NCBI GenBank assembly: GCA_016208165.1 | Contig: JACQYL010000079.1 | Coordinates: forward strand, 1 to 39,696 | Direction of reading: 5' to 3' | From: Deltaproteobacteria bacterium | GTDB taxonomy: Bacteria > Desulfobacterota > Desulfarculia > JACQYL01 | DNA length: 39,696 nucleotides | Program-made: the position numbers and the translations under genes | Shown here: piece after piece, positions 1 through 39,696 of the stretch | Layout: the number at the start of each line of letters is the position of its first letter | How positions within the stretch are numbered: position 1 is the stretch's first letter | The notes under the pieces: model-generated | What the model was told of the DNA's origin: nothing | Database searches by the model: none | The model's input: the letters and a program-made list of their open reading frames with translations, nothing else

Positions 1-3000
1 CCCGGCGGCTCGGGTCCTCCGAAGGCCTCGAAGTCCTGGGAAGTTTGATTCACGGTCAGGTTATCGTAGATTCGGAACGTCGGCTCGAAACTGTATTCGC
101 CGGACATGGGCGTGGCCGAGCCGCTCCATTCGTACGGCACTTCCATGGCGTACTCGCCGCCGACGCCGGTCGTTGCGGACCCCTGACCCGCAAATTGGAT
201 CGTGACGCCGCCCAAGGGATCTCCGGAAAGGCGAACGGTTCCCGTGATGATCACCGGTTCGTGGGGCTGGACTCCTGCGGCTTGAAAATCCTGATTCGTG
301 CGAATTTCGGTGAGGTTTTCGTAGCTCCGGACCGGCGGTTCGAAACTGTGCCCCTCCATGAGGGGTGTTACGGTTCCCGTCCACCCCGACGGGAGTTCCA
401 TGGCGTACCGGCCGGATGTATCGGTGGAAGTGGAGCCGAATTGCGAGAATTCCACGGTTACACCGGCCAGTGGCGTGTCAGCAGGGCCAGAGACGGTACC
501 ACTGACGGTCACGGTTTCAGGTTGGGACGTGTAGGCGATATAATTCTCGCCGGTCCAATTGGAGGTGACGTCGGCATAACTTCTGGACGGAGGTGTAAAG
601 AAATATCCTTCCATGGCAGGGGTGGCCGTGCCGCTCCAACCGGTGCAGGCGCTCGTCTCGATCCTGTAGCCGCCGTTTGTGTCGGTGGTGACCGTCCCCA
701 GATCGCCGAAGTCCATGGTCACCGACGGCAATGGCGCACCGGTTTCCGCGGACACGGCGCCGGAGATGTAGGAAGACGTGGCCGTAGAGTACCACTGCTC
801 GAGATCGAAGTTCTGCTCCCTGCCGTCCGGATCAATAATCCGAGCGCTTGCGCCGTGACTGCCGAGCACCCCGGACAAGTAGGAACCGCCGGCCAGAGCG
901 TACACCCCGGCTCTTTGGCGTTTTATGGGGTTGAGAAAGATGTGAAACGAGCGGGCGTCGGAGGTGGCGATAACGACCATCGAGGTTTCGTAGGTTTGCA
1001 CGAAGAAGTTCGTAGACGCCGAATCTTCCGCGGTTGCCTGTTGCCCCACGGGTGCGTCTTTATAAATCCCGGAGAAACGGTCCGCGGTCGAGGCGGGGTA
1101 CCATCGGTAGAGGTCGTAGGATGCGGTGGCGCTGTCCGGCATGGTCAACATGGCGCTGCCGGCGTCCCCGCTGGTGAACGTGGCGCTCAAGTGACATCCC
1201 ATGCCGCCGAGGTCGTCAGCGTCGAATCCGTCGGATGAATCGGCGTCCAGAAAGGCATACGCCCTCTGACCGTCCGGGGAGGCGATGATCAAGTCAGACC
1301 CGGTGCTATAGCTCTGGACGTAGAAGTTCATTTTGCCCGACGAGTTCAGCGGGGCGTCCTTCCAGATACCATCATGCGAGACGACCCAGGGTGACAGCTC
1401 CTCCACAAAGGCCGTAGTGGACGCCATAGCGCTTTCGAGTTCAACGATGGCGGATTCGAGGGTTTCCTGGTTTCCGTCCTCGGCCTGGTTGTAAAGGCTC
1501 AGGAAAACGTTCGCCTGACTGAGATCGGCTTGGACTTCCTGCAACCGTGAGATGATTTCGGAGTTCAATCCGCCTTTTTCGGGCCAGATCCCGTCCATGG
1601 CGGAGATGAGATCATTTAGGGAGGAGATGAGGAGGGCCAGATCCACCGGACATGGGATCATGCCCCTGCATGCATTTATGGCGGCTTTGGCGACCGCTGT
1701 CGAGTCCTTCAGTTCTACGCCGAGATCGGCCACGTCGCACACCGTCGGCAAGTGCACTACCGCCACAACGACCTTTTGATCGCCGGTGGTGACGTTCCCC
1801 CTTCCGTCGTCCGCCTCCCACGTCACGTAATGAATACCTTCGTCGAACAGGAGATTGTCCGGGGCGTCGTTGGATACGGCCACAAAGTCCGAGCAGCCGT
1901 CGTTGGCGCCGGCCTGGCCGATGTTCACGTATATGGGCAGGGGAACGGTGGACAGCACGTACCGGTATTGATCCGGAGGGATGGTCAGGCTGGGGGGTAT
2001 CGTGTCATCCACGTTGATTTCGATAGTGTCCGCATCAACGATGCCGTGGTTGTCCTTTACCATCAACGTGATGCTGTGAATTCCGAAGCTGAGCTGGCCT
2101 TGAGGGATGGTCACCTGTGGACCGGTACCCCAAAGCTTTTCCGTGACCAGTCCGAAATCCTCGTACCACTCGTACTGATTGGCGGGAATGGAATCGTAAA
2201 TGTCATAAGAACCCGAGGCGTAAAGATTCAGGGCCTTCTGGTTCCTGTTTTCGGAACATTGGGAGAATCGATCCGATTCGGTTCCAACGGCTTTGGGCGC
2301 GAAATTCAGGAAAGAACCCAATAGGTCGATTTCGATCTTTACGGTGGTGGGATCGCCGTCCACGTCTATCGTGCCGGTAAGGGGGCCGCCCTTCAGGTGA
2401 AACGTTTTCTGGACCTGGTCGATGGTAATGTCCAGAGGATTGGCGTTCCGAGTGATAAACAGCAGCACGTCGCCGTTCACTTTCGCACTCTCACCGCACA
2501 CAAAAGTGTCCTTGGCGATCCGGTAGTGGTCGCAGGGCGTTTTCAGAAAAGTGTCTTTGCACAGTGCCGTGGTCGTGTCATAAAGGACGACGGAAATGTC
2601 TTCGAAGTCGCCCACATGGTCCACGGAGAAGTCGTCCAGGGTGACGACCATGCTGTTGATTTGCATGGCGGCGTTCAGGTCCAGATACTCGAAATGGAAA
2701 TGTCCGTTCACCGGCCTGGTATAGGTTTCGCCCATGACCTCCACTTTGGCGCTGGATTGGGCGGTGATGAACTCGATTTCGGACCGGTGCGGAAAACTGC
2801 GGTTCATGGTCAAGGACGACGTGTTGGAGGGGTCCGGGCAGTTTTTCAGCTTTGTGCAGGCGGCCTTGCCACACGTTGCCACGTCATAGCCGATTCCTAG
2901 AGTCTTCCTCTTGGACTCACACTCGGCGTCGGCGGCCGTTACGGCATCCGTATCGTATGGGTAGCAACCGACCGCCAGATTCAACAGGATCAGGTCGCCG

Positions 3001-3725
3001 CTCGTTACGTTGACCTTGGGCCTGACCAAAACGAAATACATGGCCTTTTCGCCCGAGGGAAACGTGGACGGCCACTGGGCGAAACCGCTCACGTTGCCCT
3101 GAAGTGTGACGGAGTCGTTGGCCTTGAGGCTCTTCTTGCCGTATTCCCAGACTTCCATTTCAACTTTGGGAGCCGGCGGGGTTTTGCTTTTGTCGGGCAT
3201 GCTGATGGTGACGTAGAAAGAAGAATTCTTGGTTTGATCCTTCACTTGGGTGAAATTGTTGGTGAGCCAGTCGGGTTTTCGGGTGGCCCTCGAGTCGTAG
3301 CACACATAGAGTTGGTCCGAATCGCCCTGCCACGTGATGCGTAACTGGTCGGGCCCCGTTATTCCCCTGTCGGCGAAATTCGTCCGGATCAGATTCGCTC
3401 CCTTGAGGTTGGGATAGTTCGTATTGACAACGGCCCAGTTCATTATGTCGCGGTAGGGTTTGTAGACTTGACTCTTGTCCTGTAAGAATCCCTTGATCTC
3501 GCTGTATGTTTCGTTTGGAGATACCGAAAGCCTGGTGACCGTGTTGCTGAAGGGGATGTTCGTCCGTTTTTCCCTTTTGAGCTGGGACGCGCACGTGTAG
3601 TAGCCGTCCGGCGCGACCGGGAGGCCGCTGGTGTCGAAAACGCACGCTCCAACAATGAGGGTGACTGCCAGGCAGCAGGCCTCGACGAAGAACGCCAACA
3701 GGATGGATGGGCGCTGTTTCTCCAT
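1..3725 (-). CDS. Large secreted lipoprotein with repeat domains (3' end beyond the window)
   Basis: The reading frame is open from an ATG at 3725 down to base 1 with no stop, giving 1241 visible codons, so the gene continues past the left edge. AAGGAG lies five bases before the ATG. The N-terminus is a signal sequence ending in VGAC (Cys28), a plausible lipobox. Residues 1-530 are unrecognised. About 540-580 resembles a PKD/cadherin-like sandwich (FGIHSITLMVKDNHG), and about 580-655 a HYR-like domain starting DDTIPPSL. Residues 785-876 and 885-979 are two copies of a domain beginning (D/S)GI(W/Y)KDAP and ending in a WY motif, also found in the gene at 7248. From about 986 come three carboxypeptidase-regulatory-like repeats of about 85 residues (pattern SGTV...GVT...F...T.GRY.ME...W.GT.TP...F.P..R.Y). 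It is probably a cell-surface or matrix protein; its binding partner is unknown. Confidence 0.85.
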   Translation of the reverse strand, partial: MEKQRPSILLAFFVEACCLAVTLIVGACVFDTSGLPVAPDGYYTCASQLKREKRTNIPFSNTVTRLSVSPNETYSEIKGFLQDKSQVYKPYRDIMNWAVVNTNYPNLKGANLIRTNFADRGITGPDQLRITWQGDSDQLYVCYDSRATRKPDWLTNNFTQVKDQTKNSSFYVTISMPDKSKTPPAPKVEMEVWEYGKKSLKANDSVTLQGNVSGFAQWPSTFPSGEKAMYFVLVRPKVNVTSGDLILLNLAVGCYPYDTDAVTAADAECESKRKTLGIGYDVATCGKAACTKLKNCPDPSNTSSLTMNRSFPHRSEIEFITAQSSAKVEVMGETYTRPVNGHFHFEYLDLNAAMQINSMVVTLDDFSVDHVGDFEDISVVLYDTTTALCKDTFLKTPCDHYRIAKDTFVCGESAKVNGDVLLFITRNANPLDITIDQVQKTFHLKGGPLTGTIDVDGDPTTVKIEIDLLGSFLNFAPKAVGTESDRFSQCSENRNQKALNLYASGSYDIYDSIPANQYEWYEDFGLVTEKLWGTGPQVTIPQGQLSFGIHSITLMVKDNHGIVDADTIEINVDDTIPPSLTIPPDQYRYVLSTVPLPIYVNIGQAGANDGCSDFVAVSNDAPDNLLFDEGIHYVTWEADDGRGNVTTGDQKVVVAVVHLPTVCDVADLGVELKDSTAVAKAAINACRGMIPCPVDLALLISSLNDLISAMDGIWPEKGGLNSEIISRLQEVQADLSQANVFLSLYNQAEDGNQETLESAIVELESAMASTTAFVEELSPWVVSHDGIWKDAPLNSSGKMNFYVQSYSTGSDLIIASPDGQRAYAFLDADSSDGFDADDLGGMGCHLSATFTSGDAGSAMLTMPDSATASYDLYRWYPASTADRFSGIYKDAPVGQQATAEDSASTNFFVQTYETSMVVIATSDARSFHIFLNPIKRQRAGVYALAGGSYLSGVLGSHGASARIIDPDGREQNFDLEQWYSTATSSYISGAVSAETGAPLPSVTMDFGDLGTVTTDTNGGYRIETSACTGWSGTATPAMEGYFFTPPSRSYADVTSNWTGENYIAYTSQPETVTVSGTVSGPADTPLAGVTVEFSQFGSTSTDTSGRYAMELPSGWTGTVTPLMEGHSFEPPVRSYENLTEIRTNQDFQAAGVQPHEPVIITGTVRLSGDPLGGVTIQFAGQGSATTGVGGEYAMEVPYEWSGSATPMSGEYSFEPTFRIYDNLTVNQTSQDFEAFGGPEPP
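789..1373 (-). repeat. Tandem GIWKDAP-type domain copies A1 and A2
   Basis: Within the large lipoprotein, copy A1 is encoded at 1098-1373 and copy A2 at 789-1073. Each starts with a GI-aromatic-KDAP motif, continues with an F(Y/F)VQ(S/T)Y segment, and ends in a W-aromatic motif (RWY, QWY). The same layout occurs twice in the protein starting at 7248. I do not recognise the domain. Confidence 0.7.
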
Positions 3726-4025
3726 GTCGTCTCCTTCCCACGAAATCGGTCTTGAATCCTGCGCTTACACAGAGGGAGATGAAACTGGGATTCCCTAGCG
3801 GGCGGACAGGAATCCGGTGTCTTAATGAGGACGGGGACTTAAACTTTGCCGTAACGCTCCTATCGAGCGCCGTGATGAATGGAAATTTTCAGTATCGGGC
3901 GTTGCCGTTTACAAATACTAGTTTATCCGCGATACATCGCCATGTCTACCCCAAGGGTGGAATCCTAGGATTAAAACGACAATGAACGATCCGAGATCTG
4001 AACTGGTCCGGATAAATTCACACCT
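3726..4025. other. Intergenic region upstream of the lipoprotein gene
   Basis: Together with the two-hairpin element at 4026-4107 this is the spacer between the lipoprotein start and the photolyase stop. No reading frame with recognisable content was seen. It must carry the promoter of the minus-strand lipoprotein gene, but I could not fix -35/-10 boxes with confidence. Confidence 0.4.
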
Positions 4026-4107
4026 TTTGGGCGCATCGCGCCCAAAGCATACTCGGAAGGTTTGGGAGGGGAGCGCGAGGGGGACCTTTTTCAAAAGGTC
4101 CCCCTCG
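4026..4107 (-). repeat. Two-hairpin extragenic element, copy A (3' of photolyase)
   Basis: On the minus strand, hairpin 1 is a perfect 15-bp stem (CGAGGGGGACCTTTT, 2-nt loop) at 4076-4107. A linker containing CCCTCCCAAACCTT follows, then hairpin 2 at 4026-4046 (TTTGGGCGC, loop of three, GCGCCCAAA). It begins about 33 bases after the photolyase stop and probably acts as its terminator or 3' end structure. It belongs to the family at 20581, 23785, 24107, 28555, 30713, 30920 and 32336. Confidence 0.75.
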
Positions 4108-4139
4108 TACAATTGAACCGGTTGCTGGCTCTTCAGGCA

Positions 4140-5606
4140 TTACGGGGAGAACCGGTACAGATAGTCCTCAAGACGAAGTTTTTGCGCAGTGCTTTTCGAA
4201 CTCATGTAGCGGATTTTGCCGAAAATGGGGCGCTCCGGACCCCAGGGCCGGTCGTACCGGCCGAAGACCCAAAAGATGCCGCTGTACGAATTGGGGTCAC
4301 GACCGTCCAGGGCATACTTGTTGTTAAGCTCGATCATGATGTTCAAGGCCCGGCGCGGAGTGGGAGACCATTCGAGAATTTTCTTGCCCCACAGCATACG
4401 CAGATAGTTGTGTATGACGCCTTGCCGGAGGAGCTGTGTCTGGGCCGCGTTCCACAAGGGATCGTGCGTTTCCGCCCGTTCGAAGGCTTCCTGAGTATAG
4501 ACGTAGTCGCGGTGATCCTGTTTGTGCTCGTTCAGGGTTTTTAAGGCCCAATCGGGCAGGGATTCGTATCGGTCGTAATCACGGCTCAGCACGCACCTAT
4601 TAAAGCCCAACTCCCGCCACGTGACGAGCTGATCCAGGAACGCCTCGGCGTCCGGGGACACACCCCACCAGCCGGTCTTTTGTCCTGTGGGTGTTGCTCC
4701 CAACAGGTCCATGTACCAGCCTTCCCTGTCCATGACGGCCTGAAACACCTCGTGGGCGGAAATGTGTCCAAAGTGGAGATACGGCGACAAGCCGCTGGTG
4801 ACGTCTTCGTCCGGATGGTTGCGACCCTCGGCGTAACGATTGAGCTTCCGACGGATAAAGAGATCGAGCATTTCCTCGGCGGGATCGGAGCCGCCCCTAA
4901 GGTCGGAAGGGGCCACCGAGTGGTCGATGTCCAGTCCGGAAAGGGCGCCCGGTTCGTCCTTGAGGAGAGCTTCCGAGGCCATGGGCCAAGTTTTCCGAAT
5001 GCCTTCGGGCAGATCGGCCGGTCGGGGCAGGTTCACATTTTCCAAGGGATCCGGTTTGGGAAACGCCTGGAGATACTTGGGCAGATGGGCCTGAAGGAAA
5101 CGCCGGAACCCGTGGGCCGTAGGAAAAACCCGATCCGCCGCTCTCATGGGCAGCAGGCCGTTGGAATCCACGGTTTCCAGGCGCACGGGCAGGGATCGGG
5201 CCGCCCGATGCACCATTCGGGGCAGAAAAAAGGCGGGAAAATCGTCCGTAACCACAACGCAGGCATGCCGGGCCAAACGTTTCAGAAGCCCTTTGCCGGC
5301 GTCCGCCCGGGGCTCGACATAGGGATAGTATAGTACGGCAGCATCCTCGAGTCGCCGGGCACTGACCGCCATTCCGTCAATGATGAAGCGATGCAGGCGA
5401 TCGCCGGCCCAGGGGTAGCCGATGCGCAGGGCCTCGAGAATCACCAGCGGTTTGCTCAGTTCGAGGGCCCAGTCTACGGCCCGCTGGAGGCTGAAATTCC
5501 AGCGCATGCGACGGCAGGCGATCATCCAGTATAGAACGTAGTCGCCTTGATACTGTATGGGGGCCCGGTTTAGGACCTGTAACCTGAGTTCGGGAAACGG
5601 GTTCAT
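4140..5606 (-). CDS. phr: Class II CPD photolyase
   Basis: This is a deoxyribodipyrimidine photolyase that uses FAD and light to split cyclobutane pyrimidine dimers. The 488 residues are of normal length for class II enzymes. The C-terminal part carries the class II signature region: WGKKILEWSPTPRRAL, LNNKYALDGRDPNSYSG and RPIFGKIRYMS. The N-terminal half has the cofactor-binding Rossmann-like region (YWMIACRRMRWN, VVTDDFPAFF). I place the start at 5606 because GAGGGAG stands seven bases upstream; an in-frame ATG at 5693 has no such support. It lies 132 bp downstream of the metallophosphoesterase on the same strand, so the two may be cotranscribed. A two-hairpin repeat follows its stop. A photolyase in an otherwise anaerobic gene set suggests at least occasional exposure to light. 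Confidence 0.93.
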   Translation of the reverse strand: MNPFPELRLQVLNRAPIQYQGDYVLYWMIACRRMRWNFSLQRAVDWALELSKPLVILEALRIGYPWAGDRLHRFIIDGMAVSARRLEDAAVLYYPYVEPRADAGKGLLKRLARHACVVVTDDFPAFFLPRMVHRAARSLPVRLETVDSNGLLPMRAADRVFPTAHGFRRFLQAHLPKYLQAFPKPDPLENVNLPRPADLPEGIRKTWPMASEALLKDEPGALSGLDIDHSVAPSDLRGGSDPAEEMLDLFIRRKLNRYAEGRNHPDEDVTSGLSPYLHFGHISAHEVFQAVMDREGWYMDLLGATPTGQKTGWWGVSPDAEAFLDQLVTWRELGFNRCVLSRDYDRYESLPDWALKTLNEHKQDHRDYVYTQEAFERAETHDPLWNAAQTQLLRQGVIHNYLRMLWGKKILEWSPTPRRALNIMIELNNKYALDGRDPNSYSGIFWVFGRYDRPWGPERPIFGKIRYMSSKSTAQKLRLEDYLYRFSP

Positions 5607-5738
5607 CGATTCTCCCTCGTTAGTCAAAGAAGCCCAAAGCTGTCGGGCCATTCCTTTCGTCTGTGCAAAAGAAGGTGGGGATCCCATTTCCAAACGTTAT
5701 CCCCCAGTGAATAGCGGCCCTTGCGCCGGCTTCCGGCC

Positions 5739-6842
5739 TCACTGCGCGTGCAGGGTGATTCGGAGGATTTCGGCGGGCCGCCAGAGGCGCATGTGCGGTC
5801 CCCACGTTCCGGTGCCGCGGCAGACGATGACCGTCATACCGGACACTTCGTAACGTCCCTCAAGTAAGGGATAGGCGAGCTGTACCAGATAGCCGAAAGG
5901 CCATATCTGGCCCCCATGAGTGTGGCCGGAAAGCATCAGCCCGACGCCGGCGTTGGCCGCTTCTTGCGCTTCCCAGGGCGTGTGGGAGAGAAGGATGGTC
6001 ACGCCGGGGGGCCTTGCGGCAAGAGCCTTGGACAGGTAATCGCCTCTACGCCCGGACCTCCGGGCGGCGGTCAGATCGTCCACGCCGGCTAATAGGCATC
6101 CGGGTCCGACTTCCACCCAGCGATTGCGAAGAAGCGGAAAGCCCGTTCTTTCGAGACGCTTCATACCGGCGCCGCCCCAATAGAATTCGTGGTTGCCCTG
6201 GACGGCCCATACGCCGAGGGGCGCGGTGAGCCGGCGCATGGCGCCCAGGAGAGCATCGTCGAACTGACCATATCCTTCGAAAATATCGCCGATCAGAAAA
6301 ACAAGATCGGGTTTTTGAGCCTGGACCTGCTCGACCCGGGCGGCCAGCCACGATTCACCCAACAAGGTTCCCAGGTGCATGTCGGACAGGCCTACAATCA
6401 CGGTTCCATCCATTTCAAGTGGAAGGCCGGGAAGGGTCACGTCATAGCGCTGTATCACCGGCGCCAGGTAACCTTGAACGAGAGAGATCACCGAAAGCGT
6501 TCCAGCGACGGCCAGAGCCCAGCCTCGAAGGGACGGCGCGCGGCGCGTCGCAAGAAGGCCGAAAAGGGTAATGATATCCATAGAGCCGAGAAACACGAAC
6601 ATCAGGAATACCACGCCCAACCAGTTCATGCCGATCAATTCGAGTAAGGTGCCCGGAAACCCGGAGCTGCCGGGGCCGATGATGCGGCCTAATATAAAGA
6701 TCACCCAGAGGCTGACTCCCGCACCGATGAAGATCTTTCGGGGTACACGACGTTTGATGTACGGGACCGAGGCGGACCGCCAGAACACATACGCGTGTAC
6801 CATGGTGAAGGCCGAACTGAGGATAATTCCGAATATGGACAT
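5739..6842 (-). CDS. Membrane-anchored calcineurin-like metallophosphoesterase
   Basis: About four hydrophobic segments fill the first 130 residues (for example IFGIILSSAFTMVHAYVFW and WLGVVFLMFVFLGSMDIITL). A metallophosphoesterase domain with every metal-binding motif in order follows: DMHLG, LIGDIFE, GNHEFYWGG, LLSHTP and GHTHGGQIWP. This layout matches the YaeI/YkoQ group, some of which are lipid-linked phosphohydrolases; the substrate here is unknown. I chose the ATG at 6842 (367 residues), which has a GAGG about 11 bases upstream. An in-frame ATG at 6917 would add 25 residues of unlikely sequence before the first membrane helix. It is followed on the same strand by the photolyase. Confidence 0.85.
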   Translation of the reverse strand: MSIFGIILSSAFTMVHAYVFWRSASVPYIKRRVPRKIFIGAGVSLWVIFILGRIIGPGSSGFPGTLLELIGMNWLGVVFLMFVFLGSMDIITLFGLLATRRAPSLRGWALAVAGTLSVISLVQGYLAPVIQRYDVTLPGLPLEMDGTVIVGLSDMHLGTLLGESWLAARVEQVQAQKPDLVFLIGDIFEGYGQFDDALLGAMRRLTAPLGVWAVQGNHEFYWGGAGMKRLERTGFPLLRNRWVEVGPGCLLAGVDDLTAARRSGRRGDYLSKALAARPPGVTILLSHTPWEAQEAANAGVGLMLSGHTHGGQIWPFGYLVQLAYPLLEGRYEVSGMTVIVCRGTGTWGPHMRLWRPAEILRITLHAQ

Positions 6843-7247
6843 GATTGCGAGAACCTCGTTTGATGAACCGCACGATTTTCGACCGCCGGCGGAGCAGCCC
6901 AAGCCAAGGGGCGCCAAGAGCCCTGTGCAAGAGATGAGCGAACTTCCGAATCCAGCCGGGAGACTTCCTTAACCGTAAGAGTACCCTAAGGCGGCCTTCA
7001 TCGCCAACCATAATTTGGGGGATCCGAAGTGACCGGGGCCAACGCTGCGGGAGGAAGTCGGACTCGACGGGCATTCTACGAAACGTGAATTCTTTCTGTT
7101 GAGAAGTCCCGCAGGTCGTGGCCGGATCCGTTTACATTTATGAACCAGGTGTATTACAATACCATCGGATTTGAGTCGTTTGCTTGTTGCGCCGCTGATC
7201 GAGGTTTTATTCACCTTTTCAGATTCAAGCTTTGTTCGGAGGTTGTC
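6843..7247. other. Divergent intergenic region
   Basis: This 405-bp spacer separates the minus-strand metallophosphoesterase from the plus-strand secreted protein and should hold both promoters. No recognisable coding sequence, strong hairpin or repeat of the families seen elsewhere was found. Confidence 0.4.
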
Positions 7248-8624
7248 ATGAGAAAAGCCGCCGGTCTAACGGCTTTGGTGATGTTTGTCGGGTTGTTCTT
7301 ATCCACGGCATGGCCCAGCGACATCGACGGCATATGGAAAGACGCGCCAAAAGACCAGGCCGGAGCCCGTTTTTCGGTGTATCTGCAGACGTACGTCACC
7401 GGTTCGGCCGTGGCCGTGTTGTCGGACGGCGCAGGCTCTCCGATTCGGCTGTATGCTTTTTTGGCGCCGGATTATCCGAACGGTTTCCATGCTGACGAAA
7501 TCGGAGGCGCGAACGCGGCCCTGACCATTGAAGACCCGGGCAGTTTGGGGACGGCCGCTCAAATCCGTTTGGGCGATAAGACCGAAAGTATTTTCCTCTA
7601 TCCCTGGTTCCGGGCGGCCGCCGGCGGAGAAGACTCCTTGCCCGACGACGGCATTTTCAAAGACGAACCTCCGACGGAGGCCACAACGTTTAACCTGTTC
7701 TTTCAGACGTATCCAACGGATGAATCCGCCGTGGCCGTGATTACGCGCGACGGGGGTGCGACTTATTACGCGTTTCTCCAATCGGGCTTTTCGGGATCGT
7801 TCGACGTGGATGATCTACTCGGAAAAGGGGCCCACCTGAACGCCGCCATCGACTCGGCGGGTCTCTCCAGCTTTACCCTGACCCCTCCGGAAGGTTCGCC
7901 GTCGGCGGGATCGTTGTATAGATGGTTTCAAGCCCCGGTGACTGCCAATACCTACGATCTTGAGGGTACCGTGAGGTACAACGGAGCCCCTCTGTCCGAG
8001 CAGACGCCCGCACTCCCGCTGTTTCGCGTGCGGAATATCGAAACGGGTGTCCCGGCTGACCAGGTTGTTGGCGCGTATGAGGATTTTTCATCGGCCTATA
8101 CCTTGAGCAATGTCCCCGGACGTTCGGACATATGGATATCCGTCATCATGAACGGCGATTATGACACACTGCCCGGCAACTTTGTCTCTTCCACCGTGGT
8201 TACGGCGGAGGAGCTTACACCGGCGGAGCGGCAGGCCTATGACTTTAACGTTTGGCAGGTGATTCAACTGACCGAGCCGTATGACAATGCCCAGACGACG
8301 CCGGCTCGTGACGAATATCCCGTTCATGCGCAACCCGTGGTCTTCGAGTGGGTTCCGATCGCGGAGGCCGACGGCTACGAGGTTCTGATCGATCGTATGC
8401 GCAGTGCGAATCATTCCGAAGGCTATGGAAGAATTGAGACCGTGATCGATGAGGAAACCGCGGCTGCCCATTACGCTCCCATGCTGGACCTGTCCCAGCC
8501 GGACGAGCACTATGAATTCGTGGTGTACGCAAGGAACGGGTCGCTGTTGGTGGGACAATCCTTTGTCACTTTCGCGGATGATGGCTCCAGCGGACGTTAT
8601 GGGTTTCGGGTAGTGAGTCCTTAG
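7248..8624 (+). CDS. Secreted protein with two GIWKDAP-type domains and Ig/FN3-like C-terminus
   Basis: The protein has 458 residues with a Sec signal peptide (MRKAAGLTALVMFVGLFLS, likely cut near AWPS). The ATG at 7248 has CGGAGG six bases upstream, which favours it over the in-frame ATG at 7140. Residues 27-121 and 134-227 are two copies of the domain also found twice in the lipoprotein at the left edge: DGIWKDAP/DGIFKDEP at the start, (Y/F)(L/F)QTY(V/P)T, YAFL, DD(L)/DE(I)-G, and WF at the end. Residues 230-330 resemble a carboxypeptidase-regulatory-like domain (YDLEGTVRYNGAPL). The last 120 residues look like a fibronectin-III-like fold (PVVFEWVPIAEADGYEVLI). No catalytic motif was seen; an adhesive or structural envelope role is a guess. 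Confidence 0.8.
   Translation: MRKAAGLTALVMFVGLFLSTAWPSDIDGIWKDAPKDQAGARFSVYLQTYVTGSAVAVLSDGAGSPIRLYAFLAPDYPNGFHADEIGGANAALTIEDPGSLGTAAQIRLGDKTESIFLYPWFRAAAGGEDSLPDDGIFKDEPPTEATTFNLFFQTYPTDESAVAVITRDGGATYYAFLQSGFSGSFDVDDLLGKGAHLNAAIDSAGLSSFTLTPPEGSPSAGSLYRWFQAPVTANTYDLEGTVRYNGAPLSEQTPALPLFRVRNIETGVPADQVVGAYEDFSSAYTLSNVPGRSDIWISVIMNGDYDTLPGNFVSSTVVTAEELTPAERQAYDFNVWQVIQLTEPYDNAQTTPARDEYPVHAQPVVFEWVPIAEADGYEVLIDRMRSANHSEGYGRIETVIDEETAAAHYAPMLDLSQPDEHYEFVVYARNGSLLVGQSFVTFADDGSSGRYGFRVVSP
7326..7928 (+). repeat. Tandem GIWKDAP-type domain copies B1 and B2
   Basis: Copy B1 is encoded at 7326-7610 and B2 at 7647-7928. They match copies A1/A2 of the lipoprotein in length (about 92-95 residues), in start and end motifs, and in the order of the internal QTY, YAFL and DD-LG motifs. 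Confidence 0.7.
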
Positions 8625-8699
8625 CGACGCTTTATGGCGTAGTTCTCGGAACCACCAATGAGCCCGAGCTCATGTCGAGGAAAGAGCCTCGCCGAAGCG

Positions 8700-9020
8700 G
8701 TTCCCAACAGGCTTCCGGCGGCACGGCGTGGGCCTGTTCGCGTGGACAGGCAGAGCGGAGAGATACGCGTGAAACGCGTGGTGTGCGCTCAGGATATGGG
8801 CCAGGCGGTGAATCCGGAGGGGGCCGTACTTCAGATGGAAGGGTTCATCACCATGGGTCCGGGGTACGCCCTGACCGAAGAAGTTCGTTTCAGCAACGGT
8901 CGGATCCTGGACACCAATTTTGATACTTACCGGATTCCGCGCTTTTCGTGGGCGCCCAAAATAGAAACGGTTCTGGTCGATAATACGGAGCTTCCTCCCA
9001 AAGGAGGAGGCGAACCCGCC
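8700..9020 (+). pseudogene. C-terminal remnant of a molybdenum hydroxylase large subunit
   Basis: About 95 residues read as the C-terminal part of an isoquinoline 1-oxidoreductase/aldehyde-oxidase-type molybdopterin subunit: VDRQSGEIRVKRVVCAQDMGQAVNPEG, an EGFITMG segment, NFDTYRIPR, and the active-site loop PPKGGGEPA. The frame then loses similarity right after GGGEPA, where the 3' end of the convergent cueP-like gene begins. The 700-odd upstream residues expected of the family are missing, so this is a relic and not a working gene. The open frame spans 8658-9122. Confidence 0.7.
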
Positions 9021-9029
9021 TTCATCTGC

Positions 9030-9575
9030 TTACTGGAGTTTCATTGTGGTTATGCACGTCTTGCTGTTGTCATAGGTGAGGATTACGGCAATGGCCGAAC
9101 GGCCGAGTCCTTCAATGGTTAACTTGATCGCACGGTTTCTCGGCAGCCATAGTTCCATAAAGCCGTTCCTCAGAGTGGATACGGGTTCGTCGAGGATGGC
9201 GTTGCCGTTCGTATCGACGGCTTTGACGTTAAACGTGGTTTGAGGCAGTTCCCCCTGACAGGAGGACATATAGTGGACCGCTCACGGGTGGGTGCGGTCC
9301 GCGTAGGGCGCTATGGCTACCACCATCTCGTGTTCAGGCAAGGCGACCTTCCTTGTTTCGCCGCTCTGGAATTGAAACACCACTTCTTTTGTTGTGACAT
9401 AGGTTTTCACGGGTTGCCGTTCCCAGTGCCACTGGTTGGCGAGGGCAAGCGCCTGTCGGGCGTCGAGTCCTTGAATTTGCGTTTCGATCGCGGGTTCAGT
9501 CCCTGAAAAGCAGGAGGCAGGTACGGCCGCCCATGCGATGAACGCCAAGAAAACGAGTATCATAGGTTTCTTCAT
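9030..9575 (-). CDS. cueP: CueP-like periplasmic copper protein, probable selenoprotein (in-frame TGA)
   Basis: Read through one TGA (9282-9284), this gene encodes 181 residues. A signal peptide (MKKPMILVFLAFIAWAAVPA) is followed by GLDARQALALANQW, APYADRTHP-Sec-AVHYMSSCQGEL, STLRNGFMELWLPRNRAI and C-terminal KTCITTMKLQ. This fits CueP, a periplasmic copper-binding protein known from Salmonella. From memory, CueP has three conserved cysteines (96, 104, 172). Here Sec98, Cys106 and Cys174 keep the same 8- and 68-residue spacings, so TGA stands exactly at the first of them. The same frame continues with full family similarity after the TGA, which argues against a simple truncation. AAGGAT precedes the ATG at 9575. 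The alternative is a pseudogene or sequencing error; the SECIS-like hairpin after the TGA makes selenocysteine more likely. Confidence 0.8.
9245..9281 (-). promoter_or_regulatory. Putative bacterial SECIS element of the cueP-like gene
   Basis: Directly after the TGA the RNA can fold into a lower stem GCGGU/ACUGC (one G-U pair) and an upper stem UCCUCC/GGGGGA closing the loop UGUCA. The loop starts 22 nt after the UGA and contains GU, as the E. coli fdhF SECIS loop does at a similar distance. A 7-bp inverted repeat GGACCGC/GCGGTCC also flanks the TGA itself. The fold was done by eye. Confidence 0.6.
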
Positions 9576-9928
9576 GGCGGTGGATCCTTGGTTTTGGAGA
9601 TGGGGGCGATGGTGTTAAAAGCGAAAATCGCGCCTGACCTCTTCCTATGAGAATGAGGAGAACAGGCTCACTTGTACGATATTTATTCTAAGGGACAAGA
9701 TGTCGGGTGTCAATCGTTGGCGGATCGTTTGGGGTGCAGTCCGTTGATCGGTGGGGACATCGAGGTTTCAAGAAGAACGTCGATCCTTCTATTACAAAAA
9801 GTGATCGCGCCGTGATGACGGCGTGATCTGACCTGCTTATCTTAGAAAACAAAGAGACAGTGGGTGTCCCTCTCAAAGAAATGGTTGGGGCGCATCTCCT
9901 AACGCTGCCGATCGGAAATGAGGAAACC
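9576..9928. other. Divergent intergenic region between cueP-like and molybdopterin genes
   Basis: This 353-bp spacer should carry promoters in both directions. The only structure I can point to is the palindrome at 9803-9828. No coding content was recognised. Confidence 0.4.
9803..9828. promoter_or_regulatory. Palindrome, possible operator
   Basis: The sequence consists of GATC, one base, CGCCGT, a GATG spacer, ACGGCG, one base and GATC, symmetric over 26 bp. It sits about 100 bp before the molybdopterin/msrAB gene pair and could be a regulator site or a small hairpin. No regulator can be assigned. Confidence 0.35.
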
Positions 9929-10597
9929 ATGGAAAAACGTAGAGACTTCATCCAATTTTGTATTCGATTCGTCGCAGGTGTGGGGATTTCATCCAGTGCG
10001 TTCTTGTCCTCAGCCGAGCGGCTCTACGCAAAGGCCGTCGCAAAGGTCGAAAAGATCCTGTTGCCCAACGGAACGAAACGGGACACCCTGATCCACGAGA
10101 ACCCGAGCGCATTGGATACGAGAAATCTGGAGATCACCCCGCTAGAGGATTTCCAGACCATGGGGATAACCGACCATGGGGTGGATCTGGACACCTGGCG
10201 CTTCGAGGTGGCCGGCGGCGTGAAATCGCCCCTGCAATTCACCTACTCGGAAATCCAGGAGCTGCCTTCCATCGAAAAAGACGTTCTCTTGATCTGTCCG
10301 GGGTTTTTCGCCAACAACGGCCGATGGAAGGGTATTTCGATGAAGGACTTTCTGGACCGGGTCGGCATGGAAAAGGACGTGAGCCATGTGATCTTCAGAG
10401 GGCCGGAAAGCTCGTACGAGAAAGTGGAGAGTTTCCCCATCGAGGAGGTCGTTTCGGGTCAGGTCTTTCTGGCGTATGGCGTAAACGGGCAGTCTCTCCC
10501 AAAGAAACACGGGTTTCCCTTACGCGTTGTGGCGGAGGGACATTATGGATTCGAATGGGTGAAATATGTCTACAAGATGACGTTGGAGAAGGGCTAA
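9929..10597 (+). CDS. Tat-exported molybdopterin-binding oxidoreductase (MsrP/sulfite-oxidase fold)
   Basis: The 222 residues begin with a twin-arginine-type signal (KRRDFIQF followed by a hydrophobic stretch, likely cut near LYAKA). The rest is a single oxidoreductase molybdopterin-binding domain: FEVAGGVKSPLQFTYSEIQELP, then LLICPGFFANNGRWKG with the probable molybdenum-ligand cysteine, then GYG-like LAYGVNGQSLPKKHGFPLRVVAEGHYG. The start at 9929 has GAGG six to seven bases upstream. MsrAB begins 51 bp downstream on the same strand. The MsrP enzymes of this fold reduce methionine sulfoxide in the periplasm, so a role in the same repair process is reasonable. The substrate is not proven, because the protein is shorter than typical MsrP. 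Confidence 0.78.
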   Translation: MEKRRDFIQFCIRFVAGVGISSSAFLSSAERLYAKAVAKVEKILLPNGTKRDTLIHENPSALDTRNLEITPLEDFQTMGITDHGVDLDTWRFEVAGGVKSPLQFTYSEIQELPSIEKDVLLICPGFFANNGRWKGISMKDFLDRVGMEKDVSHVIFRGPESSYEKVESFPIEEVVSGQVFLAYGVNGQSLPKKHGFPLRVVAEGHYGFEWVKYVYKMTLEKG

Positions 10598-10648
10598 ACC
10601 ATCCGCTGTCATGGATGGCGCGGCGCTCTTGTAATAGGAGGGAAACAA

Positions 10649-11809
10649 ATGAAAACCGTTTTGTTGATGGTTGCGGTCATGGCGTTGGCGTCGCTCGCGT
10701 TCGGAGCACAATGGTTCGCCTCGAACCGGCAAGAAGCCGGCGCCGGAATGACGGAAATGAAAGCAAAGGATTCTCACCTGGAAACGGCGACGTTTGCAGG
10801 TGGGTGTTTCTGGTGCGTGGAATCGGACTTCGAAAAGGCGCCGGGCGTTGAGAAAGTGATCTCGGGGTACACCGGAGGTGAAACGAAGAATCCGACCTAC
10901 GAGGAGGTATCCGCCGGCGGAACCGGTCATGTGGAAGCGACTCAGGTATATTACGATCCGCAAAAAGTGTCGTACAAAGAATTACTAGACGTGTTCTGGC
11001 GACACGTGGACCCGACCGATCCGGACGGCCAGTTCGTGGACCGAGGACCCCAGTATCGAACGGTCATTTTCTATCACAGCGAGGAACAGAAGCGTATTGC
11101 AGAGGAATCGAGGAAGGAGCTGGATGCTTCGAATCGGTTCAAAGAGCCTGTGGTAACGGAGATCCGCAAGTTCGACGTTTTTTACCCGGCGGAGGACTAT
11201 CATCAAGACTATTACAAAACGCACCCGGTGCGGTACAAATTCTACCGCTGGAACTCGGGCCGGGACCAGTTCCTGGAAAAAGTCTGGAAGAAGGATGAGG
11301 GGGATACCATGAGTAAAGAAAAGGCCATGGCCGGTGAACATCCTTTGAGAACCGAAGAAGCGTCGAAGTATGGCAAGCCGAGTGACGAAGAATTGAGTAA
11401 GAGGCTGACTCCGATCCAATATAAGGTGGTGCGTGAGGAAGGCACCGAGCCGCCTTTCCGGAATGCCTACTGGGATAATAAGAAAGAAGGCATATACGTG
11501 GACATCGTTTCCGGCGAGCCTCTGTTCAGCTCAAAAGACAAGTACGAATCAGGCACCGGATGGCCGAGTTTTACCAGGCCGCTCGTACCCGGAAACATCG
11601 TCGAGAAAGAAGATAGGAGCTTCTTCACGGTCCGTACCGAGGTACGGAGCAAACATGGAGATTCGCATCTTGGACACGTCTTTAACGACGGTCCGGCGCC
11701 CACGGGCCTGAGATATTGTATGAACTCCGCCGCCCTTCGGTTCATTCCCAAGGAGGACATGGAAAAGGAAGGGTACGGGGAGTTCCTTAAAATCTTCAAT
11801 GAAAAATAG
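10649..11809 (+). CDS. msrAB: Exported peptide methionine sulfoxide reductase MsrA-MsrB fusion
   Basis: This bifunctional enzyme reduces methionine-S- and R-sulfoxide in proteins. Residues 1-20 are a signal peptide ([20 protein letters not shown]), so it acts in the envelope. The MsrA domain (about 45-205) has the catalytic GGCFWC (Cys53, Cys56), and the MsrB domain (about 250-380) has [11 protein letters not shown] with catalytic Cys357. MsrB lacks the zinc CxxC pairs, reading [11 protein letters not shown]. It has SGTGWPSF where Neisseria-type fusions carry a resolving cysteine (SGCGWPSF). How it is re-reduced is therefore unclear; another thiol or selenol partner nearby could serve. AGGAGGG lies upstream of the ATG. 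It probably forms an operon with the molybdopterin gene before it. Confidence 0.93.
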
Positions 11810-11898
11810 TCGCTTGGGGCAGGCGTCCACATGACGGCGTAGAAGTCAGACGGGCGGAGCCTGCTTTTCCTTTGCAGACTCACAGGAGGGTTAGAGCG

Positions 11899-12207
11899 GT
11901 GCAGGTAGCGCGCAGTTTCATATCCGGACCCTCATGGTTCATGGCTCTTATGGCCGCTTTTCTTATGTTGAGCGTAGGCGCCATGACCGCGCATGCCGGA
12001 GCTGTTTCCAGGGTTACGTTTTACGTCTATTGATACGACGTAGGCAAAGCCGCCCTGGAGGGGCTGAAAGGCGTGGAAGAGGTCGAAAGAGGATGGAAGA
12101 ATTTCAAAGAAATCAACACGGTGTACTATGATCCCGAACTGATCCCCATACAGGAGTTGGAAGCTGCTCTTAAAAAGGCGGGGACTTATCGGGGAACGGC
12201 GCATTAG
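11899..12207 (+). CDS. Small exported HMA-like protein, probable selenoprotein (in-frame TGA)
   Basis: With the TGA at 12031-12033 read as selenocysteine, this gene gives 102 residues. It starts at GTG with AGGAGGG eight bases upstream. A signal peptide ends near MTAHA, then comes VTFYVY-Sec-YDVGKAALEGLKGVEEVE and NTVYYDPELIPIQELEAALKKAGTY. This is the pattern of a heavy-metal-associated (HMA, MerP/CopZ-like) fold, where CxxC is followed 14 residues later by GV. Sec45 aligns with the second cysteine of CxxC by that spacing; the first cysteine is replaced (Tyr at -3). It lies 89 bp after msrAB and is followed by a strong terminator. A metal-trafficking or thiol/selenol redox role is inferred. 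The gene would be a useless 44-residue stub without readthrough. Confidence 0.72.
12049..12072 (+). promoter_or_regulatory. Putative bacterial SECIS element of the HMA-like gene
   Basis: After the TGA the RNA can pair GCCC with GGGC around a UGGAG loop that begins 23 nt after the UGA, with an outer GCC/GGC pairing across a small internal loop. The distance is nearly the same as in the cueP-like gene and the loop holds G residues. The fold is by eye and alternative pairings exist. Confidence 0.5.
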
Positions 12208-12227
12208 TGCTCAATCGTATGAATCCA

Positions 12228-12269
12228 CTGAGGGAACTTCCGGGGGACGGGAGTTCCCTCAGGTTTTTT
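12228..12269 (+). terminator. Rho-independent terminator after the HMA-like gene
   Basis: An 11-bp perfect stem (CTGAGGGAACT / AGTTCCCTCAG) closes a 13-nt loop and is followed by GTTTTTT. It lies 20 bp after the stop at 12207 and ends the molybdopterin-msrAB-HMA transcription unit before the convergent lpd gene. Confidence 0.88.
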
Positions 12270-12484
12270 CATCTCTGTTCAGCGCTGCCCCGTCGCCGGC
12301 GGCTCGGCGGCTCGGCGGTTCGATGGATGGAGAGCCGGGATCGCCCGGCCTCAGGGGCGAACTCCACGCTGGTTACACATGAGAGGAAATCCATTGTCCG
12401 GCTGGACCGTGTCTTTTGGACGGACGCCCCCGCGCAGCTCCGCATGACGATCTTGGTGTGGATCGGGAGCCCATCCCATTGCCG

Positions 12485-13921
12485 TCACCATTCGTGCGCC
12501 GAGAGGTCGAGCGCTTTGAAACTCACTTCCAGCATCACCTCGGAAAGTGTGGGATGGGCGTGGATCGTTTCGGCTAAATCACGCACGGTGGCTCCTATCT
12601 GAACCGCCAGGGCGCCCTCCGCAATCAAGTCGGTGGCGTGGGCTCCGATGATATGAACCCCCAATATCCGCCCGGTTTCCCGATTCGTGACGAGCTTCGC
12701 CATGCCCGCGATTTCACCGATAACGTGAGCCTTCCCCAGGGTACGGAACAACACGCTTTCGCAGCGAACCGGAATCCCTCGCTCTCGAGCCTGGACTTCG
12801 GTCAGTCCCACGTTGGCGATCTCCGGTGAGGTGAATACCGCGCCGGGAACCACTTCGTAATTCATGAGACGGCTCGCGCCCATAACATTTTCAGCGGCCA
12901 CGATCCCTTCGGTGGAGGCCACATGGGCGAGCATGACTTTAGAAGGTCCTAGCACGTCGCCGATGGCGTATACCCCTCGGACGTCGGTCTCCATGTGTTC
13001 GTGCACGGGAATCCATCCACGGGCGTCCGTGCGCACACCGACGGTTTCCAGGCCCGCGCCGGATGTATTAGGCGTTCGGCCGATGCACACCAGCACTTTG
13101 TCCACATGCACGGTTTGGGTCTTTTGCTCTTTACGTTTGATTTCCTGGGCAAAGGGGGACTGCCCCACCGTGACCCTCAATTGATCGCCGTCTTCGTCGA
13201 CGGATTGAACGACCCGGTTGACCAGGAACTTGATTTTGCGTTTCTTCATCTCGCGCTGAAGAACCGTCGAGCAGTCTTCGTCCACGGATTCGATCGGAAG
13301 GATCCGAGACATGGCTTCCACCACCGTGACTTCCGATCCCAGGGACGCGAAAATGAAGGCGAATTCGCAGCCAACGACCCCACCGCCGACGATCAGGACG
13401 GATCGAGGGACTTCCGATAGGCTGAGTGCGTGGTTGCTGGACAGGACCCGGTTCCCGTCGAAGGGAAACGCTGGAATTTCGAGGGGCTGCGCACCCAAAG
13501 CCAGGATCAGCCGGTCCCAGGGGACTTCCAACTGCCGGCCGTTCTCCTGGATGACCGTCACCAGTCCGTGGCCGGCTACGGTTCCGCGTCCCTTTACAAA
13601 CGTTACTTTGCGGTGTTTCAGGAGGTTCAGGATTCCTTGGGCCTGCTCTCGTATCAGCTCCTGTTTCCGGGCCATGACTCGCTTCATGTCCGTGCGCAGG
13701 GTCCCCTCCATCGAGATGCCGAACTCGTCGGCTCGGCGGAAGTCTTCCATCAGATCCGCCGTCCGTTTCATGATCTTGGTGGGGATGCACCCCCAATTCA
13801 GGCAGGTACCGCCTACACCTTCTTTTTCTATGAGGGTTACCTCCCCTCCCAACTGCGCGGCCCGAGCAGCGGCCACGTAGCCTCCGGGCCCTGCACCGAT
13901 GATCGCGACTCTTGTCGCCAT
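12485..13921 (-). CDS. lpd: Dihydrolipoamide dehydrogenase (E3)
   Basis: This FAD-dependent disulfide oxidoreductase has 478 residues, the usual E3 length. The N-terminal FAD motif is VAIIGAGPGGYVAA and the redox disulfide is GGTCLNWGCIPTK. The NAD-binding motif is VLIVGGGVVGCEFAFIFASLG, the second FAD motif is VYAIGDV, and the C-terminal HAHPTLSE carries the catalytic histidine. GGAGG lies about eleven bases before the ATG at 13921. No lipoyl-enzyme partner genes (2-oxoacid dehydrogenase or glycine cleavage) are next to it, so the complex it serves cannot be read from here. Confidence 0.95.
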   Translation of the reverse strand: MATRVAIIGAGPGGYVAAARAAQLGGEVTLIEKEGVGGTCLNWGCIPTKIMKRTADLMEDFRRADEFGISMEGTLRTDMKRVMARKQELIREQAQGILNLLKHRKVTFVKGRGTVAGHGLVTVIQENGRQLEVPWDRLILALGAQPLEIPAFPFDGNRVLSSNHALSLSEVPRSVLIVGGGVVGCEFAFIFASLGSEVTVVEAMSRILPIESVDEDCSTVLQREMKKRKIKFLVNRVVQSVDEDGDQLRVTVGQSPFAQEIKRKEQKTQTVHVDKVLVCIGRTPNTSGAGLETVGVRTDARGWIPVHEHMETDVRGVYAIGDVLGPSKVMLAHVASTEGIVAAENVMGASRLMNYEVVPGAVFTSPEIANVGLTEVQARERGIPVRCESVLFRTLGKAHVIGEIAGMAKLVTNRETGRILGVHIIGAHATDLIAEGALAVQIGATVRDLAETIHAHPTLSEVMLEVSFKALDLSAHEW

Positions 13922-14167
13922 GTGAATCACACCTCCATCGTTATAGGCTCTTGATCGTTCATTCAGCAGAGCTGCCGTTCAGAGAATGGGAAGACCTTTT
14001 TCAGAAAAGCGTCCCGGTGTTGGTGAGGACGGCCGGTCCGCCGTCTCCATTGTGATACAGTGTTTATTCCGCTGCAGGTCCGCCGATGCACCCAACCAAT
14101 TCGAAACTATTTCGTTTTCTCCAATCACGAACAACCGGCGCGTTGGAGCACATTGTATCGAGGTCTA

Positions 14168-15325
14168 CTACCGTAGGTCACGGAAGAAGGCGCGGATATC
14201 TTCAACCAGGGCCTCGGGCTCCTCGAGGGCCGCAAAGTGGCCTCCCTGTGGCATGGCGGTCCACCGCTTCAAGTTGAACATGCGGGCGGCCCATTCTTTG
14301 GGGGGTCTCAAGATTTCCCCTGGGAAGGCCGCTACGGCCGTAGGAGCCTCGATCCGTTCGCCGGGCCCGAGCCGCCAGGGTCGGTGCTTCAACCGATGGT
14401 ACAGGTAGAAAGAGCTGTTGATCGTTCCGGTGACCCAGTAGATCATGATGTTGGTGAGGAGCTCGTCCTTGGTGATGCGGTCTTCGAGATCTCCGTGACA
14501 ATCGGTCCACGTTTGGAACTTCTCCGTGATCCAGGCGGCCAGTCCTGCCGGCGAGTCGTTGAGACCGTACGCCAGGGTCTGGGGTTTGGTCCCCTGTATC
14601 CATTGATACCCGGTCTCCTCCGCCAGGAAATATTTGGACTCCTCGATAAACGCTTTTTCCGCATCGGACAGATCCGCGCGGTCGCGGGGATGCGGGGCCA
14701 AGGGCACCATGTTGAGATGAATGCCTACCGTTTTGTCCGAATGAGCAAAGCCCAACCGGGCGGTAACGAATGATCCCCAGTCGCCTCCCTGAGCCGCAAA
14801 GCGCTGAAAGCCCAGTACATCCGACATGAGGCGCGCGAACAGGTCGGCGATTTCTTCGATGCCCAGACGGCGCTGGTCCGGTGAGTGGGAGAAGCCATAG
14901 CCGGGCAGGGACGGCGCCACCACGGTGAAAGCGTCTTTGGGATCGCCTCCGTAACGACCGGGATCGGTAAGCGGTCCGATAATCTTGGTGAACTCGAAGA
15001 TGGATCCCGGCCAGCCGTGGGTCAAAAGCAAGGGCAGGGGAGCGGGACCTACGCCCGGCTGGTGGATGTAATGAAGGGTAATATCCTCCATCCGGACTCG
15101 ATAATGGTCGAGCCGGTTCAGCGAAGCCTCCCGGGCGCGCCAGTCATAATCCCGTCTCCAGTAGTCGATCAATTCCTTGACATAAGATCGTTCGGCTCCG
15201 TATTGCCAACCCGCGCCGGGTATCTCGTCCGGCAGGCGTGTGGCTGCCAGACGACGGCGTAGATCCTCCAATACGGCCTCTTCAACGGCAAAGACAAAAC
15301 GCTCGGGTTTTGAACCGGGACTCAC
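14168..15325 (-). CDS. Epoxide hydrolase (alpha/beta hydrolase with N-terminal EHN domain)
   Basis: The 385 residues match the microsomal-type epoxide hydrolase layout. An N-terminal EHN region (LEDLRRRLAATRLPDE, WRRDYDWRAREASLNRLDHY) precedes the hydrolase core. The core has oxyanion motif HGWPGS, nucleophile aspartate in GGDWGS and catalytic histidine in PQGGHFAALEEPE; the lid tyrosines probably include YQWIQGTKPQTLAYGLNDSP. I start it at the GTG at 15325, with AAGGAGG eight bases upstream; the longer in-frame ATG version would overlap the ferredoxin-like gene. Its GTG overlaps that gene's TGA in the sequence GTGA, suggesting coupled translation. The substrate is unknown. Confidence 0.9.
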   Translation of the reverse strand: MSPGSKPERFVFAVEEAVLEDLRRRLAATRLPDEIPGAGWQYGAERSYVKELIDYWRRDYDWRAREASLNRLDHYRVRMEDITLHYIHQPGVGPAPLPLLLTHGWPGSIFEFTKIIGPLTDPGRYGGDPKDAFTVVAPSLPGYGFSHSPDQRRLGIEEIADLFARLMSDVLGFQRFAAQGGDWGSFVTARLGFAHSDKTVGIHLNMVPLAPHPRDRADLSDAEKAFIEESKYFLAEETGYQWIQGTKPQTLAYGLNDSPAGLAAWITEKFQTWTDCHGDLEDRITKDELLTNIMIYWVTGTINSSFYLYHRLKHRPWRLGPGERIEAPTAVAAFPGEILRPPKEWAARMFNLKRWTAMPQGGHFAALEEPEALVEDIRAFFRDLR

Positions 15326-15510
15326 GGCAAGTCCTCCTTCGATATAAGGATTTCCACGTCGAATCGGTTGGTCCTGTCTATTCGATAGGGTCGAATGAAC
15401 GATCTGGAAGGCTGAAATTTCTTTTCCGGCGACTGGAAAAACGAACAGACAAGCTGACAAAGAAGGCATCCCGAACAATTCTCCGGCTGGGCTACCCTGG
15501 TCTGCTTCAT
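15322..15510 (-). CDS. Small one-cluster ferredoxin-like protein
   Basis: The 62 residues carry one [4Fe-4S] motif near the N-terminus, NCSGCLLCQLVCSFF (C-x2-C-x2-C-x3-C). A KFQPSRSFIRPYRIDRTNRFDV segment follows, as in the N-terminal half of the two-cluster electron-transfer subunits that accompany aldehyde:ferredoxin oxidoreductases. The expected second cluster is absent. GAGGAT precedes the ATG, and the stop overlaps the epoxide hydrolase start (GTGA), so it appears translated in spite of its short length. It is either a shortened ferredoxin or a stub kept for its coupling role. Confidence 0.6.
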   Translation of the reverse strand: MKQTRVAQPENCSGCLLCQLVCSFFQSPEKKFQPSRSFIRPYRIDRTNRFDVEILISKEDLP

Positions 15511-15653
15511 GGTATCGATCCTCTTTTCGAGTTACTTGAAATTATGCACGCCGCGTTTTCGAACCTGTTTCAGAAGCTCCTCCCATGATTCTGCTCCTGA
15601 TCTATATGCTTTTGCTTTTCATATCAAACGGTTATGCGATACTCAAGCCCCTT

Positions 15654-15783
15654 TCATGGATATTTGCCAAATAATGCACGTCTAATTGAAAAATGGACTT
15701 TGCTGCGTCGATTGATGCGAATGGCCTGCAGGGGGCAATTGGTGGCGCAATTCTCGCATACCCGGCACTTGGCCGGTTCCGGC
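15654..15783 (-). pseudogene. Ferredoxin fragment downstream of the IclR gene
   Basis: Right after the IclR stop, one frame reads KCRVCENCATNCPLQAIRI, a clear [4Fe-4S] motif, before ending in a TGA after about 25 unrelated residues. It has no start codon or ribosome-binding site of its own, and no second cluster. I take it as the remnant of an iron-sulfur protein gene. Confidence 0.5.
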
Positions 15784-16575
15784 CTACATCTTCGAGTATC
15801 CCAAATCGGTGGAGATCGTTGCGCATGTCTGCTTGACCAGAGCAACAATCCGGTCCACATCCTTATTCAGATCGCGTTGACCCAAAGGCAGAGCCGTGCC
15901 GAGGGCCGCCACGACCCGGCGGGTATAATCCCGTATGGGGGCCGCGATACCGATAATGCCTTCGACTGTTTCCTCCTTTTCCACCACGTATCCCTGATCG
16001 CGAATCTGCTCCAGCCGCGCGGTGAAGGTTTCTTCATCCGTGATGGAGAAGGGCGTGTACGGCTGCAGGGGCTCTTCGCTTAAGATCTGTTTCACGTTTT
16101 CAGGGTCGAGGTTCGCCATCAATACCATCCCCAACATGCCGTAGTGCAAGGGACGACTCCACCCGATGTCCGAAGAAATCCGGATCATTCCTACGCCTTC
16201 GCGTTTATCGATGTACACCAGCCGGTTGTCCTGTCTAATTGCCAGGAGAACGCACGTGCCGGCTTCACTTTGAAGGTCGGTCATCGGATGCGCGGCTGCG
16301 CGGCGCAAGGAGAAGGAGGAAAAGACAATGCCGCCCAACTCGAAAAGGCGGATCCCGAGCTGATAGATTTTAGTCCGGGCGTCGAACTGAAGATATCCGC
16401 GGCCGGTGAGATTGGCGGTCAACCGTTTGGCGGTGGTCATGTTGAGCCCGGTGCGACGCACCAGATCGGACAGGGTCAATTCCTTGTTCTGAAAGTCGAA
16501 GCAGTCCAGAATATCGAGGGCGCGCTCGAGTGCCTGTACCCGGTAAATCGAATCTCTGAGCGCATGTTGTTTCAT
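15784..16575 (-). CDS. IclR-family transcriptional regulator
   Basis: The 263 residues have an N-terminal winged helix-turn-helix (ALERALDILDCFDFQNKELTLSDLVRRTGLNMTTAKRLTANLTGRGYL) and a C-terminal ligand-binding IclR domain. The latter includes GTCVLLAIRQDNRLVYIDKREG, LHYGMLGMVLMANL, and VEGIIGIAAPIRDYTRRVVAALG. AAAGGAT lies upstream of the ATG. It is transcribed away from the hcr-like operon. The 25-bp palindrome between them is its likely binding site, and an aromatic acid or aryl-CoA its likely effector; both are inferred from position. Confidence 0.9.
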   Translation of the reverse strand: MKQHALRDSIYRVQALERALDILDCFDFQNKELTLSDLVRRTGLNMTTAKRLTANLTGRGYLQFDARTKIYQLGIRLFELGGIVFSSFSLRRAAAHPMTDLQSEAGTCVLLAIRQDNRLVYIDKREGVGMIRISSDIGWSRPLHYGMLGMVLMANLDPENVKQILSEEPLQPYTPFSITDEETFTARLEQIRDQGYVVEKEETVEGIIGIAAPIRDYTRRVVAALGTALPLGQRDLNKDVDRIVALVKQTCATISTDLGYSKM

Positions 16576-16686
16576 AGGAGGAATCCTTTCAAAGTCAGGA
16601 GGGGTAGTTCGTGGTACGTCTTAAACTCAATGGAAAAAACGATGTTGCGGCCCGTCCGGCGAAGTCGGAATCGAAACAGTTTTCCG

Positions 16687-16716
16687 TTGACAGCGGTAGT
16701 TCCATCATACTAAACT
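16687..16716 (+). promoter_or_regulatory. Possible sigma-70 promoter of the hcr-like operon
   Basis: TTGACA at 16687-16692 is followed after 18 bp by TAAACT (four of six matches to TATAAT). Predicted transcription would start near 16723, just before the palindrome at 16729-16753, which fits repression by a protein bound there. The match was found by eye. Confidence 0.4.
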
Positions 16717-16728
16717 ATGATTCTGAAA

Positions 16729-16753
16729 TATACTTTCATATCGTGAAAGTATA
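16729..16753. promoter_or_regulatory. Perfect palindrome, probable IclR operator
   Basis: TATACTTTCA, a five-base centre TATCG, and TGAAAGTATA form a perfect 10+5+10 inverted repeat in the intergenic region between the divergent IclR gene and the hcr-like operon. Size, position and the TTTCA/TGAAA arms are what one expects of an IclR-family site. Confidence 0.65.
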
Positions 16754-16846
16754 GGCAAGCTTTATTTACCGTCCTTTTTGGATTCTTTCCTTCGAGGCTC
16801 CCGCCAAATGGGTAATGCGTCATGACTCAACAACAGGAGGGCCGCT

Positions 16847-17824
16847 GTGAGATTACCGAAATTCGAGTACTTCGAGCCAAGAGACCTTAAAGAAGCCCTC
16901 TCCTTATTACGAGACGAACCCTCCGCCAAGATACTGGCCGGGGGAACCGATCTCCTGGTCAACATGAAGCACAGAGTCGAATGCCCCCAGACCATCGTCA
17001 ACATCAAGCGGATTGAAGGTCTGGACCGCATCGAGCAGGATCATCGGGGAGTGCGAATCGGCGCCCTGACTACGCTCAAACGCCTTTACTCCACGCCCCT
17101 GATCGCGGAAAAACTGCCGGGTCTGGCCGAAGCCGCCGCAGCGGTGGGATCTTACCACCATCAGGTCATGGGCACCGTGGCGGGAAACCTCTGCCAACAA
17201 AACCGCTGCAAGTTCTATAATCAATCCAAGCAATGGCGAAGCTCCAGGCCCACCTGCTACAAGGCCGGAGGCGAGATCTGTCACGTGCTGAACAAAAAAG
17301 AGGTCTGCTATTCGAGCTATTGCGGAGACCTGGCCCCAGTGCTTCTCGTACTGAATGCCCGTCTCGTACTGACCGGTCCCGAGGATAGAAGAGAAATGGC
17401 CCTGGAAGCGTTTTATTCCGGTGATGGAAAAGCTCCTCTCGGTTTCAATCCGGGAGAGATTTTGACTGAGATCATCGTACCGAAGGACGCAGCGGAAGGG
17501 GGATCCTGTTATACCAAATTCGCCAACCGGGAAAGCATCGATTTCCCCATCGTGGGAGCCGCGTCCTGGGCATCGGCGGAACGCAAGGAATGCCGGGTTG
17601 CCTTCACTGCGGTAGATCGAAAACCCCTCAGGGCGAACCAAGTCGAGGCTTTCCTGAATGGGAAAGACCTGACCGAGCAGACGGTAAACGAGGCCGCTGG
17701 CCTCGCTTCGAAAGCGGCCGGCCCGGTCAAAACGTCCGTGTATTCGCCCTCGTTTAAGCGCAGGATGATGGGATTGTTGTTGCAGGATACTGTCGGTCAG
17801 GCTGTGAGGAGGTCACACTCATGA
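16847..17824 (+). CDS. hcrB: 4-hydroxybenzoyl-CoA reductase-type FAD subunit (beta)
   Basis: This is the FAD-binding subunit of a molybdenum hydroxylase of the xanthine oxidase family, 325 residues. FAD contacts are AGGTDLLVNMK and GTVAGNLC. Between about residues 120 and 160 lies a cysteine-rich insertion (NLCQQNRCKFYNQS, PTCYKAGGEICHV, EVCYSSYCGD). It matches the extra [4Fe-4S] insertion known in 4-hydroxybenzoyl-CoA reductase, the anaerobic enzyme that removes the para-hydroxyl group of 4-hydroxybenzoyl-CoA to give benzoyl-CoA. The start is GTG with CAGGAGG upstream. It overlaps the next gene by four bases. The insertion is the main reason to prefer HBCR over xanthine or nicotinate dehydrogenases. 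Confidence 0.85.
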   Translation: MRLPKFEYFEPRDLKEALSLLRDEPSAKILAGGTDLLVNMKHRVECPQTIVNIKRIEGLDRIEQDHRGVRIGALTTLKRLYSTPLIAEKLPGLAEAAAAVGSYHHQVMGTVAGNLCQQNRCKFYNQSKQWRSSRPTCYKAGGEICHVLNKKEVCYSSYCGDLAPVLLVLNARLVLTGPEDRREMALEAFYSGDGKAPLGFNPGEILTEIIVPKDAAEGGSCYTKFANRESIDFPIVGAASWASAERKECRVAFTAVDRKPLRANQVEAFLNGKDLTEQTVNEAAGLASKAAGPVKTSVYSPSFKRRMMGLLLQDTVGQAVRRSHS

Positions 17825-18297
17825 AACGTATTATAGAACTCAACATCAATGGAGATGCCTACGAACTGCTTGTGTCCCCGAACCATACGCTGCTCGAGGT
17901 CCTGAGAGACAAACTGGGTCTCATGGGAACCAAGCGAGGGTGCGACTTGGGCGCCTGCGGAGCCTGCACGGTGCTCGTTGACGGAGAGGCCTATCTGTCC
18001 TGCCTGATGCTGGCGGTCGACGCGGCCGGAAGAAAAATCACCACCATCGAGGGATTGGCGGAAGGCGGGGACTTGCATCCGTTGCAGAGAGCCTTTGTGG
18101 ATAAAGGCGGACTTCAATGCGGTTTTTGTACACCCGGAATGATCTTGACCGCCAAGGCCATCCTGGATGAAGAAGAGCATCCTACCGAGGCGGTAATAAA
18201 GAAGAAAATGGCGGGCAACCTTTGCCGGTGCACCGGGTACAAGAAGGTCGTCGAGGCCGTGATGAGTGTCACGGAGCCGGCGGGAAAGGAGGGCTAG
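17821..18297 (+). CDS. hcrC: 4-hydroxybenzoyl-CoA reductase-type [2Fe-2S] subunit (gamma)
   Basis: The 158 residues have the two [2Fe-2S] clusters of the family. The plant-ferredoxin-type motif is GCDLGACGACTVLVDG...SCL, and the alpha-helical one is QCGFCTPGMI...GNLCRCTGY. Its start ATGA overlaps the stop of the FAD subunit and its stop abuts the ATG of the large subunit. The order FAD - FeS - Mo is consistent with one heterotrimer transcribed as one unit. Electrons would pass through these clusters to the molybdenum site. Confidence 0.92.
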   Translation: MKRIIELNINGDAYELLVSPNHTLLEVLRDKLGLMGTKRGCDLGACGACTVLVDGEAYLSCLMLAVDAAGRKITTIEGLAEGGDLHPLQRAFVDKGGLQCGFCTPGMILTAKAILDEEEHPTEAVIKKKMAGNLCRCTGYKKVVEAVMSVTEPAGKEG

Positions 18298-20577
18298 ATG
18301 GAACGGGAATTACATGTTGTCGGCGCGCGTTTGCCCATGCTGGATGCTGCCCAGAAAGTGAAAGGGGCCGCTCTGTTTACGGATGATCTAGTGCTTCCGG
18401 GCATGCTCCACGGCAAAATCCTGAGAAGTCCGCTTCCTCATGCCAGAATTCTAAACATCGACACCTCCGCGGCGGAAAAACTTCCGGGCGTAAAAGGGGT
18501 GGTAACGGGCAAGGAGATCCCTGACCGGCAGTATGGAATCGTGCCCATGGCCAAGGATGAATATGCACTGGCCAAGGATAAGGTCCGCTATATCGGAGAT
18601 GACGTGGCGGCCGTCTGCGCCGTGGATTCCGAGATCGCGGAAGAGGCCATCGAGCTGATCAAGGTGGACTACGAGGAACTGCCGGCCGTATTCGACCCCC
18701 TGAAAGCCAGGGAAGAGTCTGCTCCCGTGATTCACGAGGGCATCAAGTACAACACCTCCTTTGCCATCCGGAAAGAGTTCGGCGATGTGGAAAAAGCCTT
18801 TGCGGAGTCGGACGCTGTTTTTGAGGATATGTTCTATTCCCAAGCGGTGAATCACGCACCCCTCGAGCCTCATTCCGCGCTGGCCCAGTTCGATCCGCTC
18901 AACGGAGATCTCACGGTCTGGTCTTCCACTCAGATCCCGTTTTTTCTGAGAAGAAACCTGTCGAATACTCTTCAAATTCCGGAAAGAAAAGTGCGCGTCA
19001 TCAAACCCAAGGTGGGTGGAGGGTTCGGGCAGAAGATCGATATGTTTGCAAAGGATTTCTGCGCCGCCTGGTTCGCGATTCGTCTCGGCAAGCCGGTGAA
19101 GTTTACGTACGATCGGGAGGAAGTGTTCATCTCGACCCGGCAGAGACACCCGATGTATATCACGGTGAAAACCGGCGTAAAGAAGGACGGCACCATCCTG
19201 GGACAGAAGTTTCAGGCGTTTGCGGACGGCGGCGCGTACAACAGCACCGCTCCTACAATGATTGCCCTGTCCTGTTTTTTCCTCATGATTCCCTATCGAG
19301 TACCGAATCTGATTTATGAAGGCGCTCATGTCTACACGAACAAACCGGTGGGCGGCGCCATGCGCGGACACGGTATTCCCCAGGCCCGATTCGCCGTGGA
19401 ACGGCAGTTGGATATGATTGCGGAGCGTATTGGCGTCGATCCCGTCGAGATCCGAATCAAGAACAGCATTCATGCGGGGGAACCGCATTCGGGCGGGTTT
19501 GTCATTCACACGTGCGGTTTTGCGGAATCGGTCCAAAAGGCCGCCGCCGCCATCGGATGGAAGGAAAAGCGGGGCAAACTGCCTCCCGGCCGGGGCGTGG
19601 GTGTGGCCGGCGCTTCTTTTCCCAGCGGGGTCAGCAACATGAGCCACATCAGCTCCGGCGCCGTGGTTCAACTGGGCCGGGATGGAGCGGTCAACGTACT
19701 TTCCGGTGCCGCGGACATAGGACAGGGAGCGGAAACCGTGATCAGCCAGATCGTGGCTGAAGAACTCGGGGTGCCCCTCGAGGATATTCGGATAACCGCA
19801 GCGGACACGGGCATAACGCCTCTGGACCCCGGCACGTTTGGAAGCGGGGTCACGGTCAGGGCGGGAAACGCGGCGCGGCTGGCCGCCATCGCCGTGAGGC
19901 AAAAGCTGTTCCATCTGGTGGCCGATAAGCTGGAAGCCAATGTGGCCGATCTCGAGGCCAAAAACCGGAAAATCTCGGTAAAGGGTTCGCCCGACAAAGG
20001 CATGACGTTGGACGAGGCCCTGAAGACCTATCAATACGAGGATCTTCCTATGCCCATTGTAGGCAGGAGTTCGTGGATGGCGCCGGCCTCGGAACCCACC
20101 ACGTTGTTCCAGCAGGATGGAAATTTCGCACCCAACTACTCGTTTATGACGCAGGCCGCTGAGGTCGACGTGGATCTTCACACGGGCAAAGTGAAGCTCT
20201 TGAAGATGGTGACGGCTCATGACTGCGGCCGGGCCATCAATCCGATGCTCGTCGAAGGCCAACTCGAAGGGTCCGTGGTGGGCGGCATGGGACAGGCTCT
20301 GTATGAGCATGTGATCGTAGAGAATGGACAGGTCATGAATCCGTCGTTTCTGGACTATGGTTTTCCCACCTTTATGGAAATGCCGGTCATCGAAGCGATC
20401 GAAGTGGAGACCGACGATCCCATCGGTCCCTTTGGGGCCAAAGAATCGGGTGAAGGCACCCAGCTGTCCCCGGCGCCGGCCATAGCGAACGCGATTTACG
20501 ACGCCATTGGCGTGGATTTTATGGAACTTCCCATCACTCCGGAAAGAATCCTGGATGCCCTGGAAGAGAAATCGTAG
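18298..20577 (+). CDS. hcrA: 4-hydroxybenzoyl-CoA reductase-type molybdopterin subunit (alpha)
   Basis: This 759-residue catalytic subunit is close to the known HBCR alpha length. An N-terminal aldehyde-oxidase/xanthine-dehydrogenase a/b hammerhead domain (KVKGAALFTDDLVLPGMLHGKILRSPLPHA) is followed by the molybdopterin-binding half: GGGFGQK, GGAMRGHGIPQARFAVE, IGQGAETVISQIVAEELG. The C-terminal FGAKESGEG carries the conserved active-site glutamate. The MRGHG motif is as in HBCR. The stop is three bases before a strong two-hairpin element. Substrate assignment to 4-hydroxybenzoyl-CoA rests on the cluster insertion in the partner subunit and on the aryl-CoA genes nearby; a related hydroxyaryl- or hydroxycyclo-CoA substrate is possible. 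Confidence 0.88.
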   Translation: MERELHVVGARLPMLDAAQKVKGAALFTDDLVLPGMLHGKILRSPLPHARILNIDTSAAEKLPGVKGVVTGKEIPDRQYGIVPMAKDEYALAKDKVRYIGDDVAAVCAVDSEIAEEAIELIKVDYEELPAVFDPLKAREESAPVIHEGIKYNTSFAIRKEFGDVEKAFAESDAVFEDMFYSQAVNHAPLEPHSALAQFDPLNGDLTVWSSTQIPFFLRRNLSNTLQIPERKVRVIKPKVGGGFGQKIDMFAKDFCAAWFAIRLGKPVKFTYDREEVFISTRQRHPMYITVKTGVKKDGTILGQKFQAFADGGAYNSTAPTMIALSCFFLMIPYRVPNLIYEGAHVYTNKPVGGAMRGHGIPQARFAVERQLDMIAERIGVDPVEIRIKNSIHAGEPHSGGFVIHTCGFAESVQKAAAAIGWKEKRGKLPPGRGVGVAGASFPSGVSNMSHISSGAVVQLGRDGAVNVLSGAADIGQGAETVISQIVAEELGVPLEDIRITAADTGITPLDPGTFGSGVTVRAGNAARLAAIAVRQKLFHLVADKLEANVADLEAKNRKISVKGSPDKGMTLDEALKTYQYEDLPMPIVGRSSWMAPASEPTTLFQQDGNFAPNYSFMTQAAEVDVDLHTGKVKLLKMVTAHDCGRAINPMLVEGQLEGSVVGGMGQALYEHVIVENGQVMNPSFLDYGFPTFMEMPVIEAIEVETDDPIGPFGAKESGEGTQLSPAPAIANAIYDAIGVDFMELPITPERILDALEEKS

Positions 20578-20580
20578 GCA

Positions 20581-20640
20581 TACAGGGGGGAACTTTTGAA
20601 AAAGTTCCCCCCTGTACCCCCCCTCAAACCTTTCAGGCGG
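20581..20640 (+). repeat. Two-hairpin extragenic element, copy B
   Basis: Hairpin 1 is a perfect 17-bp stem (TACAGGGGGGAACTTTT, 2-nt loop, and its complement) at 20581-20616. It starts three bases after the hcrA-like stop and is followed by the linker CCCCTCAAACCTTT. The second hairpin is weak in this copy. It may end hcr transcription. Confidence 0.7.
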
Positions 20641-20998
20641 GCCTCACTGCCTTCGGTGGAGAGTCTGGGAAAGATGACGGTCGGAGGTACGCATGTGCGC
20701 GAACCTGAAAGACCATAGGATTTACCTTCCAGTGATTCTGTAAATGCCCACAAGAAGCAAACGAGGCGAAGAACAGATAAGCGAATGCCTTCCTACCGAT
20801 GATGTCCCTGTGACCGACGGTAGATGACCTCGGCTTTGAAAGTTCGTCTCAAATCATATAATAATGCCATTCTTAGTAGGGGCGGTTCGCGAACCGCCCC
20901 TACCGCTCATCCGGCAACACACGCAGCGTCAATATGCAAGAACAGGTGGGTCGGAAAGACCAACCGACCGCTTCGATGTTGGGAGGTAAAGAAATCCC
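20641..20998. other. Intergenic region before the histidine kinase
   Basis: The spacer between the hcr-like operon and the kinase gene (421 bp with copy B) holds the palindrome at 20876-20903 and nothing recognisably coding. Confidence 0.4.
20876..20903. repeat. Perfect 28-bp extragenic palindrome
   Basis: GTAGGGGCGGTTCG and its exact complement are fused without a loop. It resembles the GTAGGGGCGAAT palindromes at 28770 and 28903, so it belongs to the same dispersed family. Confidence 0.7.
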
Positions 20999-22471
20999 AT
21001 GCCTGACATGGCTCCCAAAACGATGAAACAGCGCCTTCAGCTATTGGAGGACATATTCGAGAATATCCCTGTCGGGATTATCGTGATCGACTCGAGCGGC
21101 AAGGTGCTTATGATGAATCGCCGGCAGGAGAAGATATCGAGGGTCAGCCGTGACCAGGTGCTGGGAGGCTATTTCCACGAGAAATGGGAGCGTCTGTTCG
21201 ACCAGGGAATTATGAGCGAATACTGGCATCTGCTCCGCGATCGGAAACCGTTCCAGTTGATCGTTCACGAGGTCTATCCTCAATTCTACGACCAGAAAAT
21301 ATCGGCCATCTCGAGGGGCGCCCCTTTGTCCGATCACAGCGGATTCGTTCTGCTGCATGAGGTTTCACCTGAAATCCAGCGCGATCGTCGAGGACTCCAG
21401 CAACTGTCCACGGAGCTGGAAGCTTCACGAAATTTTCTTCGCAACCTGATCGATTCGTCCCCAAACGTGGTGATCACCACGGAAGAAACGGGCGCCGTTA
21501 CGTCACTCAATCGAACGGGGTCCATGGTTTTCCTCTATCGTGAAACCGATCTCCTGGGAAAACATATATCCACGCTCTTTGAAGACCCGAACGAGTTCGA
21601 GCGGGTTGCCGCTATTGCATCCATGGGACGCGGTCAGGAGGTGCGTTGCATCAAAAAGGACGGTACGCCTTTCCCTGCCCGGATGCAGATGCGAAACATC
21701 GAAGGGGATGAATCTCGGGCAAAGCTGCTGCTGTTTGTCGACCTCAGCCGGGAAAAGAGCATGGAGGAACGACTCGCTTTGTCGGAGAAGCTGGCCGTCT
21801 ATTCCGAACTGACGGCCGGTATCGCCCATCAACTGAACAATCCCCTGGTCGGGGTGGCGAATTTTGCGGGTCTGCTGAAAGCGCAAACACCCCGGGACGA
21901 CCCGAGTTGGGAGCTGATCGATACGATCTACGAGGCCGCTCAGAAGTGTCGGACCCTATTGTCTTCCATGATTCGGAACTTGCGGGAAGCCGGGACGGAT
22001 TTCTATCCCCTGGATCTGCGGGAAGTGCTGGCCGGCGCCCTCGAGGACGCGCGCCGTCAGGAAAAGCAGGCCGACTCGATCGTTCATGTCTCCGAGAGTT
22101 GGCCAGAAACCCCGGCGATGATCCGCGGCGATGCCCTGCAGCTCCGGGAAGCGTTCAAGAACATCCTGGTCAATGCGTTTCAGGCCATGCCGGAAGGTGG
22201 CGATCTGTCCATGGTTATTGACCCGAATCCTTCCAGGGGTGACGTACGGATCCGGATTGCGGACACGGGCGAGGGCATTCCCGAGGCCAACCGGGAAAAG
22301 GTCTTCCATCCTTTTTTCACCACGAAAAAAAACACGGGCGGGGGATTAGGCCTGAGTTTTGCATTTCGAGTCATCCAAAATCACTCCGGACGCATCGACG
22401 TTCGATCCGGTTCCGGTCAGGGAACCACGTTCACCGTGGTGCTGCCCTATCCGGCCGAGGATGGGTCTTGA
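20999..22471 (+). CDS. Cytoplasmic PAS-PAS sensor histidine kinase
   Basis: The 490 residues show no membrane segment. PAS domain 1 is at about 12-115 (FENIPVGIIVIDSSGKVLMMNRR) and PAS domain 2 at about 140-250 (LIDSSPNVVITTEETGAVTSLNR). The phosphoacceptor helix is AGIAHQLNNPLVG (His277). The ATPase domain has NILVNAFQAM (N box), DTGEGIP (G1), and GGGLGLSFAF (G2). NtrB-like kinases of this kind partner with sigma-54 activators. The downstream activator overlaps it by one base (TGATG), so they form a two-component pair. PAS sensing of an aromatic compound is plausible from the location but not shown. Confidence 0.92.
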   Translation: MPDMAPKTMKQRLQLLEDIFENIPVGIIVIDSSGKVLMMNRRQEKISRVSRDQVLGGYFHEKWERLFDQGIMSEYWHLLRDRKPFQLIVHEVYPQFYDQKISAISRGAPLSDHSGFVLLHEVSPEIQRDRRGLQQLSTELEASRNFLRNLIDSSPNVVITTEETGAVTSLNRTGSMVFLYRETDLLGKHISTLFEDPNEFERVAAIASMGRGQEVRCIKKDGTPFPARMQMRNIEGDESRAKLLLFVDLSREKSMEERLALSEKLAVYSELTAGIAHQLNNPLVGVANFAGLLKAQTPRDDPSWELIDTIYEAAQKCRTLLSSMIRNLREAGTDFYPLDLREVLAGALEDARRQEKQADSIVHVSESWPETPAMIRGDALQLREAFKNILVNAFQAMPEGGDLSMVIDPNPSRGDVRIRIADTGEGIPEANREKVFHPFFTTKKNTGGGLGLSFAFRVIQNHSGRIDVRSGSGQGTTFTVVLPYPAEDGS

Positions 22472-23775
22472 TGAAAACCCGATATGACAACATGGCGCCA
22501 ACCGTTCTGGTGGTGGACGACGAGGCTTTCGCCAGGCGCTTTTTCGAGACGATTCTGGAGCAGGAGGGGTACGCCTGCCGCACGGCGGAAACAGCCGCCC
22601 AATGCAGGAAATACCTCGAATCCGAAGGTCCTCCGGACCTGCTCGTCCTCGACGTACGATTGCCGGACGGAAACGCCGTGAACGCCATGAAGCTGGGGGC
22701 CTTTGATTTCATTACCAAACCGTTCGAGGACGCTAACAAGGTCAAGATTTCCATCAAGAACGCCGTAGCCCACCGCCGTCTTGCCCTCGAGAACCGTCAA
22801 CTGCGGACGCAACTCCAATCCCGAAGCGTGTTCCAAAACATGGTGGGCGAATCCAAATGCATGCAGCGGGTGTTCGAACTCATCGAGAAATCGGCCCGGG
22901 TCGGAAGCCATATTCTCATCGAAGGGGAGAGCGGAACGGGCAAGGATCTGGTGGCCGAGGCCATCCACAATCTGAGCGAGCAACGGGACGGCCGGTTCGT
23001 GCCGGTCAACTGCGCCGCCCTTTCCGAATCGCTGCTCGAGAGCGCGCTGTTCGGATATGAAAAAGGCGCTTTCACGGGCGCTCAAAGGACGACCCCCGGC
23101 TTTTTCGAGGAGGCTTCGGGGGGTACGCTGTTTCTGGATGAGATCGGCGACGCGTCTTTAGGCGTTCAGGCCAAGATACTGAGGGCCGTGGAAGAGGGCG
23201 CCATTTACCGCGTGGGACGAACAAAGCCCATTTCCGTCAACGCGCGCCTGATTTTCGCTACTCATAAGGACCTGAGCAAGGAGGTGGCGGAAGGGCGCTT
23301 CCGGCAGGACCTGTACTATCGGATCAACATCATCAAAATCCACCTGCCTCCGCTGCGGGAACGGAAAGAAGACATCCCTCTGCTCGTGCAGCGGTTTATG
23401 GAAAGGTACGCTTCGGAAACAGGTGTGTCCAAAAAAGGATTCGAGAACGGGGCCACGTCCTACCTGATGCAACGCGATTGGCCGGGAAACGTGCGTGAGC
23501 TGAAGAATTTCGTCGAACGGGTGATGGCCTTGCATCCTCACGAAACCGTGACACGGGAAGACCTGAGACCCTACGGGGAAGAAGATTCTCTTCGCGCCAT
23601 GATGGGGATCGAGTCTTTGGACTTCGACGAAGCCAGGGAGCGCTTCGAACAGGCCTATTTCGAAACCCTGATCGCCAAAGCCAAAGGAGACCTTTCGCTG
23701 GCGGCCGAATACAGCGGAAAACACGTGGCCACCATCTATCGTAAGATCAAAGCCCTGGGGATAAAGATGAAGTGA
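22471..23775 (+). CDS. Sigma-54-dependent response regulator with a shortened receiver
   Basis: The 434 residues comprise an N-terminal receiver, an AAA+ domain and a Fis-type HTH. In the receiver, VVDDE and the phosphoacceptor Asp61 (VLDVRLPDGN) are present. The next residues are AVNAMKLGAFDFITKPF with Lys83, only 22 residues after the Asp, where NtrC-type receivers have about 50. The beta4 region with the conserved Thr/Ser is gone, in frame. The AAA+ domain is intact: Walker A GESGTGKD (152-159), GAFTGA loop (199-204) for sigma-54 contact, Walker B GGTLFLDE, and an RxDLYYR motif. The HTH is SLAAEYSGKHVATIYRKIKALGI. The start is the ATG overlapping the kinase stop. A -24/-12 promoter lies 0.7 kb downstream. 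Confidence 0.92.
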   Translation: MKTRYDNMAPTVLVVDDEAFARRFFETILEQEGYACRTAETAAQCRKYLESEGPPDLLVLDVRLPDGNAVNAMKLGAFDFITKPFEDANKVKISIKNAVAHRRLALENRQLRTQLQSRSVFQNMVGESKCMQRVFELIEKSARVGSHILIEGESGTGKDLVAEAIHNLSEQRDGRFVPVNCAALSESLLESALFGYEKGAFTGAQRTTPGFFEEASGGTLFLDEIGDASLGVQAKILRAVEEGAIYRVGRTKPISVNARLIFATHKDLSKEVAEGRFRQDLYYRINIIKIHLPPLRERKEDIPLLVQRFMERYASETGVSKKGFENGATSYLMQRDWPGNVRELKNFVERVMALHPHETVTREDLRPYGEEDSLRAMMGIESLDFDEARERFEQAYFETLIAKAKGDLSLAAEYSGKHVATIYRKIKALGIKMK

Positions 23776-23784
23776 GTTGGAAGA

Positions 23785-23867
23785 TCCGGGGGAACCTTTT
23801 GAAAAAGGTTCCCCCGGACCCCTTCCAAAACGTTTCGAGCGGGTCGCGTCGCTGGCGCGCCGCGACC
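23785..23867 (+). repeat. Two-hairpin extragenic element, copy C
   Basis: Hairpin 1 at 23785-23818 is a perfect 16-bp stem (TCCGGGGGAACCTTTT, 2-nt loop), starting 10 bases after the activator's stop. The linker CCCTTCCAAAACGTTT follows, then hairpin 2 at 23842-23867 (GGTCGCG / CGCGACC). Confidence 0.75.
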
Positions 23868-23976
23868 GGGGTCAGGGTTCTTTGGGAAGACGCCAATATA
23901 GTGAACTGCAGTCGGCAAGTAAAAGCATCATGAATATATCAAATCGGCAAATGCAATATGGCATAATTATGGGCTC

Positions 23977-24005
23977 CTCGTTCCCAAGTTGTACTTGGGA
24001 ACGAG
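23977..24005. repeat. Extragenic palindrome CTCGTTCCCAAGT
   Basis: The 13-bp arms CTCGTTCCCAAGT and ACTTGGGAACGAG flank TGT. It is unlike the other palindrome families in the window and has no adjacent gene that explains it. Confidence 0.65.
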
Positions 24006-24106
24006 ACATTGTAGCCGTTTAGAGCGGAAGCAGCGGTTCTCCTGCAGCAGGGGCGCGGCGTACAGCCTATAATTGCGCCACATGGCTCAATTATGGGCGG
24101 GACCCG

Positions 24107-24157
24107 GACCCTTTCCAAAGCGTTTTATACGGTTTGCGCCGCTTGCGCTGCGCAAAC
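24107..24157 (+). repeat. Two-hairpin extragenic element, copy D (partial)
   Basis: Only the right part is present: CCGGACCCTTTCCAAAGCGTTTT (linker) and hairpin 2 (GTTTGCGC at 24132-24139 pairing with GCGCAAAC at 24150-24157). Hairpin 1 is missing. Confidence 0.55.
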
Positions 24158-24470
24158 GGAGTGAGCTCGTCGGCATGAAAGTGGACCTGCCCACCGAATG
24201 AAATTGACTGTTTTTTTCAAATCTTTCGCGTTGACTCGATCGCTGGCGGAGCCATCCGCAAAAGTGCGAAAATTTCGCACCCAATCCCAATAACAAGCTG
24301 TCTTGCCCGCCGCAAGCGCGTATCAACCGTTTCGCAGGACTGCGTAAAACGTTCGCATTTGCGCGAAAACGCGTTCGGTCCGGCCATCGCCTTTCATTCT
24401 CCATTTTTTGTAACCCATTTAAATCATAGATTATACGAATAAGGCGGCGTCCCGATGCCGGCGTCGGAGT

Positions 24471-24486
24471 TGGCACGACTCTTGGT
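24471..24486 (+). promoter_or_regulatory. Probable sigma-54 (-24/-12) promoter
   Basis: TGGCACGACTCTTGGT matches the TGGCACG-N4-TTGC(A/T) consensus at all invariant positions except G for C in the -12 GC. The GG-to-GG spacing is the required ten bases. It lies about 75 bp before the CoA ligase ATG and downstream of a sigma-54 activator gene, which supports regulation of this operon by that activator. Confidence 0.65.
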
Positions 24487-24559
24487 ATATAACTCCCCAA
24501 GCGCGCGCAACAACGACTTCCACATGATCCCGCTTTGCTGAAGAAACCGAGGGAAGCTT

Positions 24560-25900
24560 ATGAACGTGGACCAACCGTATTTCAACATGGAGGTGGAACC
24601 GCAGCTCAACACGCCCCGGATGCGCGAGCTGCAGTGGAGCAAATTGAAGGAGGCGCTCCGTTTCTTTTACGACAAGGTGCCCTTCGAGCGGCGGCGCATG
24701 GACCGGGCCGGGGTGCGTCCCGAGGACATCCATTCCTTTGACGATTTCGCCCGCGCCATACCGCACATTGGACAGGCCGACTATCGCGACGCCATGTCCG
24801 AAGGAGGATTGGACCTGCCCAAAGTGTACACGGATCTGTTCGGCGAGGAACGATTCAAAGACCTGTTCCTGCTTACGTCCACGTCCGGAACCACGGGCAT
24901 TCCGACTCCCTACCCGTTATTCAAGTCAGGGCTCGACCGGGTGGCCGACATCTTTGGACGCATGGGATGGCGCGTGGGCATGAGACCCGGCGACCGTCTG
25001 GCCCTCTGTTTCGGCCTCAGCATGCACGCGGCGGGCACGCCGCAGATGTTCTGGTTCCGCACCCTGCCCGGATTGACCATTATTCCCATGGGCGCGGAGG
25101 CGGGCGCCGAAAGGCTGCTCAACTTCTTCAAGGTCTTCAAGCCCACCATATTCACCGGCACGCCCTCTCTCGCGCTTCACTTGGTGGAACGCGCCCCGGA
25201 AGTCCTCGGGCATGGCGTCGGGGAACTGGGCATCCGGATTCTGTTTTGCGGCGGCGAACCGGGCGCCGGTATTCCCGAGGTGCGCCAACGCCTCGAGGGG
25301 GAATACCGGGCCAGGCTGTTCGACGTGGGCGCAGGCTATGGATGCTCGTGCGAACATCCAATCTACCAGGGCATGCACTGGGTGGCGGACGACTACTGCT
25401 ATTACGAACTGGTGGATCCGGAAACCTTCCAGCCGGTCCCCTTCGAGAACGGGGCCACGGGTCTGGCCGTGTTCACGCCCCTCGAACCGCAATACGGACA
25501 TTTCTTTTTCAGCCTGCGATACACGCTGATGGACATCCATCAGGTATTCACGGACACCTGCGCCTGCGGCAAGTCGGGCTTCCGGTACAAGATCGTGGGG
25601 CGCGCCGACGACATGCTCAAAGTCAAGGGCGTACCCGTCTATCCCGCCGGCATCCAGGGCGTCATCCACACGTTCATTCCGCGGGTGACCGGGGCTTTCA
25701 AGGTTCTTCTGGACGAGCCGCCTCCGCGTGTGGTTCCTCCATTAAAGCTCAAGATCGAGCACAGTGAAAACGTTACGGAGAGCGATCTGCCGGGTCTTGA
25801 GAAAGAGCTGCGGCCCTCCATCACCTGGGTAAAGCCGAACTCCATCGAACGATCGACGAAGAAAACGAAGTTCATCGAGGCGCTGTACGAGAAGAAGTAG
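24560..25900 (+). CDS. Phenylacetate-CoA ligase-family AMP-forming acyl-CoA ligase
   Basis: The 446 residues have the PaaK-type layout. The N-terminal helical region (LKEALRFFYDKVPFERRRMDRAG) is followed by the ATP-binding P-loop STSGTTGIPTP, then GTPSLALHLVE, a GGEPG motif, and the hinge region GRADDMLKVKGVPVYPAGIQ. It would activate an aromatic or other carboxylic acid to its CoA thioester with ATP. It is first in a run of acyl-CoA genes behind a -24/-12 promoter. The substrate cannot be read from the sequence. The segment CSCEHPIY...CACGKSG contains the cysteines typical of a metal-binding region in this family. Confidence 0.88.
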   Translation: MNVDQPYFNMEVEPQLNTPRMRELQWSKLKEALRFFYDKVPFERRRMDRAGVRPEDIHSFDDFARAIPHIGQADYRDAMSEGGLDLPKVYTDLFGEERFKDLFLLTSTSGTTGIPTPYPLFKSGLDRVADIFGRMGWRVGMRPGDRLALCFGLSMHAAGTPQMFWFRTLPGLTIIPMGAEAGAERLLNFFKVFKPTIFTGTPSLALHLVERAPEVLGHGVGELGIRILFCGGEPGAGIPEVRQRLEGEYRARLFDVGAGYGCSCEHPIYQGMHWVADDYCYYELVDPETFQPVPFENGATGLAVFTPLEPQYGHFFFSLRYTLMDIHQVFTDTCACGKSGFRYKIVGRADDMLKVKGVPVYPAGIQGVIHTFIPRVTGAFKVLLDEPPPRVVPPLKLKIEHSENVTESDLPGLEKELRPSITWVKPNSIERSTKKTKFIEALYEKK

Positions 25901-25944
25901 CTCCCAATATCCGTTCTTATTAACTCTTAATTTTGGAGGAAAAA

Positions 25945-26727
25945 ATGGCGGAAAGACTTTTCACCCAAGCGGAACTCGAGGAATTCTCCAAAGACTTCAT
26001 GGGCTTGACGATGGAGGCCTTGGAGAAAGGCGACATTGAAAAGGCGAATCAATGGATACGAAGGCACGACGGAACCAAGGATGCTATTCATGACCTCTAT
26101 CTACACTGGATTACGGCCCTGCTTTCCCATATTTATGATAACTGGGGGGAAGACGCCGCCGTCAAGGCGGTCAAGGATACGGCCTGTCACGGGCAATCGG
26201 GCTGGGCCCTCCCCATTATGAAAGTCAAAGAACAGATTATGCAGGAAAAGGGGCTTAAAGGATATATCGAGTGGATTGTAGACCTTTGGAGACAACATAG
26301 CATGTATCCTGGAACCACGTTCGAAGAGGACGACGAGAAGATCATCCTGACCATGAAACAGTGCGGCAGCGGCGGCCGATTGATCAACATGGGCGCCTAC
26401 GACGGACCATTCGGGTACCGGAAGCTGAAAAAGGCCGGGCCCCACACCTGGGGAGAGGAGAATCTGCCGGTCTATTGTTCCCACTGCCCCTGGGTGCACG
26501 AGATCGCTCCGTTGTTTTACGGCGGGCCCGGAGCGCAATTGTGGGTGCACGCGTCTCCGTTCCCGAAAAAGCCCGGCGATCCGTGCATCTATCACATCTA
26601 CAAGGATCCGGACAAGATTCCGGACAAGTACTACGAGCGCATCGGCATGACGCGCCAGGGGAAAGCGTTGCCGCCCACCTGTGGCGTTGCGCCGGACAAG
26701 GACGCGGCTTCCACCTGGACCAAGTAG
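25945..26727 (+). CDS. Conserved unknown cysteine-containing protein of the aryl-CoA operon
   Basis: I do not recognise this 260-residue protein. The N-terminal third is helical and acidic (LTMEALEKGDIEKANQWIRRHDGTKDAIHDLYLHWI). The C-terminal half has cysteines in QCGSGGRL, VYCSHCPWVHE, GDPCIYHI and PPTCGVAP, which could bind a metal or cluster. There is no signal peptide or membrane segment, so it is probably cytoplasmic. TTTTGGAGG lies six bases before the ATG at 25945. It sits 44 bp behind the CoA ligase and before the DUF35/thiolase pair on the same strand, so a part in the same pathway is likely. Confidence 0.75.
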   Translation: MAERLFTQAELEEFSKDFMGLTMEALEKGDIEKANQWIRRHDGTKDAIHDLYLHWITALLSHIYDNWGEDAAVKAVKDTACHGQSGWALPIMKVKEQIMQEKGLKGYIEWIVDLWRQHSMYPGTTFEEDDEKIILTMKQCGSGGRLINMGAYDGPFGYRKLKKAGPHTWGEENLPVYCSHCPWVHEIAPLFYGGPGAQLWVHASPFPKKPGDPCIYHIYKDPDKIPDKYYERIGMTRQGKALPPTCGVAPDKDAASTWTK

Positions 26728-26908
26728 TTGTGTGCCGGCCTCGGCTTGCATACACTCGTTAACGGAACTCACACGACACAGTGAGCCGCTCCGCCGAAGG
26801 CGGTGCGGCCGTGTATAGGGAGCCCGAGTCCCGCCTCCGGCGGGATGTTCAGAGTTTCCCTCAGTACAACACAATACACACCGTTTCTGCACCCAAGGAA
26901 GACACGAC

Positions 26909-27340
26909 ATGGGAAACCAACCCAAAAAGACGGCGGAAGGGCTGTTTGAACTCCCGGACGGGGACCTCGACAAGGGCTATCTGCTGGGCTCGAAATGCGC
27001 TCACTGCGGAATGGTATCCTTCCCCAAACGCAAGATCTGTCCGAGTTGTCTAGCGGACGACGGCATCGAAGAAATCCCCCTCAGCAAGCGGGGCAAGCTC
27101 TTTTCCTTTTCGATCAACCAGATGGCTCCCGAGGGGTTCAAAGCGCCCTACGTCATGGGCAAGGTCGACCTGCCGGAACAGGTGCGCATTTTTGCCGTGA
27201 TTACCGGTTGCCCTCCGGAAGAGGACGCGTTGAGCATCGGCATGGACATGGAAATGGCTTTCGAACCCGTGTATCGGGGCAAGAACGGCGAGCCGCTGGT
27301 GGGGTATACCTTTCGACCCGCAGGTCGCGCGACGAAATAA
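26909..27340 (+). CDS. DUF35 OB-fold protein with zinc ribbon (thiolase partner)
   Basis: The 143 residues have an N-terminal rubredoxin-like zinc ribbon (KCAHCGMVSFPKRKICPSC) and a C-terminal OB fold (GKLFSFSINQMAPEGFKAPYVMGKVDLPEQVRIFAVI). Members of this family bind to thiolases or HMG-CoA synthase and channel acyl-CoA substrates. BbsA, partner of the thiolase BbsB in benzylsuccinate degradation, is one example. The thiolase gene starts 18 bp downstream, so the two products probably form one enzyme. Confidence 0.88.
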   Translation: MGNQPKKTAEGLFELPDGDLDKGYLLGSKCAHCGMVSFPKRKICPSCLADDGIEEIPLSKRGKLFSFSINQMAPEGFKAPYVMGKVDLPEQVRIFAVITGCPPEEDALSIGMDMEMAFEPVYRGKNGEPLVGYTFRPAGRATK

Positions 27341-27358
27341 ACCGGGAAGGAATCAGAT

Positions 27359-28540
27359 ATGGGTAAACCGGCAAGAAACGTAGCCGTCATCGGCATAGGC
27401 ATGACGAAGTTCGGCAAGCATCCCGAGCTGTCGCTCAAGGACCTGGCCCGGGAAGCCGGCTGGGCGGCCATCCGCGACGCGGGCGTCGATCCCCGGAACA
27501 TCGAAGTGATCTACTGCGGCAATTCGGTCGAAGGGCTGCTGTCCGGGCAGGAAGACGTTCGCGGACAAGTGGTCATGCGGGAGATGGGCCTGGCGGGCAA
27601 GGCGGTCATCAATACGCCCAATGCCTGTGCGTCGTCTTCCACCTCGTTTCGCGAGGCCTGGCTCGCCGTGGCGTCGGGAGTGTACGATATCGCCCTGGCC
27701 GTGGGTTTCGAAAAGCTGTACATCGATGACACCGCCAAAACCACCAGGGCCCTGGCTTCGTGCACGGACGTGATGACAGAAGGCAATATGGGCGTGTTCT
27801 TTCCGGGCATGTACGCCATGGAAGCCAAACGCTACATGCACGACACGGGCTGCACCCGGGAACACCTGGCCAAGGTGGCCGTGAAGAACCACCGGAACGG
27901 TTGCCTCAATCCGCACGCACAGATCCGGCATGAGGTCACTATCGAGGAGGTGTTGAACTCGAAACTCATCGCCGACCCGCTGACCCTGTACATGTGTTCG
28001 CCCATCGGCGACGGCGGGGCCGCCGCCATTCTGTGCGCCGGCGACATCGCCGCCCAATACCGGTCGGACCCCGTGTTCATTGCGAGCAGCGGTATGTCTT
28101 CCGGAGCGTACCAGGATCTGGCCATCGACCGGCCGTCTCCCACGGCCGTGCAGATGGCCGCTCAGGAAGCCTACGAAATCGCGGGCATCGGCCCCGAGGA
28201 CATCGACCTGGCGGAATTGCACGACGCTTTCTCCCCGGCGGAGCTGATCTATTTCGAGGAACTGGGCTTTTGTCCCCACGGTGAAGCACCCCGGTACCTG
28301 GACGAAGGGCGTACGGAAATCGGCGGCGCCATGCCCATCAATACGAGCGGGGGCCTCGAGTGCAAAGGGCATCCCGTGGGAGCCACCGGCCTGGCCATGA
28401 TCCACGAAGTGGTGACCCAGCTTCGCGGCCATGCGGGTCCAAGACAGGTCCGGGGCCCTAAAGTGGGCCTCGTGCAGAACGGCGGAGGCCTCATCGGAGG
28501 CGACGCCGCCGCCATGTGCGTGCATATTCTGAAAATATGA
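27359..28540 (+). CDS. Thiolase-family acyl-CoA acetyltransferase (SCP-x/BbsB type)
   Basis: The 393 residues have the nucleophilic Cys90 in NTPNACASSST, HDAFSP near residue 285, and GGLECKGHPVGATG near the C-terminus with the catalytic histidine. It lacks the usual second catalytic cysteine motif of biosynthetic thiolases, as SCP-x/DUF35-linked thiolases do. It would cleave a beta-ketoacyl-CoA with the preceding DUF35 protein. GGAAGGAA lies upstream of the ATG. A two-hairpin element starts 15 bases after its stop. Confidence 0.92.
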   Translation: MGKPARNVAVIGIGMTKFGKHPELSLKDLAREAGWAAIRDAGVDPRNIEVIYCGNSVEGLLSGQEDVRGQVVMREMGLAGKAVINTPNACASSSTSFREAWLAVASGVYDIALAVGFEKLYIDDTAKTTRALASCTDVMTEGNMGVFFPGMYAMEAKRYMHDTGCTREHLAKVAVKNHRNGCLNPHAQIRHEVTIEEVLNSKLIADPLTLYMCSPIGDGGAAAILCAGDIAAQYRSDPVFIASSGMSSGAYQDLAIDRPSPTAVQMAAQEAYEIAGIGPEDIDLAELHDAFSPAELIYFEELGFCPHGEAPRYLDEGRTEIGGAMPINTSGGLECKGHPVGATGLAMIHEVVTQLRGHAGPRQVRGPKVGLVQNGGGLIGGDAAAMCVHILKI

Positions 28541-28554
28541 AATCGCAGAGTATT

Positions 28555-28632
28555 CGGGGAACCCTTTTGAAAAAAGGTTCCCCGAGCCCCTCCCAAAACG
28601 TTTTACGTTGGGTCACCCCGCGTGCCGCGGGG
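28555..28632 (+). repeat. Two-hairpin extragenic element, copy E
   Basis: Hairpin 1 at 28555-28584 has outer arms CGGGGAACC and GGTTCCCCG. The linker CCCCTCCCAAAACGTTTT follows, then hairpin 2 at 28616-28632 (CCCCGCG, TGC, CGCGGGG). Confidence 0.75.
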
Positions 28633-28681
28633 AGACCTGGGGCAAGGTCGGATCTCCGGGGAGTGGATGACGAGGCCTGTA

Positions 28682-29023
28682 GGTTGGGTTGAGGTACGAA
28701 ACCCAACAAATAGGCCCGTATCGCAAGGAATCACCGGGGCGTCGCCACGGGCGGCATGTAGGGGCGAATTGCCATTCGCCCCCTCGAAGGCGTAAGGCGC
28801 GTAGGCATGTAGGTTGGGTTGAGCATCGCGAAACCCAACAAATGGTCCGCGGATGCGCCCGTGTTGCAGGGAATGACCGGGGATTGTGATCGGTGACATG
28901 TAGGGGCGAATCGTGATTCGCCCCTCCGAAAACATAAGGCACAAGGTTGGGTTGAGGAACGAAACCCAACAAATAGGTCCGGATACGTTGGGTTACGCTC
29001 GCTGCGCTCGCTAACCCAACAAC
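28682..29023 (+). repeat. Tandem units of about 130 bp carrying two palindromes
   Basis: Units begin at 28682, 28812 and 28945, each with GGTTGGGTTGAG and the closing AAACCCAACAAAT. Units 1 and 2 continue with CCGGGG and a GTAGGGGCGAAT palindrome (28770, 28903), then a (G/A)TAAGGC end. Unit 3 instead runs into a last TTGGGTTACGCTCGC / GCTAACCCAAC palindrome at 28988-29022. The array fills the gap between the thiolase and the DUF2148 pair, directly before the next ribosome-binding site. Confidence 0.75.
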
Positions 29024-29037
29024 CAAAGGAGGGTACT

Positions 29038-29823
29038 ATGGAGAAGTACGATCAGTTGCGAGGCGAGGAGTATGTCAACGACTGGCCGCGACACTCCGCT
29101 CAGGACTTGCGGCGTCGTGAAGCCACGATATTGGCGGCCAAGTTGTGCATGAACGCGGCGCTGACGGCTCCCGTGGCCGGCGGCGTGCCGCAGGTCGAGG
29201 CACATCTGGTGTACGGTCAGGAGGAGCTCGAGAAGGTGGCGCGTAAGATGGAAGAACTGGCCTACACCAACGAACGCTGGAAACAGCGTTTTCTCAACGA
29301 AGCCGTCATGGTGCGCGAGTCGGACGTGATCCTGTTCCTGGGGAACTACCGCGCCCACGAAACGCCTCTGGACGCCAATTGCGGTCTGTGCGGCGGAGCC
29401 CAGGGCTGCTCGTTTCTCTATACCCGGCGCAAAACCAAGGACGGACTCATCGACATAACGGATCGCCGCAGCGAAACGCCCATCCAGGGCCCGTTGTGCG
29501 GGGCCCGGGTCGACGACCTGGGATACGCGTGGGCTTCCGCGGCGTGGATGGCTCAAACGCTTCTGGTGGACGCCCGCCCCTTCATGAGCGTCGGCCTGGC
29601 CGGCATGAAACTCGGATACTGTCCCAATTCGGCCATTGTCGTGGGCATGCCCATGGCGACCCTGTCCAAGAACCCGTATCAGGACATCAATATCGATTAC
29701 CACCTGGTGAACATGGATAAGATGATCGACAACACCCGGAAGAATTTCGTGTGCAACCGGCAGACCGCGTCGGGCATCAATTTCGACTATCGGACCCAAT
29801 ACCCGAAGAAGAAGGAGGAATAG
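29038..29823 (+). CDS. DUF2148 (ferredoxin-domain) protein, first of a pair
   Basis: The 261 residues include the typical DUF2148 cysteine run NCGLCGGAQGCSFLY, then LCGARVDDLGYAWASAAWMAQTLLVDARPFMSVGLAG and YCPNSAIVVGMPM. The cysteines probably bind an iron-sulfur cluster; the biochemical role of the family is not established. AAAGGAGG lies six bases before the ATG. It is followed one base later by a second DUF2148 gene, so the two may form a heterodimer. Nearness to thiolase and acyl-CoA dehydrogenase suggests an electron-transfer part in aryl- or acyl-CoA breakdown, which is inference. Confidence 0.85.
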   Translation: MEKYDQLRGEEYVNDWPRHSAQDLRRREATILAAKLCMNAALTAPVAGGVPQVEAHLVYGQEELEKVARKMEELAYTNERWKQRFLNEAVMVRESDVILFLGNYRAHETPLDANCGLCGGAQGCSFLYTRRKTKDGLIDITDRRSETPIQGPLCGARVDDLGYAWASAAWMAQTLLVDARPFMSVGLAGMKLGYCPNSAIVVGMPMATLSKNPYQDINIDYHLVNMDKMIDNTRKNFVCNRQTASGINFDYRTQYPKKKEE

Positions 29824-29824
29824 C

Positions 29825-30664
29825 ATGGCCAGAATTCGTGGAATAGAAGCGGCCCGGGAGGGATTACTCCAGGCGGCCAAACTGGCGACGGTCGCGGCCT
29901 ATCGCGCGCCTCAACTCACGGCCAGGCTGACCCTCAAAACGGAAATCGTCACGGGAGAAGACTTGCGGCCCATTATCGAGTTCTATGGCGAGGTGGCGCC
30001 CATTTCTCCGGTCATGTCCTTCGATTACGAGACCATCAAGCATTTCGTGGACAGTGGAGAGGGCATCGCCGTGCTCCTTCTGGGTGCGGACCTGACCGTT
30101 TCCGAAATGGGTTGGGATTGCGGAGCCTGCGGATTCGAAAGCTGCGCCGAGTTCAACCGGTACACCAAGGAACACAAGAGTCCAGGCCTGCTGTGGAGCG
30201 GTCCCTCGTGCGCGTGGAAAGTCATGGATTTTGCCGCGGCCTGCGATTTCGCGTGCGCGGCCCTGAATCAGTACCGCCTCGACAACCGGGCCATGGGCAC
30301 CTGCGGCGCCGCGGCGGCGGCCACGGGTTTCCTTCCCGGATCGAGCGCCGTCATCGGCATTCCCATCGGCCCTCCGGGCGAATTGAAATACTACAGCCGT
30401 TCCCAGAACATGAAGGCCTTTCCTCACGAGCGGCATCGCGAGTGTCTGATCCGAACGTCTCCCACCAACTGGATGGCTTTCCCGGGCAGTACGCGTCCGC
30501 CCATCAAGACGAAGGACAACTGGTGGGAAAACCAGGAGTTCATCAAGTGGGCGCCCCTGTCCGAAGCGGAACTCCAGTTCGTGCAGCAGACCCTGGGAAA
30601 AGTTCAGGCCGTGGCCATGAAGCACGCGCCCAATGTGGCTAAATTCTACGAAGACGAAAAGTAG
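29825..30664 (+). CDS. DUF2148 (ferredoxin-domain) protein, second of a pair
   Basis: This 279-residue paralogue of the preceding protein has DCGACGFESCAEFNRY, GPSCAWKVMDFAAACDFACAALNQYRLDNRAMGTCGAAAAATG and PGSSAVIGIPIG. It has more cysteines in the core than its neighbour (for example SC, AC, AC, TC), so it may carry the full cluster set. The gene starts one base after the stop of the first (TAG C ATG), which suggests coupled translation and equal amounts of both. Confidence 0.85.
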   Translation: MARIRGIEAAREGLLQAAKLATVAAYRAPQLTARLTLKTEIVTGEDLRPIIEFYGEVAPISPVMSFDYETIKHFVDSGEGIAVLLLGADLTVSEMGWDCGACGFESCAEFNRYTKEHKSPGLLWSGPSCAWKVMDFAAACDFACAALNQYRLDNRAMGTCGAAAAATGFLPGSSAVIGIPIGPPGELKYYSRSQNMKAFPHERHRECLIRTSPTNWMAFPGSTRPPIKTKDNWWENQEFIKWAPLSEAELQFVQQTLGKVQAVAMKHAPNVAKFYEDEK

Positions 30665-30712
30665 CCACAGGGATCGTTTGCTGGTATAAATATATCCTTT
30701 GAGAGGGTATTT

Positions 30713-30806
30713 GGGGAACCCTTCTGAAGAAGGGTTCCCCGACCCCCTCCCAAGACTTCTAAATTCGGGTCATCCCGCAGGCCGGTGCCGGCCTGCGGGA
30801 TGACCC
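30713..30806 (+). repeat. Two-hairpin extragenic element, copy F
   Basis: Hairpin 1 at 30713-30740 is a perfect 13-bp stem (GGGGAACCCTTCT, loop GA). The linker CCCCCTCCCAAGACTTCT follows. Hairpin 2 at 30767-30806 is a perfect 19-bp stem (GGGTCATCCCGCAGGCCGG, loop TG). It starts about 50 bases after the second DUF2148 stop. Confidence 0.8.
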
Positions 30807-30919
30807 GCTGCAATACGCGGTTTCCCCTCGCACGGTCATCATGCTGTGAGCGCCTCCCGCAGGAGCCTGCCGTGAGCTTGCTGAAAGCCGTGAGCCCGTC
30901 GAACCGGTCGAAGGGTGGC

Positions 30920-30980
30920 GCCTGCTTGAAGGGTTTTGAAGGGGGGATCGGGGGGAAACGTTGGAAAAAGTTTCCCCCCG
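30920..30980 (-). repeat. Two-hairpin extragenic element, copy G (inverted)
   Basis: On the minus strand, hairpin 1 (CGGGGGGAAAC / GTTTCCCCCCG, 30948-30980) is followed by the linker CCCCCCTTCAAAACCCTTCAA. It faces copy F and lies 33-65 bases before the acyl-CoA dehydrogenase ATG, so it forms part of that gene's leader. Confidence 0.6.
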
Positions 30981-31012
30981 TTGATAAGACGATCACGAAA
31001 GCGGACTGGATA

Positions 31013-32167
31013 ATGGATTTCGACCTGACTGAAGAGCATCGCATGATCCGGGAGATGTCCCGGGATTTCGCGGACGAAGTGATCGCGCCCCGGGCCGAAG
31101 AGATGGAGCGCACGGGAGCATACCCCTACGACATCTACGCGCGGATGGCCGAACTGGGGATGATGGGCATCCCGTTTCCGGAAACCTGCGGCGGCAGCGG
31201 AGGCGACTGGGTCGGCATGCACCTGTGCATCGAGGAGATCGCCCGGGGCGACATCACGGTCGCGGCGTGCCTCGAGGTGACCACCAGCGTGGTGGGCGAG
31301 GAACTGTTTGCCTTCGGAACCGAGGAACAGCAGCAGGAGTGGCTCGTTCCCATCGCCCGGGGAACTCAAATCGGCGCCTTCGGCCTGACGGAAGCGGACA
31401 CGGGCTCGGACGCGGCCTCCCTTCGCACCACGGCCCGAAAAGACGGAGACGAATGGGTCCTGGACGGCGCCAAGCAGTTCATCACCAACATCGGCATGGA
31501 TACTTCATCCATGGTGATCGTGGCGGCTCGCACCGGGGTCCAGAAAAACGGTTCCCCCGCCATATCCACGTTCATCGTGCCCAAAACCGCGCCCGGATTC
31601 AGCTTGGGTAAACGGTACGAGAAAATGGCCTGGCACGCGTCCGCCACCCACGAGATCATTTTGGACCACTGCCGCATCCCGGCCGCCAATCTCTTGGGCG
31701 ATCCCGAACGGGGATTCGCTCAGCACCTGGCGGCCCTCCAGACCGGCCGCGTCAGCCTGGCCGCCATGTCCATAGGTCTGGCTCAAGCGTGCCTGGACGC
31801 GTCCTTGAAATACGCCCAGGAACGCACCCAGTTCGGCAAACCCATTTTCGAGCACCAGGCCGTGTCGTTCAAACTCGCCGACATGGCCGTGTCCATCGAA
31901 CTCGCCCGCAACCTCATGCTCAAAGCGGCCTGGCTCAAGGATCATAAAAGGAAATACATATTCGAGGCCGCGGCGGCCAAGCTCTACGCTTCCGAAATGG
32001 CCGAAAAAGCGGCCAGCGACGCTGTTCAGATCCACGGCGGCTACGGCTGCATGGACGAATACCCCGTGTCCCGCTATTACCGCTCTTCGAAATTCCTCCA
32101 GATCGTGGAAGGCACCTCGGAAGTGCAACGCATGATCATCGGGCGGGTTTTAGCAGGAAAGATGTAG
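31013..32167 (+). CDS. Acyl-CoA dehydrogenase
   Basis: The 384 residues are a standard length. The N-terminal helical domain (MDFDLTEEHRMIREMSRDFADEVIAP) precedes the FAD/substrate region FGLTEADTGSDAASL and the middle beta domain. Near the C-terminus are ERTQFGKPI and VQIHGGYGCMDEYPVSRYYR, and the catalytic base region is IVEGTSEVQRMIIGR. I start at the ATG at 31013 because the family's N-terminus begins there; an in-frame upstream start at 30785 would translate repeat DNA. No strong ribosome-binding site is visible. It probably oxidises the CoA ester made by the upstream ligase before thiolytic cleavage. Confidence 0.92.
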   Translation: MDFDLTEEHRMIREMSRDFADEVIAPRAEEMERTGAYPYDIYARMAELGMMGIPFPETCGGSGGDWVGMHLCIEEIARGDITVAACLEVTTSVVGEELFAFGTEEQQQEWLVPIARGTQIGAFGLTEADTGSDAASLRTTARKDGDEWVLDGAKQFITNIGMDTSSMVIVAARTGVQKNGSPAISTFIVPKTAPGFSLGKRYEKMAWHASATHEIILDHCRIPAANLLGDPERGFAQHLAALQTGRVSLAAMSIGLAQACLDASLKYAQERTQFGKPIFEHQAVSFKLADMAVSIELARNLMLKAAWLKDHKRKYIFEAAAAKLYASEMAEKAASDAVQIHGGYGCMDEYPVSRYYRSSKFLQIVEGTSEVQRMIIGRVLAGKM

Positions 32168-32170
32168 ATT

Positions 32171-32334
32171 TCAGCAGGCTGCTGAAAAACGCGATCTGCG
32201 GCGTTGCGCTTCATCCTTCGTCACTGCGACGTACTCTACGTACGCCTCATTCCTCTGGACTTGCGCGCCTTGCATCTCATCGTTTTTTATCAACCTGCAA
32301 CAACCAGGGTTTTTCAACGGACTGTTGGGAGATG
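32171..32334. repeat. MITE-like element with imperfect terminal inverted repeats
   Basis: The left end TTTCAGCAGGCTGCTGAAAAAC and, in reverse complement, the right end CCCAACAGTCCGTTGAAAAAC are imperfect inverted repeats. They enclose about 120 bp without a gene, directly after the acyl-CoA dehydrogenase stop. The pattern resembles a small non-autonomous mobile or palindromic element. Confidence 0.5.
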
Positions 32335-32335
32335 T

Positions 32336-32441
32336 TCGGGAAACCCTTTTGAAAAATCCCGCCGCAGCGGGACTAATCCTTCCCAAAACATTTTGAGTGA
32401 GGGTCATCCCGCCGGCCGACGACGGCCTGCAGGATGACCCT
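32336..32441 (+). repeat. Two-hairpin extragenic element, copy H (degenerate)
   Basis: Hairpin 1 is reduced to CGGGA...TCCCG around AACCCTTTTGAAAAA. The linker CTTCCCAAAACATTTTGAG is well kept, and hairpin 2 has AGGGTCATCC (32400) pairing with GGATGACCCT (32441), similar to copy F. Confidence 0.6.
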
Positions 32442-32518
32442 AGTGCAGATAGCGCATCCGCGATATGGCCGGACCCTTGAAGGGTGCTCGGTTTCACTGC
32501 ATCGGGCATTTCCGGTTA

Positions 32519-32620
32519 TATTCAAGTAGAACCGGCCCCCAGGGCCACCTTTTCAGGGTGGCGTGGACAACTCGCTTGTCCACGTTGCGAAGCAACAAGA
32601 GGTCCTATCCCGCCGAGCTA
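32519..32620 (+). repeat. Three-hairpin element, copy 1
   Basis: After TTCAAGTAGAACCGG come hairpin A (CCACC/GGTGG, 32545-32561), hairpin B (GTGGACAA/TTGTCCAC, 32563-32583) and hairpin C (GTTGC/GCAAC, 32584-32596), then AAGAGGTCCTATCCCGC. Copy 2 lies 219 bp downstream. Confidence 0.65.
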
Positions 32621-32737
32621 AGCTGCAACCTCGTTCGGAACATCCGTAAACCTCTCCTGTAATTTAGAGCCGGTCCCTCGGGGGTGTCGCACCGCGCACG
32701 ATATCATGATTTCCTCTGCGCCCCGCGCCCCCATACT

Positions 32738-32835
32738 GTTCAAATAGAAACGGACTTGCGGGGGCACCTCGCCGGGTGGCGCGGACAACTCGTTGTCCGT
32801 GCTGTGCAGCAGCAAGAGGCCCTACCCTGCGGATC
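32738..32835 (+). repeat. Three-hairpin element, copy 2
   Basis: After TTCAAATAGAAACGG come hairpin A (CACC/GGTG, 32765-32778), hairpin B (CGGACAA/TTGTCCG, 32782-32799) and hairpin C (TGCTG/CAGCA, 32800-32811), then AAGAGGCCCTACCCTGC. Stem C differs from copy 1 on both arms yet still pairs. Confidence 0.65.
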
Positions 32836-33427
32836 AAATCACACAACTTGATGGGGTGACATGGGCAGGTCTCGTTTCTCCCTGGCCCCTACGGGATGCT
32901 CATCGCTCACCATACTGCTACCTTCCCTTGATCATCCTTGCCCGAAACCCCGAAAGAACACCATCCCCCCAGACCTCCTCTTCGCATTCCCCGTTCCGTT
33001 CACTTAGAAACAATGACGACTTCCCGCTTACCCAATCAAAAGTATATGACGATTTTACGCTATTAGTATGACCAATAGACGTTATTGCGCAATTAGATCA
33101 GGTATGATAGTATTTATCTCAACGAAATAGGCTTTGACACGATTTTAATCCAGATAAAGCCAAATCCCGAGCGATCAAGAGACGGAAAACCACGGGTCTC
33201 ATCGAGACAGCCGGGTTGCCTGGAAAAGGGGGAAGGCGGTTTTTTTGTTGGTGGGATGTCATGCCTGAGGGGGTGTGGCGCCTAAGATATCTTGTTTGAG
33301 GACGGATCCGAGGCTGCCAAGGCATCATCCTCCCTTTAGGCCTTGGGATCTTTAAAAACCCTGCAGCCAGTGCCAACAATGAATGTCTGTCTAAATTGCG
33401 ACGGATTTCACAAAGAACGAGCCTTCA

Positions 33428-34429
33428 ATGGATATTGAATTCCACTATTACATATCGTTTATGTTGGCTCAAAGGGCCGGCTTTAATGACGCTGACGCCG
33501 AAATTATGGCGTATTCCAATCAGTACGTGGATGACAACACAAGACACTACTATGTGAACTATAAAGATGGAGGTCACTATATCTCCGAGGTTTCACAGAC
33601 CATGGACATAAGCAAACCATCTCAAAAGCGGCAGACCATCTACCCGCTCTTTCATTTCATACCTGCTTTTCCCGACGAAGTACCGGAAGAACGCGTCATG
33701 GAACCGTATGCTCATTCCTTTAACACCGCGCCTAACAGTCGAAACGCACAAAAACTTCTACGTTTGGCCATGGCTTCAGAAAACCCCTATCTCATGGGCG
33801 TTGCAACGCACGCGTATGCCGACACATGGTCCCACCAGAGTTTTGTTGGTCTGAAACATCCGTTTAACAGGAAACCCGGCGTTTCCGGATCGATTATACC
33901 CAATATCTGTCATGCTGATTTTCTTCACGATCCGGATACGGTGGGGCTGCAATGGGCGGATCCCCGGCTTCGCCATTCGCGGATTGACAATAATGAGCGA
34001 TTTATGGAGGCGGCGGAGTGCATCTTCAAAGCGTATGGCGAACACAACAAGATGCCCGAAGACAGATTGGACGATGAGTGGAAGACATTGAAACAATTGC
34101 TGTCCGCCGCTACGAAACGTGAAACGTTTGAGGATGAACCACCGTCACCCTATCCGACGGGAGTTGAACCGGCTCAAGGCCGCAAGAACGCTTACCTCGA
34201 TATCTGTCCCGGCATTCCGAACTATGACAAGAAGAGATGGTGGGCTGAAGCCATACATGAGTTGGAATATGAAGATGATATTTTTGACCGCTTTTGGGCC
34301 AAGGAAGACTTTGCATCTTCCCACTGGTTCAAGTTTCAGGAAGCGGTTAAGCAGCATCGCGGGAATGCCTTGAACATGTTCGCCGACCTATATAGAACGC
34401 TGAACCTTCCCACAAATTGGACGGCATAA
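33428..34429 (+). CDS. DUF6765-like protein (possible zinc-dependent phospholipase-C fold)
   Basis: The 333 residues begin MDIEFHYYISFMLAQRAGFNDADAEIMAYSNQYVDDN. They include GVATHAYADTWSHQSFVG, a His/Asp-rich motif like those of the zinc-dependent phospholipase C / S1 nuclease fold, and further HADFLHDP and HSRIDNNERF motifs. I recall this family under the name DUF6765; its function is not known. No signal peptide is seen. No clear ribosome-binding site precedes the ATG. It is the first gene of a same-strand group with a patatin-type lipase, so a lipid-related task shared with it is possible. Confidence 0.7.
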   Translation: MDIEFHYYISFMLAQRAGFNDADAEIMAYSNQYVDDNTRHYYVNYKDGGHYISEVSQTMDISKPSQKRQTIYPLFHFIPAFPDEVPEERVMEPYAHSFNTAPNSRNAQKLLRLAMASENPYLMGVATHAYADTWSHQSFVGLKHPFNRKPGVSGSIIPNICHADFLHDPDTVGLQWADPRLRHSRIDNNERFMEAAECIFKAYGEHNKMPEDRLDDEWKTLKQLLSAATKRETFEDEPPSPYPTGVEPAQGRKNAYLDICPGIPNYDKKRWWAEAIHELEYEDDIFDRFWAKEDFASSHWFKFQEAVKQHRGNALNMFADLYRTLNLPTNWTA

Positions 34430-34586
34430 TACAAAATGGTACGGCGGAGCAGTGATCGAATACTCTTTCCAACATCTCAGAGAGCACCCCAGGAAGATTG
34501 GGGGCGATAACCGCGGCCGCTAGAGAAATCCGCGAACCAGCGTTAGGGCGAGTGTAATCGATTTCTGCAAATAGGGGGGAAGATCC

Positions 34587-37526
34587 GTGGAAGAGGAGGT
34601 CAAAGGGAACGAGTCGGTTACGGATGAAGACGCGAGCCGTGAGGTCCGGATCGCACTGGTTCTTTACGGTGGAGTATCACTGGCTGTGTATGAAAACGGG
34701 GTCACACGAGCCTTCTTCGACCTGGTGAAAGGAAGAGGGATCTTCAAGCTGATACTCAAGCTCCTCGATGCCAGAGCCGTTGTGGATGTCATAGCCGGGA
34801 GTTCTGCAGGCGGAATCAACGGCTTGTTGCTGGCCGCTGCACTTGAGGCCGGGAGCGAATTTGGTAAAACAGCCAAATTGTGGCGGGAACATGGAGATCT
34901 GGGCGTACTGATGAGGCCGGTCTCCAAAGCCCAAAACGCCGAGTCGCTTCTCGATGGGGAACACTATTATCAGGAGCGGCTTGAAGAAGCGTTCAAAGAA
35001 CTCCTGGAAGACGGACAAGCATCGGAGGTAAGCAGCGGGGAGATGGACGTTTTCATCACGGGTACGGACTTGGCGGGACACATCAATACGTGGTGGGATA
35101 CGCTGGGTCAAGAGATCGAAGATAAGAGCCATCGCGTGGTGTTTCAGCTCAAGTACCGCCCGGGAAGGAGACGTATCGGCCTGAATCCTGAAGAAGGGGC
35201 AGACCTGAAAGCAGACGGCGCGCCTTGCTCCAAGAAAGACAAAAGACTGATGGAGAAACAGGCTACCATACTCGCCTCTATTGCGCGAATAACCTCGACC
35301 TTTCCTGTCGCCTTTCCTCCATTCCGTCTAGATCAAATCCAGGCGGATCACAGGGAGGAGGTCCAAAAGGCTCTCGAATGGTGTGGCGGGCTCAAAGACC
35401 TCCGGAATCTTCAGCACGTCTATGTGGACGGCGGCGTTTTGAACAATAAACCCTTCGGGCCGGTGGTTCGGGCCATATTCTACAGGGTGCCGTACGGCAT
35501 TGTGGATCGGAGGCTTTTCTATGTCGAGCCGGACCCGGAGCACTTTACTCAGCTCACAAAGCAAGAAGAGGGGAAACTGGGCAACCCGGTCGGCACGGCG
35601 CTGGCATCCCTCACCACTATTCCCTCTCATCAGAGTATCTTCGAAGACCTTGATCGATTGCGAGAACACAACGCGCGCATAGGCTGGCTGAAAGGACTTA
35701 AAGCGAAGATCGCGGGCCGGCTTGGGAAATCCCAAGATCTGATTGAGGCGCCAGTACAGGAACAGGCTTATTGGGAAACGCGCATCGAAAGCATTGTGCG
35801 TTCGCTGCTTCTCGAAATAGACGCCGTGCCCTCCGCTGGCGATCACATAGCGCCGTCAGCGCGGGATCTCTGCGAAGACTTTAGAAATCAACTTATCAGT
35901 ATCAGAGGAACTCCCCGGGGGGAGGAACAGATTGCAGGCTGCGACATCGACTTCCACCTTCGGCGCGCGTTTCATTTCCTTTACAAAATGTATGACGCCT
36001 TTCAAAAAGGGGGTGGAGACCCGGAGAAGACCAAGATAGCTCTGAAGGCGACAAGTCGTATCGTAAAGCTTCTCAAACTTGGTCGTGATCTGCTCTTTAG
36101 TCTCCGCGACAACATCTTGCCGGTGCTGGTTCGGTCAGGGAAAGCAGATGCTCTGGATGTTTTGAAACGTTTTCAACGATTCCTTTCTTCGGATAGACCT
36201 GCATGGAAGTCTCTGTGCGAGGAACTCTGGAAGGTTCCCCCCTTGTCGGTGCAGGATTTAGGTAATAGGGAAACTGGTCCAATTTCCAGCAGAGCGCTCT
36301 CCGAAGCGGCGGAGGCTGCTCGGAGAGAGGACTCAGCCGAAACGAACATGCCGGCCGAGGCAGCGGAGGCAACGTCTACGATACTCCAGGTTATTGAACA
36401 GGTACTGAAAAGAGTGGTTTCCGAATGGTGTGGCAGTAACAGCTGTTTTGAACAATTCGAGGCCCTCGACCGGGTCTTTTTCCCTCTTGAGTTCACCTGT
36501 GGTATCCATGAATTGGACGAAATCAAATTGGTGCGAATCAGTCCGAGTGACGCAAAAACGGGACTATCGGCCCTTGCTCCGGAAAAGAAAGTAACCGGTG
36601 ACGATCTCGCTCATTTTGCTGCCTTCTTCCGCCGCGATTGGCGATCCAACGACCTCCTGTGGGGAAGAGTGGACGGGATATGTCAGATAATCTGCTCGCT
36701 CCTGGACGACGAAGCTTTCAAAAGGATTTCATCACAAGGCCAAGGGTTAGCCAAACTAATGACTCCAGCATATCTTGATACCATCCTTCAAGACTGCCCC
36801 CAAACCGTCCGTCAGCAACTGGATGATGCATGGACATCTTTTCTGACAGAGCTGAACAAAGGCACTGAAACGTCACAGAAAGCTGCATTTAAACAGTTTG
36901 GAGAGAAGCTGATTTTGTGCGGACAGCACGAGGCGGTGAATCAGGACCTGAAGGGTTTGTACGAAGACATATACTTTCAAGAGATAAGTTGGGGCACGTG
37001 CGGAGCGGACGGCACGCTGGCCGAGGCTGCGAATCCGGTACTCGTGTCGGACAAGGCGAAAAAACTTGCTGCAGAGTCCATGAAAGAAAAGCGGAAGGCG
37101 GATCGAGGTGAGTGTTTGAGGGATATGGCCATGGGCTCCCAAACTGTTTTTGGGGAAAACGGTCAGGTACCTATGAAGATTCTCGGTCAGTACATCACTC
37201 AGGCGTATGTTGTTCTCTGGGGGATGCTAGAGGGTGCTTTGGGAGGGCCGAGGAATAGATGGAATTTCTTTAGTCATAAGAAGGTCAAACTGGTTCTTCG
37301 CTTTCCCGTGCTCCTCATGCATCGCTTGATACGAATGATGAGGAAGGAGAGAAGGATAACCCTATCGCTTCTTGGCGCGTTAACGCTGGTTTTATTTTCT
37401 TCAGGTATCACAGGATTTATACTTAATCGTTGGCTTAACCAGTGGTGGTTCCTCCTGCTGCTTGGCCTTTCATTTGTGCCCGTCGTCCTTGGTTATTGGT
37501 TTTATCGTCACGGAGAGGCCAAATAA
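34587..37526 (+). CDS. Large membrane-anchored patatin-like phospholipase
   Basis: The 979 residues start at GTG with GGGGGGAAG upstream. The N-terminal patatin domain has the oxyanion region VLYGGVSLAVYENGV, the nucleophile elbow GSSAG (Ser73) and the catalytic Asp281 in YVDGGVLNNKPFGPV, a complete catalytic dyad. The long middle (about 330-900) is helical and unrecognised, as in the large patatin-related family annotated TIGR03607. The C-terminus has two hydrophobic helices (ITLSLLGALTLVLFSSGITGFIL and WFLLLLGLSFVPVVLGYWF) that anchor it in the inner membrane with the lipase on the cytoplasmic side. Patatin lipases serve as effectors in several phage-defence systems; here that is only a possibility raised by the neighbours. 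Confidence 0.85.
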   Translation: MEEEVKGNESVTDEDASREVRIALVLYGGVSLAVYENGVTRAFFDLVKGRGIFKLILKLLDARAVVDVIAGSSAGGINGLLLAAALEAGSEFGKTAKLWREHGDLGVLMRPVSKAQNAESLLDGEHYYQERLEEAFKELLEDGQASEVSSGEMDVFITGTDLAGHINTWWDTLGQEIEDKSHRVVFQLKYRPGRRRIGLNPEEGADLKADGAPCSKKDKRLMEKQATILASIARITSTFPVAFPPFRLDQIQADHREEVQKALEWCGGLKDLRNLQHVYVDGGVLNNKPFGPVVRAIFYRVPYGIVDRRLFYVEPDPEHFTQLTKQEEGKLGNPVGTALASLTTIPSHQSIFEDLDRLREHNARIGWLKGLKAKIAGRLGKSQDLIEAPVQEQAYWETRIESIVRSLLLEIDAVPSAGDHIAPSARDLCEDFRNQLISIRGTPRGEEQIAGCDIDFHLRRAFHFLYKMYDAFQKGGGDPEKTKIALKATSRIVKLLKLGRDLLFSLRDNILPVLVRSGKADALDVLKRFQRFLSSDRPAWKSLCEELWKVPPLSVQDLGNRETGPISSRALSEAAEAARREDSAETNMPAEAAEATSTILQVIEQVLKRVVSEWCGSNSCFEQFEALDRVFFPLEFTCGIHELDEIKLVRISPSDAKTGLSALAPEKKVTGDDLAHFAAFFRRDWRSNDLLWGRVDGICQIICSLLDDEAFKRISSQGQGLAKLMTPAYLDTILQDCPQTVRQQLDDAWTSFLTELNKGTETSQKAAFKQFGEKLILCGQHEAVNQDLKGLYEDIYFQEISWGTCGADGTLAEAANPVLVSDKAKKLAAESMKEKRKADRGECLRDMAMGSQTVFGENGQVPMKILGQYITQAYVVLWGMLEGALGGPRNRWNFFSHKKVKLVLRFPVLLMHRLIRMMRKERRITLSLLGALTLVLFSSGITGFILNRWLNQWWFLLLLGLSFVPVVLGYWFYRHGEAK

Positions 37527-37604
37527 GGGAGGATGTTCGAAATGGGAAAGTGGTCTTCATATTGAGTCCACTTTCGTAGGTGGGAGAAAAGGAGGAACGC
37601 CCAT

Positions 37605-38324
37605 ATGGTAAAAGAGATTTATGAAAGAATAAAGGCTTATTTGCCGAAAGACTTAATCGGATGGACGATTGCCATCGTGCTATTGCTTATAGCACTATGT
37701 GGGGGAGTTTCTGTGTATCGCATAGCAATTGGTGGGGACACACTCGAACTCTGGCCAAAAATCCGATTCGTGGCGACGATAGGTGACGGGAAAAGCAGTA
37801 TACCGATAGGAACTGTTCTTCCCTACTATGGAACCGTCTCACCTCCAGGATATCTGCTTTGTAATGGTGCCGAGGTCCCGGAGCAATACCAAGAGCTGAA
37901 AGGACACTTGACGAATACGAATCCGAAACTTCGTTCCCCTGATGGCAAGGTAATGCTACCGGACCTGCAAGGATACTTTCTCAGAGGGCTGGACCCGCAA
38001 GGCAAGGTGGATAAAGAAGGATCATCCCGGATAGTCGGTGATCCAGAGGTTTGCTCAACCGGGAAACCCAAGAATAGAGCTTTCGAAATAAGTCAAAGCG
38101 ATGCAGAAGAATCTATGCACAGTCATAGACTTTCTGGTCGATTCTTCAAGGACGGAGGAGATAGGGACATCAATTGGCAAGGCGTTGGAGGCAACCGGGG
38201 GTATATTAACGGGGAGCAGACAACTGAGAGGGACGGCGCGCACAAACACACTGCCGAGAACTGGGACTCGGAGACGCGCCCAATAAATGTGGCACTTAAT
38301 TTCATCATTCGGGCAGTTAATTAG
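37605..38324 (+). CDS. Membrane-anchored phage tail-collar domain protein
   Basis: The 239 residues have one N-terminal membrane helix (LIGWTIAIVLLLIALCGGVSVY, about 17-39) and then a tail-collar-type domain: IPIGTVLPYYGTVSPPGYLLCNGAEV, LPDLQGYFLRGLDP, a histidine-bearing SMHSHRLSG, and the end RPINVALNFIIRAVN, as in tail-fibre tips. No other phage gene is near, so this is not an obvious prophage. AAGGAGG lies about 9 bases before the ATG. It follows the patatin by 78 bp. Such a domain fixed to the membrane by a single helix is unusual; it could bind ligands or other proteins in the periplasm. Confidence 0.8.
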   Translation: MVKEIYERIKAYLPKDLIGWTIAIVLLLIALCGGVSVYRIAIGGDTLELWPKIRFVATIGDGKSSIPIGTVLPYYGTVSPPGYLLCNGAEVPEQYQELKGHLTNTNPKLRSPDGKVMLPDLQGYFLRGLDPQGKVDKEGSSRIVGDPEVCSTGKPKNRAFEISQSDAEESMHSHRLSGRFFKDGGDRDINWQGVGGNRGYINGEQTTERDGAHKHTAENWDSETRPINVALNFIIRAVN

Positions 38325-38829
38325 CTATGCGGAAAAAGGGGTACAGTGTTGAATTTGCGCGTTTCTTGGTTTCATCATGCAGAATATGTGAACCTCATGC
38401 CACGAGAAGCACACATCGATGCGCCGGGGGCGTTGCATCGCATCGCCTGCCGAGGGATCTCGAACGGGGCAGCACCTTCCGTGACGATACCGACAAGACC
38501 GGTTTGTTGATCGCCTGGCGGAACGGCGGCTTGAGGCTGCAACGCCTTGTCTTGGCCGGGCCTTGATCCCCCAGTGAGGCGGCGGCGAAGAAACTTGAGC
38601 TAAACCGATCGGCGGTGTGAGACGGGCTGTCGGCAGTGGCAGACAGATTGCATCGGATCATGCATTGCCTGTTGAAGACTGGAAGCGCACAAAATCAACC
38701 CCCTATTATCCACAATGAAGTGACGTTCCATCACGCTCATACAACAATCTTGGACTATTCTATGTTCAGCGACTGCGTCTGACGGCCTTGTCATGATTCT
38801 TGTCGATTAGAAGTGAAAAGGAGGTCATC
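38325..38829. other. Intergenic region with transposase relic
   Basis: The 505 bp between the tail-collar gene and the coiled-coil gene hold the RAYT relic described separately. The last 160 bp show nothing recognisable apart from the ribosome-binding site of the next gene. Confidence 0.5.
38397..38670 (+). pseudogene. Broken REP-associated tyrosine transposase (RAYT, Y1 type)
   Basis: An ATG at 38397 starts MPREAHIDAPGALHRIACRGISNG, the typical RAYT N-terminus. The frame then shifts near 38455 to one reading ERGSTFRDDTDKTG, the next conserved block. The catalytic middle is absent. A C-terminal piece reads EAAAKKLELNRSAV, then a stop, then DGL. It is a dead remnant. RAYTs act on palindromic extragenic repeats, which this window has in number. 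Confidence 0.65.
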
Positions 38830-39447
38830 ATGGACGTAAACGAGTTAGTACAGAAGTTGGAAAAGGATTATCTTCTTATCAAGAAAGGAAAGTGGTGGTA
38901 TTTTCTCGGAGGTGCGTTCACCTTTATGGTGGTTTCCGGCCTGGTTAGCTACGCAGCAGCTATCAACGCACTGGAAAGCAGCACTGCAAAAGCCGTAACC
39001 GCGGAGATCGTCAAAATGAAGGACGAGGCAGCCAAAAACATCGAGATAATAAGCGAGATAGCCCTCAACGCAAAGAAATTGGGAGAGCTGCTAACCTCCC
39101 TGGAAAATCTTTCAAACGATGTCGCGCAACTAAAGAAGGATGTGGAACAAGGAGATCCGTGGCAAGAATGCGGCAGCGATATCAAAATAGTAACAAAAGA
39201 GACCGACAAATACGAATATGGGCTTTTTAGACAAGGCGCCTTTCGAAGAGTAACGGCCAGCGAGTGGAATGGCGGCTGGCGGGTCATGACCGAGCCGTAT
39301 ATGGTGGGTGATTATAGCAGCGATACCCCGGGTCTAAGATTCAAATTGGGAGGAAGTATGTGGATATGGGATACTCCAGACGAAATCGATGACAAGGGGA
39401 TATTTCACATGTACTACTATGACACCAAGGATGGAATCTTAGGCTAG
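38830..39447 (+). CDS. Membrane protein with coiled coil and unknown C-terminal domain
   Basis: The 205 residues start at the ATG at 38830, which has AAAAGGAGG five bases upstream. A membrane helix (WWYFLGGAFTFMVVSGLVSYAAA, about 24-46) is followed by a coiled coil of about 80 residues (AKAVTAEIVKMKDEAAKNIEII through LENLSNDVAQLKKDVEQ). The C-terminal part (CGSDIKIVTKETDKYEYGLFRQGAFRRVTASEWNGGW) includes WIWDTPDEIDD. I do not recognise that domain. Its topology (short cytoplasmic start, one helix, outside part) matches the tail-collar protein upstream. Confidence 0.75.
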   Translation: MDVNELVQKLEKDYLLIKKGKWWYFLGGAFTFMVVSGLVSYAAAINALESSTAKAVTAEIVKMKDEAAKNIEIISEIALNAKKLGELLTSLENLSNDVAQLKKDVEQGDPWQECGSDIKIVTKETDKYEYGLFRQGAFRRVTASEWNGGWRVMTEPYMVGDYSSDTPGLRFKLGGSMWIWDTPDEIDDKGIFHMYYYDTKDGILG

Positions 39448-39696
39448 TGTCTGTCCATAAAGACCCGATTTCGGACTTATAGTTGGGGTCGGGATCGGTG
39501 GTTGCCGGCCCCATAGAATGATCTATTGGGTGTGCCGATGCTTTCCGGCTTCATTCGTCAATACAGGCGGCTATGATGACACACGTATCCTGGGATGCTC
39601 AATGCACGAGCAGTAACCATGTTTCTCCCGCGGGTTATTCCGCAGTGCTTGGCCTGGCGAGCGTGAGCAGGTTGGCCGAAACGATCGACGCCCACA
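39448..39696. other. Right-edge region, possible repeat or insertion-sequence end
   Basis: No gene can be supported. The stretch begins TGTCTGTCCATAAAGACCCG, which looks like a mobile-element terminus, but the partner end would lie outside the window. Frames entering from the right edge on the minus strand show no recognised protein. Confidence 0.3.

Follow-up and report, generated by a model that had tools for sequence, protein, structure and literature searches.

A probable selenocysteine-encoding gene family of the copper protein CueP

A reading frame related to the copper protein CueP is divided by a TGA in the 39,696-nucleotide stretch of deltaproteobacterial DNA analysed here (the window). 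Is the gene broken, does the UGA terminate a short product, or does it encode selenocysteine (Sec)? A preliminary description of the locus favoured the last answer. Combining profile searches, structure prediction and comparison with relatives, we conclude that the window gene very probably belongs to a family of Sec-encoding CueP genes whose product is a functional selenoprotein. Insertion of Sec at the UGA is very strongly inferred from the comparison of sequences. A copper-redox role of the protein is somewhat favoured by analogy.

A CueP reading frame with one internal TGA

The frame begins with MKKPMILV, reads THPUAVHYMSSCQGEL around the TGA and ends with SKTCITTMKLQ; the TGA at residue 98 is its sole internal stop (Table 1). 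The read-through protein scored 113.7 bits against the Pfam CueP profile PF21172 (cut-off 27) and 139.7 bits against the NCBIfam CueP_fam profile NF038094 (cut-off 60), as expected of the otherwise intact CueP-like gene with a single in-frame TGA that had been described. It missed the cut-off of 195 for the metallochaperone CueP subset NF038095, with 109.3 bits. We therefore file the gene under the CueP family and not under that subset.

Table 1. Features of the cueP locus in the window.
Feature	Position	Strand	Basis or remark
sec-cueP gene, 181 residues with Sec98, ATG start, TAA stop	9030..9575	-	Read-through frame over the PF21172 and NF038094 cut-offs
Sec98 codon, in-frame TGA	9282..9284	-	20 distinct genes have TGA here; 10 relatives encode Cys
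SECIS-like hairpin UCCUCCU-GUC-AGGGGGA, 7-bp stem, GUC loop (equally a 5-nt UGUCA loop with a U-A closing pair)	9250..9266	-	Alignment A1 and synonymous conservation
Cys106 codon TGT (9260-9258), followed by the codons of Gln107 and Gly108; together they make up the loop and 3' arm of the hairpin	9252..9260	-	TGT in 20/20 Sec genes
Cys174 codon, third conserved cysteine	9054..9056	-	C174 invariant in the 30-sequence alignment A2
Hydrophobic N-terminus MKKPMILVFLAFIAWAAVPASCFS, probable export signal	9504..9575	-	Low-confidence part of the AlphaFold2 model
Tentative sigma-70-like promoter TTGACA-17-TAGAAT, upstream of cueP	9685..9713	-	Consensus scan: 1 found, 0.6 expected by chance
Oxidoreductase molybdopterin-binding protein	9860-10597	+	Divergent, upstream of cueP
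Fused MsrA-MsrB	10649-11809	+	Divergent, upstream of cueP

In an alignment with Salmonella CueP (PDB 4GQZ), U98 pairs with the Cys of the RTHPC motif, and Cys106 and Cys174 pair with the remaining two cysteines. This alignment confirms that the TGA falls at the first of three conserved cysteines and that the spacings of 8 and 68 residues to the other two are kept. The AlphaFold2 model of the Sec form, Sec-CueP (pLDDT 88), has 4GQZ as its best and sole convincing match in the PDB (Foldseek E 3.5e-16; TM 0.87 by target length and 0.76 by query length). Among 30 aligned sequences (alignment A2, Sec scored as Cys), T95, H96, C/U98, H101, C106 and C174 are invariant.

The UGA could instead be a true termination signal, or be partly read through with another residue such as Trp, leaving a short regulatory form. 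A 97-residue ORF does stop at the TGA, and hairpins after stop codons are generally able to promote read-through. However, most of the copper-site domain is missing from the 97-residue product, the homologues in the 30-sequence alignment have Cys and never Trp at position 98, and the genome contains selB and tRNA-Sec. We regard termination or unspecific read-through as highly improbable. Recoding of TGA throughout the genome was also considered and is ruled out, as TGA is the ordinary stop of normal genes elsewhere in the window. Other frames with in-frame TGA codons in the window had no protein-family support as selenoproteins.

TGA genes among relatives and the hairpin after the UGA

Of 395 genomes from the window's phylum searched with the Pfam profile, seven contain CueP, and in six of these the gene has exactly one internal TGA. 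Further TGA genes came from the classes to which two of these genomes belong and from the Deltaproteobacteria MAG Ww484 (G395, two copies), and a phylum search centred on G395 returned the same genomes again, with only that MAG's own copies being new. One class gave ten new TGA genes, and every CueP found in it has the TGA. In total, the 20 distinct CueP genes with TGA at codon 98 come from 19 genomes, which represent 14 families of a single phylum. None of the 20 has a TGA elsewhere in the frame, and in each the frame stays open downstream of codon 98. The expectation that homologues would carry TGA or Cys at this codon, with no frame-destroying change behind it, is thus borne out.

The two copies in Ww484 are divergent (L020/L036 and L040), and L040 is 67% identical to the window gene. 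The frame of another Sec-CueP, L062 in genome G1327, is broken near the N-terminus (open frame of 140 residues), which may be a frameshift error.

In the window's own class, CueP was found in only one of 63 genomes, a sporadic occurrence that suggests loss or horizontal transfer. Whole-genome profile searches covered the window's phylum alone. Outside it, 22 plasmid records contain CueP relatives of less than 60% identity, and the five of these that were inspected all encode Cys at the TGA position.

Seen by itself, one TGA in a MAG would be compatible with a pseudogene in which a nonsense mutation or a sequencing error had turned the Cys codon into TGA. Broken CueP fragments are indeed known in two other genomes (L051 in G961 and L052 in G953), from a family with both Sec and Cys forms, where the gene appears to be decaying. 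That 20 divergent genes, spread over 14 families, share the identical TGA codon argues against this explanation, and for the family as a whole we reject it on these genes. Two of the TGA genes lie in G1227 and G1327, single-contig assemblies of about 7 Mb each, which makes sequencing error untenable. Downstream of the TGA, dN is lower than dS (for example 0.22 and 0.85 for L001/L062); judged by these substitution rates, the protein stretch after the UGA is under purifying selection. With the hairpin conserved as well, a pseudogene has very little probability.

The preliminary description also pointed to a hairpin with a GU-containing loop 22 nt after the UGA that resembles a bacterial SECIS. 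A hairpin whose loop begins at that distance is present, and the support for it is comparative. UCCUCCU-GUC-AGGGGGA or close variants are kept in all 20 TGA genes. In alignment A1, 97.9% of the pair cells are standard and two pairs have changed on both sides: U-G to G-C in L055, through replacement of both Ser and Gly by Ala, and C-G to U-A in L054. One-sided intermediates occur in L056 and L063, and L020, L056 and L063 each have a single stem mismatch. The covariation rests on two sequences, and its score was reached by 12 of 500 shuffles, a control that was only moderately passed.

Codon choice gives a stronger signal. The hairpin spans Ser-Ser-Cys-Gln-Gly-Glu codons, which can be written in many ways, and among 112 five-codon windows the one at +6 to +10 ranks first in excess synonymous identity, with 0.50 compared with a background of 0.07 (sd 0.07), about six standard deviations above it. 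Besides the uniform Cys106 codon, the 19 TGA genes with Ser105 all write it as TCC, and the 19 with Gln107 all use CAG. The comparison indicates that selection acts on the hairpin. Its folding energy against shuffles was not significant (z -1.3 to -1.7), so the argument for the hairpin rests on the comparison.

As criteria for a bacterial SECIS we used a hairpin 16-37 nt downstream of the UGA, a G within the first two positions of the loop and an energy of -7.5 kcal/mol. The window hairpin lies within these limits at -8.3 kcal/mol. The geometry is found in 19 of the 20 TGA genes, and 15 of the 20 also pass the energy limit as bare hairpins. The U-GUC-A shape, the stem length and the spacing agree with the published bacterial SECIS model (PMC13188914), whereas the bare hairpin energy is above -7.5 kcal/mol in five Sec-CueP genes. 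The resemblance to a SECIS thus extends to most of the TGA genes. An Rfam scan at the locus gave no match. A second structure, formed by the 7-bp inverted repeat GGACCGC/GCGGTCC, encloses the UGA itself (9275-9301, minus strand) and could modulate read-through; it occurs in the window gene only and not in the other loci, and was left out of the count.

Selenocysteine machinery and Sec/Cys exchange

A selenoprotein gene presupposes the means to insert Sec, and the preliminary description had proposed a check for this machinery. The outcome was mixed. The window genome has selB (384 bits) and tRNA-Sec (77 bits; also called by ARAGORN, with anticodon TCA). The sole selA found in the assembly (contig C48:84608-85842, loci L002 and L003) is split by an out-of-frame gap, with its start and main part in different frames. 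Profile positions 51-99 are missing from it, about 50 residues that include the INATGVVLHTNLGR segment of relatives. The interruption may be real damage or an assembly gap or error. With the only selA interrupted, Sec synthesis in the window organism is not assured.

This raises the alternative that the Sec-CueP family is real and the window organism has lost Sec synthesis through the selA deletion, so that its copy is no longer made at full length. The lost segment and the shifted frame are what such a loss would leave. However, selB, tRNA-Sec, the cueP frame and the hairpin show no damage, misassembly may account for a gap in a single MAG contig, and five other Sec-CueP genomes have an intact or nearly intact selA. 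We consider loss of Sec synthesis unlikely, though it deserves more weight than the explanations by pseudogene or termination. More widely, selB is over the cut-off in eight of the nine Sec-CueP genomes tested, which were found before the last ten, and the exception is 81% complete. Genomes with the Cys-CueP of the separate clade described below also have selB; Sec use as such therefore does not separate Sec-CueP from Cys-CueP genomes.

Ten relatives have Cys at codon 98. Eight form a separate clade in the tree, and none of these eight genes has the hairpin. The other two, L043 (TGC at the site) and L047 (TGT), are nested among the TGA genes. L043 shares its genus with the TGA gene L049 and contains the complete hairpin; L047 retains the stem, with a GCC loop in place of GUC. 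The nested Cys genes with their hairpins look as expected of recent Sec-to-Cys reversions, and would make a clear case of Sec-to-Cys replacement with a fossil SECIS. The Cys and Sec states on the tree need three changes. These would be one gain of Sec and two reversions, provided that the TGA genes form one group, a grouping that appears in the best tree with weak support; the placement of L054 in the tree is tentative.

Proposed function and related proteins

In Salmonella, CueP is one of the major copper proteins of the periplasm; it has a putative Cu(II) reductase activity and is required under anaerobiosis (PMC8966772). It receives Cu(I) from ScsB/ScsC, and its function is lost in the C104S mutant (PMC13201067). 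The Salmonella Typhimurium protein (4GQZ) and Sec-CueP share the fold and the TH-x-C-xx-H-x4-C and C-terminal TC motifs, and the periplasmic location of the former is likely to apply to the latter. They differ in that Sec replaces the first Cys, and they are 31-32% identical. The closest named relatives outside the phylum, Cys-CueP proteins of Deinococcus plasmids (L066, L070), are up to 46% identical and have the same motifs; their genes have TGC at the site and lack such a hairpin.

Based on these similarities, a working cycle can be proposed. SelB bound to the UCCUCCU-GUC-AGGGGGA hairpin would bring Sec-tRNA(UCA) to the UGA, and the ribosome would continue through to the TAA. The product, presumably exported, would display a site made of His96, Sec98, His101, Cys106 and Cys174. 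By analogy with Salmonella CueP, this site would most likely capture copper and support Cu(II)/Cu(I) cycling under low oxygen, the selenolate acting as a copper ligand, as the attacking redox group or as both. Sec98 may then form a selenenylsulfide with a nearby Cys, which a periplasmic reductase of the CcdA/TlpA type, the probable partner, could regenerate. A selenol in this position may change copper affinity or redox behaviour.

We favour copper binding combined with a redox role and re-reduction because of the function of Salmonella CueP, the invariant His/Cys site and the CcdA, TlpA and redoxin genes near some family members. Genes for a CcdA-type membrane protein and a TlpA-type thioredoxin adjoin cueP in both L074 and L080. 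In L082, cueP is followed directly by a TlpA-type gene in the same orientation, and L077 has a gene for a redoxin-family protein nearby. CueP adjoins thiol reductases in some loci only; its neighbours in the window encode MsrAB and molybdopterin enzymes.

The same redoxin, TlpA, CcdA and MsrAB genes would also suit a protein in which Sec98 is no copper ligand and Sec-CueP works as a periplasmic selenol oxidoreductase or oxidant scavenger, and selenoproteins of unknown role are mostly thought to be redox proteins (PMC13188914). Against a purely selenol-based role, the CueP metal site is invariant in its flanking histidines and its two other cysteines, and plasmid-borne Cys relatives in Deinococcus, Shewanella and Corynebacterium adjoin copper or heavy-metal genes. 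We regard this role as possible but rather doubtful. The copper-redox role stays the better supported proposal. Its fullest form is that Sec98 is a native copper selenolate ligand in a periplasmic chaperone or Cu(II) reductase, gained once in the phylum and present across many of its lineages, with two Cys reversions leaving a fossil SECIS. In that complete form it is tentative, and we put it close to, but short of, an even chance.

That no Sec-CueP had been described, as the preliminary description held, agrees with the literature: a 2026 review (PMC13188914) that counts 119 families of prokaryotic selenoproteins includes neither CueP nor PF21172 or NF038094, and a literature search with subscription papers and supplements outside its scope found no relevant paper joining CueP with selenocysteine. 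The same review lists other metal handlers with predicted Sec, namely CopZ-type (2Fe-2S)-binding proteins (cd10141) and the SO_0444 family Cu/Zn efflux transporter (NF033936), both unrelated to CueP. Since metal-handling selenoproteins of other families are thus already listed, Sec-CueP would be a new selenoprotein family and a new CueP variant, not a new kind of system. It would add a copper protein to the known prokaryotic selenoproteins and explain why annotation would treat such genes as broken or truncated. Naturally occurring Sec and Cys forms of a small, structurally known copper site would also make the benefit of selenium at a metal/redox centre directly testable.

On the opposite strand, the 3' end of cueP is overlapped by a 154-residue ORF (8658-9122, plus strand). 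It matches only residues 209-281 of the 283 of MoCoBD_2, a molybdopterin domain of the xanthine-dehydrogenase type, and is likely to be a remnant; the molybdopterin domain pair is present in full at 18298-20577.
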